A stretch of 64,000 nt of DNA, from assembly GCA_011109175.1 (NCBI GenBank), contig RDEW01000048.1:85445-149444 (forward strand). Reading direction: 5' to 3'. Position numbers and translations under genes: made by a program. Shown here one piece after another: positions 1 through 64,000 of the stretch; position 1 is the first letter of the stretch; each line of letters opens with the position of its first letter. The notes beneath the pieces were generated by a model that had not been told where the DNA came from, did no database searches, and saw only the letters and a list, made by a program, of their open reading frames with translations. The stretch is from Dicyema japonicum (Eukaryota > Dicyemida > Rhombozoa > Dicyemidae).

Positions 1-474
1 AAATAAACCATTAAACTTACAGCCATAGCAGCTTTAATTGACATTTGCTTCATATCGTATGATCGTTTATCGTTTTTTTCTTTTTCCTCGTTTAGCTTTT
101 GTGAGTAATATTCTAGCTGTTCTTTTTTCCTGGTCAAAAATAACTGTTTATCGTCTAAAATTAGCTTGAATGTGACCCTGCTCCTGAGATTGTAAAAAAG
201 GCCAAGATTCTTTAATAGTTTTTCTAAGACTGAACACAATTTGTCCTCCTTTAATGACGACTTTACTTTCTTTGTCGTTAATTTCTTCATAGAGGAGGCA
301 TTCATACAAGTATGGAGGATAATTTGCCTATTTGGATAACAATATTTATACTTTTATGTATTTTTTAGTATATAAAATATCGACAGATGACGGAGATACT
401 CCTTTTAGAGGTAATTTAATACTTAAATCACACTCCGATTGTCCCCAGTCGATATCTTTCAATATTATTGGCAT
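1..474 (-). CDS. DNAAF4: DNAAF4 (DYX1C1)-like dynein arm assembly factor, 5-prime part
   Basis: Three exons on the minus strand at 352-474, 177-327 and 21-154, with GT-AG introns of 24 nt (328-351) and 22 nt (155-176). A third donor at 20 leads out of the window. The joined frame is open from the ATG at 474 for 136 residues. It opens with a p23-like CS domain (residues about 3-90) containing WGQ near residue 10, LPLKGV, NYPPYLYE and IVFSLRKT, which matches the N-terminal layout of DNAAF4. A charged Lys/Glu helix follows, as in the family; the C-terminal TPR part lies outside. In other animals this cytoplasmic co-chaperone helps pre-assemble axonemal dynein arms, which fits a ciliated organism. 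Introns and family match are read directly from sequence; the function is by homology. Confidence 0.85.
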
Positions 475-619
475 TTGTTACTAAGGTAACAATAATTGTA
501 AAAAAATAAACTGATCATTTTATTATAATTATGAGAAATCGAGTCATTTTTTATTTAATTAGCTCTGAAAGATTTTATTGGTTCGATCAGAATCACGTGT
601 TTTGAAAATAAGGCATTAA

Positions 620-960
620 TTGCCTCAAATTTCATTTATGAACCCCAAGCTTACAATCTTTGGTATGCCCAGCACAAACAGTCACAACTAATCAAAAAGG
701 AAGGAACCCAAGGAAGAATTTCTGCTTGTGACGACCAAATCCATCCTCTGGTAGTCCATTATAGGCTTTCGTTTAAGAAGAAAGGTGGAGAACTAGCTTA
801 GCCCTCTTCTATTTTTATCACACGTCCTACCGTCGCAGATAACTTCATTCCTTAGCGAGAGAATTTTCATAATGTTGATTTTGGTCAAGAAGGTAGGAAG
901 GTCCTTTCGACTACTGTGTCATTCCAGAAAAACTCATCGCCTCACGGGCAAGATCTGTTT
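620..960 (-). repeat. Interspersed repeat family B, copy 1
   Basis: About 300 bp shared with 5100-5345 (+), 20800-21030 (+) and 59590-59960 (-). Shared landmarks include the stretch reading CAGTCACAACTAAT, a pyrimidine-rich CTCTTC block, and the ends near the GCCCAGCACAAACAG motif. No convincing reading frame crosses all copies. It may be the non-coding end of a LINE, or a SINE-like or MITE-like element; the class is undecided. Confidence 0.6.
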
Positions 961-999
961 GACGAGAATTTACCTACGCTGAAATACTATCTTTGAACC

Positions 1000-1255
1000 A
1001 ACGACTGTCAGATCAGACGTTACGTTTCGGGCAAAAGGCTTAATGGTCCCTATTCGAATCCCGATACTGTACAGTTGGGTCAAAGGTTCCACGCAACTCG
1101 ATGCTTTGGCTCGACGAGTAACTGAGTCATCATTGAATATTTCACTGCATTCCTTGGTTCTCCTCTATGATTAGTTATATTAACTGTTCTTTACTTAAAT
1201 AAAGTGTGTCCAGCCTGAGCGGAGCTATAGCTAATATGGCTCTGCGAATAAGTGC
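1000..1255 (+). repeat. tRNA-derived SINE, diverged copy
   Basis: Contains the box-B-like TTCGAATCCC followed by the family body: TTCCACGCA, a TGCTTTGGCTCGACGAGT block, the ACTGTTCTTTACTTAAATAAAG block, and the GCGGAGCTATA tail. Better copies are at 38102-38440 and 50105-50440. Confidence 0.6.
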
Positions 1256-1329
1256 AGCTTTTAACCTTCATCAAGGTAAAGTGTCACATTAACATTGTTT
1301 ATTAAAAAATACTAATTAATTATAGCACT

Positions 1330-1660
1330 ACTATATAGTGATTATATCAAAAATACTTAGTATCCAAGATTTCTGAAGCTTTTTTGATATATAATTTTTT
1401 TATATTACATCGATCTGATGAAAATTCTATGCTGTTCAGATCTGCATAAGATTTTTCATTTAATAATCGAGTAGTTAGGTATTTGAAATCATTTCAATTA
1501 AAACCAAATAGTTGAACTGATTTCTGTTAAACTTAAAAACAACGTGAGAATATTAACTGATTCTTTGACCTAAAATAATTAAAAATTGAAACATTTTTTA
1601 TTAAAATTCAGAGACAATTTTAATAATTTCTGGAAGATTCTGGGAATAATATTTGCTGCT
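1330..1660 (+). repeat. Diverged repeat with an inverted partner at 14720-15230
   Basis: About 250-300 bp (with landmarks such as ATCGATCTGATG, TGCTGTTCAGAT and GTTAGGTATTTGAAATCATTT) recurs in reverse orientation at 14720-14977 and 15170-15230. There it is interrupted by a short element that is absent here, so this copy acts as the empty site. An ORF of 128 codons on the minus strand (1601-1987, beginning MFLILCNN) overlaps the repeat. It has no family I recognise and may be a relic of the parent transposon. Confidence 0.5.
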
Positions 1661-2055
1661 TTTAGCCATCTTCTTCATCTTGTGACAACAATTTAGGGTG
1701 GATTTCCATTTTGTGAGAACACATCTGTGAAGTAGGATTTTATTCTTAGTGTAATAGATGTGAAACAAAAAGTGACGTGGAAAAAATTTGGATATATAAA
1801 TTTCATTGAGGTCCGAGTTAAAATTAGATTTATTCTTACCACTTGTCATATATCTTGCGGCATATGTGACGAATAAAACGAACTTTTCACGTTCAATTGA
1901 AATTTTTTTTATTATTTCATCAATTTCAACACAAATTATTGAAGTGGTAGGCGGAGAATGTAGGTTGTTACACAATATGAGAAACAATTATAGCACGTGT
2001 CTTTTTTAACTTTTTGTTCTTAATTAATTTTAAATTATTTTAATTATTTTTAAGT

Positions 2056-2235
2056 TGAGGAAGCCTGCTGCGTGGATTGCGAACGAGTTCCCTCGGAGTA
2101 TGGCTATTCCAATCTTTTGTCTTAGCCATAACCCTTCTCGTTGATCCCTTTTCTTTCTGGCAAGCAATCCTCCGAGTTCTCGCAAGAACTCAGCCGTCAT
2201 TGGACCAACGGCTCCCGATGATTCGGTCGCAACCT
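2056..2235 (-). mobile_element. Inverted 3-prime end of an RLE-type LINE
   Basis: About 175 bp nearly identical, in reverse complement, to the right end of the neighbouring element (about 4765-4945). Read on the minus strand it encodes the conserved C-terminal tail with the motif AIxRGNSFAI. Together the two copies look like terminal inverted repeats around the 2.25-4.95 kb element. The simpler reading is a 5-prime-truncated second copy, or a twin-priming inversion, because a free-standing copy of the same end exists at 37895-38012. Confidence 0.7.
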
Positions 2236-2249
2236 GTTTGCACGTTTAT

Positions 2250-4945
2250 TAAGTTGTGTGGTGTGATCAACAAAATCTCATGGAAAATAAAGAACGAAAA
2301 GAAGACAAAGTACGAGGAACAAATCCAGTACGGACAAATCAAGTATGTTTTTTTTGTGGACAATCGAACATCAGGAAATATGGGATTAACTGCAAACAAT
2401 GTGAATCATTCGCCCATCTGGGCTGCATAAAAATGAGTAAAGCTTGCGCCGAGACGCTGTCGAGTTGGCTGTACCCTCTTGTATTGGAATGGAGGCCCCC
2501 AGGCGGGAAAAAATAACTCAGCCAAACTTTACATTGCCACATACAGACCATACTCTCTTGAAGATCTCGAACCTCAGGAAAGCCATGAAGATCCCAGTAA
2601 AAATCCCTAAAGGAGTACGAATTGCCGCAGCAACGTGTCTTTCAGATGCCATTGATCACGCACTATCCTCTGACAGTTGAGAATCCTGGCTAAAACTTAT
2701 ATGCTTTGCACCTGTTGCACTCGGAATACCTACAAAGGAATCTGAGGACAATAATAAAGAAACAAACTCCCGACTCAACTTATCCGGGAAACTGAAACGA
2801 AACATAGTGAATTTTAGCTGTCATAACATACACGCAATACTTGAACATCCACTTAATGTTAATGAGGTCGAAACCAGAGGAGCATTCATCAAAGATGCCC
2901 CCAACAAACTAAAGGAGAGAGTAAACCGAAAACTTCTGGAAGACGAAGTGCGCGCAGCCTTACGGGTTATCACGTCCGATGACACAGTATTGTCTTGTAC
3001 CCCCGAGGTCCTGAATACCTTAATACTGAAGCATCCAAATGCACCGACTGACTATGAAAAGTTTTTGAATCCTGAAGGAACCCAGGAGATTATCATTACC
3101 GAATCCGAAGTGCGCCACGGAATAGCTTCCTTCACCGCTAGCAGTGGTGGAGGCTTGGAAGGGTTACGTCCTGGACATATTAAAGACCTTACGTCCACTT
3201 ACACCTCGGAAGCTGGACGCTGTCTTGTCAAATCAATTACGGACCTAATCAGAAAAATGGTTAACGGCGACATCCCAGAGTATGCCAGAGAATTGCTCTT
3301 CTCCGCAAGGCTACTTGCTTTCAAAAAACCCAATGGAGGAATCCGCCCATTGCGGTCGGGAACTATTTCAGAAGACTTGCAGCAAAGATAGCATCGACCC
3401 TGGTGAGCCGACAACTCGGAGAGGAGTTCTTTCCTAAACAAATGGGTGTTAGTATCCAGAACGGATGTGAGGCAGCGGTTCATGCAGCAAGGCGTTTCTT
3501 CACACAGAGAAATATTTCAAATGAATGCATTGGAATCAAGTTGGACATAACGAATGCCTTCAATTCTCTCAGAAGAGATAAAATTATGAAAACGTGTTGG
3601 AAGAGGGTTCCAAAGCTTTTCCCTCTTGTCAAATTATCCTATGGGGAAGATACGTCTTTGGTTTTTGAAAATGAAATTATTAAATCAAAAACGGGTGTCC
3701 AACAAGGAGATCCGCTCGGACCTCTCTTATTTGCCTTGACCATTGATGATGTTGTGAGATCAATTGACGCTCAGCTAAATCTCTGGTACCTCGATGATGG
3801 CACAATTGGAGGATCGTTCAAGGAAACATACAATTCATTACGTAAAGCGTTACCCGCTTTAAAACATTTGGGCTTAGACATAATGTTAACAAATCAGAGC
3901 TAAAGTCTCTCAAGCAGACTGTTGAGTCACTAATTAACGTCCGCTTCGACGAACTTGGTTGGAAACAATGTAAGCTTCCCTCTGGATTTGGGGGTGTCGG
4001 AATAAGATCGGCGCTGGAGGTTGCGTACCCGGCTTATCTATCATCTCTCTCAAACTGCAGCCATTTGACACGGCAAGTCCTTTATAACACTATTGGACTT
4101 CTCTGGAATGAGTCATTTGACGAAACTTGTCAGAAATGGAACGGGTCCGGACTCAAAATCCCCGAAGACACAACAAAGCAAAGTAATGGGGATAACATTG
4201 TCTGCTCCAAAATTTTAGAAGACCTTAAAAAAGAAGCAAATCAACATCGTCTGGCTTGTTTGGTGTCAGCTTCAAGTAGAAGGAGTGGAGCATGGCTTGG
4301 TACAATACCTTGCCCAAACCTCGGGACCTTTTTGGACGACGATTCTTTGAGGATTGGAATCGGACAAAGGCTGGGACTAGACGTTTTCCTGGAGCACCGA
4401 TGCCGATGCGGGAAAACAGTCGATGCGAAAGGATTGCACCCGCTGTCCTGCAGAAAAAGCGCCGGAAGGGGACCACGTCATGCTGCTCTGAACGATGTGA
4501 TCGTCAGAGCTCTGAAGGCTACAGGCTTCCCAGCACAGCTTGAACCAGTAGGTCTCGATCAAGGAGATGGGAAGAGACCTGACGGGATGACCCTTTTCCC
4601 TTGCACATCCGGAAGATCTTTGGTCTGGGACGCAACTTGTGTTGACACGATCTCAAGCAAGAACATTTTTAAATCGGTTCAGACACCTGGAGCAGTTGCT
4701 TCGACTGCGGAGAACCTAAAAATCAAGAAATATTCTTGCATCGGGGATCGCTACCGAGTACTCCTGTTGCGACTGAATCATAAGGAGACGTTGGTCCAAT
4801 GACGGCTGAGTTCTTGCGCGAACTCGGAGGAATGCTTGCCAGAAAGAAAAAAGATCAACGAGAAGGGTTATGGCTGAGACAAATGATTGGAATGGCCATA
4901 CTCCGAGGGAACTCGTTCGCAATCCACGCAACAGGCTTCCTCAAC
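2250..4945 (+). mobile_element. Non-LTR retrotransposon: PHD-like finger, RT, restriction-like endonuclease
   Basis: Several adjoining open stretches, broken by frameshifts, form one decayed polyprotein. From 2256 there is a Cys-rich finger (CFFC, CKQC, AHLGC, then CPSC after a frameshift). RT segments run through 2807-3391 and 3403-3903, with DITNAFNSLRR (RT motif A), GVQQGDPLGPLLFA and the catalytic YLDD (codons 3787-3798). At 4065-4802 lie a CRC...H...C zinc knuckle and a KRPDG...VWD motif, matching the R/KPD-x(12-15)-D/E signature of restriction-like endonucleases found in R2/NeSL/CRE-type elements. The last residues, MIGMAILRGNSFAI, continue in another frame to about 4947. In such elements the endonuclease nicks a target and the RT primes on it. 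Related copies: 11960-14570 and 23733-25299. This copy is not intact. Confidence 0.85.
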
Positions 4946-5099
4946 TAACATTAATAAATAAATTTATTATAAGGAATAAGGAAAAAGAATAGTTAAACAA
5001 ACATTGTTTCTTTGTTAAATAATTGTCTTTAATAAAAAAAATTTAATCATCATATATTTTATTATTTATGTAATTTTGAATTTAGAGTTAAAATATCTC

Positions 5100-5345
5100 G
5101 TATTATGATCTCCCTGGCTTTTCTGAAAACTCTCCCGCTAAAGAATGAAGTGATGTCCTCGACCGTAGACGTGCGACGAAAATAAAAGAAGGGAGATTTC
5201 CACCTCTCTTCGGAAGCGGAAAGCCTGTAATGGTTTATTGGAGAATGGATTTGGTCGTCACAAACAAGCGTTCTCCTTTTGGGTCCTTCCTTAGATTAAT
5301 TAGTTGTGACTGTTTGTGCTGGGCATACCAGATAGACATTGGGTA
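5100..5345 (+). repeat. Interspersed repeat family B, copy 2
   Basis: Shares AATTAGTTGTGACTGTTTGT, GCTGGGCATACCAGA and the CACCTCTCTTCGGAAG block with copies at 620-960, 20800-21030 and 59590-59960. It follows directly after the LINE at 2250-4945. Confidence 0.6.
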
Positions 5346-5772
5346 ATAAACTAATATGATCGACCGTTGCAGCTTGTCTCTCAATCGCTGAATTCTGAAC
5401 ACCATGCGAAGAGTTAATCTAATAATGAATTGGCTCGGTTGAGCATTGGCTTTGACAGTGCGAATCTCTACATGGCAAATGCATCACATAGGATTCAAAT
5501 TATAAGAAGTTAATTAAATCAATATTAAAAACATTTTAGTAAGTTGAGACTAAAAATCGAGTATTTGAGACTGAAAATCAATGCAGCTTAGGGTTAGGAT
5601 GTCATACTTATGACAATGGTTTGTGTTCAATTCCCATCGTTGGTTACTTGGTCGAAAGTTCTCTTCTATGCTGTCCCTTTCTTCCTTTGTTCAATTTGCG
5701 TGGCGTTATGTGATCCTCTTTCAGGGACGTCTGTTCAGGACGGCATTAAATGGATTAGTTGCCCTTCTCCAC

Positions 5773-6250
5773 TTCACATGATTATTCTTTTAGGTGTTTC
5801 TACAAATGTGGTTATGACTGGTTTCTGTATATTTGAAACGATCGTTTCTCAGTGACTGTGAACGTAAGAAGTGAACATAATTTGTAGTTGATTGTTTACT
5901 TCCATCTATGTGTATCAGGGAATAGTAAATAAAATATAATATAGCATTTGAAACCATTTAGTTGAAATTTTATAACCTCAAATTAATATTATAAACAATT
6001 AATTTTGCCATTCACATGATTATTCTTTTTAGGTGTTTCTACAAATTTGATTATGGACTGGTTTCTGTATATTTGAAACAATTGTTTCTCAGTGACTGTG
6101 AACGTAAGAAGTGAACATAATTTGTAGTTGATTGTTTACTTCCATCTATGTGTATCAGGGAATAGTAAATAAATATAATATAGCATTTGAAACCATTTAG
6201 TTGAAATTTTATAACCTCATTAATTTTATAAACAATTAATTTTGCCATTA
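5773..6250 (+). repeat. Tandem duplication of a ~238-bp unit upstream of the MIP gene
   Basis: Copy 1 spans 5773-6010 and copy 2 6011-6250, over 95% identical by eye. Both start with TTCACATGATTATTCTTTT and end in AACAATTAATTTTGCCA. The second copy ends 66 bp before the MIP start codon, so the upstream region of that gene has been duplicated. An 81-codon hydrophobic ORF (5610-5855) ends in copy 1 but is not preserved in copy 2 and is probably fortuitous. A possible tRNA-like box B (GTTCAATTCCC) lies at about 5628. Confidence 0.85.
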
Positions 6251-6284
6251 TTTCGTAAATTTTAATGCCACGCCAAATTTTGGG

Positions 6285-6292
6285 TATATAAA
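6285..6292 (+). promoter_or_regulatory. Candidate TATA box of the MIP gene
   Basis: TATATAAA sits 24-31 bp before the ATG at 6316, in the non-duplicated sequence just after the tandem repeat. This would place the transcript start almost at the start codon, giving a very short leader. Inferred from position only. Confidence 0.35.
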
Positions 6293-6315
6293 CAAAAATT
6301 CGCTTGGTTTAAGAA

Positions 6316-7137
6316 ATGCAGAATTCACTAAATGAATGGAAATCGAAATGGATCCAATTTATGAGCAAAATAAGTCCAGAATATTACTCAGAATACTTGG
6401 GATCAGTTGTATTCTATTTTGGTGCTGAAGGAAACTTTGCAAACTTTGTAAACAACCATCAAAGCATGGGTACCCTTGTATTCTCAATTGTTTGCGCTGT
6501 TCTGTTTGGTCTTTACGTGGCAATGGCGAATGGTGGAGGAAATTTATCAAGCGCTATCACATTACCACTTTGTTTGGCTGGAAGAAAGCCTTGGAGAAAG
6601 TTTCCAGGATATGTTATTGCTCACTTTTTGGGGGCAATAACTGCAAGTTTGGTCACCTATTGGTTGTACTATGATCAATTCAACGTGAAAAAGACTAATA
6701 ACGTATTTATAATGCAAATGATGACGACTTATCCCCCAACTTCAGGGATCAGAAAGTCAACCATGTTTATGGAACAGTTTCTTGCAGCATTTGGTGTAGT
6801 ATTCGGTGTATTAGCTATAACTGATTCCGAAAACCCTGCTGAACATCCGGCAACCCACGTAATTTCCATTTCTTTGATGGTTGGTGCTCTTCTTGGCAGT
6901 CTTGGCGCCTCAGGAGTCTTCATCCTAGTTCCAGATCTTGATCTTGCTGGACGAATAATAAGTCTAATATATGCTAAGGATACTGGATGGTCTGTTTTGG
7001 GATATGAATACTTCTTTATTCCTCAGTTCTCACTCTATTCTGGGGGACTAGCTGCAACCATAATATATAAACTCTTCATTGAATTCCTTCACCCCAACAA
7101 TACGCAGTCGAACAAAGTTGATGCATGTCAGTTATAA
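6316..7137 (+). CDS. MIP/aquaporin-family membrane protein lacking both NPA motifs
   Basis: An intronless 273-codon frame with six hydrophobic segments and the MIP two-repeat layout. Half one has LGSVVFYFGA, then GGGNLSSAITL (residues 73-83), where the family has G-x-L-N-P-A-V-T. Half two has MEQFLAAFGVVFGVLAITD, then GASGVFILVPDLDLAGR (197-213), where the family has NPARDLAPR. The first NPA is thus SSA and the second VPD, and the arginine of the aromatic/arginine filter is replaced by Leu208. Length and topology agree with aquaporins or aquaglyceroporins. Conduction of water or glycerol cannot be assumed. The gene has no mini-introns, unlike its neighbours, which might point to retroposition. 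The start is the only in-frame ATG near a TATA box. Confidence 0.8.
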   Translation: MQNSLNEWKSKWIQFMSKISPEYYSEYLGSVVFYFGAEGNFANFVNNHQSMGTLVFSIVCAVLFGLYVAMANGGGNLSSAITLPLCLAGRKPWRKFPGYVIAHFLGAITASLVTYWLYYDQFNVKKTNNVFIMQMMTTYPPTSGIRKSTMFMEQFLAAFGVVFGVLAITDSENPAEHPATHVISISLMVGALLGSLGASGVFILVPDLDLAGRIISLIYAKDTGWSVLGYEYFFIPQFSLYSGGLAATIIYKLFIEFLHPNNTQSNKVDACQL

Positions 7138-7407
7138 TTACTATTTTCTAACTACTAATTTTTTCTGGTTGATTAAATTTTATAAATTTCTCGCATAGTT
7201 ATAACGAACCTACCGAATAATTTTTTTATTTATTTGAATTAATAAATGATTTTTGGTAAAAATAATTACCACAAAAATGTACTACCATTAGTAAATTAGA
7301 CAAAATTAAAAGTCCTATTAGCCAGCTCTCATGGTTCAGAGCGCATTGATTCTCTGCCTGTCTGTTTCATTATTTAGAGCGCATTCCCTTTTCTTAACTG
7401 CGTGGAA

Positions 7408-7500
7408 ATGTTCATTTCTAAATCAGCATTTATCTTCCTGGCTGTTTCTCTAGTTTTTTGCTATCAAAGATCCGATGCACAAAAGAAGGAAAACGATTAA
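7408..7500 (+). CDS. Candidate small secreted peptide (30 aa)
   Basis: A short frame beginning MFISKS, then a strong hydrophobic core (AFIFLAVSLVFC), a plausible cleavage site after SDA, and a short hydrophilic tail QKKEND before TAA. It looks like a signal peptide with almost no mature part. It may be a tiny secreted peptide, or the first exon of a gene whose later mini-exons I could not join. No homologue recognised. Confidence 0.35.
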   Translation: MFISKSAFIFLAVSLVFCYQRSDAQKKEND

Positions 7501-7589
7501 TTGGGTGAATATTATTTTTACAATTAACAGTTATTGTCAGTCCGTTAAATAATTAGTACTCAAATGTAATTGTTTAACCTCATTGGAGT

Positions 7590-7690
7590 GAACAATATCT
7601 AACCATATGGCGCCATGGTACAGCTTTGCCACACCCAAAATTTTGAATAGTTTTGTGGCAACATAAATATTTAATTTACCGGAGGTAAAG
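7590..7690 (+). repeat. Short dispersed repeat (CCACACCCAAAAT motif)
   Basis: GCCACACCCAAAATTTTGAA followed by TAGTTTTGTGGCAACATAAA matches 10085-10140 at most positions. A fragment also appears near 11515. Class unknown. Confidence 0.45.
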
Positions 7691-8280
7691 TAACTGAATG
7701 AGATATTTTGAGAAAAGGAATGACCACTATCCTCAAATGACTCGGAAATCTTACCCCAGCACGTTCAAGATACTTCTACAAAAGCTGTTTGCTATTCGAG
7801 CTTATTTCCCTAGAAGTCCAGAGAAGGAATAGTCATGCAGTCAAGGCTATGTCTAATTTTTTTGAGTAAAAATGAAACCAATTGGCGAACATAGAATCAC
7901 TCATCTGTTCACTCATCTGTTCATTTGTCTATCTTTCTAATTTATTAATAAGAGATAATATTCCTTCTTTGGATTTACTCTGAATATTTCAAAATGCGAA
8001 CAACTCGGACTCTTGATTTATCAATCTCTTTTCTTGAAAAGATTTTCTCTGGTTTGAGTCAAGGCTGCTTGAAGGCTACCGACCTCTTACTGGTTAATGA
8101 GGCTGTGGTAATTAACTAACACAAAGAGATAAACTAAATTAAATGTTTCATCAACGAAATAGGCAGAGTTAACGGATTATTTATCTTAATGATTGAATTA
8201 CATTTATCTGAAATAATATTTCACTTTTTTTTTCTTTTTTTTCATATGAAAAAACATTTATTTATAACAATAAAATCGTT
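7690..8280. other. Intergenic, no gene recognised
   Basis: AT-rich sequence without a convincing frame or family match. A short direct repeat of ACTCATCTGTTC lies near 7900-7925. Confidence 0.4.
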
Positions 8281-8439
8281 CTAAAGTCCAGCGGATATGA
8301 TCGAGTGGCTGTTACCTCTAAATAATGCCAGGGATATCCTTTGGAAACCGAGTGGCTTTTCCAAAGGATATTTCACTTAAAAATGCATCAATAGAATAAT
8401 CACATCCAAAATCTAATAGTCGGTCATATCATTAACATT

Positions 8440-8640
8440 CTTTCACGAGAGCCATAATATTTATAGCTCCGCATAAGCAGGACACACAATTTATTAGAAT
8501 AAATAACAGTTATATTAACTAATCGTTGAAAGGGATGAGTCCTATTCAGACGATGCGGTTTCGCAGAGAAGCATTGACGTCACTCATCAGACCCTCAACC
8601 ATCATAGACACTCGGTCATATTATTGGTATCTTAAATTAA
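8440..8640 (-). repeat. tRNA-derived SINE, 3-prime part
   Basis: In reverse it reads the family tail: GCGGAGCTATAA, TCCTGC, TTTATT, AACTGTTATT, then the GACGCTC and GATGAGTG blocks. The tRNA-like head is not clear here. Confidence 0.5.
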
Positions 8641-8684
8641 GCTAAAAAAGGTTTATTTTTACATTGTTTAAATCAAAATTACTA

Positions 8685-8865
8685 ATTGCTTCTTTACCTT
8701 TCTCCTCTTAGAAGAGAAGCAGTGAAATATTCACTGATGAAGCAAAAACATCGTAGATGCATGAACCTTCAGTCTGAATGTACAGCAGCAAAATTCGAAC
8801 CAGGGGCCATCAGGCTTTTTTACTTGGCATTCATGACATTGCGCCATCCGGGTGGTTATTTACAA
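8685..8865 (-). repeat. tRNA-derived SINE, head region
   Basis: Reverse complement begins ACCCGGATGGCGCAATGTC (box A-like GGATGGCGCAATG) and contains CTGGTTCGAATTTTG (box B). The family body follows with GAAGGTTCATGCAT and TTTCACTGC. Confidence 0.6.
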
Positions 8866-8899
8866 AATCACGTTAGTAAACTAATTTTTCTTAAATCGA

Positions 8900-9005
8900 C
8901 AGTGGAGAAACATAAAAGGTTCGGATGTTGTTGGAGGCTGGGATCACCTAATTAGTTAGTTTTGACCTATCTTTCTTGGTGGTCTTGGAGTTAAATAAAT
9001 AAACA
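8900..9005 (+). mobile_element. 3-prime end of an APE-type LINE
   Basis: Encodes the terminal residues GCCWRL in one frame, followed by the 3-prime UTR CACCTAATTAGTTAGTTTTG and GGTGGTCTTGGAGTTAAATA. The same end is seen inverted at about 55430-55495 and 47695-47760. Confidence 0.6.
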
Positions 9006-9248
9006 TAAAACCGTGCAATCATGAACTATTCTAATCGACGAACAACAAGAAAAACGTTTATTAGTGATAGCCTCCTTAAATTATTGAACATAAATATTTA
9101 AAAAAAACCGTGGTAGCTTGGTTGACAAGCCAAGTGAGCAAATATTAGAGGCAACAATAAAAATCCTTAGAAAAATATTTTAATATCATATATTTATTCA
9201 AGTTTGGAGATGATAGATAATTTTATCATGGCCATTTTTTAAATTATA

Positions 9249-9649
9249 ATGAATGATTATTCGACTCAAGTACATAAGATGAGAAAATCAATACCAGAAC
9301 GTGTCAAGAACTCATTTGCTAAAATTACATACGGTTCACGTATCGATTACTCAAAGTGGAACAACAGACAACGAAATGGTTGTACGAAACCATTATTAAA
9401 TAACGAATTATGATTTTGGATTAGACAAGGAATTCTTTAGGACACATGGGATATTTGAGAGATGTATCTTCTAGTATGCAGATGCTTCGTCCAATGGATA
9501 ACGGAAACCGTATCCACGATTACAGCATTGAATTCATAACACTTAGGAGTGATCAAGAAAGTCTGACAAAAAAGATGACGTTCAAACTCCATGTTAATGA
9601 TATTGGAGAAAGTATATTTCTACGAAAATATCAATATTGTCATTCTTGA
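9249..9649 (+). CDS. Unidentified ORF pair, possibly one intron-split gene
   Basis: An ATG frame at 9249-9413 (54 codons, MNDYSTQVHKMRKS...) is followed by a second at 9446-9649 (67 codons, MGYLRDVSSSMQML...). CTTTAG just before 9440 could be an acceptor, but no 21-27 nt intron joins them cleanly. Basic and polar composition, no family recognised. It may be a fragment of a cellular gene or a transposon. Confidence 0.25.
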
Positions 9650-9849
9650 TCAAGGGGACAACTAAATAATTTGTTTTAATTATCTCACACAATTCTAATA
9701 GCAAAAAGTTCAAAATGTATCCTTACATGTTTCTTGAAAACATATAGTTACGTTTAAGAAAGCACTGAGAGCACGTTCGTTGATTATAATAATAGCCCTT
9801 TTCACAAGAGTTATAGTACTTATAGCCTTGGATCCTTCCCTCTGGTGGT

Positions 9850-10060
9850 ATCATTGGATCCATCCAATGTCTGGCCGGCATTCATAAGGATTCATCAATT
9901 CATTCCACCGGGAGACAATTTCGTTCTCCGGTGACGAGTTCTGGAATCGACCTCAGCTCCCTGGACCGCGTCCTCTGGATCTTTGTTCTAGAGTGAAATT
10001 TCTGCTGCAACGCGTCAGGATCAGGGAATTAGTTAGTTTGGAATAATTTAATTTTATTAT
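9850..10060 (+). mobile_element. LINE 3-prime fragment
   Basis: Ends in CAACGCGTCAGGATCAGGGA and ATTAGTTAGTTT, matching in reverse the segment at 52745-52785 (AAACTAACTAATTCCTTGAT). The upstream part resembles the C-terminal coding region of the same LINE type, heavily decayed. Confidence 0.4.
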
Positions 10061-10069
10061 TATTTTATT

Positions 10070-10145
10070 TATGTGGTGTTATTTGTAGCTTTTCCACACC
10101 CAAAATTCATATGGTTTTGTGGAAACATAATTATTTAATATTGGG
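10070..10145 (+). repeat. Short dispersed repeat, second copy
   Basis: TTTCCACACCCAAAATTCAT and GGTTTTGTGGAAACATAA match 7640-7690. Confidence 0.45.
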
Positions 10146-10579
10146 TAGAAGATAAGTGTTAAGGTTAAACCTCTTAGGGAATGTAGATTTCCTATCCAAT
10201 CTTGATTCAGAATCATCTATTTCATTAAAAATCATTAATCATTGCTCACTTCTCATCGAAATTCGATTCATGCAATCAAGAGTGATCCTATTTCAAATTT
10301 TCAGTTTTAATGGATATTTAACTCGTTACCTTACGAATGAGAAATCTATTATTTTTTAATAACCTTAGATATACCCGAAAGATATTTGTCCAGTCCCAAG
10401 TCGGAGTGGAATTTATTCTTTCTAAGCACCTCGTCTGTCTATATCTGACAATTGTGGGAACTCCTCTGTTGGAGTATAGAAGATAAGGATCTTTTTTGAT
10501 TGTCGCCAGGAATTAGGCGTCTCTTGATTAGGTTGATCTAATGACACCTATCCACTATTTAACAAAATCCAACCCACAT

Positions 10580-10770
10580 GCCTTGATGACTTATTTATTT
10601 ATTTACAATCGCCAAGACCACGTGTTAACACCAACTAATTAAATGATTCCGACTTCTAGTAACTCCCACACTCTTTTTGGTTGATCCTCCAACGATCCCA
10701 ATATAGTATCTTATCGAATTTCTGTAGAAGAACCCGATCAGGGCTTCTTTCTTCAAAACTGATATGGATT
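10580..10770 (-). mobile_element. LINE 3-prime fragment
   Basis: Reverse complement carries the APE-LINE end: coding remnants ending in VWELLEVGII, then AATTAGTTGGTGTTAACACG and GGTCTTGGCGATTG followed by A/T-rich tail, as at 8900-9005. Confidence 0.5.
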
Positions 10771-10778
10771 CCTTTTCA

Positions 10779-11107
10779 TGGTAATAATAATAACAGCCTT
10801 TTACACGGAGCCGTAGTATTAGATCCGTATAGGCAGGACACACACTTTATTTAAATAAAGAACAGTTAATTTTAACTAATCGTAGAACCAAGATATGATC
10901 TTTACTTCTATTTTCTTATTCATGTGTATGGGTCCTTTTTTGACTATCCAGTTCCGCAGTGAGAGTCCACTGATGACGGAGTCACTCGTCAAGCCTTTTT
11001 AGCATCGTAGATGCGTGGAACCTTCCACCAGGTGAACAGCAGCGAGATTAGAACCCGTAACCTATGTCACTTTGCCCGACACCTAACCACTATGCCATCC
11101 GGCTATA
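10779..11107 (-). repeat. tRNA-derived SINE, near full-length
   Basis: Reverse complement starts CCGGATGGCATAGTGGTTAG (box A) and carries GGTTCTAATCTCGCTGCTG (box B region). The GAAGGTTCCACGCATCTACG body and the GGAACTGGATAGTC block follow. It ends in the AATAATAATAA simple repeat beside a GCTGTT block. About 330 bp, close in layout to 38102-38440. Confidence 0.75.
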
Positions 11108-11187
11108 GTAACTGCAAAAAAATAATTAAATAAATTATTAAATTAAATTTAAAAAGTTGAATTGATTAATTAAAAATAAATCAATCC

Positions 11188-11550
11188 ATGGTTCGTGAGT
11201 TTGTGAATTAGTCTAATTTCGAATTATAAGGTAATGGATCTGCTTAATTGTAGGTTGTAATATTTTCCAAGTCATCATGTCCTTTCTGTGTTAGAGCAAA
11301 GGAAGTAATGAAAATGTACGTTGAAGAAGATGTGATTTCATCAGACCAATATTATGTCTGTGAAATTGGAGATAGACAGGATTGTGCAGCTATTCAAGAT
11401 TATCTACAAAGTCTCACAGGGGCTAGAACCGTTTTTTATATCAATTATTAATAGGTACCACGTGTATTCGCAAATGGTAAATCATTGGGAGGATGGAGCG
11501 ATTTGAATAACCTCCACACCCAAAATAAACTATTTACGATGTTTTCCTAA
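11188..11550 (+). CDS. Glutaredoxin (dithiol, CPFC)
   Basis: Three exons: about 11188-11230, 11254-11430 and 11455-11550, with GT-AG introns of 23 nt (11231-11253) and 24 nt (11431-11454). The joined product has VVIFSKSSCPFCVRAK with a CPFC dithiol active site, SLTGARTVPRVFANG with the cis-proline TVP, and GGWSDL, the glutathione-binding GG motif. This is the standard order for a ~100-residue glutaredoxin, a GSH-dependent disulfide reductase. Exon 1 reads MVREFV and SLISNYK in two different frames, so one base is out of register near 11208; this could be decay or an assembly error. The start is therefore provisional. Exons 2 and 3 are clean. Confidence 0.8.
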
Positions 11551-11635
11551 TTTACTAATGTTAACTAGATTCTGTTCGTTGGCTTTATTGTTGTAAAATT
11601 AAATTTTTAATTTTATTTAAAAAATAGATTTATAG

Positions 11636-11815
11636 TGCAAAGCCATAACTTTTCGATGGCTCAGAGTAATAAGCTCCCGACCAAAATCATGAGGTCCTCG
11701 GTTCGAATATCGTTCCACGCATCTAAGATGCTTTGGAGTCATCAGTGTTTTAACACTGCGGAACTGGATTGTCTCCTGGAACTCACACACAAACAAAAAG
11801 AATAGAACTAAAAGT
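11636..11815 (+). repeat. tRNA-derived SINE, truncated
   Basis: tRNA-like head GATGGCTCAGAGTAA (box A) and CTCGGTTCGAATATCG (box B), then TTCCACGCATCTAAGATGCT and GCGGAACTGGATTGTCTCC. The 3-prime half is missing. Confidence 0.6.
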
Positions 11816-11959
11816 CAAGAACCCTTTTCAATGTCTTGGATATTGATTGATTATCATTACTAGGCCAACCAATTGCAATAAATTACAATTAAATCTAATT
11901 TAAAAGTCGGATCCGATTGCACGCTACTCGTTGTGGTCGTTGTGGTGTTAAGAGAAAAG

Positions 11960-14570
11960 AAAGGAAAACCAGAAAAAGAACATGCAGAAAAATGCAAAAG
12001 AAGATGAGATCTGCAAAAAATGCAACATAGTGAATAAAAGAAAGCGGATGATCCATTGCACGGCTTGTTCGTGTGGCTTCCATAGGTCCAGTGCCGGAAT
12101 GACTAAAAGAGCCCTGGCTGTCATTTCCGATTGGCACTGTCGGTCATGTATCCTACCAGATAATACGATATACTCGGCCCTACACTATCCTTTTGAACAT
12201 GCACCACTAGACCAGTGGTTCTCAAACTTTTTAAACAAAAAGACGTCGCGGTCCTTTTATTTTTTAATTGCTTGTGGTCCTTCATTAAATTAGTGAATGA
12301 ACATTTTAATAAAAACAAAAATTAGTGCAAATTTAAAGAATGATAATTAATGAGATGGATTCACTTGTTTGGCCATCACCAGTTTTTCTAAGTCGGGTTT
12401 TGTTTTGGACAATGCAACCCTCATGTCATTTGACACATCCAATCTATTGCGGAATTTTGATTTGATGGTAAGTAGTGCTGAAAAAGCTGTCTCACACTCA
12501 TATGTAGTTGCAAATGGAATAAGAAGTGCCATCTTTGCCAATTCTGAATAGGAATCAGCCATTTGAATCCAAAAAATCGCTTTGGGAAACTTCGTTGAAA
12601 ACATGATTTGCATCATTAAACAAATCGATAAATTGTTCCTGAATGGTTTTCAGAAGGGATATCCTTAACTGAAATTGCAAATGGGTTGCTGAGAAAACGA
12701 TAGTATTTATCAGGAAAATATCTAAAAATTTATAAATATCGAAAAAATACCTAGAAATTTCTCTACTAATAAATAATATATGTTGTTTCATCACATCAAT
12801 GCTGTAGTTATCTATGCAAAGTTCATTTTCATCAATAAATATAATTAGATGTGGAAATGGCGCAAAGTTGCATTAAGACTCCTGATTAGGATTCCCTAAG
12901 CTGCCCGTATATCTGTCGCGGACTGCCTATGTGATTGTATTGAAAGGCAGTCTCTTCGGACGACTCTGAGGATTGGGTACAATTATTTTGCTTAGCTCCA
13001 TTCACACTATGCATACCCCATAGGAGGGGAAAGAAGAAAATCACTTACGTCATTAATAAAGAAAATGTCCACAAATTTTTCTCAAGGAACCTATTGGCAG
13101 ACTTCGAAAAGCTCACCTACAAATCCCAAAACCATGAGAAGCCAACATCGACAATCTCGGACACTCGGAGATTAAGAAGTGCGATCCGTCGAAATTTTTC
13201 GGAAGATGGAATCCGTGCTGCCGTGAGGATCATCGTATAATTGAGCCATCTGAACAGTCCTTCGCATCACTTGTTGAACAAAACCTAAGTCTCCCTAACG
13301 ACCACCGGATTCCTCCTTGCCCAGAACAATTACCAAATCTACTTGTCTCTGAAGAGACGTAAAAGATGGGATTCTCTCTTTCGTCCCGAGCAGCAGTGGA
13401 GGACTAGATGGACTCCGTCCGGGTCACCTTAAAGACCCCATTGTTCATAACACGGGCAAATCTGGGGTCCGGCTCGTGTTGGCTATCACCAAACTAATGA
13501 ACAGGATGCTATCAAGGACACTACCAAAAACAATTCGACACGTAATGTTCAACGCCAATTTAATCGCATTCGACAAGAGGAGAGGGGGAATACACCCTAT
13601 TGCTGTCGGCTTGGTTTTTCGTCGGTTGGCCTCAAGCTTCTATTCTGCCTACGTTATAACAGCTACAACCGACCCAAATAGGGTCGACAAACCAGGGGAT
13701 TGTGAAGCAGCAGTTCATGCTGTCCGAACATTCACCGAAAAGAACGAGAACATTCCTCACGTAATCATCAAAATTGACATTGAAAATGCCTTCAACTCGA
13801 TACGACGTGATACAAATCTGAGGATTGCTTCCTGAGCAGAAAGACCGTTACAGGACCAATCTGCGAGAATAAATATGAGAGGCTTCTGAATCAATCTAAC
13901 CAACACAGACGTGCCTGTCTAGTCACTGGAAGATGCGAATGTAGTGCTTGGATCAATGCACTCCCCGTTGGTAGTGTCGGGACCCACCTTGACGACGATA
14001 CTGTCCGCATCGGCATCTCCACCAGACTTAGACAGGAGATTTGTCGGAATCACAAATGTCAGTATGGCGCCACCATCGATTGTAATGGACACCATGCCCT
14101 CTCGTGTTGAAGATTCCCAAGGCACAAGGCGATCAACGGAATTTTCAAGCGAGCCCTGAAGTCTGCGAAATACCCCGCATACTTGAAACCTGTTGGCCTG
14201 GACAGAAAAGACGGAAAACGTCCCGACGGGATCACAATTTTCCTATTCGAAGAGGGGAAACCTTTGGTCTTGGACGCTACTTGTGTCGACTTACTTTGTT
14301 TGTCCAACATTGTCGGGAGCGCGGTCGACACACTGTATGCCGCGGAAAAAACGATGAGGGCAAAGGAGAAGAAATACGAAGCGCTATCCCTTTGTAGTCG
14401 AGACAACTGAAGAGAACTGGAGGAATAAGTGGAATAGCTACACTAAAAAGCCACGACGCACGTGAGACCTGGTGGTTCGCAAGTTGATCTCTGTTGAAAT
14501 CGTGAGAGGCAAAGAAACGTCGATAATGTCTGCTGGGTCCAGTTTGGATGATTGGCTGTGTTAATTTAAT
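11960..14570 (+). mobile_element. RLE-type LINE, old copy, interrupted by a hAT insertion
   Basis: N-terminal PHD-like finger at 11982-12160 (CKKC, CTAC, FHRS, WHCRSC). An interrupting hAT piece begins at 12213. RT remnants resume at about 13010-13400, then 13476-13835 with KIDIENAFNSIRR. The YLDD region is deleted. A zinc-knuckle remnant follows at 13920-14110, and an RLE segment at 14183-14410 (GKRPDGITIF...LVLDATCVD). The family tail lies at about 14465-14565 with IVRGKE. Same domain order as 2250-4945 but more decayed. Confidence 0.8.
12213..12860 (-). mobile_element. hAT transposon fragment (C-terminal dimerisation region)
   Basis: One end is CAGTGGTTCTCAAACTTTTT at 12213, a typical Buster/Charlie-type hAT terminus, inside the PHD-finger LINE. 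The 8 bp before it, CACTAGAC, fit the nnnTAnnn target pattern. On the minus strand 12347-12616 encodes the hAT C-terminal dimerisation motif (LIPFATTYECETAFSAL, SKFRNRLDV, then LEKLV), as in SCAND3/ZBED5-like transposases. The other terminus is not visible. Confidence 0.75.
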
Positions 14571-14719
14571 TTGTTTTTTGCTTTATTTAATAAAAGTTCG
14601 AGTTATATTTTTTCAATTTAAATTTGCAAATTTTTGCAATTTTTGCAATTTTTTGCAATTATTTTCAAATAAAAATTAATTAAAAAGGTGCTAATTGTTT
14701 GTTGTATGGGTGCTATTTA

Positions 14720-15230
14720 ACAGAATCTTCCAAAAATTATAAAAATTTTCTCTGAATTTAAAGGAGATGAAATTTAATATAAAGTGTTTCGATTTTAATT
14801 ATTTTAGGCCAGTTTTCAAGTTTAACCGAAATCAGTTCAAACTATTTGGTTTTAATTAAAATGATTTCAAATACCTAACTACTCGTTTATTCAATTGAAA
14901 AATTTTATGACGATCTGAACAGCATAGAATTTTCATCAGATCGGTGCAATATAAAAATTTTACGTGCGGACGAGGTGGCTCATTGAGCGCATTTCCTTGC
15001 AAATCGTCAGGAGAAATGCGTTCTCAATTATGAGAACACTGAATGTGGAGTATGCAACGACGTGAACACGCATATAAAGGCAATAGGGGTTGGCCCCAAG
15101 AAAAAAAGATTGAGTTAGACGGGCGTTATTAAAGAATTACTTTTACTTATTGTTTGATAAATAAATATATATAAAATCATGTATCAAAAAGGCTTCAGAA
15201 ATCTGGGATACTAAGTATTCTTGAATTATT
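14720..15230 (-). repeat. Inverted copy of the 1330-1660 repeat, split by a short element
   Basis: 14720-14977 and 15170-15230 are the two halves of the segment found intact at 1330-1660. The sequence between them is an inserted element (see next entry). Confidence 0.55.
14978..15168 (+). repeat. Second SINE-like family (tRNA-like head)
   Basis: About 190 bp beginning GTGCGGACGAGGTGGCTCAT and ending in an A/T-rich tail with TTGATAAATAAATATATAT. GGTGGCTCATTGAGCGC is reminiscent of a tRNA-Leu/Ser box A. A reverse copy of the head is at 15600-15690. Its borders are defined by the uninterrupted 1330-1660 copy. Confidence 0.5.
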
Positions 15231-15599
15231 AAATAAAAATCTTTCGCCAGAAATTTACTCATACCTTCGCAATTGTTGCTGAAGGTCAGTTTCAGTTGAA
15301 AGGGCGATATCTCTTTTGACGAAAATTCTTACCAAAAATCGAAATTTTAAACCTGAAAATGTTTAGGAATATTTAATTTCGTATAACAATAAATAACTTC
15401 ATTTATTTTTCCATAATGCAATTGTTTACAATTAAAAAAATTTTTTTGAAATTTTTATTTTAAAAAATTGCAATTTTCTGGTTCCCTAATCATTACTGTT
15501 CTTACTTCTTAAAATAAAGTGCGAGTTCTGCTTAAAGTAATAAATAATAATAAAAAGATTATCTAATCATTGTTATTTAACGTAAAAATTAACTGTTAA

Positions 15600-15690
15600 C
15601 AACTACTGGTGATCTCGTAATTGAGAACCCATTTCCCCTGCCGATGTGCAAAGAAATGCGCTCAATGGGCCAGCTTTTTTCTCTCCTAGC
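15600..15690 (-). repeat. Second SINE-like family, inverted copy
   Basis: Reverse complement reads TGGCCCATTGAGCGCATTTC and GGTTCTCAATTACGAGATCA, matching 14990-15055 with about 85% identity by eye. Confidence 0.5.
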
Positions 15691-15769
15691 ATTTTTTCCT
15701 CGCGATGAGCGATCCAATTCTGTTTAGCTGGACCAGTGACCTGTCTCCTATGATTACTGAATTAAAATT

Positions 15770-16450
15770 ACATGCTTCAAATAAACGTGAAAATTATCAA
15801 TTATTTCTATTATTAATAGAAGCAATGACTAATTCTCTTATTTTTTTAATTTCCAAATTAAAAGTCTGATATTGGTGCACCCGAAGATGTTTATTATAAA
15901 ACTACAGGTTTCCGTTGTCTTGAGTTCATCAAGAAGAAGGACAAAATTTACCTTGAGGAGATGAGGACATTAAATTGAAGAGCACCATTGAGATAATTTC
16001 CTAATATTTTTTCCTAATGAAGCAAAGCACTATGGCTTAGGTTTGCCATAAGGAATAATTTGGAATCCACTATATTCCGATTCTGGAGTATTAACAACAG
16101 GATTGGTGTTCTACAAATAAAAAGTGATTTTTGCCCCTCTAAGAATCAGCTAGTAATTATAAACATGTGTAAGTTTATGTTTCCGAGTTTTTAAGTAAAA
16201 AGTGTAAAAGGGATCGTGGGGTTTTCACGGCAAGAAGAACAAATTTTTATAATTGAAAGTCAGCATAATTCCGACTTATCAATGTCTATGGCCTTCACAA
16301 CGACTGAACAGACGCTGCCTGCATTCCGTGGGAGGTTGAGTACATCCACATCGATTTCCTCAGCAGAAATTAGTGGAGACGCTTTTAGAAGGCGGTTGAA
16401 TGATTGGTGGTTAACTCGAAAAAAATCCATAGTTACTATAAATTAAAATT
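15770..16450 (+). mobile_element. LINE 5-prime remnant (endonuclease fragment), copy 1
   Basis: At 16018-16130 a broken frame reads EAKHYGL then, after a frame slip, a segment aligning with the APE-endonuclease motif HYGLGFAI...W.VNDRI. A 76-codon frame at 16216-16446 follows. The whole block is repeated at 17900-18990, sharing landmarks such as ATCAATGTCTATGGCCTT and TTAACTCGAAAA. Confidence 0.5.
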
Positions 16451-16816
16451 ACTTAATTAGTTTGATTTGAAACTTTCTGTTTGTGACTTTGGGATTTTTT
16501 AAATAAAAAATAAATTAATCTTTTTATAATAGAGAGGTGAAACTCCATGTTGAGTAATTGATTACAAAATCTAAAGTTTGGTTACATTTGTTCTAATAAC
16601 TAAACTAGTAGTCATTGAAAATAGATTTTCTCCAATTAATTAAAAAACAAATAATCAATATTTTACTATGTGCGATTTTTTACTATTCGGCGATCAATCA
16701 TTTTATTAATTTGTAAAAAACAAAATGTATATCTGATGTTATATTTTTTTGAGATTGTTCATAAATATTTCGTAATTCTTCATACATTCTTTTTAACTCT
16801 TCGTCATATTTTAATC

Positions 16817-17319
16817 CTACGCTATTATATAATTTTTACCCCCGGCATAAAGATGTGTCAATAATTCCGCATATTTATAGTGTGCGGAATAGCTTTGAAA
16901 AACTCTAGCAGGATGGTCTGGTTCTGATATCAAATGTATTAACGACTGGATGAACGTTACCATGGTTATTACACCATGTCTAAGAGTTAAAATCATATCA
17001 TACTGTTCACTCGCATATTCAATGCACGTGAATCCTGTAGATCTTATATTAGGGTGAAAAATCGGAGTTATAAAATTCAACTAAATTCTAATAAATAAAT
17101 TTACTCTGGGTAAAACTAATGGATAACATCTTGGAATCTCCAAAGTTATTTTAAATATTCCGCCTTCATAAGGAGAATTGATGGGACCATCAATTTCAAA
17201 ATCAAATTTTCGTGACTCAAAATTCGCAGATTCGAGTCTTATGCCATCAACCTACGTATAAGAATAATTAATACTTGTTTCATTTTCAATTGCTTGACTT
17301 CATTCACGAGTGTTCTCAT
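16817..17319 (-). CDS. E2 ubiquitin-conjugating enzyme, paralogue A
   Basis: Exons 17275-17319, 17105-17251 and 16817-17080; introns of 23 nt (17252-17274) and 24 nt (17081-17104). The 151-residue product has the UBC fold landmarks: IDGPINSPYEGGIFKI, YPLVLPR, TPIFHPNI (His73-Pro74-Asn75), and FTCIEY with the candidate catalytic Cys83. MTFIQSLIHLISEPDHP follows, at the usual helix after the active site. E2 enzymes carry ubiquitin or a related modifier as a thioester on this cysteine. The stretch after Cys83 lacks the usual W-x-P, so this is a divergent member that cannot be assigned to a named E2. Start: ATG 17319, with a short first exon. A paralogue lies at 25740-26253. Confidence 0.85.
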
Positions 17320-17398
17320 AGTTTTAGCTTCTACATTAAACCTAATTCATATTACGAATTATTCATTTCGACGCCATTGTATTTATATGCGGCTTTTT

Positions 17399-17430
17399 AT
17401 TATCACGTTTTTCAATGTAAACGTGATAAT
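17399..17430 (-). promoter_or_regulatory. Perfect inverted repeat upstream of E2 paralogue A
   Basis: ATTATCACGTTT and AAACGTGATAAT form perfect 12-bp arms around an 8-bp spacer, 80-111 bp before the start codon. A related palindrome with TCACGTTTT/AAAACGTGA arms (26354-26384) lies upstream of paralogue B. It could be a paired transcription-factor site or a transcript hairpin. Confidence 0.4.
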
Positions 17431-17899
17431 TAGGGCGATTTTTGTCATGTCAAAATTTACTATTTTAAGACAATAAAGTCACAATTTTTATTGATTTATA
17501 TTTTTAAATACACAAATATATGATATCACGTTAATGAAAAAGTATTGAAAGTTTTAAATAATAATTTATATGACTTGAGTTCTAAACCTTAAAAATTGTT
17601 TTCTAAAAATCAGAGATATTTTAAAGGCGTTGATCTTATTTTTTTATAAAAAATAGAAAAAGTTATTGAAATTGGTTCTACTACAAAATATTCTTAACAG
17701 AAGTGGGTCAAATTTCGAATTTATAAAGTCAAAAAACAAAATCCTTTATAAATCAATCGATTATTTATAATTAATAATGTTGATATTAAACTTATATATG
17801 TGAATTTTAAATAATGTATTAAGTGTCGGCGAATGAAAAAATATGAAATCTCTTTAAGGAATATATGAAATCTCAGTTTCAGACATTCCTTTATGTTTA

Positions 17900-18990
17900 T
17901 TTATTAGAATTACTTCTTTAAAATAAACGTGACATTTTTAAATTTTCAATTATTTCTATTTATTAAAAGCCTTCTAGAAGCAATGACTAATAATTCCTTT
18001 ATCTATAATTTCTAAATTCAAAACCTGATATTGTTGCATTCGACCTAAGGAAATGAGGAGATGAGGACATTAAGTATGCTAAAGATTATCCGTAATGCAC
18101 CAGAATTAATTTAGCAGCTTAACCTTTTGATCAGTTGGCCACACGGTAAACTGGCTTGTTTCGCTTTCAGAAGACTAAATTTACAAATGCATTTGAAGAG
18201 CACCTTTGAGATATCACCAAATCTTCCTTTCTACTGAAGCAAAGTACTATGGCTTGGAGTTTGTCATAAAGAATAATTTGGAATCCACTATATTAAGATT
18301 CTGGAGACTTAAAAACAGTTGACGTTTCTACGTTCTCATCGGTATATTGTGAACATGAACATTCTTGTGGATTTTAACCGGGGGTCAAAAAGATAGATAG
18401 ACCGGATTGAACATATAGAGAGCTTGAAATACGATAGAAAATATCACGAAGCTGTATGGCTATTATAGGGTCGTTTTTATAGATTTCAATAACTCTCTAT
18501 AAGGAGGGAGACGTATGGCGATAAAATGAGCTATCGGAATTAAACATATAATTTCAAGAAGTTAGGGTTATCCCATTTATTTCTGAAGGGCGAGATCTGA
18601 TGGAGACAATAACCTCAAATAAATTCAACTGGAATTTAAACGAATAAAGATTGGAAAAAAACCTGGTCCAGATTGACTTAAGAAAATTTTTTAAATTTGG
18701 AACGAAAGGTGCCTGAACAGAATAAGTTTGGTTTCCGAATTTTTTTTGTAAATAGTTTTGGAGAGATCCTGAGGTTTCCACGGCAGGAGGAACAAAGTTA
18801 CATCACTGAAAGTAAGCATACTTACGACTCATCAATGTCTATGGCCTTTCCACGACTGAACAGGCTCTGCCTGCATTCTGTTGGAGGTTGAGTACATCCA
18901 CATCGATTTCCTTAGCAGAAATTGGAGAAAATACTCCCGGAAGGCGGAGAAATTAGTGATGGTTAACTCGAAAAGAATCCATAGTTACTA
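17900..18990 (+). mobile_element. LINE 5-prime remnant (endonuclease fragment), copy 2
   Basis: At 18232-18345 the frame reads EAKYYGLEFVIKNN then LESTILRFWRLKN, the APE-endonuclease stretch HYGLGFAI...W.VNDRI. 18760-18990 repeats the block at 16216-16450. Between the copies lies E2 paralogue A with its upstream region, so part of this similarity reflects segmental duplication. Confidence 0.55.
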
Positions 18991-19339
18991 TAAATTAGGA
19001 TCACGTGAAATGCATCAACTTTCTAGTCATGGAGTCAGCTACTAAATTATCCGATTTCTAAGATGGAATTGAACTCTATGGTAAACCTAAGATATTGTCT
19101 GACATGAGTAACACAAATACGGAAGATGCATTAATGATATCCAACCCTCTTCCATAAATGTTACGTCATACTAGAACAACGTTGGCGATACCCAACTAAT
19201 TAACAGGGAAAATCATATTCTACAAAGACCAACTTTGAACGTTCCAGAAATGAAAATCGTTCTGCGTCTTACAGTTAAAGTTTAAGACTAAAACCAGTTT
19301 TATTAACAAATTTTCTAGCGTGGATGAGGTTCACTTTGG

Positions 19340-20637
19340 CGGTGGAAAGAACCGTTCTACGACCTTCTGAAAAGTGACTACAAATTTTCCCGTTTTCTCT
19401 TCGTTACTTCTAACTGGTGATATAGAACCTAATCCAGGCCCTGATTCTACTCTGATCATTCTAAAATTAAACGTCAATGGAATCCGCAATAAAATCTTGG
19501 ATCTATGTTCCATCTTAGCTCACTCGAAAGTGGGCATCGCCTCATTCAGGAATCAAAATTCTCTAGAACATCTTCAACCCCTTGTTTCCAAGTCATTGTG
19601 TGCATCGCAAGGACCGGGAAAGAAATCTCGGAAGATGATTATTGACAATCTTTAAGGAGGGAATTATATTTACGGACGTCACCCCATTTGTATCTTCACT
19701 ATGCAAAGGGGATTTTATTCTTGAACAGATTTCTATGAAGTATCCTTTTCTCCGACGAGATGTTTTATATCTCATGTCTATATCTCAATTCGGGGGTCAT
19801 GTACGACTTCCTATATTCCCAACCTATCGAGATTATGTGGACTAAAGGATTTGTTACTATGTGGAGACATAAACGGCAAACATCCACTCTGGCTCCAGTC
19901 ACAATCAGCCGACAATCGATGAGAGTACATTTTATCTCAACTTGTCAAATTAACTATTATCAAAACACGGATATCCATACTAGGACTCCAATCCGAAGAA
20001 TGGATAGTCCAACCTCTCCATACAGATCATTGTGTACTCCTTCTCTTGGTGAATATCTTTCGTTGGATGTTCGATATGGTTTTTCAAGCGACCATAACCC
20101 AATTGTGCTAAGACTAAGACATATCTACTTCTCAAGATGTTCTACAAAGTTACCCAACTATTCGAAGGAGGACTGGTTTTGTTTTAGTACGTATGTGGAA
20201 AACAGTTTATATGGTTTCGTTGTTTAAAATTTTTCGATCCTCAAGGCAGCCAAGATATTGACTTCAGTAAGTTTGAAAGCCAATAAGATGTTCATCCCTT
20301 CATGATCTTAAAAGAATTGTAATCCGAGGCTATCGATACACGTACAGGCACTTATCCAAATACGGAATGCCTTAAATAAAACTTGAATGCAATTTGAGGA
20401 CTCTGCACCTTCTTTACGTTTCCTCAATTCCTTATTCGTGTTAACAACACAACAAATGGAGCCGTCTCATTGGACAACTTCTATTCTATTTCCGTATTTA
20501 AAAAGTATTTTCAAGTTTTTCAATTTGATTTATCGAGTCTGCATACTCAATTTGCTTTAATCTTTTCGAATTCAGTGCTATCTCCATCTTCTTTCAGAGC
20601 TTTTTACAAACTTGACTTGGATTTTTTCCAAGAATTC
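19340..20637 (+). mobile_element. APE-type LINE fragment with a 2A-like motif before the endonuclease
   Basis: The frame 19374-19655 contains SLLLTGDIEPNPGP, a match to the DxExNPGP ribosome-skipping signature (GDIEPNPGP coded at 19416-19442). It then runs straight into the endonuclease start, IILKLNVNGIRNKI. Further on, 19760-20227 holds the endonuclease end, YGFSSDHNPIVLRL, with the catalytic SDH motif. 20470-20652 may be the linker to the lost RT. Frames are broken, and a MULE cuts the element at about 20638. 2A-like peptides ahead of LINE ORFs are known from trypanosome and sea-urchin elements. Confidence 0.75.
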
Positions 20638-22780
20638 TTCGGTAACCGGTAAATTCACCGCTGGTAAATTCATCCGGTAAATTCATCGCGGTAAATTCAT
20701 CGCGAGGTAAATTCATCCCAGTTAAATCAAGGAACCACGTGGGCGGGTTTCTAGATAGAAGAGGTCGAAATTTTGATTTTTTATATTATAGTTAAATTGC
20801 GACTTTGGAGGTTATTCGGCGATAGGAGTCACGTATCCGTGACGGTAGGACCTATGAAAATTGAAGAGAGAGGACCTATTTTTTCACCTCTCTTCAGAAG
20901 TTGACGTATGCCTGCCATGTATTATTGGGGGGATCAATTTAGTTGTCACAAGCAGACGTTCTCTTTTGCGTTCCCTCCTTGGATTAATTACCAATGACTG
21001 TTTTTGCTAGGCTTACCAAAGATTGTACGCCTGTGGCTTACAAATAATAAAATAAATAACTCTGTCAGTATTCATCTATATACGACGATTGAAACATAAA
21101 ATTGTCAGTTTTCTTTAGTGCTGAGGACAGTATTCATCTCTATCTTAAACACAAGAGTAATGGTTGCATGTAATTGTGTTTCTTTTAACTGATAAAGTAG
21201 CTTATAATCTGGTGATAATGTCCTTGAATTCTTTTGTAATGTGGTGATAATGCCCTTGAATTCTTTTGTACTTTATCGTCATTATCATAATTGATTACTA
21301 TAAAGTGATATTTTTTCGCTAATTTCTTATATCTTGACAGCATGGCTTTGCAATTTGTAATGAGTGATAGAAATAAGAGAAAACTTTTTGAAGATGGATA
21401 CATTTACTGTTTTGAAAAATTTAATGGCAAAGTCACATTATGGAAATGTGAATCCTACTACAAAATTAAATGTAAAGCGAGAGTACACACCAAGGGAGAC
21501 ATCATTATTAAAAGAGTCAACGAACACAATCATGCTGGTGATGCTGCATATGTCGAATCAAAGAGAATTACTCAAGAAATAAAAAGAAGAGCTCTTGCAT
21601 CACAAGATAATCCACATATTATTACGACTGAAGTGTGTGTGGGTTTGCCACTGGAGGTGTCTGCCCGACTACCCATAGCTTCCTTAATTAAAAGAAACAT
21701 TAGAAATTCAAGAAATACAAAAGATCAAGCTCCTCCTAATCCACTTAACATAGACCAGTTAAGAATACCTCCAGAATACAGATACTCTTATGCCAATGAA
21801 CTTTTTCTATTGTTTGATAGTGAAGACTGTTAAAACAATAATTTTTACAACGAGAAAAAATCTGAATTTGCTTTTCACTACAAACTTTTGGTATGCGGAT
21901 GGTACTTTAAGACAGTCCCATATTTGTTTAATCAATTATATACATTCATGACTAGTCATAATTTTGAACATGCGATTACAACAGTTTCCCAGAAGAAGCT
22001 CAACCTGTACTGGATTATGTAGAAGATATTTGGATAGGACGCCGTCAAGTACGTCATTGTCCACGTTTTGCCCATTAATTGTGGAATTGTTTTGAAGCAG
22101 CGAGAGTTGCTGGGCCTAAAACGAATAACTCTTGCGAAGGATGGCATCATTCTTTTAATTCTTTAATTGGAGCGTGTCATCCTACGATTTGGAAGTTTAT
22201 TGATGTTTTGAAGAAAGAACAAGCAAGAAATGAAATTAAAATTGAACAGTATATTGCTGGTGGGGAAGGTCCTACACAAAAGAAAAAATACAGAGATAAT
22301 GCTTTAAGAATTCAACGCATTGTAAATGACTTCGATAATCGCGAAATTCTTGACTATTTAAAAGCATTGCCTATAATTTAGCATTTTAGAAATTAACACA
22401 ATGTTTTTGTTAATAATTGTCATAAACTTGTTTTCTAAAAATTATATTATCATAATTATTCACTTAAAGTTCGACCTTTGTCAATGATCACCAAGATAAT
22501 CAATAATTTTATATCACTTTAACCAATACACACACGTGGTGCACATCATTGATTAAAATTTAACACTATTTGGAGAATGAGGTTTTCAAATTTCTTCTAT
22601 CTTGGGATCTGGCCACGTGACTCATATCGTCAAATTAATCTCCAAAATTACATTTTAATGATAATATAAAAATCAAAATTTCGACCTCTTCTTTCAGGAA
22701 CCCACGTGGTCGCTTGAATTAACAAGCAATGAATTTACCTCGCGATGAAATTACCGGCGATGAATTTACATAGAACCGAA
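20638..22780 (+). mobile_element. MULE DNA transposon with FLYWCH-type protein and long TIRs
   Basis: Terminal inverted repeats of about 130 bp: the left starts TTCGGTAACCGGTAAATTCA and the right, reversed, TTCGGTTCTATGTAAATTCA. Both run on to GAGGTCGAAATTTTGATTTT. Inside, 21342-21833 encodes a FLYWCH zinc-finger protein (CFEKFNGKVTLWKCESY, CKARVHT, NEHNHAGD). 22079-22381 encodes the C-terminal MULE segment (NNSCEGWHHSFNSLIG). The DDE core between them is missing or frameshifted, so the copy is non-autonomous now. The left TIR contains four near-repeats of GGTAAATTCATCGCG. A family B repeat is nested at 20800-21030. Confidence 0.85.
20800..21030 (+). repeat. Interspersed repeat family B, copy 3
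   Basis: Nested inside the MULE. Shares CACCTCTCTTCAGAAG, GTTGTCACAAGCAGACGTTC and TTACCAATGACTGTTTTTGC with the other copies. Confidence 0.5.
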
Positions 22781-22922
22781 TTATTCATCATTAATCAAAT
22801 TGTCATCGTTTGTAGAAAAGTCATTAAAATCATGTTTATTTTTGGAGCTGGAATTATCTAAGGTTTTACATTTACAAAATTCTATTTAATTAAAAAAATT
22901 TATAAAAACACGTTGCTGGTTA

Positions 22923-23475
22923 ATGGTTGTTGTTGATAAGAACCATCTAAATCCATCGGATTATGCTGACTTCTGTGCCGAATTGAGTAAAGAAAACCCA
23001 AATCGAACTGCCGCCGAGCTTGTCCGATATGTTTCCGACGCGGATGATTCTAGGATTCGTCCTCAGACAAAAAAACACGAAATTTCCGGTTTTACGAGCA
23101 ATAATGTCTTTCTCAACAGCTGATTGTCGAGAACAATGGGTTACCTGGTTATTAAAAGCACGCGCTCTAGACTCTGTTCTGTCCCCAGAGGTGGGTGGGC
23201 TATTCTCTTGGAAGGATTCAAGTCTAAGTTTGGAGAGGAAATAACAATGCCTGAGTTTAGAAAACTGATATACATCCAAAAAACGCCAACAATTACCAAA
23301 CAATTAACATGATTCGAAGGGGACCTCAGCTTCTAAACCTGATATGTCTTCACCGTCCCTAGACCCTAAATTATACGATCACTGGCGACGCACATTTATG
23401 GAACAATTGATAATTGCCGAGCAAATTGAACAAAGATTGAGACCCCGAACAAAAAATTCTTTATGTAAAGATTGA
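22923..23475 (+). CDS. Unidentified intron-containing gene fragment
   Basis: Three adjoining coding-looking pieces: 22923-23123 (MVVVDKNHLNPSDYADF...), 23120-23312 in other frames (...LLKARALDSV; ...MPEFRKLIYIQKTP), and 23344-23475 (MSSPSLDPKLYDHWRRTFME...). A possible 31-nt intron at 23089-23119 and another near 23190 would join the first two. These are longer than the usual 21-27 nt, so the model is uncertain. Balanced, charged composition suggests a cellular protein. No family recognised. Confidence 0.35.
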
Positions 23476-23721
23476 CAATAACTTACTGGAATGTTTGAAT
23501 TGTATCATTAGCTAATGGGTTAAAGGTTATGGTTAAAGTTTTATGTTTGAGTATGAGTTATAACGGTATAGTTAGTAATGGATAGGGTTAAGAATAGAAT
23601 AATTTTTTTTATATTTAAAGTTAATTTTCGCTTAGTTTTGTTTTAATTTTTAATAGATTTATCCGATACTAATTATATTAAATTTGCTCTAGTTGTGAAT
23701 AAACCATATTTTGCAAAATTA

Positions 23722-25310
23722 ATTATGACCACTCGGTCCTCTTCTATTTTCCTTGTCTATCGACCATATTGCCCAGGACCGTTGCACTCCACTGAACGTC
23801 TGGTATCTGGACGATTGTATTCTCGGTGGAAGTCCCGATGATATTCTCTCCAAAGTTGCGTCGATCAGAAGCCTGTGTGGAAAAATCGGTCTGGAATTTA
23901 ACAATGAAAAGTGCGAAGCAATTAATCTGAATTTGAGTTCCGATTCATTCTACCTTTTTCATAGAAAACTCTGCGAAATCATCCCAGGGGTTAGGGAGAC
24001 TCATATTGATTCTCTCGACTTCCTTGGGTGTGGGATTTTGGTAAACCGGGTGAGGGAGTTATTGGAAGGCAAGAGGACTAATTTACGTCAATATGCCGAC
24101 AGGATGAGTTTTTTGGATTGTCATGTCGCCTTTTTTATGCTGAAGAATTGTCTCCTTCTCCCAAAACTCCTTTTTATTCTACGGGGATCCCCATGCTACG
24201 CCGAAAAAGACCTTCTATCGTTAATTGATATGGATATCCGGTCAACGATGGGGTCCATTCTTAATGTTTGTTTTGATGATTTCGGATGGTTACAGGCCTC
24301 TCTCCCTGTAGCCTGCGGTGGTTTGGGTCTTTCTCTTCCTTCGGACGTTGCTTTGGGCGCCTATTTATCTTCGTTCGGCTCGTCAAGGCGTTTAGTGGAT
24401 ACGGTCCTTCACTCTACTTCCGGACTAAACGTACCGCTGACGCCGTCGGGAGCCTGGGATGAATGGATGAATTTGTACCTAAATGCTCCGGTCAATTGTG
24501 ATAAGCAAAAGTCCTATTTGTTTTGTGTCTTCGAAAAGAAGAAAGAATCCCTTGAAAAGACGGAAGATGTAAGAAGGCTTGCCTGCCTCAAAACAGCCAG
24601 TTGTCACTCGACGGGGGCCTGGATGAACGCTTTTCCATCTGCCGAAATTGGAAACCTGTTGGATGATGAGGCTGTGAGAATAGCTACCTCGCTTCGTCTT
24701 GGTCTTAAATTGTGTGCCGAAAGAAAATGCCGCTGTGGACGTTGGATCGATCCTTTTGGTTATCATCCCTTGTCATGCAAGATGAGTGCGGGTCGTTTCC
24801 CCAGGCACTCCTGCTTAACATGACATTAAAGAATTCCCTTGCCTCTGCTGGACACCATTGCCTGTTAGAACCTGCTGGTCTTTCTCGAAACGATGGAAAA
24901 CGCCCTGATGGGATGACGACTTTTCCATTCGCCAACGGACGAAACCTGATCTGGGACGCGACGTGTGTTGATACTTATTCCCCGTCTAATTTGGTTGCTT
25001 CTGCTTCAGACCCAGGACATGCTTCAAGCAGGCCGAGGAACGAAAGAGGAGGAAGTACCAGAGAATTTCGGAGGAGTATATTTTGTTCCATTCGCGGTGG
25101 AAACGTCAGGAATCCTTGGCCCCAAGCAGATGAGTTGGTTCGTAAGATCGGCTCCATGATTCAAGCTGTGACCAAGGATCCGCGAGAGACTAGTTGGTTC
25201 CGAGAACGTATCTCGTTGGCTATTGTTAGGGGAAATAGCATGGCCATTCAGATGCCTTAATTTTGAACTCTTTTCATTAATAAAATAGAATAAATATATA
25301 TTATGACCAC
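23722..25310 (+). mobile_element. RLE-type LINE, 5-prime-truncated insertion with 11-bp target duplication
   Basis: ATTATGACCAC occurs at 23722-23732 and again at 25300-25310, bracketing the element. The body enters in mid-RT (GPLLFSLSIDHIAQ) and reaches NVWYLDD within 100 bp. It then continues in one frame to 24823: thumb region, CRCG...H..LSC knuckle and SAGRFPRH. It shifts by one base near 24810 into 24835-25260, with KRPDGMTTFPF...LIWDATCVD, the RLE signature, and the tail AIVRGNSMAI. The 3-prime UTR is short and A/T-rich. Truncation plus a target duplication is the mark of target-primed reverse transcription. Apart from one frameshift this is the best-preserved C-terminal half. Confidence 0.9.
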
Positions 25311-25740
25311 ACATCAAATGGATTTGAAAAAATTGGTATATTGGCTAAATAAAATAAATAGTCAAGAAAAATGTTATAAAAATGCAAAAAAATCGATGAA
25401 GTTCCACGGCAGTGACAATTATTAATTTAATTTTTTTAATCAAATTAAGATTTATTAAATTAAAATTCATTAAATTTCAATTTTAGAAAGAAAATCATAA
25501 AAAATTAAAATTTTGATTCATAAGTAATCATTCATTAATGAAAAATTCATTAAACAAAAAAGCAACTTTAATTAAATAATATATTAATCAAAATTTTAAT
25601 AGACCATTAAAATGTTTAGTAGGAAAATTTGTTGCAATTTTTGTCTTCAAAAAAATGATCTATTGAGAAAATTTCTTTTGATTTACTAAAATTTGGATTT
25701 TTTGTAAAAAAATCTTCAAATTTATTTTTTGTTTCTTCGT
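25311..25740. other. Very AT-rich spacer
   Basis: Homopolymer-rich A/T sequence between the LINE and the E2 paralogue B stop codon. No frame or repeat recognised. Confidence 0.4.
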
Positions 25741-26253
25741 CATATTTTAATCCTAAAATATTTATATTTTTTACCTCCGGCATAAAGATGTGTCACTAAT
25801 TCCGCACATTTATAATATTTTGAATAGCTCTGAAAAATTTTACCCGGATGATCTGGTTCCGACATCAGGTTTTTTAACGACTCGATGTAGGTTACCATGG
25901 TTATTACACGATACCGTAGACTACCACATTCGATACACGTGAATCCTGTAGATATATTAGGGTGAAAAATCGGAGTTTTGAATTTTAACTACATAATAAT
26001 GAACAAATTTACAGTTGGTAAACTTAATGGATAACCGTTTGGAATCGACAAAGATATTTTAAATTTTCCTCCTTCATAAGGAGAATTAATGGGACCGTCA
26101 ATTTCATAGTCGAATATTCGTGACTCAAAATTCGCAGATTCGAGCCTCATTCCATCAACCTACGTATAAGAATAATAATACTTGTTTCAGTTCTATTTGT
26201 TTGATCTCATTTACTAGTCTTCTTAAAGTCATGTTATCTTCATTACGAAACAT
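25740..26253 (-). CDS. E2 ubiquitin-conjugating enzyme, paralogue B
   Basis: Exons 26182-26253, 26013-26159 and 25740-25988; introns of 22 nt (26160-26181) and 24 nt (25989-26012), at the same positions as in paralogue A. The 155-residue product has IDGPINSPYEGGKFKI, YPLSLPT, TPIFHPNI, FTCIEC with candidate catalytic Cys91, and LMSEPDHPGKIF. It is shorter than A after the active site (the stretch before VITMV loses several residues) and has an extra N-terminal MFRNEDN. The duplication extends upstream into non-coding DNA (about 26330-26700 matches 17390-17950). Which E2 function this serves is unknown. Confidence 0.85.
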
Positions 26254-26494
26254 ACTAGTATTATTTATTTCCTTTAACTTTAACTACTTTATTAACGAAG
26301 GAAAATAAAGAAGGTATTAAATTTCGACGCCAATTTTATTTATATACTGCTTTTCACGTTTTCCATGTAAATTGAAAAACGTGATAATTTTGATTAAAAT
26401 CCTTTATTAATTTATTGATCAGACGATTACTAATAATGTTGTTATTAAACCTGTTAATTTTAAATCAAGTATTTAGAGTCGGGAAAGAAAAATA

Positions 26495-26595
26495 ACTAAT
26501 AAAGTTGACCCTAGCAATTTGGCCACCTTGCAAATTGGCCGCATAAATTCTAAGGAACCAAAAATGGCCAATTTGCGAAGGTCGACTGTATAAGA
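26495..26595. mobile_element. pogo-like MITE, short
   Basis: About 95 bp with imperfect inverted ends: AGTTGACCCTAGCAATTTGG at left and, reversed from the right, CAGTCGACCTTCGCAAATTG. TA flanks the right end. The inner block TCTAAGGAACCAAAAATGG recurs at 49805-49830. Confidence 0.5.
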
Positions 26596-27049
26596 TAAAA
26601 TGTTAGAATTTACATAACCTCAGACTCAGACATTCCTTTTATGTTTGTTAATTAAAATCACGTCCTTCAAAATAAGTGACCACTTAAAATTTCAATTATC
26701 TTTTTCTCATTGTACCGTTCTTTGTTACTGCCATCATCTGTTACGTCATTTATGAATAGGATCACAATCAACTACTCTTGAAATTTTTGAGAAAACGTAA
26801 ATGACCCATAATATTTAAGTCATTTCCAACTTTACATATGTTTACGTATTTTATTGAGGGTTACCTCTACTTGTCCCGTGTTAGGATTTCCCCTCAATTA
26901 ACATGTCTGTCGATTTATCTACGAAATTATTATCAAAGCCCGCAAAATAATCATTCCCATATTCATAGTAGATTTTACGCGGAAACAAGAGCCCTCAATG
27001 ATAGAGAAAGAGACTGAAGAAAATTAGATCGATGTAGTCTTAAAAATTC

Positions 27050-28080
27050 GAAACTGAGCAAATAAATAACTAAGAAATCACTAAACAACGAGAAGAAATG
27101 GGAAGCCGCTCTGAACAGTCCGAGGAAAAACACATCGACCCCCTAACTGTGGATAACACTAAAGAATTTAAAAAAATTCTCCCTTGCACTACGTCTCAGC
27201 CAATTCAATGATAAACCCCCAGGTATGTCTACATACGCCACAAACCTTACTCCAAATCTTTGGATCCTCAGCCAAAACACATGAGAATAAAGAAATTATT
27301 ATTCTTGCCAGAGGATATATTCTCTACAATCAATTATATGAATATATATTATCCAAATGGACAGATAATATCTTAATGGTAGAATTGAAGCATTTGGGAC
27401 CACTCACAATCGAGGCGATTACCCATATTTTCAACCACTAATGAACAAATCGAAATTCAAACAATATGGAAAAATTCCTTAATACATCCGATACCGAAAA
27501 GGAATAAACCTCAAAACGACTTACTGGTCAATATCAATCCTGTGTGGACTTCCACAAAAACTGGAAAAGTTAGTCATTCGGAAGATTACTCCCTCCTTGC
27601 AACTCCCCCATTCTAATATGGATTCGGATATACGCACCTGACGAAGCTAGTTCAATTTATCACTGAGGGATTGAACTATGAAAAACCGCATGAGATAACG
27701 ATGTTAATCTCTTTAGACATCGAGAATTCTCAAAAACTTTCTCAGATCCCCAATTTCTTCTATCCCTTCTTTCGAATCGTTATACAAACAATATATCCTG
27801 GCGATCATCGAACACACATGTCAGCATGGTTACACTGCTGTCCATATCCACACAAAACAAACTTGAAGTTATACAAATCAATACCTCCGAATTCTACTAA
27901 AATGCAACAAACTGACGCCTATCTTATCAAGAAAGCGCTTAATGGTAAAACAGCGTTTACATCTACAGACAGCGCAATTTTCAAAAAACTGCAAGTTAGA
28001 CCGGAAACCCACTCAAAGAAAAGATTCTTACCTACTTGGAATATGCATGTAGACAGAAAATAAACCTTCCCCTTTACTGA
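27050..28080 (+). mobile_element. APE-type LINE, decayed RT
   Basis: Fragments in several frames: 27184-27441 ends LVELKHLG-like (VELKHLGPLTIEAITHIFNH). Then comes LEKLVIRKITPSLQ..LPHSN, an RT motif. 27671-28063 has SLDIENS (motif A remnant) and a C-terminal reverse-transcriptase-like tail ending near 28060. Confidence 0.65.
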
Positions 28081-28392
28081 GGCTTATGAAAAGATTTCAG
28101 ACAATACCGAAATGTGAGGGGAGTGAGACACACCTGGATGTGTCTATTAACATCACTTTCAATTTCTGAAAACTTTAATAAAGAATTCGGCACATGTTAG
28201 CATACGCTAGATCAGGCATGCTCACAATCATATAATCCATGGCTTCCTTTTCGACATTTTTAAAAATATGTTATATCCTGTGGCTCCCTAAGTTTAACAA
28301 CAATAAAACTATTTACTAGACAATATTTGTTAGTATTCAAATTAAATAAATTATTTAGAAAAAAACATCAGAGACAATTTATATTCCCATTA

Positions 28393-30084
28393 CAGTATGA
28401 CCTCTATTTGGGGCACCTATTTAAAAAAAATGCCCCAAAAACAGAGGTTTCCCCAAAAATGGAGGTTCGGCATTTTCTTTAGATTTATCCACAGTTTAAC
28501 AATTTAAATTTGCTTTTTATTAAATTTATAGATAAATAATGTTTTTTTTTTTTTATAGATTTTTCAGAATTATATTGAAAACAAATTTATTTAACGATAG
28601 GAAAATAGTCTGTTAATTTCCCTCCGGTTGCGGATTTTTTCATTTGCATTCCTAATATTTTTCTTGAACTTTATTGTATTAATATTGAACGTATCGAATT
28701 ATCAGTTTCAAAATTTATTGAAAATACTCTAAAGGAAGAGGATTTACAAGTTTACATATATCATCTTAAGAATATGTACAACGATTTTCAAACACGATAT
28801 ATCAATCTCACTTAGTTATTCCGCCATGGATTATTAATCTTTTCAATGTAAAACCTTCCACGGTTGAGATCGAGATAAAAAAAGACATAATAGATTTTCA
28901 ATCTTATTAATCGTCTTTAACCTTGAATTGCGAACACGATAGAGATATATATTGCGAACAACTCGACAGAAATTCAAAAACTAAAAGATGATAGCTACGC
29001 AAAGAAAACGATTACGTTGCGAATTGTCTTTAAAGAAGAAAATTCAAATAATAAATGAATCGAACCAAACACCTAAGCCGACACAAAAATTTCTCAGCAA
29101 GAAGTATGGATTTGGATGCAGCATTGTATCAGAGATACTTAAAAAAGCTGATATTTATTTGGAATTATTCAATAACAACGCAAATTCTGCTAAAAAACGT
29201 TTTGACAACAACTGCAAATTTGCAAAAATCACTTGGGAGTGGTTCCAGATAGCACGTTCCAAAAACTTTTGTTTGTCAGGACCAATTATTATTGCAAAAG
29301 CTACCGAGTTTGCTAAAGCACTGGGCGAAAATGATTTTAAAGCTTCTACTGGCTGGTTATGCAGGTGGAAGTCTCGTTACTGAATCCAGTCGTACTGTAT
29401 CAGTGGTGAAAAAGCAAATGTTGACAGTGATGTTGTTTTTGACTGGTTGAAGTGTACCTTTTCTAATTGAGGGATATCGACCAGAGGATATATTTAACTG
29501 CAACGAAACCGGACTATTCTATCGTGCCCTTCCTGATAAAACACTATCAGTAAGAGGTAATCATCACAGTGGATCAAAAAAGTCGAAGGAACGTCTTACT
29601 GTAATGCTTGCATGCAGTTCGACAGGAGAAAAGCTAAAGCCAATTGTAATTGGCAATTCTCGAAAACCCGATGTTTAAAGAATATTAATCTGAAGATAAT
29701 GAGCTTCTGAGGATAATGACAGTGACTCAGATTCTGATAATCAAACAGAGCCAAAACATAGAGAAACTCTGATAATCAAACAGAGCCAAAACATAGAGAA
29801 ATTAACACGCACAAATGTTCAACAAATGCTAGACCAAATCTGCCACTTTGCTTTACTCAAGACCCTGCATTACTCGATCCCGTCAATAGACTGATCTATC
29901 TGAATAATAAAGCGATTGCTGAATCGAAGCTAAGTACCCTCCTTAATGACAGATTTCTATTAATTTTACTGTTTCACTTTTACGTTGTAAGTAAATTTAA
30001 TGACTTGTTCAATATACAGGCCTCCCCTCTATACCTGATTATTTTGTCAGTCCCGAGAGGAATTGGTTTAAAGAGGTTTGACTG
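28393..30084 (+). mobile_element. pogo/Tigger DNA transposon with TA target duplication
   Basis: Left end CAGTATGACCTCTATTTGGG at 28393, preceded by TA. Right end reversed CAGTCAAACCTCTTTAAACC, followed by TA at 30085-30086. 28988-29383 encodes the psq/CENP-B DNA-binding region (LRCELSLKKKIQIINES; WLCRWKSRY). 29480-29680 encodes the DDE start, FNCNETGLFYRALPDKTLS and SKERLTVMLACSS. A stop follows GNSRKPDV, and a 37-bp tandem duplication lies at 29720-29800, so the transposase is not intact. Confidence 0.9.
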
Positions 30085-30094
30085 TAATCAAAAA

Positions 30095-30500
30095 ATACCA
30101 GCACTCTAAACGACACGAAACTCAAAAAACGTTTACTAGTGATATAGCCTTTTCCATTACTGAACAGAATATTTGTAAAAACCACAATAGTTTGACCTGA
30201 AACCATGGTGTTCGTCACGCAGCCACGACTAATCAGTGTTAGCTTGTTAAAGCTAGCTAGGTCTGTCCACTGTATATAGGCAGTTTTTTCCTCGGCAAAT
30301 TATCCACATGAAACAAGGCCGTCTAGTTCACTTGTCAATGCGATTTAGTAGGACAAATTTGTAACCGATGGAAGAAAATAATTATATATTAAACACAACA
30401 ATACCATATATTCATAAAGTGCTAAAATAGATATTACTACATATCTAACGCTTATCATCCTCACAATAATTACAGTAAATGATCAAATAGAAACAAAACC
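30095..30500. other. Spacer downstream of RAN
   Basis: Contains AAAACGTTTACTAGTGATATAG, partly like 9045-9070, otherwise nothing recognised. The RAN 3-prime UTR must start here on the minus strand. Confidence 0.35.
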
Positions 30501-30513
30501 AGTAAAAAAGAAG

Positions 30514-31267
30514 TTAATCGTCGTCATCAGGGAGAGAAACACCTTGAGCTTGCTAAAATGAGTAAATAAGAAACCATCATCTGATTTTCATAGTTTTTAG
30601 TATCCTGAATGTCAATGGAAACCTGAGGAGGAAGAGTTGGAGGGGCCTTTACCAACTGTAAGTCAGGATCGCCACTCAGCCGCTGCATTATTAGCAAAAA
30701 TGGTTTCTCAATCTGATAATTACTTTTTGCAGATATACAAAAGAACTAAAGTTAAAAAACGTACTTACAGCCATATTGTTCTTTCGGTGGAAGGTGATCA
30801 TATTCGGCTTCACTTTCCTGTCCTTCACATCAACTTTGTTGCCACACAGCACGATGGGAATATCAGGACACACTCTCACTAAATCTCTGTGCCATGTTTC
30901 CACGTTCTTATAACTTATTCGAGAAGTAAGATCAAACATTATTATAGCAGCATTGCCTGGGTTATAAAAAATGTTACTTTGAAGGTAGTAACCCTCACGG
31001 AGTCCACCGAACTTCTCTTGTCCTGCTGTATCCCAAATATTCAATCGAATGGCACCACGGTTAGTGTAAAAGACCAACGAAGTGATGTTAACTCCACTGG
31101 TTGCTGAGTTTATTAAAGATTACTACCGACATAACGTTTTTCGAATTCTCCTGTTTTATGTCTCTCTATAAATGTAGTCTTTCCTGTTCCCCCATCCCCT
31201 AGTACAACGAGCTGACCATTAATCGTTAGTTAACCTTAAAGGCGGCAACACATTCATCACGACTCAT
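30514..31267 (-). CDS. RAN: RAN GTPase
   Basis: Six exons: 31235-31267, 31127-31211, 30978-31103, 30769-30956, 30575-30745 and 30514-30552, with five GT-AG introns of 21-23 nt. They sum to 642 nt, a complete 213-residue protein. All Ras-fold boxes are present: GDGGTGKT (P-loop), [11 protein letters not shown], the RAN-specific [21 protein letters not shown] and SAKSNY. A C-terminal acidic end, LPDDDD, matches the RAN tail. RAN controls nuclear import and export, and spindle assembly, through RCC1, RanGAP and importins. The N-terminal extension before the P-loop is short ([10 protein letters not shown]). The position in the switch I loop that is usually LGVEVHPL reads SGVNITSL. It stands alone, without linked partners. 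Confidence 0.95.
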
Positions 31268-31479
31268 AATACACAAAAAATAGTGTGCTAATAATTTTAT
31301 TTTATTTAAATTTTATTATTTTTAATTATTCACATTTTTATATTTCAATAAATGCCGTCATGTGGTTTACCAGACAGAATAGCCATGGAGACAGAATATT
31401 AATAATAATAATAGCCATGGAGGCGTTCATAGTACGCGTAACTCACTTCAGAAAAGGACCATTTGCTTTTTCCACCGGA

Positions 31480-33650
31480 AAGTAATGTTACCCTCGGTCA
31501 GCGAATTTATGGATCGGTATCAGCTTCCAGGACGTGTGCTCCCGAAAACAAAACGACCGGATTTCAGTGATCCAGCTCAACGTGAATGGAATCAACATCC
31601 CCAGACATCACTCTCTGCTATCCAACCCTCTCTACAAGAGTAACTTGGTCCGTCATATACGATACCAGAAGCGACCACAACCCTATTTTATTGAAGATCA
31701 TGAGGGAAGTGTTTTGTGATAAGAAGAAGCCGACCTACATATACAAATCCGCAAACTGCAACTTTTTCCGGATTATTACTGAATATCTTTTGGCTGACGT
31801 AAATCTGGAGGATTTCTCCTTCCTTGACAAGGCGGTGTATCACATAAATGACATCATTCTGCAAGGGAGAAAATGGCTGTCCAATAAGACACACCTGCTA
31901 CACAAGAGGCATAGGAAAGATGACTTTGGTCAAGGAAAGAAATAGCCTCAAAAAGGCTGGAATTCGCTCAACCGAGGCAAAACTCCGACTGAAAGCACTG
32001 AATGAAAATATAAAGGCCAAAGAACTTAAGATACAGAAAGCAAAATGGTCACGAGTTCTCACAGACAACCACCCAAGTATGGAAAATCATTCGGGACATA
32101 TCAAGGGCTGATGATAGACCAACCGACGAATCCGAATAAAGCCAGAAGGATCTGAATTCCATTATGAAGTATTATGTGAAAATTGCCCATAAAGAGAAAC
32201 GGAAGATCAATACAGGTCAACTTACTTTGAAAAAATTAAAGAGGGACCGGTTTTCTTCCTACTTTTCAGAAACGGATGTTAAAGAAGCACTGTTCAATAC
32301 AAAGACTACCTATTCCCACGACCCAGATGGAATCCCTGTTGTCCTGCTAAAATATCTTGGACCGAAGAGGATCAGGACCCTTACAAAGATCAATAATTGG
32401 TCTTTAAGGTAAAATACGATCCTCTCACTATGGAAACTCGCCTACATAAGCCCGATATTGAAGATGGGAAAACCAAAAAACGAACCGGCATCATTCAGAC
32501 TGGTATCGTTGTTATCTTCAATGTCGAAAATTCTGGAAAAACTAGTTCAGAGGAACAATCTCAGAGAAACCATTCCAACATGGATTTAAATCCCTTCACT
32601 CGACGGATACCCACTTACTATCCCTGAGTGATTTTATTCGCTCGGAGTTCAACAACAAACCCATGCACAGAAAGCCAATTCTATGTTCTGTAGACATTCA
32701 CAAGGTATTCGACTCCATACCAAGAATAAAACTCACCAAAAAATCTATCAGACGGATATACCTAGGAATTTCAAACTCTGGCTGGTGAATTTCCTTTGTG
32801 GAAGAAGAGGACGAGTCTGTTTGGGAAACCTACGGTCGAGCTCCCGTTTAATTCTAAATGGAATACCCAAGGATCTCCTCTGTCCTCTATACTCTTTAAC
32901 TTTTTTTGAATGATATCCCGACTCTGGAGCATGAGGATGACATTTTACTAACTTATGCAGACGATATTGTTATTGCATCCAAGGACCAAGACGTTAAGGT
33001 GGACTCGGAGAAACTACAATTACTTGTAAACTGATTAATCTACTGGATAAAAGAAAACATTCTGTCTATCATCGCGGAAAAATTGGTTACGTCTCTCCTT
33101 ACCTCTGATAAGAGAATATCCAACAGGACAGTGGATATAGAAGCAGATAGAAGCAAGTTTCAATTCCAAAAATGGCAGAAGATCCTAGGAGTAGTATTCG
33201 ACGCTCACATGACTTTCTCGCGGCACGTGGGAAATGTTTTAAACAAATGTGAATAGAAAATCAACCTCTTGAAGGAAATCTCTGATTTATGGAAGATTGG
33301 AAGTCATCCTGTTCTGAAATCACTATACAGCCAGTACATCGAGCCATGCATATCACATGCATGTGCATCATGGGGCCCCTCAATTTCTTGGACGAATGGC
33401 CAGAAAATTGCGGCAACCCAAAAAAGAGCGTTTTCTGTGATAGAAAACTGGATCAAAGGCGATCTAAATTCTACACCTACCCCCTCGGTAGACCTAATAA
33501 AAGAAAAGGAGGCCAAACTCAACGATACCAGAGGATCACTTGTCCACTGCGTGATTGTGTTGGATCGAGGGAAGACCACCGGGCCAAGTGAGAGACCTAT
33601 TGAAATTCGCCGGGATCACATAATTTCTTGTTTTTGTCTTTAACTGTGGT
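31480..33650 (+). mobile_element. APE-type LINE, decayed, endonuclease to RT C-terminus
   Basis: 31534-31600 has VIQLNVNGI (endonuclease start). Just downstream is TRSDHNPILLKI (catalytic SDH), then a linker rich in Lys/Glu. 32164-32412 has DVKEALFNT...SHDPDGIPVVLLKYLG, the start of the RT. Motif A and the YADD-like box at about 32950 (YADDIVIAS) follow. The C-terminus at 33269-33643 has LKSLYSQYIEPCISHACASWG. There is a short internal deletion in the endonuclease, and several frameshifts. Confidence 0.8.
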
Positions 33651-33701
33651 CTTTGGAAATATATTTCAAAGTAATTCACAATGTCGCCACATATGACCAA
33701 G

Positions 33702-33790
33702 TAGCGTAATAGTTACTGCTGTCGCTTGCGTTGCATTAGTTGTGGGTTTGTTTTCAACACTGCTATTTACTTGCCCGAAAAATTTTTTTG
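33702..33790 (+). repeat. Possible tRNA-like SINE head
   Basis: AGTAGCGTAATAGTTACTGC resembles box A and GTGGGTTTGTTTTC resembles a mutated box B, at the spacing seen in the SINE at 38102. The family body is missing. Confidence 0.25.
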
Positions 33791-33799
33791 TTTTTTGAC

Positions 33800-34470
33800 T
33801 TCTTCATTTGCTAGAGGCGTTAGTGGATCCACATAACACGTAGGATCCACAATTTCGAGTATTTTTTTTAACTCAAGGGGAACCCATAATAGCACATGCT
33901 TGAAGGGACGTAATGGTGGGAAAAATCCATCCCACTCCGATCAGGTAAATTGGATAAAACCTATTTCGTGTATATCCGGGATATTAAAGAAAGTTCTTAT
34001 ATGTGATCAAAGAAATCTGTGAACGGTAGAATAGTGCTGTTTAATAACCACTGCAAAGCAAACTGTTTGGTAAAAGTATGGTTTGTTGGTTACAAATGTG
34101 GGAAGCTTTTTCAAAATCAAATGACCCATCAGAAAATCCGTTCCTGAACTGCTACAGGTACGATGGCGGATCACAAACGTAATGCGGCGTTGCTAATTGA
34201 GAAAACTGGGGCCTGTTAACTGTTTGACTACATTGTGTCTTTTTTCAGTATTCCAGAAGTTCCAAATCGATAAATATTCCTTCATTTTTTCCGTGCTCAG
34301 GGGAAGAAAGACGGCAAGGGCTGTCATCTGTCATAAAAAAGTAGACATTATGCGCATTATGGTAAATTGAAAGAAGTTAGTTGTCCGGATCTGTCTGGTA
34401 ACACAAGAGGAATCTTAACCTAATTATTTTTTAGAACAAAAACGAATTATTATGTAACAAAACAGTCAAA
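33800..34470. other. Intergenic, no gene recognised
   Basis: No long frame or repeat match seen. Confidence 0.35.
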
Positions 34471-34477
34471 ATTATCA

Positions 34478-34660
34478 AGCTGAGAGGATGGAATGGCTGT
34501 TTCTCCTGATAGCTGCCAGAGAAGTCATTTGGAACAGCCATTCGGCTTCCCGATCCTCATTACTCACTTTCGAAATCATTGACCCAAGCGATCTTAGTAA
34601 AGAGACCGTCTTGAGCATTATAAGTGATGGTGTCTCTATAGCTGTGGGAGTCTGTTAATA
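34478..34660 (+). repeat. Protein-like repeat D, copy 1
   Basis: About 140 bp matching 38430-38570 at about 80%. Both read open in one frame as WLFLL, IWNSHS or LWNSHS, SLLTF and IID...TVLS. It may be a fragment of an unrecognised transposon ORF. A weaker relative lies near 8300-8370. Confidence 0.45.
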
Positions 34661-34689
34661 GCACACGGAGAGATTTTTTGTATAATATA

Positions 34690-35200
34690 TAGTCTATCTA
34701 GTTGTATATGTGAACGTTATTTCCATTTTCATCTTTTCTGAGTCCGGTCCATGTAGTTTTGTCTGCATTATGATTGAATACCGAATTACAAATCAAACAC
34801 GTTACAGAATTTTACAAGCGATTCACCTGACATATTTATTCTCCCCCTAGCATGGCTGCCCATAGAGTTCTCTCCAAGACAGTGACCCACTTTTGCATTC
34901 CAATCTCCACAGAAACGAAAGATCAATACAGGTCAGAGATGGTATCCGTTAGTGACATGAAAAACAGTTCAAGTTCATCGGGGTTTGTAGAAACCCTTGC
35001 CATGGTGGGCGCGTAGACAATTAATATGGATATAAAGGAATTATCTGTCCTCCCACTCTTAATCTGAAATACTGCTATTCTGTCGTTGACCTTCCACATT
35101 CTGTGGATTCTCCCATCAAGATATTGATGTATGGCAAAGCCCAGTCCGTAGTGGTTGCATTCGGAGTCTAGTAGTGTGAGTCTAAACTATCCGTAATTCT
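34690..35200 (-). mobile_element. APE-type LINE endonuclease fragment
   Basis: Minus strand reads SECNHYGLGFAIHQYLDGRI, then WKVNDRIAVFQIKS and ILIVYAPTMAR: the central part of an AP-endonuclease domain. A frame slip follows near 34920. No RT is attached. Confidence 0.7.
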
Positions 35201-35309
35201 ACTCAACTGGATCCTTCACTTTAGTCTCCTGTGTACTGAAAATAGTGACCTTATATAATAAGTCATTTATCAAATCCTCCCTTTAGTTATTTAAAACAAT
35301 TTCATCAAA

Positions 35310-35640
35310 ATTATCGCCGCGTGGCGCCATGTGGTTCTAAGTAATAATTAGTTTATGTTTTCTGTTTTTGTATGTTCCTCCTTTTTCCCTTCCTATTCGA
35401 ATGGCGTCATGAGATCCACTGTCTAGGTGGCGCCCAGGTTGGCACAAAAACGAATCAATTGCTCTCCCCCACTTATTGGAGGAATTTCCACAACTGCAAG
35501 TAATGGACGTTTTTTACCCTTTATGCTGATTCCGGATGGACTCTATTTCTATAGAAGTGGAGACTGGATACACTTAACTAGTTGTTTACTTTAACTTTTT
35601 TCTCTGGGGTTAATAAATTTATAATAATTTAAAAAAATCA
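35310..35640 (+). repeat. Interspersed repeat family C, copy 1
   Basis: Begins CGCCGCGTGGCGCCATGTGG and ends in GGGGTTAATAAATTTATAAT. Homologous along its length to 44530-44865 (shared TTTATGCTGATTCCGGATGG and GTTGTTTACTTTAACTT). Probably a SINE or a LINE 3-prime end. The sequence just after it (GTCGCAATTTTGAGAAACACTG, about 35651-35672) resembles a hAT terminus. Confidence 0.6.
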
Positions 35641-36054
35641 CAAATAAAAAGTCGCAATTTTGAGAAACACTGATCTAGAAATGAAAATTTTATCTTAAAT
35701 TTTTTGAATAACTTTCGATTAATTAATCTGCCAACCAAGTGCCCAATTTAGAATTGATCCACGAAATCTCATTTGGAAGAATTCCGCTTCTAGACCATGG
35801 GAACTGGATATAAATGAAACAAATAAGACATAGTGTGTACAAACTTCATACGTTTTCATGCACGTCGTAAAATTTGCTTAAAACAAAAACAAAAATATAT
35901 TAAATTATTAGTGCTATCAATCAATATTAGAAGACCAGTGTTTCAAAATACACAGATATACTATCGGTTTTTTTTGTATAAAAAATGCAGTAGCATTAAA
36001 TCAGGTCGAATTCTTATGAACATATTTATAACGCAAGAATAACGTTAAAATTAG

Positions 36055-37267
36055 ATGATACTGGTGCTTTTAGTGTTAATTTTCATTATTAAATCATGTA
36101 ATTTTTATATTTTGATTAATAGATCTGGCTGGGCACAACGAGTTTTGGCCATTTGACTATGAATATTCAAATGTAAAAACATACAATATAATTAGGGAGG
36201 AACATCATCGACTGAAGTGAAAATAAGACGTTATAGAATATATACTAAGATACGTACAACAACAAGTATAATGACATTTCATTTTACTAGCTTCAACCAC
36301 TCCATTGACGACAGGTATAGTGAATAGTCATTTTACTAGCTTCAACCACTCCATTGACGACAGGTATAGTGAATAGTCATTTTACTAGCTTCAACCACTC
36401 CATTGACGACAGGTATAGTGAATAGTCATTTTACTAGCTTCTACTATTCCATTGACGACAGGTATAGTGAATGGTCATTTTACTAGCTTCTACTATTCCA
36501 TTGACGACAGGTATAGTGAATGGTCATTTTACTAGCTTCAACCACTCCATTGACGACAGGTATAGTGAATGGTCATTTTACTAGCTTCAACCACTCCATT
36601 GACGACAGGTATAGTGAATGGTCATTTTACTAGATTCAACTACTCCATTGACGACAGGTATAGTGAATGGTCATTTTACTAGCTTCTACTATTCCATTGA
36701 CGACAGGTATTGTGAATGGTCATTTTACTAGATTCAACTACTCCATTGACGACAGGTATAGTGAATGGTCATTTTACTAGCTTCTACTATTCCATTGACG
36801 ACAGGTATTGTGAATGGTCATTTTACTAGATTCAACTACTCCATTGACGACAGGTATAGTGAATGGTCATTTTACTAGATTCTACCATTCCATTGACGAC
36901 AGGTATTGTGAATGGTCATTTTACTATATTCAACTACTCCATTGACAACAGGTATAGTGAATAGTCATTTTATTAGCTTCAACCACTCTATACAAAGAAT
37001 CTTTTCAAAATACTGGTTTGAAATATATTTATGCTTCAGAAATTCAAGCGAAATGTTTATTTGTGAATTATTTTTAGCGTCAGAAAATAACAAAAAAACT
37101 ATTTTTTCTAGTACATTTAATATCAAATAGATAAATTAATTTATTTAGTGATTCCAGCTGTCATTGTTATCATTCTTGTGATCTATATTCTGCATATTTA
37201 TGGTAAACGTAAGAGAATGATGATCTATTCAACACCGAGATCATTCTCTAGGTTAACAGATTTATAA
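36055..37267 (+). CDS. Micro-exon gene: mucin-like type I membrane protein
   Basis: Eighteen-plus exons, all tiny. Exon 1 (36055-36097) starts at ATG and encodes the signal peptide MILVLLVLIFIIKS. Exons 36123-36172 and 36196-36265 follow introns of 25 and 23 nt and give a short ectodomain (LAGHNEFWPFDYEYSN, then a basic stretch ending TTT). Next come 14 exons of exactly 24 nt every 49 bp from 36291 to 36951, each adding (A/D)ST(T/I)PLTT. Exons 36977-37015, 37040-37054 and 37078-37110 follow. The last exon, 37149-37267, encodes the membrane helix IPAVIVIILVIYILHIY, a KRKR stop-transfer and a short tail. With all exons the frame is 705 nt (234 residues) without a stop. Ser/Thr/Pro repeats suggest O-glycosylation, hence a surface mucin. 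No named family recognised. The layout is seen in the sequence; the function is inferred. Confidence 0.8.
36266..36976 (+). repeat. 49-bp minisatellite made of a 24-nt exon plus a 25-nt intron
   Basis: Fourteen units. Exon starts: 36291, 36340, 36389, 36438, 36487, 36536, 36585, 36634, 36683, 36732, 36781, 36830, 36879, 36928. Four exon variants (ASTT, ASTI, DSTT, DSTI types) occur. From unit 8 on, DSTT exons alternate with ASTI/DSTI exons and their introns alternate GTATAGTG/GTATTGTG, indicating a 98-bp higher-order repeat. Introns are as conserved as exons. Confidence 0.95.
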
Positions 37268-37469
37268 TAATATCAGATTGGATTTAATGTTTCCCACTAC
37301 TATTCATTTTTGATTTCAGATTACTAATAACATTACTTCTGTTTGGCTCATACTAATAATAAGTTAGTGAACTTATAATTTTTTCGTTTCCTTTAGTCAG
37401 GATAATCCAAGTTTTTTAATTTAGGGCAGATAGGAATGGAACTTAGATATCGGCCTATCAGATGCTTTA

Positions 37470-37790
37470 TTATTTCCGACAGCTGTACAACCTGAATATT
37501 GCTGGTAATCACTCTCCTTTTGGAAGAAAATTTTGCCCCCAACTCACACTTATTTCTCATTTCCACATCAGTGTCAGTAATTATAGTTCTGTTAACAGTC
37601 GTAACAGTCGGGGCATAGGCATTTTCATAGACATGATAAATTGGATTTTGTCCCTAACTTGAGTTGCATGGCTGCAATACAACCGAGACATCCTAAACAC
37701 GAATGACCAGGTCATAATGATCCCTGGACTGCAAATCCAAGCCAATAATGTCGACAATCAGAGTCCAGATTAATGATTTAATAATCACAT
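37470..37790 (-). mobile_element. APE-type LINE endonuclease fragment
   Basis: Minus strand reads DSDCRHYWLGFAVQ, then, after a frame slip, YAPTVTTVNRT. This is the same region of the endonuclease as at 34690-35200, but more decayed. Confidence 0.5.
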
Positions 37791-37894
37791 AAATTAGTAA
37801 TTGAATTTGCGATAATTTTCGTATATTGAAGACAATAAATAATGACCCCATTACAATCTACAGTATGCCCGTAATTTAAATATTATCAGTACTA

Positions 37895-38012
37895 GGAGGA
37901 ATGCTTGCCAGAAAAAAGGGATCAACGAGAAGGGTTATGGCTAAGACAAAAGATCGGAATAGCCATACTCCGAGGGAACTCGTTCGCAATCCACGCAGCA
38001 GGCTTCCTAAAA
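37895..38012 (+). mobile_element. RLE-type LINE, 3-prime fragment
   Basis: About 115 bp matching the right end of the 2250-4945 element (GGAATGCTTGCCAGAAA, then CTCCGAGGGAACTCGTTCGC), followed by an A-rich tail (CCTAAAAAAATAAATT). Coding for AILRGNSFAIHAAGFL in one frame. It shows that this 3-prime end inserts on its own. Confidence 0.8.
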
Positions 38013-38101
38013 AAATAAATTAAAAAAAAACTAAAATAATTAGATAATTTTTTAGGTGGAATAATTTAATCATTATTAACAAAAAAAAATTAAAATAATC
38101 C

Positions 38102-38440
38102 AGCTGATAAGAGTAGCATAGTGGTTTGGTGTCGGGCTATAGTGACTTAGGTTACGGGTTCGATTCTCGCTGCTGTTCACCGGGTGGAAGGTTCCATGTA
38201 TCTACGATGCCAAAAGGGTTTGACGAGTGACGCCGTCATCAGTGGATACTCATGCGGAACTGGATTGTCTAGAAAGGACCCACACACAAGAAAAAGAAAA
38301 AAAAAGTGAATATCATTCCTTGGTTCTACGATTAGTTAAAATTAACTGTTCTTTACTTAAATAAAGTGTGTGTCCTGCCTATGCGGAGCTATAAATGTTA
38401 TGGCTCTCGTGAAAAGGCTGTTATTATTATTATAAGATGG
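38102..38440 (+). repeat. tRNA-derived SINE, full-length
   Basis: tRNA-like head with box A TAGCATAGTGG (38114-38124) and box B GGGTTCGATTC (38156-38166). The family body follows: GAAGGTTCCATGTATCTACG, GACGAGTGACGCCGTCATCA and GCGGAACTGGATTGTCTAGA. It ends with AATAAAGTGTGTGTCCTGCC, GGAGCTATAA and a TTATTATTATTAT tail. The best reference copy in the window. Confidence 0.85.
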
Positions 38441-38650
38441 ATTGGCTGTTTCTCCTGACAACTAACAGAGAAATCCTTTGGAATAGCCATTCGGTTTCCC
38501 GGCGTTCATTACTCACTTTCGATATCATTGACCAAAGCAATCTTAGAAAAGATACCGTCTTGAGCCAAAAACATTACTCGTTTCGACGACAACGGGCTGT
38601 ACATGGAATTTCGGCGATCATTACTCGTTTAGAAAAAAACTACAACTAAA
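38430..38650 (+). repeat. Protein-like repeat D, copy 2
   Basis: Directly after the SINE. Homologous to 34478-34660 over about 135 bp. The frame 38437-38649 begins MDWLFLLTTNREILWNSHS. Not assigned to a family. Confidence 0.4.
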
Positions 38651-38789
38651 CTTTAAAAATAAGTATGGATTTAGAACATTTATTGCCAATAAAACACAAT
38701 AAAATTTGTTTTTTTTATTTATTATTTCATAAAGTTGTAATTATTTATATCTTTTAAGATTAATCCTCGATTTTCGTAACAACCTATGT

Positions 38790-39686
38790 TTTTAGAATTC
38801 TTTGTGTTCAACACCATGTTTATTTAGAAAGTGTAGCTTCAGTTTTGAAATTTTCATATTCTCGTTACAAATGTAGCTTCACATAATAAACATTTGGGCC
38901 TTTGGAAATCATCGAATGTCTTATAAGTAAATTAAAACGTACATAATCTTCATTCACTTTCTCTTTTTCATCACACCAATTATTATTACTATTAAACCAG
39001 AAAACCACCGTCATATCCAAAATAAACAAAATTCAAGTGATCCTAGCTTCCCGCATCAGTCTCCGCATATTTTCTCGATGTTCCGACTGCGTTCCGGCTC
39101 ACTTTCGATATGGACGGGGTCCGCATACTCGAGTCCTTCACATGGGCACTGTTCCAGTCGCCTCTATCACATTTTCTAGGTTTTTGGGCAGGATATTCAC
39201 ACATGAATATTTTCTTAGTAGGTTTGCTGTCTTCACTTGAATGTTGCAGATCTTGTCCAAATTTGTTGCAGCAAGGTTAAATCCCCAGACATTACATGCG
39301 TGTCCTATTTTAGCCTCGATGAACAGTTTGTAAATGACATCCAGTCCATTCAGATCTTTTTTGCCTTTTAGGTTTCCCAAAAACGCCTTCAGAAAGTTGA
39401 TTTTCCCAAAACCATAAACTTGGTTTATTCAGATTGTCCTGTATTCTTCTCGTTGCTTCGATGATGCTCTTAGAAAAACATAGATAAAATAATACATTTT
39501 CCGGATAAATAAAGTTATGTAAATTTAGTTTCCAACCAAAAAAATTAGTTTGGTATAAATTTATTAATTAAAAATAATAGATTTATAATTTGAAAAAAAT
39601 TTCCTCTTAAAAAATAGTTAAAAATTTTTAAAATCTCGCACCCCTTAAATTTTTCTTCGCACTCCTGGAAGTGAAAGCTCCTCCGG
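38790..39686 (-). mobile_element. hAT transposon remnant with BED zinc finger, containing a LINE piece
   Basis: On the minus strand, a hAT-like terminus CAGGGATTCGCAACCGGAGG starts at about 39686. Further down, 38790-38920 encodes a broken BED finger (RPKCLLCEA...ISKLKLHFLNKHG), as in SCAND3/ZBED-like transposases. Between them, 39000-39480 is a minus-strand APE-LINE RT C-terminus (IYKLFIEAKIGHACNVWGFN) ending in the usual 3-prime fragment, apparently inserted. Confidence 0.6.
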
Positions 39687-39689
39687 TTG

Positions 39690-40620
39690 CGAATCCCTGA
39701 TTTAAAGTAATAATTAAGGACATGTCGTCATTTCTTTCTAGAATTGTATCGTTACTGAATAGAACTGTTTTTAGCAATTCGGAAGATTCCCTTTGAATAA
39801 TATATTATATATATTTCAATATACGGAAGTATAATGTCGCATGTCATTATGGTTACACTAAAATAAACGTTACAGTACTTCATCTTGAGACTACAGATGT
39901 TAGGATTATGGTTAGCTCGTTTTCACCTTTAACTAAATTAGAAAGCTCTGTGGTGAAAATTAATTTTGTGGTAAATATGGTCACTCAGGTCCGTTTAATG
40001 AACCTTTTACAGAAAGAAATTTGTGGTAAAAAATAATTTAGTGGTAAATAAGGTCAGTTAGGGCCGGTTATGAACTTTTACAGAAAGAAATTTTTGATTC
40101 TGATAGCATCCTTAACCTCCGTCGAAATAATATGTTAGGGGAACGTTTTGGCTTAATAAAAAGAAGGGAGGGTCTTCAAATTGTGATTGATCTAGCATAG
40201 TTGTTCATTATTTTGTTTAGTTCATTATCATTATTGTCAGGTTTGTCAGGTTCGTTAATAATTCTATACCATGTATTTTTGAAATTCCAGGGGGCTTTCA
40301 ACATCATCGAAAGTGTGTTTTGCTTGATTAGGGGCGATGTGAATATTTGCCGGTTGCGATCTGTCTTTTTGACATCGTCATTAATTTCTTAGTCCAATTA
40401 GCAAACTCAAGTTAACAAGAATTATCCAAAATGAGTAAAATTTATTTGGCTACTTTTTTAGAAATAAAAAATATTTTTTATTTTTATTTATTAAATATTA
40501 ACAAAAAATAAACTGGTTAACCATTTTTAAATAAAATTTTTTTTACTTTTGAAAATTTGTCGAAATGTCGTTTTATCTTTTTAATTTATTTATCGTAATT
40601 TGATTTTTAACAATCTATTT
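39690..40620. other. Intergenic upstream of the chitinase, no gene recognised
   Basis: AT-rich. A near-duplicate stretch TTTGTGGTAAA...AATAAGGTCA occurs at about 39965 and 40020, followed in both by a CAGAAAGAAATTT block (tandem pair of ~60 bp). Any upstream exon with the chitinase signal peptide would lie here but could not be identified. Confidence 0.35.
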
Positions 40621-40627
40621 TTAGATT

Positions 40628-41996
40628 TTGTTTTTTAACATAACAATCCAAAATGAAAAAATCTTGACATGTTACTATACAAATTGGGCAGTTTACAAAA
40701 CTGGAAATGCCAAATACGATGCCAAGTACATGTATCCATATCTCTGTACACACATAATCTATTCTTTTGCGAATATTGATGCTCAGACTTTGACTCCCGT
40801 CTCGTTTGATCCCTGGTCTGATTTGCCAGGCATAATAAATCACTTATATTAGACGGACTCGACAACTTTAGAAAAGTCACTTCACTAAAAAACGTCAATC
40901 CAAATCTAAAAGTTCTCTTGTCAGTTGGGGGATGGCATAGACTTCTTAATGAATTCCAATTAATCTCAAGTAATGAAGAGAACAGCAGATTATTCGCCAA
41001 AAATACAAAGAGTTATCTCAAAAAACATAATTTTGATGGATTTGACGTTGACTGGGAATATCCAACTGATAAAGCAAAATATACTCGAATGATGAAAGTC
41101 ATTAATTGAAATAATCATAGGCTCTGAATGAAAGCTTAAACGGATAAGTTCAGAAACATATATGCTGACTGCTGCAGTTTCTGCTGGAATATTGAAAGCT
41201 TCAGTTTCCTACGACATCCCTGTTGTTTCCAAGTAACTCTGTTTACTGAACTGAAATAGATACCTCGATTACATTAACATCATGACATATGATTTTTATG
41301 GGCAATTTTCAAGCGTGGTTGGTCATCACAGTGGATTATATTGCTTGAATGAAAATGACAAAGCCTGCACAGTATCTACAATTCTTAGTTTAGGACGCTG
41401 CTGTAAAATATTGGCACAGTCAAGGAGTTCCAATGTCGAAGATACTCATTGGGAGCCCTATGTATGGTCAGGGATTCAAAACTAAAACAAAAATCCGCAT
41501 GTTGGAGATGTAAAAGTTGGGGGAACTCCAATGGGAAAAGTTCTAAAAAACATAGGGATTTTATCATATCTCGAAGTTTTAGAATTTAATTAAATTTAGT
41601 ATTGTAATGAAGGATACAAAAATGTTTGGAACGACACCCAAAAGTGGCTCATGGAGTAAAGGATTATTATTGGCTCGGATACGAGACCACCGAAAGCATT
41701 CACGAAAAAGTTGTTTAAATTTTAAATCTCAGGCAAATTATGTAAAAGACAACGGATTAGCTGGAATGTTTGTGTGGACCTTAGATTTCGACGACTTTAG
41801 CGGAAAAGAGTGTCACAACGGAAAAAGTCCTCTGATTGGAGCAATCCACAAGGAACTCGATATTTATCCTGGAATTGTAATTTTTTGTCTAATTCAAGGA
41901 TTGGGAGACAAATTCAAAAACCAACTCTTGTTCAGCTGCGACTTCTTTGTTCGCTTTACTAACAATAACTCTTCTTGGACTACACTAACGATTTAA
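40628..41996 (+). CDS. GH18 chitinase-like protein with mini-introns, frame-broken
   Basis: Exons about 40628-40829, 40853-41097, 41121-41232, 41260-41371, 41394-41575, 41600-41709 and 41733-41996; introns of 22-27 nt. The first intron (40830-40852) begins GC rather than GT. The product has ILTCYYTNWAVYK, LCTHIIYSFANI, KVLLSVGGWH, the catalytic FDGFDVDWEYP (DxxDxDxE complete), YINIMTYDFYGQF, ILIGSPMYGQGF and MFVWTLDFDDF. This is the full order of a GH18 TIM barrel hydrolysing chitin. Three single-base frame breaks are seen: near 41141 (GG run), 41488 (A run) and 41655 (GG run). Each is repaired by one more base of the run. No signal peptide was located. It is either a pseudogene or a gene with assembly collapse. 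Confidence 0.75.
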
Positions 41997-42875
41997 CTAA
42001 TTAACTAACAATTTAACTTTTAACCAAAAATAATTTAACAAATTTCTGAATTTCTAATTTTTAACTAAATTAGCCAAGAACATCTTCAATACCATTAATG
42101 TTCTTACTTCTTTGATAAAGTGTGACTTCTGACTAAGCTGAGTTTTACATTACTACTCCTTTGGCTGCAGGGATGTATCTATTATTCTATCCAGTTAATA
42201 TGCAGTCAGACGACCACTGCATGACCTTTTTTTATTTTATTCTTTTTTAACAATAAAAAAGTTATGTAAAATAAGTTAATTTGTCAGAAAAGGATTTCTA
42301 ACTAAATAATAATTTTTGCTTTGTCATAAAATGCCAAACTACCGAAAATAAGGTAATCTCTTAGTTTAAATGAGATGAAGTTATGCAAAAATGTTAATGG
42401 TGTGTATTTAACATTTGTTCTTCCGAAAATGTGTCTGAGGAATAATTAATTTTAACCTAAACGTTTAATTTGTGTTCTATAAAATTCTGAACAATTAAAT
42501 CGAATGGTTAATTAGTCAGAAGTGTTTAATTAGTCGGAGTTTGAGGAGCAGATGCATCATTATATCGAAAATTTTACATAGCTCCATGATAAATGAAAGA
42601 GTTTGTATTTTTTCTTGTTAATATGGACAAGGTTATGCACTAAGGAACAACTGAAACTTTATGTTATGAACAAATGAAGTCTGGATTCCTGTAGGATCGG
42701 ATCTAATAGCTTTTGACTTAAAATTGAAGATATTGAGGATCACCAATCGATATGTATTCTGCTAGTAATTATTTAGTATAAAACTCAAGCTGTTTTAAGT
42801 TTTAATCGATTTTTTTGGTATTCAAAAAAGTAAATACATATGGAAAAAAAAAATAATTTTAACATTTTCATTTGA
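41997..42875. other. Intergenic, no gene recognised
   Basis: AT-rich, no frame longer than background and no family match seen. Confidence 0.35.
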
Positions 42876-42879
42876 AGTG

Positions 42880-43085
42880 TAACGGTTGCCGGGCAAAAGG
42901 CTGAAGGTCGCTAGTTCAAATCCGATACTGACATTTCGGTTGAAGATTCCACGCATCAATATGCTTTGGTTGACGAGTGACGCCGTCTTCATGGAACCGG
43001 ATCGTTTATATGGACATTTGAGTGTTGCACATGCTAGGCTATAAACATTATGGCATTCGTGAAAGTGTTTTAATATTAATAATTT
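42880..43085 (+). repeat. tRNA-derived SINE, internally deleted
   Basis: Box B-like CTAGTTCAAATCC, then GAAGATTCCACGCATCAATA, GACGAGTGACGCCGTC and the CTATAAACATTATGGC tail; the middle is shortened. Confidence 0.6.
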
Positions 43086-43754
43086 GGTGAAATTAAATTA
43101 ACCTGGAATGAAATTAGCTTTTTAATTTAGTTAAATGTCAAATAGTTTCATAATTGATGAAAGTCTTTATCTCATGATTGATAAAAACGAAAAACATTTT
43201 TAGCATAAAAAGTCCAACATGCTTGTCCAAAAAACAATCTGTCTGCAAACATTTCCAGAAGCGTCTTTTTGTCGCTTAACTGACATTTACCTTATTTGAT
43301 TTTTCTTTATTCCATATCCAATAAATTCAAGAGTACACAAAAATTGTTTTTGTTGAATAAATATAAAACTATGTAACAGTCCGTTGGTGTAGCGCTTCAC
43401 AGTTTAACCAGAGAATAGTCAACGAGTAATCAAGTGCGAAGATGTACTTTCAAAGAAGTAACTTTTAATTTATTAACTCCTGGAACTAAAAAAAAAGATA
43501 AAATATATTTTCCTAGCTTTTTTTCTACGAATTGTTAAATCTGTATTAATCACCACAAAAGGAGATGTTTTTTCTCGTTGTGTAGTTCAAATCAAATTTT
43601 TATTCCACGACCATCGTTAAACCGAAAAAACAAACTAAATGATCACGAAAAATTTAACCCAGACTCTCAGTTTGGCTCAAGGTCCTACACAGGTTCATTG
43701 GGGTCGGGTTTTCTCCTGATCAAGTTGGACCAGACTTCTTCCGTTATTTTTTCG

Positions 43755-44075
43755 GGTAAGGATGCCGGGTAAGAGGCCTTAGGGTCGCTCGTTTGAATCC
43801 CGATACATTTCGGTTGAAGATTCCACGCATGATGTGCTTTGGCTTGACGAGTGACGTCGTCATCAGTTAACATTTCACTGTGGAACCGGATCGTCTATAT
43901 AGGACATACACCCAAGAAAAAGAAAACAAAGAAGTGAAGAGCTTTCTTTGATTCTACCTCATCGAATAGCTATGATAACTGTTCTTTCTTTAAAATTAAG
44001 TGTGTGTTCTGCCTGAGGGGAGCGATAGCTGATATGGCTCCTCGGAAAGTTCACTGTTTTTTTAGTTAGTTCAAC
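43755..44075 (+). repeat. tRNA-derived SINE, near full-length
   Basis: Box B-like CTCGTTTGAATCCCG, then the full body with GAAGATTCCACGCAT, GACGAGTGACGTCGTCATCA and GATAACTGTTCTTTC. The tail is GGGGAGCGATAGCTGATATG. Same subfamily as 50105-50440. Confidence 0.7.
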
Positions 44076-44147
44076 AGCATGGATAAATTCTTGAGTGGTT
44101 GTAAAGAAAATTGACGAATAGTGAAGATTTTCAAATATTAAAATAAT

Positions 44148-44460
44148 TTGATTATAATCAATACGATTCCAAAGACAAGAAAATATTGTCCATCCTACTT
44201 ATTGTTAAAATTCACATGTATTATTGTTGATTCCCCTAAATACCCTTCTGTTTCTTTATTCAAAACACTTGCTGCAGATAGTATGAGGCCACCACACAAT
44301 ATCAGAAAAACTTTAGTTTTGCCAGCATCTATTGATATGGTTGAAGCAATGTTTGGCGAATCTTATGCAAAACAATTACGGCAAATATCACTTTCTAATA
44401 ACAAAGTCGCCATAGAATTGATGACATATCTGAAGATCTTCGTGATCAGATTAATTTAAT
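44148..44460 (+). mobile_element. hAT transposase fragment (N-terminal region)
   Basis: The 103-codon frame contains MRPPHNIRKTLVLPASIDMV, EAMFGESYAKQLRQISLSNN and KVA, the stretch before the catalytic core in SCAND3/ZBED5-type hAT transposases. It is the same family as the C-terminal fragment at 12213-12860. No termini seen. Confidence 0.65.
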
Positions 44461-44529
44461 AAATAAAAAAATAAAATAAAAAATACCAAAGATCACAATA
44501 ACAACAAATAATAATAACTTGTTCCTATT

Positions 44530-44865
44530 ATGCTCTAGCCGCGTGGCGCCATGTGGTGGTTAATTGGTTGAAGTTTTTTGCTTGCTTGTCTGTTCCTCCT
44601 CTCTTTTCCTATTAGAGTGGCGTCATGTCATCCACCTGTCTAGGTGACGCCCAGTGCCAGGCCGGCACGAAAAAGGATTATTTGCTCTTCTCCACTCCAC
44701 TGGAGGGGTTTCACAACTTCATGTAATGGACGTCTTACCTTTATGCTGATTCCGGATGGAGTCTGTTTCTGTAGAAGTGGAAACTGGATACACTTAATTA
44801 GTTGTTTACTTTAACTTCTTTCTCGGTGTATCCGGGGTTAATAAATAAAAATAAATAAATTATAC
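44530..44865 (+). repeat. Interspersed repeat family C, copy 2
   Basis: Starts TAGCCGCGTGGCGCCATGTG and ends CGGGGTTAATAAATAAAAAT. Aligns end to end with 35310-35640. It lies just upstream of the visible MSH2 exons. Confidence 0.6.
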
Positions 44866-45011
44866 TCTAGCAAAGAGCTCAACTTGGCCCGATGCTCTTC
44901 TATCGACCCCACGCAAATGGAACTTCGTAGTCATAAAAATAATTATTAGTCATAATCGATAAACTAATAGGAAAATATAAATTATCAATTTATTTTTTTC
45001 ATTATTTTTAG

Positions 45012-47253
45012 ATAATTATTCAAAAAAATAAAAATGGAGGGGAAAATATTTTGATATATTGTGGGTTAAAGAATTTAGTGATGGACGATTCTATAAATAT
45101 CACTCAATACGACGCAACAGAATTAAACAGTCACGACATTGCCACAATTAACTCGTCTACTCTGACTGCCCTTGATATATTCTCAAATGGTTTTATTAAT
45201 TTTAATATTGTAGGGGAATCAAGATGTCTTTTCTCCTTATTAAATCATTGCAGAACGGCTCAGGGGGAGAAATTGCTTGCCACATGGTTGAGGAATCCTC
45301 TCATGGATGCTGCTGCTATTCGTACTTAATTTTATTTATTCGAGAATCAAGACTATCGGTTGTTAATGACTTTGTTCAATGTCACTCCCTTAGAAAATAT
45401 TTTTCGGATGATTTCTTAAAGCGCTTTCCTGATTGTGATTTAATTTCTCACAAAATTGCACGTGGAACTGCAAACTTAGAAGTAAACAATTTTTGTTATT
45501 GTAGGACTGTTATAAACTGTATTCATGTCTCGAAAGGTGTCCCGAGGCAATAAAAAGACTGGAAGAATTCGATTCTCAGTATTTGCATTCCATAGCAGAA
45601 AATCTTCAACAGTTAGTGGACGATTTAGCGGATTTATTAAAATGGTGGAAGAAGTCGTTGATTTGGAGGCGGTGGAGACCAAAAACGAGTTCCTGGTGAG
45701 AGAATCCTATGATCCGTCTCTCCAAGTAATCTAGCTTGTTGACTCAGAAATCGGACGAAAAATCGCAGAACTGGAAGTAGAAATAGAACGTGAAGGTGAA
45801 AGAATGGCATTTAAGCTTGACTTGGATAACAAAAAAACAGTAAAAGTTGAAAACAACACAACACCACGGAATGATATTCAGAATTCCTCGAAAAGTGCTG
45901 TTTATTAGTCCATAACAGGAAGAAAGATCTCTGCGAGGACGGACAGACTTGAAAATTCTCGACACGACGAAAGCAGGGATTCGGTTTGAAAATTGTCGTC
46001 TTCGTGAACTGTGTTGCCAACTAACTGAGGCCACAAACGCCTATAAAGAACAACAAGCTGTCATCGTCAATCAGATCACCAGTGTGAGCTGTATTGACTC
46101 AAATTTCAATGCAAGGCGAATATTGCGAGTTAATGACACAACTAGGCACGTGCGTGTCTCGTATTGACGTATTGGTTTCTTTTGCAGTTGCCACTGTGTG
46201 CCATTCTCTTGTATTCCCTACAGTTCTTCCATCAGGTACTCTAACGGTTTCCATGTAGAATCTGGAATACTGGAGTTATGCGACGTGAGACATCCACTGG
46301 TGGGAGGACTGGATTACATAGTGAACAGTTGTAATTTGAGAAAGGATGGAGAGCATTTTATAGTTGTTACGGGACCTAATATGGGAGGAAAATCCACGTA
46401 TATAAAATCAGTAAATATTTTATATAGCTCAGTTGGCCATAGCCGTCCTAATGTGCCAGATTGGGTGTTTTGTAGCTTGCAGAACAGCCCAAGTGTCAAT
46501 CTGCAGCGGAATATACGCACGTATGGGAGCTAGTGATAACGAATCCTCTGGCGTGTCTACCTTTATGGCTGAAATGGTGGAGACTGCTTCTATCTTAAAC
46601 GTATTTGTCTTTTTTACTTAGTCTGCTGACAGTTATTCTCTTGTGATAATAGATGAGCTGGGAAGGGGAACATCGACTGTTGACGGACTAGGACTGGCGT
46701 GGGGATATCTCAGTATGAGTGCGTTGTGATTCCAGACATATTGCCACTCAGATCGGCTGTTTTTGTTTGTTTGCCACTCACTTTCATGAATTGGCTGGAT
46801 TAAGGACAGTTTGTGGGGAGTGCATTGGACTGTTTCAGGCAGCTGCGTTGGTTGAGGAGGATACATTCACTTTGCTATACCAAATTATCCCTGGTTGGAT
46901 TTTAAATAGACTTTAGGCGTGTCTGATAAGAGTTTTGGAGTGGAGGTTGCAGTTGCCACCGGGTTTCCTAAGATTGTAGTGGAGGTTTGTTGGGTTTATA
47001 TTTGTAGGAAGCACGCAGAGCAGTGCTTGAGTATGAGTCTGAAGGAATATGTGGTGATGAATGTCCTGATAAAAAGGTTGTGGTAGCACTATTAATTTAG
47101 GAAGGTGAAGATTTAATGGATGAATTTATACTGACTTGCTATAACTTAATGGAGAGTGGTGATGCAACCGGGGAGATGTTCTCGTCTGCAAAGAGAAAAT
47201 TACTACAATGTGGTAATTCCTATGTCTCCAAAGTGCTAAAAGATTATTTGTAA
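45012..47253 (+). CDS. MSH2: MSH2 mismatch-repair ATPase, N-terminal third not found
   Basis: Multiple exons joined by 21-24 nt introns (e.g. 45190-45213, 45322-45344, 45482-45504). They encode the MSH2 lever and clamp domains ([41 protein letters not shown]), then the ATPase: [10 protein letters not shown] (Walker A, about 46371-46400), [28 protein letters not shown] (Walker B), FATHFHEL, then KSFGVEVA. The stop is at 47251. MSH2 pairs with MSH6 or MSH3 to recognise mismatches. The mismatch-binding and connector domains are absent: repeats and a hAT fragment occupy 42.8-44.9 kb. Two exon junctions (after 45732 and 46714) keep frame only with one extra G, and one base is surplus near 45868. 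It may be a pseudogene or a gene with collapsed bases. Confidence 0.85.
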
Positions 47254-47499
47254 TTTTTTGAAATTCTTGACTATTAATTATTACTAAGCACTTTCAAGTG
47301 AATTATTGTAGGTTTTTTGCCCAAGATACATTTTAAGTCTAAAAAAACAGTTATACTAACTAATGAAAGTGAACCGGGGATGTATTAACTCTTTTTTTTG
47401 TTTTGTACAATTCCCTGTAAATGATTTGGTTTTGCAGGAATGTATCCACTGACGAGATCGTCACTTTTCGAGCCATGAAATTGATCTCTTTACTTTAAA

Positions 47500-49650
47500 A
47501 TGAAAAAATTCCAAGAACCGTGGTAAAACCAAACTAACTAATCACGTGATTCCAACTCGTTTTAGTAATGCCCTCATCTTGGCCCCGTGTTCATCTCTCG
47601 AACCGAAACAACTTTGTGCTGGGCTAAATACCGAATTAACATCGTGTTGACGGCAATGTTTACTGTTTTTACTAATCATGGATTTTTGAGTGGAAATTGT
47701 TTCCAAAAATCAAAACTATCTAATTAGGTGATCCCAGCTTCCAGCAACATCCGGACTCTCTTCAATCGGTTTTCTGATGATCCAACCGCACTCCGGAAGC
47801 GTCTTCTCTTGCTTCTGCAAAGGAATTCGATGGGCATGCACTTTTTTATTGCCGACCGAAATTCCGCTGCATGGGCCACCTTTTCCTTGAATGGGTTTCC
47901 CAGTTCCTTGCAGAAACGTAGGAAACCCTGGCCATTTTTCAACGTTGCCTCATCAGAAACGAGGTCGCCAGTGGGGATGTCCGTGCGGTGCATAATTTTC
48001 CGCCTGAGGGAGTTCAAACGGTCCACTCTCGAAAGGGGAATCGCAAACCTTCAGTCAGAGCAGGCATATTCAATAGTCGGTATGACTACTTGTTGATAGA
48101 CCTTGCTGATGCAGTCGGGGGGAGAGGGCTCTTCTTTATCATCTCATTCAGAATGTTCCATTTCCGAAGACCCTTGGCGAGCACCTTCTCCACGTGACTC
48201 GAGAACGTCAACAGAGAGTCGAAAACTACACCAAGGATCTTCTAAGTCCGCGTAGAAGGGATGGGAGTGTTTCCGATAGATATCTCAAGCCCACCTTTAA
48301 ACCTTCTGTCCGTAGTGAATAATGTGAACTGAGACTTGGATGCTGGTACGCATAACGTATTTGCAGATAGCCAGTCACAAATTCGGTTTAGGTGTGTCTG
48401 AACAGTTGATACAGCCATGGAAGGATATTTATTTCTTGCAGCGATAATTAGGTCGTCCGTATAGGACAAAAACATAGTGTCCTGGTCATTGGTCGTAGGT
48501 AGGTCATGTAGAAATAGGTTGAAAAAAAGAGGAGATAAAGGGGAGTTTTGCGGGATTCCATTGGGAAGTAGTCTTGATTTTGAAGTGGACCCTTCCGCGT
48601 CGTCCAGTTAAGAAGTTTTCCAGCCATAGCTTGATGTTTGGGTGTAAGTTCGAGTTAAAAATCTTTTGCGTTAGGAGTTTCCTCGGAACAGAGTCAAGGG
48701 CCTTCTGTATGTCGATGGATACTACGGCCGTCCGTAAGTGTGTTTTTATGTTGAAGCCGTCAGTTATAAACTGGGAGATAGAACCCAATTGAGTCGTTGT
48801 AGAACGGTCTACCCTGAAACCATGTTGAAACTCTGGTAGATGTAGAACTGGAGAGATGCGCATTAACTAAAGCTTTTCCAGTACTTTTGATAAAACACAA
48901 GTTATTGAGATGAGGAACGTCTTTTGGTTTTTTGGGCTTTAGGATTGGCGTAATCAGGGAGTTTTTCCATATATTAGGTAGCGTATGGTAGTTGATAGAG
49001 TCGTTGTACAGTCTTGATAGTATGGCCCATGGCTGAGATCCAAGATGTTTGAGGTGAATAGTGCAAATACCGTCGAACCACAAGCACGAGTGGGACGTAG
49101 CAATTTAATAGCCTTTTTAACATCATCGGGGGTGAAGAAGGTTGAGTATGGTTCTTGTTGCGGCCGGCGCCGTTCAACATGTGTAGAACGAGAGAAATTT
49201 TTATGGCTGATCGATACGTAGTACTTCATAATCTTGTTTGCGAGTTTGCGTGCGGGTTCCGAAGCGTTGCGGGTAACGGCCTCAGCTCCGCGGTCTTCTC
49301 ATTGATGAGGCTATTGATCCTTCTTAGTGTTTTCCGAAATGTGCACAAGAGTTTTTGTGATATAGTCGTCCAACTAGGCGGCTCCATTTGAGTCTGTTAT
49401 AAGCTCAGATAATTTGGTATTCAGTGAACGTATGGAGTAGAAGGAGATATTAGTCTGTGTTCTATTCCTTTTCAGCGCATCTCGTTTTTTGATGAGTGAC
49501 ACAATTTGTGATGATAATCTTGGATTGAACTTCTTGTAATAGGCGACAGGTATAAATAGTTTATCAGCTTTCAGAATGATAGCGGACAGAATCTTGGCCG
49601 TCTTTTCTACTGTGCAATTAATCATAGTAAGGTCAGGGAGACTATTGTCC
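47500..49650 (-). mobile_element. APE-type LINE, RT region, decayed
   Basis: Minus-strand frames in order: 49374-49625 (linker), 48954-49229 (FTPDDVKKAIKLLRP), 48760-49083 (WKNSLITPILKPKKPKD), 48504-48863 (VVSIDIQKALDSVPRK, motif A; LENFLTGRRGRV), 48242-48475 (FLSYTDDLIIAAR, the catalytic YTDD), and 47724-48026 (LNSLRRKIMHRTD; C-terminal LEAGIT). No endonuclease upstream. A related copy is at 55469-56380. Another 3-prime scrap lies at about 47505-47560. Confidence 0.85.
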
Positions 49651-49784
49651 TAAGAAAGTAAAATCAAGTATTACTGAAACAAAGAAGAAAAAAAGCTAGG
49701 TATTAAATATTATTGTAATTTAACTTAAATGTGTTTTTTGTTCATTAAAGGCATTTAAAAAATGCTTTTCAAGATTATTGATTT

Positions 49785-49850
49785 TATTTTTTAAATTGGC
49801 CACAAAATTCTAAGGAACCAAAAATGGGCAATTTTCGAATGTCGAATTAG
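49785..49850. mobile_element. pogo-like MITE relic
   Basis: AAATTGGCCACAAAATTCTA and AGGAACCAAAAATGGGCAAT match the core of the 26495-26595 MITE. Ends eroded. Confidence 0.4.
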
Positions 49851-50104
49851 ATTAAATCAATTTTGTTCACGGTTTATTAGATTTAGTCAATTCTGTTCAC
49901 GGTAGGTTGTCTCATTCATCATTTTCATCCTTATTTCTCTAGCTTAAGGTAATATACGTTAGTCTAAGCGTTTCATCCTAAGTTATATGGACCAAATGGC
50001 AAATCAAAAATATTGTATATCCAAGTTTAAACATTGAGCGATACAAATGGATAAAATTTAAGTGAGGCCGTACTGAAGAACCTATTTTATTATTTATCAT
50101 ATAA

Positions 50105-50440
50105 GTCTTTGTGGGGTGGCGCAGTGTGACGGCTTCGGGGCAAGAGGCCTGAAAGTCGCTAGTTCGAATCCCGATACTGCACATTCGGTTGAAGGTTCCA
50201 CGCATTAATATGCTTTGGCTTGACGAGTGACGCCGTCATCAATGAAATTCACTGCGGAACTGGATTTTCTAAAAAGGACATACACCCAAGAAAAAGAAAA
50301 AAAAGAAGTGAAGAGCATTCCTTGATCCTCCCTCGATTAGCTATTATAACTGTTCTTTGCTTAAATAAAGTGTGTGTTCCACCTGAGGGGAGTTATAACT
50401 GATATCGCTCCTCGGAAAGTGCAAATATTATTATTAGTCT
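50105..50440 (+). repeat. tRNA-derived SINE, full-length
   Basis: Box A TGGCGCAGTG (50117-50126) and box B AGTTCGAATCC (50161-50171) at proper tRNA spacing. The body GAAGGTTCCACGCATTAATA, GACGAGTGACGCCGTCATCA and CTGTTCTTTGCTTAAATAAA follows. It ends GGGGAGTTATAACTGATATC and ATTATTATTAG. Confidence 0.85.
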
Positions 50441-50449
50441 TTGTTATGT

Positions 50450-51270
50450 GTGCAGTGAAATATTGCTACCTTTATTCTTTTTCGAATTGAGCTTTTAGTA
50501 ATAATCCAATCGATGGGACGTATAATGATTGTTTTAAGAGATGGTAAAGAATACAATAGTTCTTAAGCAAAGGGCTTAGAATATATGAATGCTATTTGCG
50601 AGTTAAAAACCCTCAGATTTCCAACAATTTCAAATTTGTTAATTTGACAGTTTAAACAATTAAATATCTGAAAATTAACACTTAGAAGCCATGAAACCCA
50701 GTGGCTTATCCAATTGATCTCAGTCGCTTTCGTGAGTCAACTATGTCGCAAAGATCAACAGTTAAAAGTTAATAGTTTATAAAAAAAAATTATAGTCTAA
50801 TATTTTCAATGAAAAATTCATAAAGTACATAATATTCAATAAATAATATTTATTTCCAAAAATCAATTTGTTAATCAACCAGTAGCTGCTCCTATGAGCG
50901 TAAAATTGTATGAAAATATGCTTCATCTACAATCTACCTCTCCTTCTGGCTATTAATGATACGAAATTTCGTAGGAAAGCCAGGTATTTAGCCTCAATGA
51001 GCCTCGAGGTTTGCCACAGGCAGGAAGACAAATTGCCGCTTGCGATTCAACATTTTAACCTTTGCCCAGTCGGACCCATGGCAAGTTTCTTTCAGTATCA
51101 GGATGACAGAGAAAGATGGTCATCCAGTCGGGTCATTTTTTATTAATGACGAATTGCCGTTCAGATTTTGTTTGCAAAATACGACGTTATATTAGCACAT
51201 TAAAACTTTTAATTGCTACAAAGTTAATTTAACGCGCAAATCATAGCAACGTATTTAATAATAAAAACGT
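50450..51270. other. Intergenic upstream of the 51-52 kb gene
   Basis: A 78-codon frame at 50910-51146 with no recognisable family; otherwise AT-rich. The promoter of the next gene should lie near 51200-51280, but no clear TATA element stands out. Confidence 0.35.
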
Positions 51271-51280
51271 CGAATCCAAA

Positions 51281-52323
51281 ATGTTAGAATACTTTAAGCT
51301 AGAATTGACAATTATATGCGTTGACTTTGTGGACAAAAGAGACCGAGGGTCAATCTCCTATGACATTGCACAAATGAATGATAGATTCTACCAACAACTT
51401 ATAATGAACAACCTATTGCATCTGAAACTCAAACTCATTCAGAATGGCTTTTCGAGAGAAGTTGTTGTGGAGGAGATAAAACCAGGTTATATTGAACTAA
51501 CTAATTTCTCAGGGATCACCTTTTACTTATCATTCGGTAATCAGGAATGTGTGGAGGGTATCTTAAAGGACTTTTTGTCGATGAAATTAAAAAATCAATT
51601 CCAAGAGGCTTTGATTACAGCGTTTGAAGTGGAAAATCACATCAAAGTGGAATTCTGTCTTAAAATGGACATTGAGGAACTACGGAACTATTTTGTGGAA
51701 TTTAAAAAATCAAACGAGTTTATTTTTTCAGAAAATAGTAAACTATGTAATAAAAAATAGTGAAATACCGCAAAACGCTATCAGAAATAGTAAAATATCA
51801 GAATATACTGAACAGCAGTATTTCCGTATTTTTAGAGGATTTGGTGTTGTACGATCAAAATGCGATTATGATTCCTTCAATGCTGGAAACCCTCAAAGCG
51901 GGAAATTTATTAGAAAATGTTGTATATAAACTGAAGGAAGGCTCAGGAAAACACAGGAAATTGAAAAAATGTATAAAAATTATGTTGGATTGCATACATC
52001 AGATCACAATGATTTACCAAAATGTAGAGTATTTTATAGCCTCCTTGTCCCAAATCAACCAAAATTACGAGGATACTACTCAGATGAAAGAAAAATACAA
52101 AATTTATAAAATATACGACTACATGAGTTTGCTAGTGAGCAGTAAAGCGCCACTGAAGGATTTAGACTGTAATGACTGGGTAGCCAAAACACTAATAAAG
52201 AACAGAGACACCAGCATGGGTGTCGTGGCATTTGTTCCTAAAATGGTGGAGCTGTTTAAGGAACTGGACGAATTAACTGATCAATATGTAAATCCCTGGA
52301 AGAGTAAAATTAATAAAATGTGA
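51281..52323 (+). CDS. Unidentified two-exon gene, about 340 residues
   Basis: Exon 1 (51281-51736) starts MLEYFKLELTIICVDFVDKR; exon 2 (51760-52323) ends PWKSKINKM. A 23-nt GT-AG intron (51737-51759) joins them in frame, as AAT A|TG AAA. The product is rich in Leu, Ile, Lys and Glu, with long amphipathic stretches from residue 150 on (KYRKTLSEIVKYQNIL; MIYQNVEYFIASLSQINQNY), probably helical or coiled coil. There is no signal peptide or membrane helix. Length, composition and a clean mini-intron mark it as a real cellular gene. I do not recognise the family; a subunit of a larger complex is only a guess. Confidence 0.65.
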
Positions 52324-52409
52324 TTTATAAATTGAAAATATCAAATAAAAATGCTTAGATTTACTTAACTGAATAAAATTAAGCAATATAAAAATTACTA
52401 AATTCTTAG

Positions 52410-52985
52410 ATGGGACATAATGCTCCAGCCTGCATTTGTACTACCGGATCATCTCTGACGATGGAATACATTTGTTCCCCTAAAACTTGTCCTTTCTTCA
52501 TCAAGGATCGAGAAAATCAACTCAATGAAATCACTCAATCTCGCCATTCTTCTTTAAGAAACGTCCACAAGAAACAATGGTCAAGGTTTCTGGTGAACCA
52601 GAAAACCCATTAGGAAAAATATCGTTCATGTTAAGGAATCTGGGTAAGCTTTTAAATGGCATCCTGATTGATACATTCCCATAAGCGCATCCAAAAACGA
52701 TGAGATCGTTGATAAATTAATTGTTCCAAAGACCAGGGTAAAATCAAACTAACTAATTCCTTGATCCTGACGCGTTCCAAATGAACCTTGAACCTTTGCC
52801 CAAAAATGGTAATTCAGAGGTCCTTGTCAGGAGTGCTGAGGTCGATTTAAGAACTCGTCTCCGGGAAACGAAATTGTCTCCAAATGGAATGGATAATTCG
52901 ATCTTTTTTGAATGCTACCCAGGTATAGAGCGTCTACTTAGTAAGGTACATCCAATACGCCAGCAGAGAGAAGGAAGATAAAATT
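52410..52985. other. Unresolved region with LINE 3-prime scrap
   Basis: Plus-strand frames at 52410-52613 and 52781-52981 have no family match. On the minus strand 52410-52510 a frame ends KKGQVLGEQMYSIVRDDPVV then MQAGALCPI, which looks protein-like, but its upstream exons cannot be joined. 52745-52785 matches a LINE 3-prime end. Confidence 0.25.
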
Positions 52986-53299
52986 TAAACCAATTAGCGA
53001 CATAGCACCACATGCCACGCAGCTTGCACGTTTTTCCTAGTGGTCTAAATCAATTAATATGTTATTTTCAAAAAGTAAATTGAAATGCTATAAATAATAC
53101 AATGTGTTTACGTACATCCAGATTACTGCCTTCAAGAGGACACTGGAAAGCTAGTGCGTTGAATATAAACAAGGATTCCATGAAGCATACGAATCCTCAG
53201 AGTTAGTAAACTCTAGCATGCGAATCCTCTGAGTTAGTAAATTCTAAATGAAGACATGAGAGTCAGCTTTGACTCTGCGCGGGAATGAATTGAGCCAAG

Positions 53300-53672
53300 A
53301 TGGGGAAAATTAAAATTTTTAACTACAATTCTAATCTTTCTACAAGTTATGAATGTAAATGCCTCTCAATGCTTCAAGAATTAAACGCAACGAGGACATA
53401 CATCCAATTGGCTGGATTAGAGAAAACTCTGGAGAGTATGGTGATTGAACGCGAACATGAAATCGTTGTGTTTGACGAAAAGTTAATTTCTGATTTCAAT
53501 CAACCAGGAAAATACGACTGACTCAGATGTGAAGGAAGATGATAAGAATGAAATGGAAATTAAAAAGAGGATGATTTCAATCAATTCAAAAATAGCTGCA
53601 ATAGTGATTATTAGGGAAAGTTATTGCCATAAAATGCCATTTTCTTCAGAAAAGGGTCAGTTTTATTAATAA
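53300..53672 (+). CDS. Unidentified short gene, coiled-coil-like
   Basis: Exon 1 from ATG 53300 (MGKIKIFNYNSNLSTSYECK...) runs to about 53480. A 25-26 nt intron then joins it to an exon reading ENTTDSDVKEDDKNEMEIKK, then MISINSKIAAIVIIRES. As in MSH2, the frame holds only if one G at the donor is counted as exonic. It has Leu/Glu/Lys-rich heptads (LAGLEKTLESMVIEREHEIV) and an acidic centre. No family recognised. Confidence 0.4.
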
Positions 53673-53679
53673 CTAGGGC

Positions 53680-54500
53680 AGAAATTGTACGCTAGAGTTT
53701 ACTAGCTGAGGTTTGTCATCAGTTTGGTAGTGTGATCTGCCGTATGAGATTATTCTTGTTGACAATTTCGATCTCTTTATGTCTCATTTTGATCAGCAAA
53801 TCCTACAATAACACACTTTACACAACAACACAGTCAAATATGACTAGCTAGATATGTTAAAATGCCGGTCATAGTCGGTGGTCCTAGAAGTCTTCTTAGG
53901 GGTAGATCTTTTGACTGAATGAAATCGCTCACAAAAATAAGAGTAACTAAGAGAAATCCCCCACTCAGGAATTCGTACCTATAATTCGGTTATGGTTAAC
54001 TATTCGAATCTTAAAATTCAAGAGACCACACGATATCTAACTGACTTGTTTGTGGGTAATTCTCCTGGGAACTGAAGTCTCTTGAATTTAAAAGGCATAA
54101 AATCTGAAATTATTTTCATGATGAATACTTTCTCTCCCTTTGCTTCACTTGTTAAATAGTCGAGTTTTTATAACTGATCTGTATCAAAATTCTGATAAAT
54201 GTCATACAACCAACATACTGAACCATTTATAATGCACTAAGTTACTGAACAGTTAGATAAGCTAACTTATTCTTCAATATGTTTGGCCCAGGTATGGCAG
54301 AAATTACCAGACTCATCGGACGCCTTGCAGGATTGAGTAAGGGAGAGCCTAGAATGAATATAAAAAACACAGAATTACGTAAAAGTCATAAATAAGTAAA
54401 AGTCAAGACTTATAAAAAACACAGAATTACTTTATTCGGAAGATTCCAACTTTTTAAAAAAGAAGACCATAAGCAAGTTATAGCTCAAGACCACCTCGAA
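53680..54500. other. Intergenic, no gene recognised
   Basis: A short direct repeat (AAAAAACACAGAATTAC) occurs at about 54363 and 54416. A 38-codon frame from about 54278 (MFGPGMAEITRL...) is unassigned. Confidence 0.3.
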
Positions 54501-54509
54501 TGACTGAAG

Positions 54510-54700
54510 ATGAATGTTTGACAAAACCATTGTGGAATCCGTAAATTAAAAGAATACTGTGACAACTTGTACTTCACAGTAAAAAATATTATTCGTGATG
54601 TATGCAAAGAATGTACGACATGTAAACAAAGTCAATCATTGAAAGCGCAAATGTATAGGTTTCGTACGGTCAATCATAGTTATAACTTTACTGACCATAA
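54510..54700 (+). mobile_element. Integrase zinc-finger (H2C2) fragment
   Basis: One frame reads HCGIRKLKEYCDN, then LYFTVKNIIRDVCKECTTCK: the HHCC-type finger of LTR-retrotransposon or GIN-type integrases. No catalytic core or LTR seen. Probably a fossil gypsy-like scrap. Confidence 0.55.
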
Positions 54701-55039
54701 TAATGGTGCCCATACACAGAATATAGAAAGTTCTCATTAAATTATTGCAGAATGTGGTGTAGTTCTAGAAAAACTAAAGGGAATTGGGAACCGCACTACA
54801 TCATCTAAACAGCTATTTCGCCCATAACATGGAATATTTGTAGACAAAAAATTCAATAAAATTAATAAATAAAAAATTAATTAATCGTAATTTAGTATTT
54901 ATTTTTTAACTAAAAAATATCATATATTGATTTTTTTGTAGGAAGATGACAGTCACATTCTATATAAGTACCTTAATAAATTCATATTAATTGATTGATT
55001 TAACTTTAAAATCTGATTTGTTTATTTAATTACCCAGGA

Positions 55040-55410
55040 TCACTTGGATAAAGTTTCAGCTAACAAAGTGATTCCAGATTGGCAAGGAAGTCGTTGAGTG
55101 TGGCGGGGATGGTCGTCCACATCAGCTCGTTCATTGACATGATTTCTGCTCGTACTTTTGGTGCGTTGAGATGTATCTTGAATGTTTCTTGCACGGGTTG
55201 TCTTGGCTTTTGGCTGCCCTTAGGATTTTCCTCTGTTCCTGAGTGATTTGGTCCTCAGTGGAGACAGGCAATCTCCGGTCCCGTCACTCTTTCCGCGGTC
55301 GCTTGGATGGTTGAAAGTTTCAGTTTAAATGTCAGGGAGATGGACATCGTCCAGCAGGGGCAGCCATATAGTAGCGTTGGCCTGATGAACTGTAGGAAGA
55401 TAGTCTTTAA
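55040..55410 (-). mobile_element. LINE RT C-terminal fragment, second lineage
   Basis: Minus strand reads LQFIRPTLLYGCPCWTMSIS, a typical post-RT stretch, then Thr/Lys-rich remnants ending ...NDFLANLESLC. Its 3-prime end differs from the LINE at 55469-56380. Confidence 0.55.
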
Positions 55411-55429
55411 TTTTTTTTATTTTATTTAT

Positions 55430-56380
55430 TTAACTCCAAGACCACCAAGAAAAATTGGTCAAAACTAACTAATTAGGTGATCGCAGCCTCCAACAACATC
55501 CGAACTCTCTTCGTCTGGTCTTCTGATGACCCAACCCCATTTCGGAAGCGCCTTCTTGTCCTCTGCATAGGAATTCAATCGGTGTCCACTTTTTTATAAT
55601 CGACCGAAATTCCTCTGCCTGGGCCACCTTTTCCTTGAATGAGTTTCCCAGTTCCTTGCAAAAACGTAGGAAACCCTGGCCATTCTTTAACGTCGCCTCA
55701 TCAGAAACGAGGCCGCCAATGTAGATGTCAGTGTGGTGCATAATTTTCCGCCTTAAAGAGTTCAAACGATCAATTCTCGAAGAGGGAATGGCAAATCTCA
55801 AGACGGAGCAGACATATTCAAAGGTAGGAATAATGACTTGTTGGTAGACCTTGTTGACGCAAGCAGCAGGGGGGAAGGGGCTCTTCTTTATGATCTCTTT
55901 TAAAATGTTCCATTTCTGAAGACCCTTGGCAAGCACCTCCTCTACGTGACTCGAGAACGTCATCAGAGAGTCGAAAACTACCCCAAGGATCTTCTGGCTC
56001 CGCGTAGAAGAGATAGAAGTATCTCCAAAAAACAGTTCGAGTCCATCCTTAAATTCTCTATCAGTAGTGAAAATTGTGAACTGGGATTTAGATGCTGACA
56101 CAGATAATTAGCAAGTCACATACCCGGTTTAGATGTGACAGAACAATTGCTACAGCCACGGAAGGAGACATCCGAACATCAAGCTATGGTTGGAAAATTT
56201 CTTAACTGGGCGACGCGGAAGGGTCCGGATTGACAAAACCACTTCAAATCAAGACTACCCACAATGGGGTCCCGCAAGGCTCCCCTTTATCTCCTCTCCT
56301 TTTCAACCTATTTCTATTATCGCTGCAAGAGATAAATCTCCTTCTTTAATGATCCCGTTATTCTTTCTAGATATCTGAGA
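55430..56380 (-). mobile_element. APE-type LINE, 3-prime half
   Basis: Minus-strand frame 55469-56101 is open for 210 codons: SASKSQFTIFTTDREF, KILGVVFDSLMTFSSHVEEV, YVCSVLRFAIPSSRIDRLNS and RFCKELGNSFKEKVAQ. It is about 80% like 47724-48475 and ends in the same 3-prime UTR. At 56190-56330 a further piece (LENFLTGRRGRVRI) lies in opposite orientation, so the 5-prime part is inverted, as by twin priming. Confidence 0.8.
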
Positions 56381-56593
56381 TACTAATAAATATGTAAATA
56401 AATATAAATTGAGCAATAAATTAATTAAAAAATAATTTATAAAAATTGGAAATAAATTAGTTATTTCTTATGTCTGAAATTAAATTGATATTCTGATGAA
56501 TATGTAAATTACTGAAAAAATTAAATAAATAAAAAATAATTTAATAAAATTAAGTAATAAATAAATTAAATTAAATGCTTTGGTTGGAGATTA

Positions 56594-58188
56594 ATGAAAA
56601 CTGATCTGGATTATACTTCGTGGGTGAGTTTAAACATTAATTTATAGAAAAATTTTACTAATTTGCTCCTCTTTGACGATAAGGCGTGTGAGGCTTTTCA
56701 ACAGACCACCAAACTGACCAAAGAATTGTCGTCAGTCATAAAATCCTATGCGAATGCACTCAAGTATTAATTAAAGCAATAATATAGGAAAATTAAGGAA
56801 AAGTTTTCTTTAAAGAAAGAGTCATTTTCAAAGTACTATTTTTTGCTTACAAAGAATACCCGTGACTAGCGAAGCTTATCTGACACTTGTTAACCTTGTA
56901 GGGAAGCTGAGCGAAGAAAACGACAAATTATCGTCCCAATTGGGCGAGACTGAGAATCTAATGAAAGTTTCCCTAAACGGACAGAAGGAGTCCCACAAAC
57001 GAGTACTGCTTCACTTATCGTAGATTAACAAACGTTATGAATCTGCAATGAGTGACTGGAATAAGGCTGAGAATCTGGCTAAGACTGTAATTTGTTACTT
57101 ATAGCAGGGAAGCGATAAATACGCCCATGCGGTTGCTGCAGGAAGGAAAGCATACGCCGTGATGAGGGACACTGAGAGCGATAAGACGAATACAGTCATC
57201 GACATTGAACGATCGGAAGAAGCATTTGTTGAGCGTTCTGCCGCTTGTGAAAAGGCCAAGGAAGAGTGTCATTCTCTCATAGACAAATATAACGAGGTCA
57301 CCAACACAACCATAACGGACAGCTTTAACAAGATAATTAAAGTTATAAATGCTCTAAACCCAGGAATTATCTGACCAAATGAGCAATCGGATTACAACAG
57401 AGGGGGCTGTAGTCAAGAATGTCCACAACCTTATGAAGGCTCAGTTGAATCAGTGCCTTTCGCACGTGAAAGGGGGAGATAATGCTTTGGATACCGTGGA
57501 CCCGGATAATACCATTGGACTTCTGCACAAGACGTTCGCCCAGAATCCGTTTACCATGCCAGCTACAATGAAATTTGATGATTTGGGAGCACTTGATTGC
57601 GTCAAACCCAAGGCTAAGAAAAAACCCTTCTTTAAGATTAAAACACAAAGTTCTATGGATTTGGCTACCCGATTGCGAAACGACATGAAGTCCATGTGAT
57701 TTTATTTCTTACTCAAAGTGGTGGAATGCGGGAAATGCTGGAATTATTCGAAGCAAATCCAACAATGGGAGATACCAAGGCCGTGAAAACGAAGATTGAC
57801 CAGACAATGAAGAATTTCTCATTGGGATGAAGCAACTAAAGAAAGGAGACATATCAGTGAGTTAATATATAGTTCGTAGCTGTACAACGAACTGGTGGCA
57901 CAGAGTTCGACGTTTTATGTTGAAGACAATGAGTCATTATTGAGTCAGACTGAGTGGAACGAAGAATTTAGTAATATAGAAGTGAAGTACGGTGTGATAA
58001 TCGAGGATTTTTCGAGTAAGCATTGTCTCTTATGATTAGTGGACGAGGCAGGTACTCTGAGAGTGCGTAAGGATGAGAAGGTGGAAATACTTTACAATGA
58101 TCAATCTGGTTGGGTGTATGTGGCAAGATGTACTGGAGACCAAGATCAGGGACACGTGCCGCTGTCATATATTAAAATGCTGGATTGA
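56594..58188 (+). CDS. Toca/CIP4/FBP17-like F-BAR, HR1, SH3 protein
   Basis: Ten exons with nine introns of 21-24 nt: 56624-56647, 56764-56787, 56833-56854, 57003-57023, 57087-57107, 57342-57363, 57696-57718, 57857-57879 and 58016-58039. The start is ATG 56594 (MKTDLDYTSW). The F-BAR (to about 57450) has LTKELSSVIKSYANALKKI, HKRINKRYESAMSDWNKAE, EAFVERSAACEKAKEE and LSDQMSNRITTEGAVV. A basic linker (PKAKKKPFFKIK) is followed by the HR1-like segment MLELFEANPTMGDTKAVK, and a C-terminal SH3 with LRVRKDEKVEIL, SGWVYV and HVPLSYIKML. This family bends membranes and recruits N-WASP/Cdc42 for actin-driven endocytosis. One base is missing near 57814 (AAGAA for AAGGAA). Confidence 0.85.
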
Positions 58189-58575
58189 TAGTTTTATTTA
58201 GATAAGCTTCGTACTTTTATCTTATAAAATGGACGATAATTAAGGTTATTTGTTTACTTTTTTTCATGAGAATTTATTTACATTTGTTCTGTATAGTTAA
58301 GTTCGCTATCAGCAGATTTTAAGAAAGATTAACCACAGAAGAGATAATTTAGGCCAGTCAGTAGAAGACGATGGAGCTTGGATGCAGGAATCCTTTCACG
58401 TGTGAAAGGCAACTAAGGAAGCATCAAATATAAAAGAATTTTTGTGACTTGAATCTTGGCATTGGACGAGATGACGTGTTTGGAGGTTAGACTATAAGTA
58501 CATTTGTGATAAGAACAATAAACTGGGTATGTCTTTATCTTCTCAAAATTGTGACTTTAGTTCATTTCTTAGTGT

Positions 58576-58845
58576 ATGGATGGACGAAATGATGGACTCA
58601 GAAGACATCAGATATATGAAGTTTCGAAAAGAGGAAACGTTGGATACACATGCTCTGGGTTCGAATCTCATCTCCACAGAATTTTGAGGATAGGCAAGTC
58701 AACCGTCAGAAAGACGAGATACTTATTAGTAGACTCTAGCAGAGAGACTTCGACTGACACTAATGTGGAGATGGGGAATAACAGGGAGTTGGTGGCACAC
58801 TTACGTAGTTTAGAAATTAAAAGATTTAAATATAGAAAGTCATAG
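58576..58845 (+). CDS. Unidentified ORF, possibly last exon(s) of a gene
   Basis: An 89-codon frame (MDGRNDGLRRHQIYEVSK...KRFKYRKS) overlaps a second frame reading WMDEMMDSEDIRYMKFRKEE then TLDTHALGSNLISTEF, which looks at least as protein-like. TTTCTTAG at 58564-58571 would be a good acceptor. Real exon structure undetermined; no family recognised. Confidence 0.3.
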   Translation: MDGRNDGLRRHQIYEVSKRGNVGYTCSGFESHLHRILRIGKSTVRKTRYLLVDSSRETSTDTNVEMGNNRELVAHLRSLEIKRFKYRKS

Positions 58846-58859
58846 GTCATTTAAATGCG

Positions 58860-59585
58860 ATATCAGGTAATATTAGATAAATAAAATTAAATTGATAAGA
58901 TCTATGATTTTTTCTAATAATAAAAATAAGTGAGCGACAAACGAGGTGGAGGTCGGGAAAATCCAAAAGTATTGATCACTCAGCGATAACTACCATTTCA
59001 CTCCTATGGAGACTTCCGAGGACGTGAGAGAGAATACGGAGTATCGAGACGAAGGCTTGCTTCGAAAAGATGCGAGCTCAACGAAAGACTCTGGTTGTGG
59101 CAGAGGCTCGAAACGGTGGTGATCAGAGAGAACGCCATCTCAATCCTGGCCTCTTAACTAAAAGATTTGTTTTCTTAAAAATAAGTATTATTTTCAAAAG
59201 AAAAAATTATAAACTGCCGTCCTAACTGCAGACTAATCCCTTCTTTTACTGATGGAAATAAGGAAAATCGATCGTTTCCCATAAGTTAGGAAAATTTTAG
59301 ACTAAATGGTGTAAGTCAACTATCAGAAGTCAAGTAATACATTTTCCCGGAAATTTAATTCAAAATAATAAGTATAGAAAGTCATAAGGTTTTCCTCAAC
59401 CACCTAGTAAACTCATTGGTTTCCATTATTTGATAAATAAATTAAAACAAGATAACACGAGTCTGTTAGATCAAAAATTTCAAATCTTAATTTACAAGCA
59501 ATTTTACCTATTTTAGCTTTGTTCTTCTAATAGATGTCTTTTCTTAGCAATTCCTGATATACCTAAAAGAGGCTTAATCCAATTC
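58860..59585. other. Intergenic, one short unassigned frame
   Basis: 59008-59121 reads METSEDVRENTEYRDEGLLR in one frame, GC-richer than its surroundings. Otherwise AT-rich spacer. Confidence 0.3.
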
Positions 59586-59589
59586 CTAC

Positions 59590-59960
59590 GGTAGGACGTA
59601 TCTACTCCAAGCATCATGTACATTTACATTCCCCATTATTAAAACCTCTTCACTGGAGAAGGAATGAGCAAACAGTCACAACTAATTAATCCAAGGAAAG
59701 AGCCCAAAATATAACTCCTGCTTGTGCCTACTAAATCCATCATCCAATGGTCTATTACAGGCTTCAGTTTCAGAAGGTAGGTCCCCACTCTCTTCCATTC
59801 TCATCACACGCCCTACTGTAGCGGACATCACTTCATCCCTTAGGCAGAAGAGTTTTCATAATGGTAATCTTCACAGTGGATTTGGTTAGAAAGAAGGTAG
59901 GAAGATTCATTTCAACAACTGTGTCGCGTCAGAAGGAATCGTCTATCTGTTTGATGAGAC
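59590..59960 (-). repeat. Interspersed repeat family B, copy 4
   Basis: AGCAAACAGTCACAACTAAT, TCATCACACGCCCTACTGTA and GAAGAGTTTTCATAATGGTA align with 660-960 at about 75-80% by eye. Confidence 0.65.
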
Positions 59961-61080
59961 CTTCCCTGATAAAAGGCAGATAGTCCTAACGTGAAAAATT
60001 AGTGAATTTTAATTAAAAGTAGAAATTTCCTGCTAATTAAAAATAATAATTATCATAAATATAATTTGAATAAAAGATTATTTATTGATATGAGCGAACT
60101 ATCAAGTCTTCTTTGGAAGGATGATGATATCATTCTTTTAATCGATGGTAATAACTTGATCTTACCACAGACACGGGATGTCCGAATCCAACTGACTTGC
60201 TTGATAAGACCGTTCTCTATTTGATTGAAAAGTGCTCACCGAATCAACTCTCATTGTCCTGCGCCGCTCTTAACGTGGCTGATCAAAACCGTCCAATAGA
60301 AATGATATTTCCCTCTTAGTACTTATGTCACATTAATTCACAGTCTCAGGAAAGCTCATTTATCCAAAATAGACCCCACCTGCCGTCTTTCTGTTCTAAT
60401 ATCCGATTCTGCTGTATTTTGCCGATTGATTTTTAGGCTTGGAAGCTAGCCACGCATCTGATAGAGATAAGTAAAGCAGTCGTGGCTTTGGAAAGTCATC
60501 TATTAGAAGACCTCGTCCTATTCCATACCATTCACTTAATCCAAGACAGGACGGTAACTCAACCAAACTTGCATCCAATAAGCACTTTCACGTCAAAAGT
60601 GATTCTCATACTTAAATCCGATCTCCGTCGAACTATTTTCTCTAAGGATATGATTCACAGTTTTTCTTACACCACGTGCTCACTTATATTCTAATATTCA
60701 GAATTGATGAGAAAATGAACATAATAGGAGAATCCGTGGACACTATGCGTGAAATAAATCAACTTCGGACCGTATGCCGTGTAGTCTCGTGTGATTAACT
60801 TAAAGACTCTGTATGGATGTACCAATTTGAGATCTGTTCGTTGTATTACCCTAAAGACGGACAACACTTTCAATTCACGCGTAATCATCTCAGCTGACTC
60901 TCGACGAGATGTACAATACGTTAACATTTAGATTGTACACTCTCCCTTGCTGGATAACTGCAGATACAAGACCGTCGTTAGATTTCAATTTTTTGTAAAG
61001 TCTCTTTTAGACGTATTTTTACTGTATTTCTTAGTAGGAGTGGAAGAAGAGCTGTTTTTTAAATAACTTTGTTCATTTTC
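59960..61080. other. Region upstream of the kinesin FHA exons, unresolved
   Basis: A kinesin-3 motor domain would be expected here, but no P-loop, switch or LAGSE-like motif is visible on the plus strand. Frames without family match: 60062-60210 (MSELSSLLWKDDDIILLID...), 60482-60694 (+) and 60691-60927 (-; ELKVLSVFRVIQRTDLKLVH). They may belong to unrecognised mini-exons. Confidence 0.35.
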
Positions 61081-61089
61081 GAGACTACA

Positions 61090-64000
61090 GCCCAACAAAA
61101 TACAGTTTGTGTCCATTTTTGGTGTCAAAATCTCTCATTTCGCTCGATGTTTCTCTTTCTGTTATTTTAAGACTGAATTGATGTTTTACCACACTGAATG
61201 TCATCCACCAAATAACGTCACTCACAGCTGTCTCTTCCTCTCAGGCAGTGAGATTGTGTCTCCTCATTGTCGTATATTTACTACTCACTATGAAAATTAT
61301 TTGCTCATTATTGAGCCGTACGGGTTGTTTTTTGCTTAAAAGACAGTCACGTGGAAGTTAACTACAGTGTTATTGGCACTACTACAAGACTATACAAGGG
61401 GGACATTATATGTATTGGGTTCACTCACTATTTCGTCGTTTGTTACGAGGAAGAGCCGTGGATCTCTGTGGAGAATGCCAGGAGAAGTAAACTCGACTAT
61501 TTTATGAAAGGAAGTTATGGCCAAACTGTAGAAAAACTGACTGAAACATACAAAAATCTTAGTATGATAATTTGTGTCTTAAGTAGTTAATAAAGATTCC
61601 ACTGTCTCTGTCGCACAAAACATCAAATTTAATGACCGTAATAAACGTTTGTTTGAGGACAATCTGATACGAATGATGATTGCTATTAGAAGGATCAACG
61701 TGATGTTGGAGACTGATGCCTTCTCAGTAAGTCTTTTGCCTCTCCGATTCCTTTCATGGGATGGATTCCTTCAGTTTTATTTCTCTTGATTGAGTAGTCG
61801 GCATTTCCTCTTAAAATCATCGCAACCTCCCACCAGAAGACACTGGATTATTCCGAATTGCATCAACTGATATCTCTGCAACCGAATGAAGACAGTATTT
61901 GGAGACTCGCTGAGATATGTGGTCAGAAAAAGAGAATATTGGGGACGTCAGTACTTCATGTTGACGTTCTCTTGCAGAGTGGAGCATTCACTGCTGAGGT
62001 TGTTGGGGAGAATTCTGAGGTGTGACTGTGTGTTTTATTTAAGATCGTAGGGGAGTGTCAGTTAAGTATAAAATTTGTAGAAGATGAAATTGATGATTTT
62101 GATTTTTACATTGGTTCTGCTATGATTGTAATTTTTGCATTAAAATTAGATTAAATCCCTCAAATATGTATCAGCAATGAGTGACGTGTATGACTCATAT
62201 TCTGTCGATATATTTGTTCTCGACCAGTTCAAAGGCTGCTGCTTTAATAAATTCAGAAGGACTTTGGAGCAGACCGTTCAATTTGAGATTGATAAAGTTG
62301 TACTTTTTGTTTATTAGAAATACAAATTGCCTGTTAATCGAAACTCAATGGCCCTCTTCGTTCAAGTGAGTGCCGCGAGGAAGGCAATGGAGTATGAAGA
62401 AATGGAGATTGTCATGATAGATCCTGTAAGCAGGTTTGGCTGGATATGAGTTCAGTCTAACGAAATGTCTGAGTTCGTTCCAGGTCGTTGTTGAAATATT
62501 CCAGCAAGACAAAGATTCTAACTTTACGCCTGTTCCAGTTGTAAACAACGGTGAGACTGGCGGGGTTTTCCAACTAGTGCAGGTTGCATGTTATTATTGA
62601 TTGGCAGGGACCGCCAAAGAGACTTAGAGTGCGGGCCCATGAGCTTCCAATTGGAGGAGTTCCCGTTGATAGCGTTAAAGTGATAAGTGTACAAGTCGGA
62701 AGTGTTAGATTGTGTACATTAGGACACAATACATTTAATATGCAGAGAACAAACTCACACGTGGGTCACAACTGTGAGAATGATGGATATATTGATTCTT
62801 CTGAAGATCAGAATACAGACTTTTCACAGAAAATAAATGCAAAGATTGAAGAATGGAGTTCTCTGTTTGGGACTGTCAAAAAATTGACACATTTAAAGAA
62901 ATATTTGACTGAAAACGACTTTTCTGAAGCATTGAGAAAAAAGTACTCTCACATGTTCCACGTGGGCTTCGAAAGAGATCACAAAATGTTTTTCAGTTCA
63001 TCCTCTCACCCTCGTGATTCCACAATTATAGAGTCAGCAGACGATTCGGTCACTTATTTTATGGACTCCCCACTCTTGAATTTCATCACCGACAGTTCTT
63101 CATGTGTGTCCTTCCCACTATCGGTGGGATTGCAAGTCATTGTGAACCAGAATATATTCCTACTTCGCGTTAAGAAGCACGTGTCTGTTCAGATCTCATC
63201 TTCTCTTCCATTATTAAAGATAAAATTATCTGTATTGAAATTAATGACTTTTAGCATACTGGGCTGAAATCTTCACAGATTTGTCATTTGGTCAACGACG
63301 TTGTGCTTCCTTTGGATTCCATCCCCCTCAGAGATATCGATAAATATTTCCATGCTTACATCGAGTCAGTTCAGTCTCAAATGCAATTTTATCAGCGTAA
63401 CAAACAGTATCAGGTTTGTTTATGTTGACATTCTTAGGCTCTTCAATCTGTAGCTGAGAGACCGAAGGTAGTATGTTTCAATATTGTAGGCGCTTTCTGA
63501 GGCTAGGAATGCGGTTGTCGATAAAATTGAGAAGGTTTACTTTGGTGTAATACAAAGATCACGAATCCAACGAATTCTCCTGGTTTTTTCAGTGCAACCA
63601 AAAAGTTCTCTGCCAAGATCAATAATTTTTGTATTTAACATTATCGCTTATTATAAGTTGTCAATAGTCAATCAGAGTCTTTTATAAGCGAGACCTCCTT
63701 GAAGTCCTTTAAATCCAAGGTTAGCAACTGTTTCGTAATTATAGGTCGAAAGTGTGTTCAAGCTTTCTGTACCGTCTCCCATTTGTGGGGTTTCAGATGA
63801 GGCCTTAGATGTAACAGTAAATCCTTATCCCACTATGAAGACGGATAGTCCTGCATCTAAAAGCATCTCTATTGAATCTGATGAATTGACGTTGGCTGAT
63901 GAAAGTCCTGCAATATTCGAGTCGGCCCCTGTTTGGGAGAATGATTCTAACGGAGACGAGCAGGACCCTCTTGAAGATCTAGATATTCTAGGAGATGATT
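61090..64000 (+). CDS. Kinesin-3 (KIF13/KIF1-like), FHA and tail part, runs off the right edge
   Basis: Mini-exons: one ending 61148 (PFLVSKSLISLD), a 23-nt intron (61149-61171), then TELMFYHTE and the FHA core SEIVSPHCRIF. A 23-nt intron (61324-61346) leads to GTTTRLYKGDIICIGFTHYFVV. Helical and C2-like tail pieces follow. At about 62490-62583 NGETGGVFQLVQ is spliced (about 25-nt intron) to GPPKRLRVRAHELPIGGV, the kinesin-3 DUF3694 region. 62700-63267 and beyond give Ser/Asp-rich tail exons. The last visible exon, at 63800-64000, is acidic and unfinished. Kinesin-3 motors carry vesicles along microtubules, and FHA stabilises the neck. The motor domain was not found upstream. KIF13 fits better than KIF1 in the FHA flank, without certainty. 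Confidence 0.75.

Follow-up and report, generated by a model that had tools for sequence, protein, structure and literature searches.

The exon and its intron together form the tandem repeat unit in several described genes. In SmPoMuc of Schistosoma mansoni, a 27-bp exon 2 and its introns are reported to make up tandem genomic repeats of about 1 kb, present in up to 20 copies per gene, and transcripts carry between 1 and 100 repeats; the intronic parts are given as over 93% identical (PMC2576457). Micro-exon genes (MEGs) of schistosomes and tapeworms are described as having runs of symmetric micro-exons, a signal peptide and repeats rich in predicted O-glycosylation sites (PMC7653826, PMC3723592), and MEG-14 also has a C-terminal membrane helix (PMC3723592). 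In the ciliate Tetrahymena, leucine-rich-repeat protein genes consist of tandem 90-bp exons of equal length and phase (phase 2) with their introns, in units of about 347 bp in T. thermophila, and growth by unequal crossing over has been proposed for them (PMC6564038). Modular spider silk genes, which encode a structural silk protein, are likewise exon-intron tandem repeats under concerted evolution, and their introns are reported to be more homogenised than their exons (PMC2576457). The locus described here would be a far more compact version of this general trick, known from blood flukes. Its novelty lies in scale (49-50 bp per unit, compared with roughly 1 kb), in the probable lineage and in the existence of a gene family.

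The window, by which we mean the whole stretch of 64,000 nucleotides that was analysed, contains a 49-nt minisatellite within a larger open gene model (Table 1). We consider it probable, at roughly 0.84, that this locus codes for a protein of an animal with short introns, most likely a dicyemid, and that the minisatellite consists of 24-nt symmetric micro-exons and 25-nt introns. Splicing would join the micro-exons to give a type I membrane protein with a Thr/Ser-rich octapeptide repeat domain. This domain would probably be O-glycosylated, and the protein would probably lie at the cell surface.

When the whole window was searched with TRF, the 49-nt period was found at 36279-36988 (14.5 copies, 93% matches) with a score of 1196, against 216 for the runner-up repeat. 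Together with a split of the units, this confirmed the 14 units of 49 bp, each a 24-nt exon plus a 25-nt intron, that an earlier note on this DNA had described. The array introns start at 36266+49k. The same note gave GTAT...ACTAG for every unit, which holds for the intron starts (GTAT in 15/15) but not for all of the ends: 13 of the 15 end in CTAG, one in TTAG and one in CTAT, so that 14 of the 15 have GT-AG. Since the acceptor before micro-exon 14 is CTAT and not AG, this micro-exon is predicted to be skipped; the model keeps its frame either way (234 aa with it, 226 aa without). Each window micro-exon would encode the octapeptide (A/D)ST(T/I)PLTT. Read unspliced, the array has 18-25 stops in each of the six frames and a longest open run of 43 aa, in line with the claim that stops occur throughout it.

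The 21-exon model (36055-37267) is 705 nt long, encodes 234 aa and has no internal stop, as claimed for the frame from the ATG at 36055. The splice sites of the flanking exons, outside the array, were picked by hand for an open frame, and the in-frame agreement of these exons is therefore partly by construction. One intron of the model, of 38 nt, falls outside 22-26 nt. The first 12 residues of exon 1 have a mean Kyte-Doolittle hydropathy of 3.86, and the helix in exon 21 reaches a maximum of 2.83 over 19 residues from residue 192. The predicted window protein has the features of a membrane mucin, namely Ser/Thr-rich tandem repeats, a signal-peptide-like start and a membrane helix, both ends being judged by hydropathy. 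The phase-1 octapeptide chain, the hydrophobic N-terminus and the C-terminal helix with KRKR are supported by the model, by hydropathy and by two paralogues, and the short introns of chaperonin genes in this genome add to the support.

Table 1. Positions of the gene model, of other matches in the window and of further array-related loci
Feature	Position	Strand	Basis or remark
Conserved 5' block upstream of the ATG, contains TATTTATAA	35995..36054	+	with exon 1 and intron 1, 84-85% match to C152, C153 and C109:122309-122437
Exon 1 (43 nt) with a hydrophobic start resembling a signal peptide, MILVLLVLIFII	36055..36097	+	model; hydropathy
Intron 1, 25 nt	36098..36122	+	0/25 differences from C152 intron 1
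Exon 2, 50 nt	36123..36172	+	model; counterpart in C152/C153 is 32 nt
Exon 3, 70 nt, phase 1 at end	36196..36265	+	model; counterpart in C152/C153 is 43 nt
Array of fourteen 24-nt micro-exons and fifteen 25-nt introns	36266..36976	+	TRF, unit split, gene model
Micro-exons, numbered 4-17 among the model exons	36291-36314 (first) to 36928-36951 (last)	+	
Array intron ending CTAT, lacking AG	36903..36927	+	precedes micro-exon 14 (36928-36951, exon 17)
Exon 18, 39 nt, begins as a degenerate repeat	36977..37015	+	model
Exon 19, 15-nt micro-exon	37040..37054	+	model; 15 nt in C152 and C153 too
Exon 20, 33-nt micro-exon	37078..37110	+	model; 93 nt in C152 and C153
Exon 21, 119 nt, predicted membrane helix, KRKR, short tail, stop	37149..37267	+	model
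Aquaporin (MIP) match	6313-7137		family scan
FLYWCH match	21309-21833		family scan
Tc5-transposase DNA-binding match	28985-29383		family scan
Ras-type GTPase match	30691-31119	-	family scan
MutS domain V match, below cut-off	46168-46533		family scan
Further array-related match	C101:159799-161204		C152-array search
Further array-related match	C118:403594-405479		C152-array search
Further array-related match	C109:868717-869427		C152-array search
Further array-related match	C159:402934-404043		C152-array search
Further array-related match	C105:10901-11062		C152-array search

Elsewhere in the window, the family scan covered 10 of the 35 open frames in the list. Open frames that we take to resemble reverse transcriptase lie at 2681-4802, 13353-13835 and 23729-25260 on the plus strand and at 48242-49298 and 55469-56107 on the minus strand. 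The scan gave an RVT_1 match at 48504-48866 and no match to reverse transcriptase families at 2681-3391 or 3846-4802.

The genome (64.67 Mb, 191 contigs) was searched with a 47-base array pattern, allowing up to three mismatches, which found the window locus only. A search with the window 3' flank found two further loci, C152 (11176-13244) and C153, which are treated here as paralogues. Both lie close to the end of a contig, C152 at about 11-13 kb and C153 at 0-1.2 kb, and are so oriented that they could be tandem neighbours. The parse of these loci required 24-nt exons and left the introns free over 23-27 nt; the finding is that it succeeds 30 and 8 times running. Both models are open, C152 with 30 consecutive 24-nt exons (362 aa) and C153 with 8 (177 aa). 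The introns after the micro-exons vary in length, being 25 nt in 14 cases, 26 nt in 15 and 23 nt in one in C152, and 25 nt in four, 26 nt in three and 23 nt in one in C153. The 25-nt and 26-nt types may be traceable to one event that spread. Outside the arrays, the introns that depart from 22-26 nt measure 72 and 47 nt in C152 and 70 and 38 nt in C153. Exon 1 is 43 nt in all three models, and exons 2, 3 and 20 differ between the window and C152/C153 by 18, 27 and 60 nt, differences that are partly by construction. C152 does not have the window's last-intron acceptor, and its model uses an acceptor 9 nt further on; the C153 protein continues only briefly past the membrane helix. Over its first 692 bases C153 matches C152 at 94.8%, and over the stretch 377 to 2481 at 83.8%; no further match was reported within the 10 kb compared. 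C152 and C153 may be diverged alleles, or tandem neighbours split over contigs.

When the C152 array was used as the query, five further loci were found (C101, C118, C109, C159 and C105) at 67-83% identity. The genome thus has at least eight array loci; the letters were read for three (window, C152 and C153), and the other five are known by their matches. At C118 the matches are spaced by 408, 306 and 102 nt, which points to a unit length near 51 nt. A pattern of the exon with its splice sites, at three mismatches, occurred twice at C109 and twice at C118, and its reversed control once genome-wide. Weak protein matches were also seen at C77 and C13 (E 0.23 and 6.4). The upstream block, the signal-peptide exon and intron 1 form a 5' module (35995-36125 in the window) that is common to C152 and C153, at 82-85% to the window. 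C109:122301-122435 matches this module at 84% to the window and 90% to C152, and C109:145860-145987 matches it more weakly (70% to C152). Both of these matches stop where intron 1 ends. The gene might be real and its window copy decaying or otherwise spliced, as a pseudogene or with the array largely skipped; the 5' end that it has in common with a C109 locus, where the match does not continue downstream, would fit such a copy, as would the broken acceptor before micro-exon 14. However, the model is open across 21 exons and all array introns but one are GT-AG, and we consider a decaying copy unlikely.

As a coding micro-exon gene, the locus resembles SmPoMuc in having one small exon per mucin repeat and the exon plus intron as the tandem unit, in belonging to a multigene family with copy number varying between genes, and in having intronic parts that are highly alike while the exons differ between clusters (PMC2576457). 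It differs in its 24-nt exon, 49-50-nt unit and 8-30 copies, against a 27-bp exon, a unit of about 1 kb and at most 20 copies in a 15-exon gene. The earlier note had seen the contrast with schistosomes in an exon-plus-intron repeat unit found only here; SmPoMuc already has a 27-bp exon in such a tandem repeat (PMC2576457), and the claim of novelty is overstated. With the MEGs the locus shares the runs of symmetric micro-exons, the signal-peptide-like start and the candidate O-glycosylation repeats, and with MEG-14 the C-terminal helix. The sequences differ, the repeats of SmMEG-4.1 are longer and the array lineage here is probably not flatworm. A 1988 S. mansoni paper cited in PMC3723592 is entitled 'Tandemly repeated exons...', and by its title the SmMEG-4.1 repeats are 81 bases long. 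The Tetrahymena and spider silk genes share the tandem exon-intron construction, the former differing from this locus in exon length, phase, unit length and protein and the latter in encoding a structural silk protein.

A micro-exon gene is defined by counts, among them at least seven exons, at least half of the exons being shorter than 70 nt and divisible by three (PMC7653826). The window model has 21 exons, of which 17 are of this kind (fourteen 24-nt exons and those of 39, 15 and 33 nt). The consecutive symmetric micro-exons number 17 in the window and 32 in C152, where thirty 24-nt exons are followed by one of 57 nt and one of 15 nt. By all three counts of that definition (PMC7653826) the window locus, taken as a model and not as a cDNA, is a micro-exon gene. 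The definition also includes protein variants made by skipping micro-exons, and the lost acceptor of micro-exon 14 predicts one such skip.

The alike architecture (small symmetric exons, O-glycosylatable repeats, a signal peptide and a membrane helix as in MEG-14) could also reflect descent from a flatworm micro-exon gene or from the PoMuc family, instead of an independent origin, and affinities of dicyemids to Platyhelminthes have been reported (PMC6736024). However, no sequence relative was found. A protein search with the spliced protein, in which the 8000 candidates sharing most words were scored, gave one match (E 0.27) that was not from a schistosome and detected no kinship with SmPoMuc, and a Pfam scan of the same protein gave no family at its cut-off. 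The repeats are also unlike in sequence and length. Although fast evolution could hide descent, we regard a flatworm origin as quite improbable. A literature search, with most subscription papers outside it, found no such dicyemid genes and no more compact exon-intron repeat.

Once the window array is spliced, no stop falls in the phase-1 frame, 14 fall in one of the remaining forward frames and none falls in the other; one reverse frame is likewise free of stops. Openness in the window alone therefore does not single out the frame. Within the consensus unit, the GT-AG introns of 15-48 nt that keep the frame are 25, 37 and 43 nt long, with exons of 24, 12 and 6 nt, and those of 20 and 44 nt do not keep it. 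In the spliced arrays of C152 and C153, the predicted frame again has no stops, against 6 and 10 in the remaining forward frames of C152 and 2 and 2 in those of C153. The octapeptides of 48 of the 52 micro-exons at the three loci contain 55% S+T and 10% P and no stop. That the array is an ordinary non-coding minisatellite, with GT-AG ends and an open frame as chance features copied 14 times, is hardly credible, because diverged paralogues can also be parsed into 24-nt exons, whose predicted frame is open and whose other forward frames contain stops, and because the 15-nt and 43-nt flanking exons are constant in length, even though the 14 near-identical units amount to few independent observations, a second forward frame is open in the window and the support for splicing is comparative and not from RNA.

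Intron lengths in this genome were inferred from profile gaps between neighbouring chaperonin (PF00118) exon matches, since the profile matches of this gene family fall exon by exon. Nine of the 31 neighbouring pairs were set aside for large profile gaps. Among the 22 kept, the implied intron is 22-26 nt in 20 pairs and 20 and 11 nt in the other two, so the 25-nt array introns are ordinary in this genome. The array introns had been said to be like other introns in the window, a likeness that did not extend to a consensus: the spacing of GTA[AT]...[CT]TAG had no length peak in 138 kb, and the ends of the chaperonin intron candidates varied. For want of such a peak, splice motifs were not taken as proof and the profile-gap lengths were used instead. 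Published dicyemid values include a genome of 67.5 Mb with 36.7% GC and a mean intron of 38.2 bp (PMC6736024), a mean intron of 26.2 nt in 16 introns (PMC2222250), and a median intron of 27 bp, compared with 57 bp for an orthonectid (PMC6543705). The 64.67 Mb searched, the window GC of 36.2% and the chaperonin introns of 22-26 nt are consistent with these values. The chaperonin relatives reached a top identity of 51% among the 120 matches listed, so that this search assigns the genome to the animals in a loose way only.

Mean site heterozygosity within C152 is 0.24 in the micro-exons (28 of 30) and about 0.08 in 27 of their introns; the corresponding values in the window are 0.083 and 0.062. 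Between the window and C152, intron 1 has no differences in 25 positions and exon 1 has 10 in 43. Between C152 and C153, 37 of 237 sites differ in the 3' coding part, against 17 of about 206 in nearby introns (Fisher p 0.02) and 40 of 581 in the 3' flank (p 0.0002), both comparisons being post hoc and uncorrected. In the predicted frame dN exceeds dS (0.21 and 0.09, dN/dS about 2.2, p 0.14), and in the two wrong frames pS exceeds pN. The excess of dN fits diversifying selection but weak constraint as well. These differences suggest fast or diversifying change of the protein with introns held by splicing, the codon test alone being not significant. Strong positive selection, read from a ratio of 27:1 between nonsynonymously and synonymously changed codons, was rejected after the proper count gave the dN/dS above. 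Lags of 99 and 149 give the C152 array a higher self-similarity than a lag of 49 or 50 does; in the window array, lags of 98 and 196 give slightly higher values than a lag of 49. Such higher-order repeats would be expected if blocks of whole exon-intron units were exchanged.

The repeat period of 49 or 50 nt cannot be divided by three, and an unspliced coding array would therefore lose its frame at most changes in copy number. Because each unit carries its own intron, every unit gained, lost or skipped would add or remove exactly eight residues; any number of units is frame-neutral, and the repeat number is thus free to change. The micro-exon copy numbers of 8 in C153, 14 in the window and 30 in C152 point to a repeat number that changes by recombination. 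We propose only tentatively, and it may well prove wrong, that this family of at least eight loci, in which the ultra-short intron makes a frame-breaking minisatellite neutral, tunes its mucin repeat number at two levels, in DNA by exchange of units and in RNA by exon skipping. It would thereby generate diversity where the animal meets its host, and no exon-intron tandem gene in the literature searched would be as compact.

If true, the range of the micro-exon or PoMuc type of parasite surface protein would extend, probably beyond the flatworms, to a genome with some of the shortest introns known in animals. Array genes of this kind could easily be mistaken for non-coding repeats in annotation. 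They offer a clean test of how the spliceosome handles dozens of successive 24-nt exons with 25-nt introns between them, and would show how, given a short intron, a minisatellite can act as coding sequence whatever its period.
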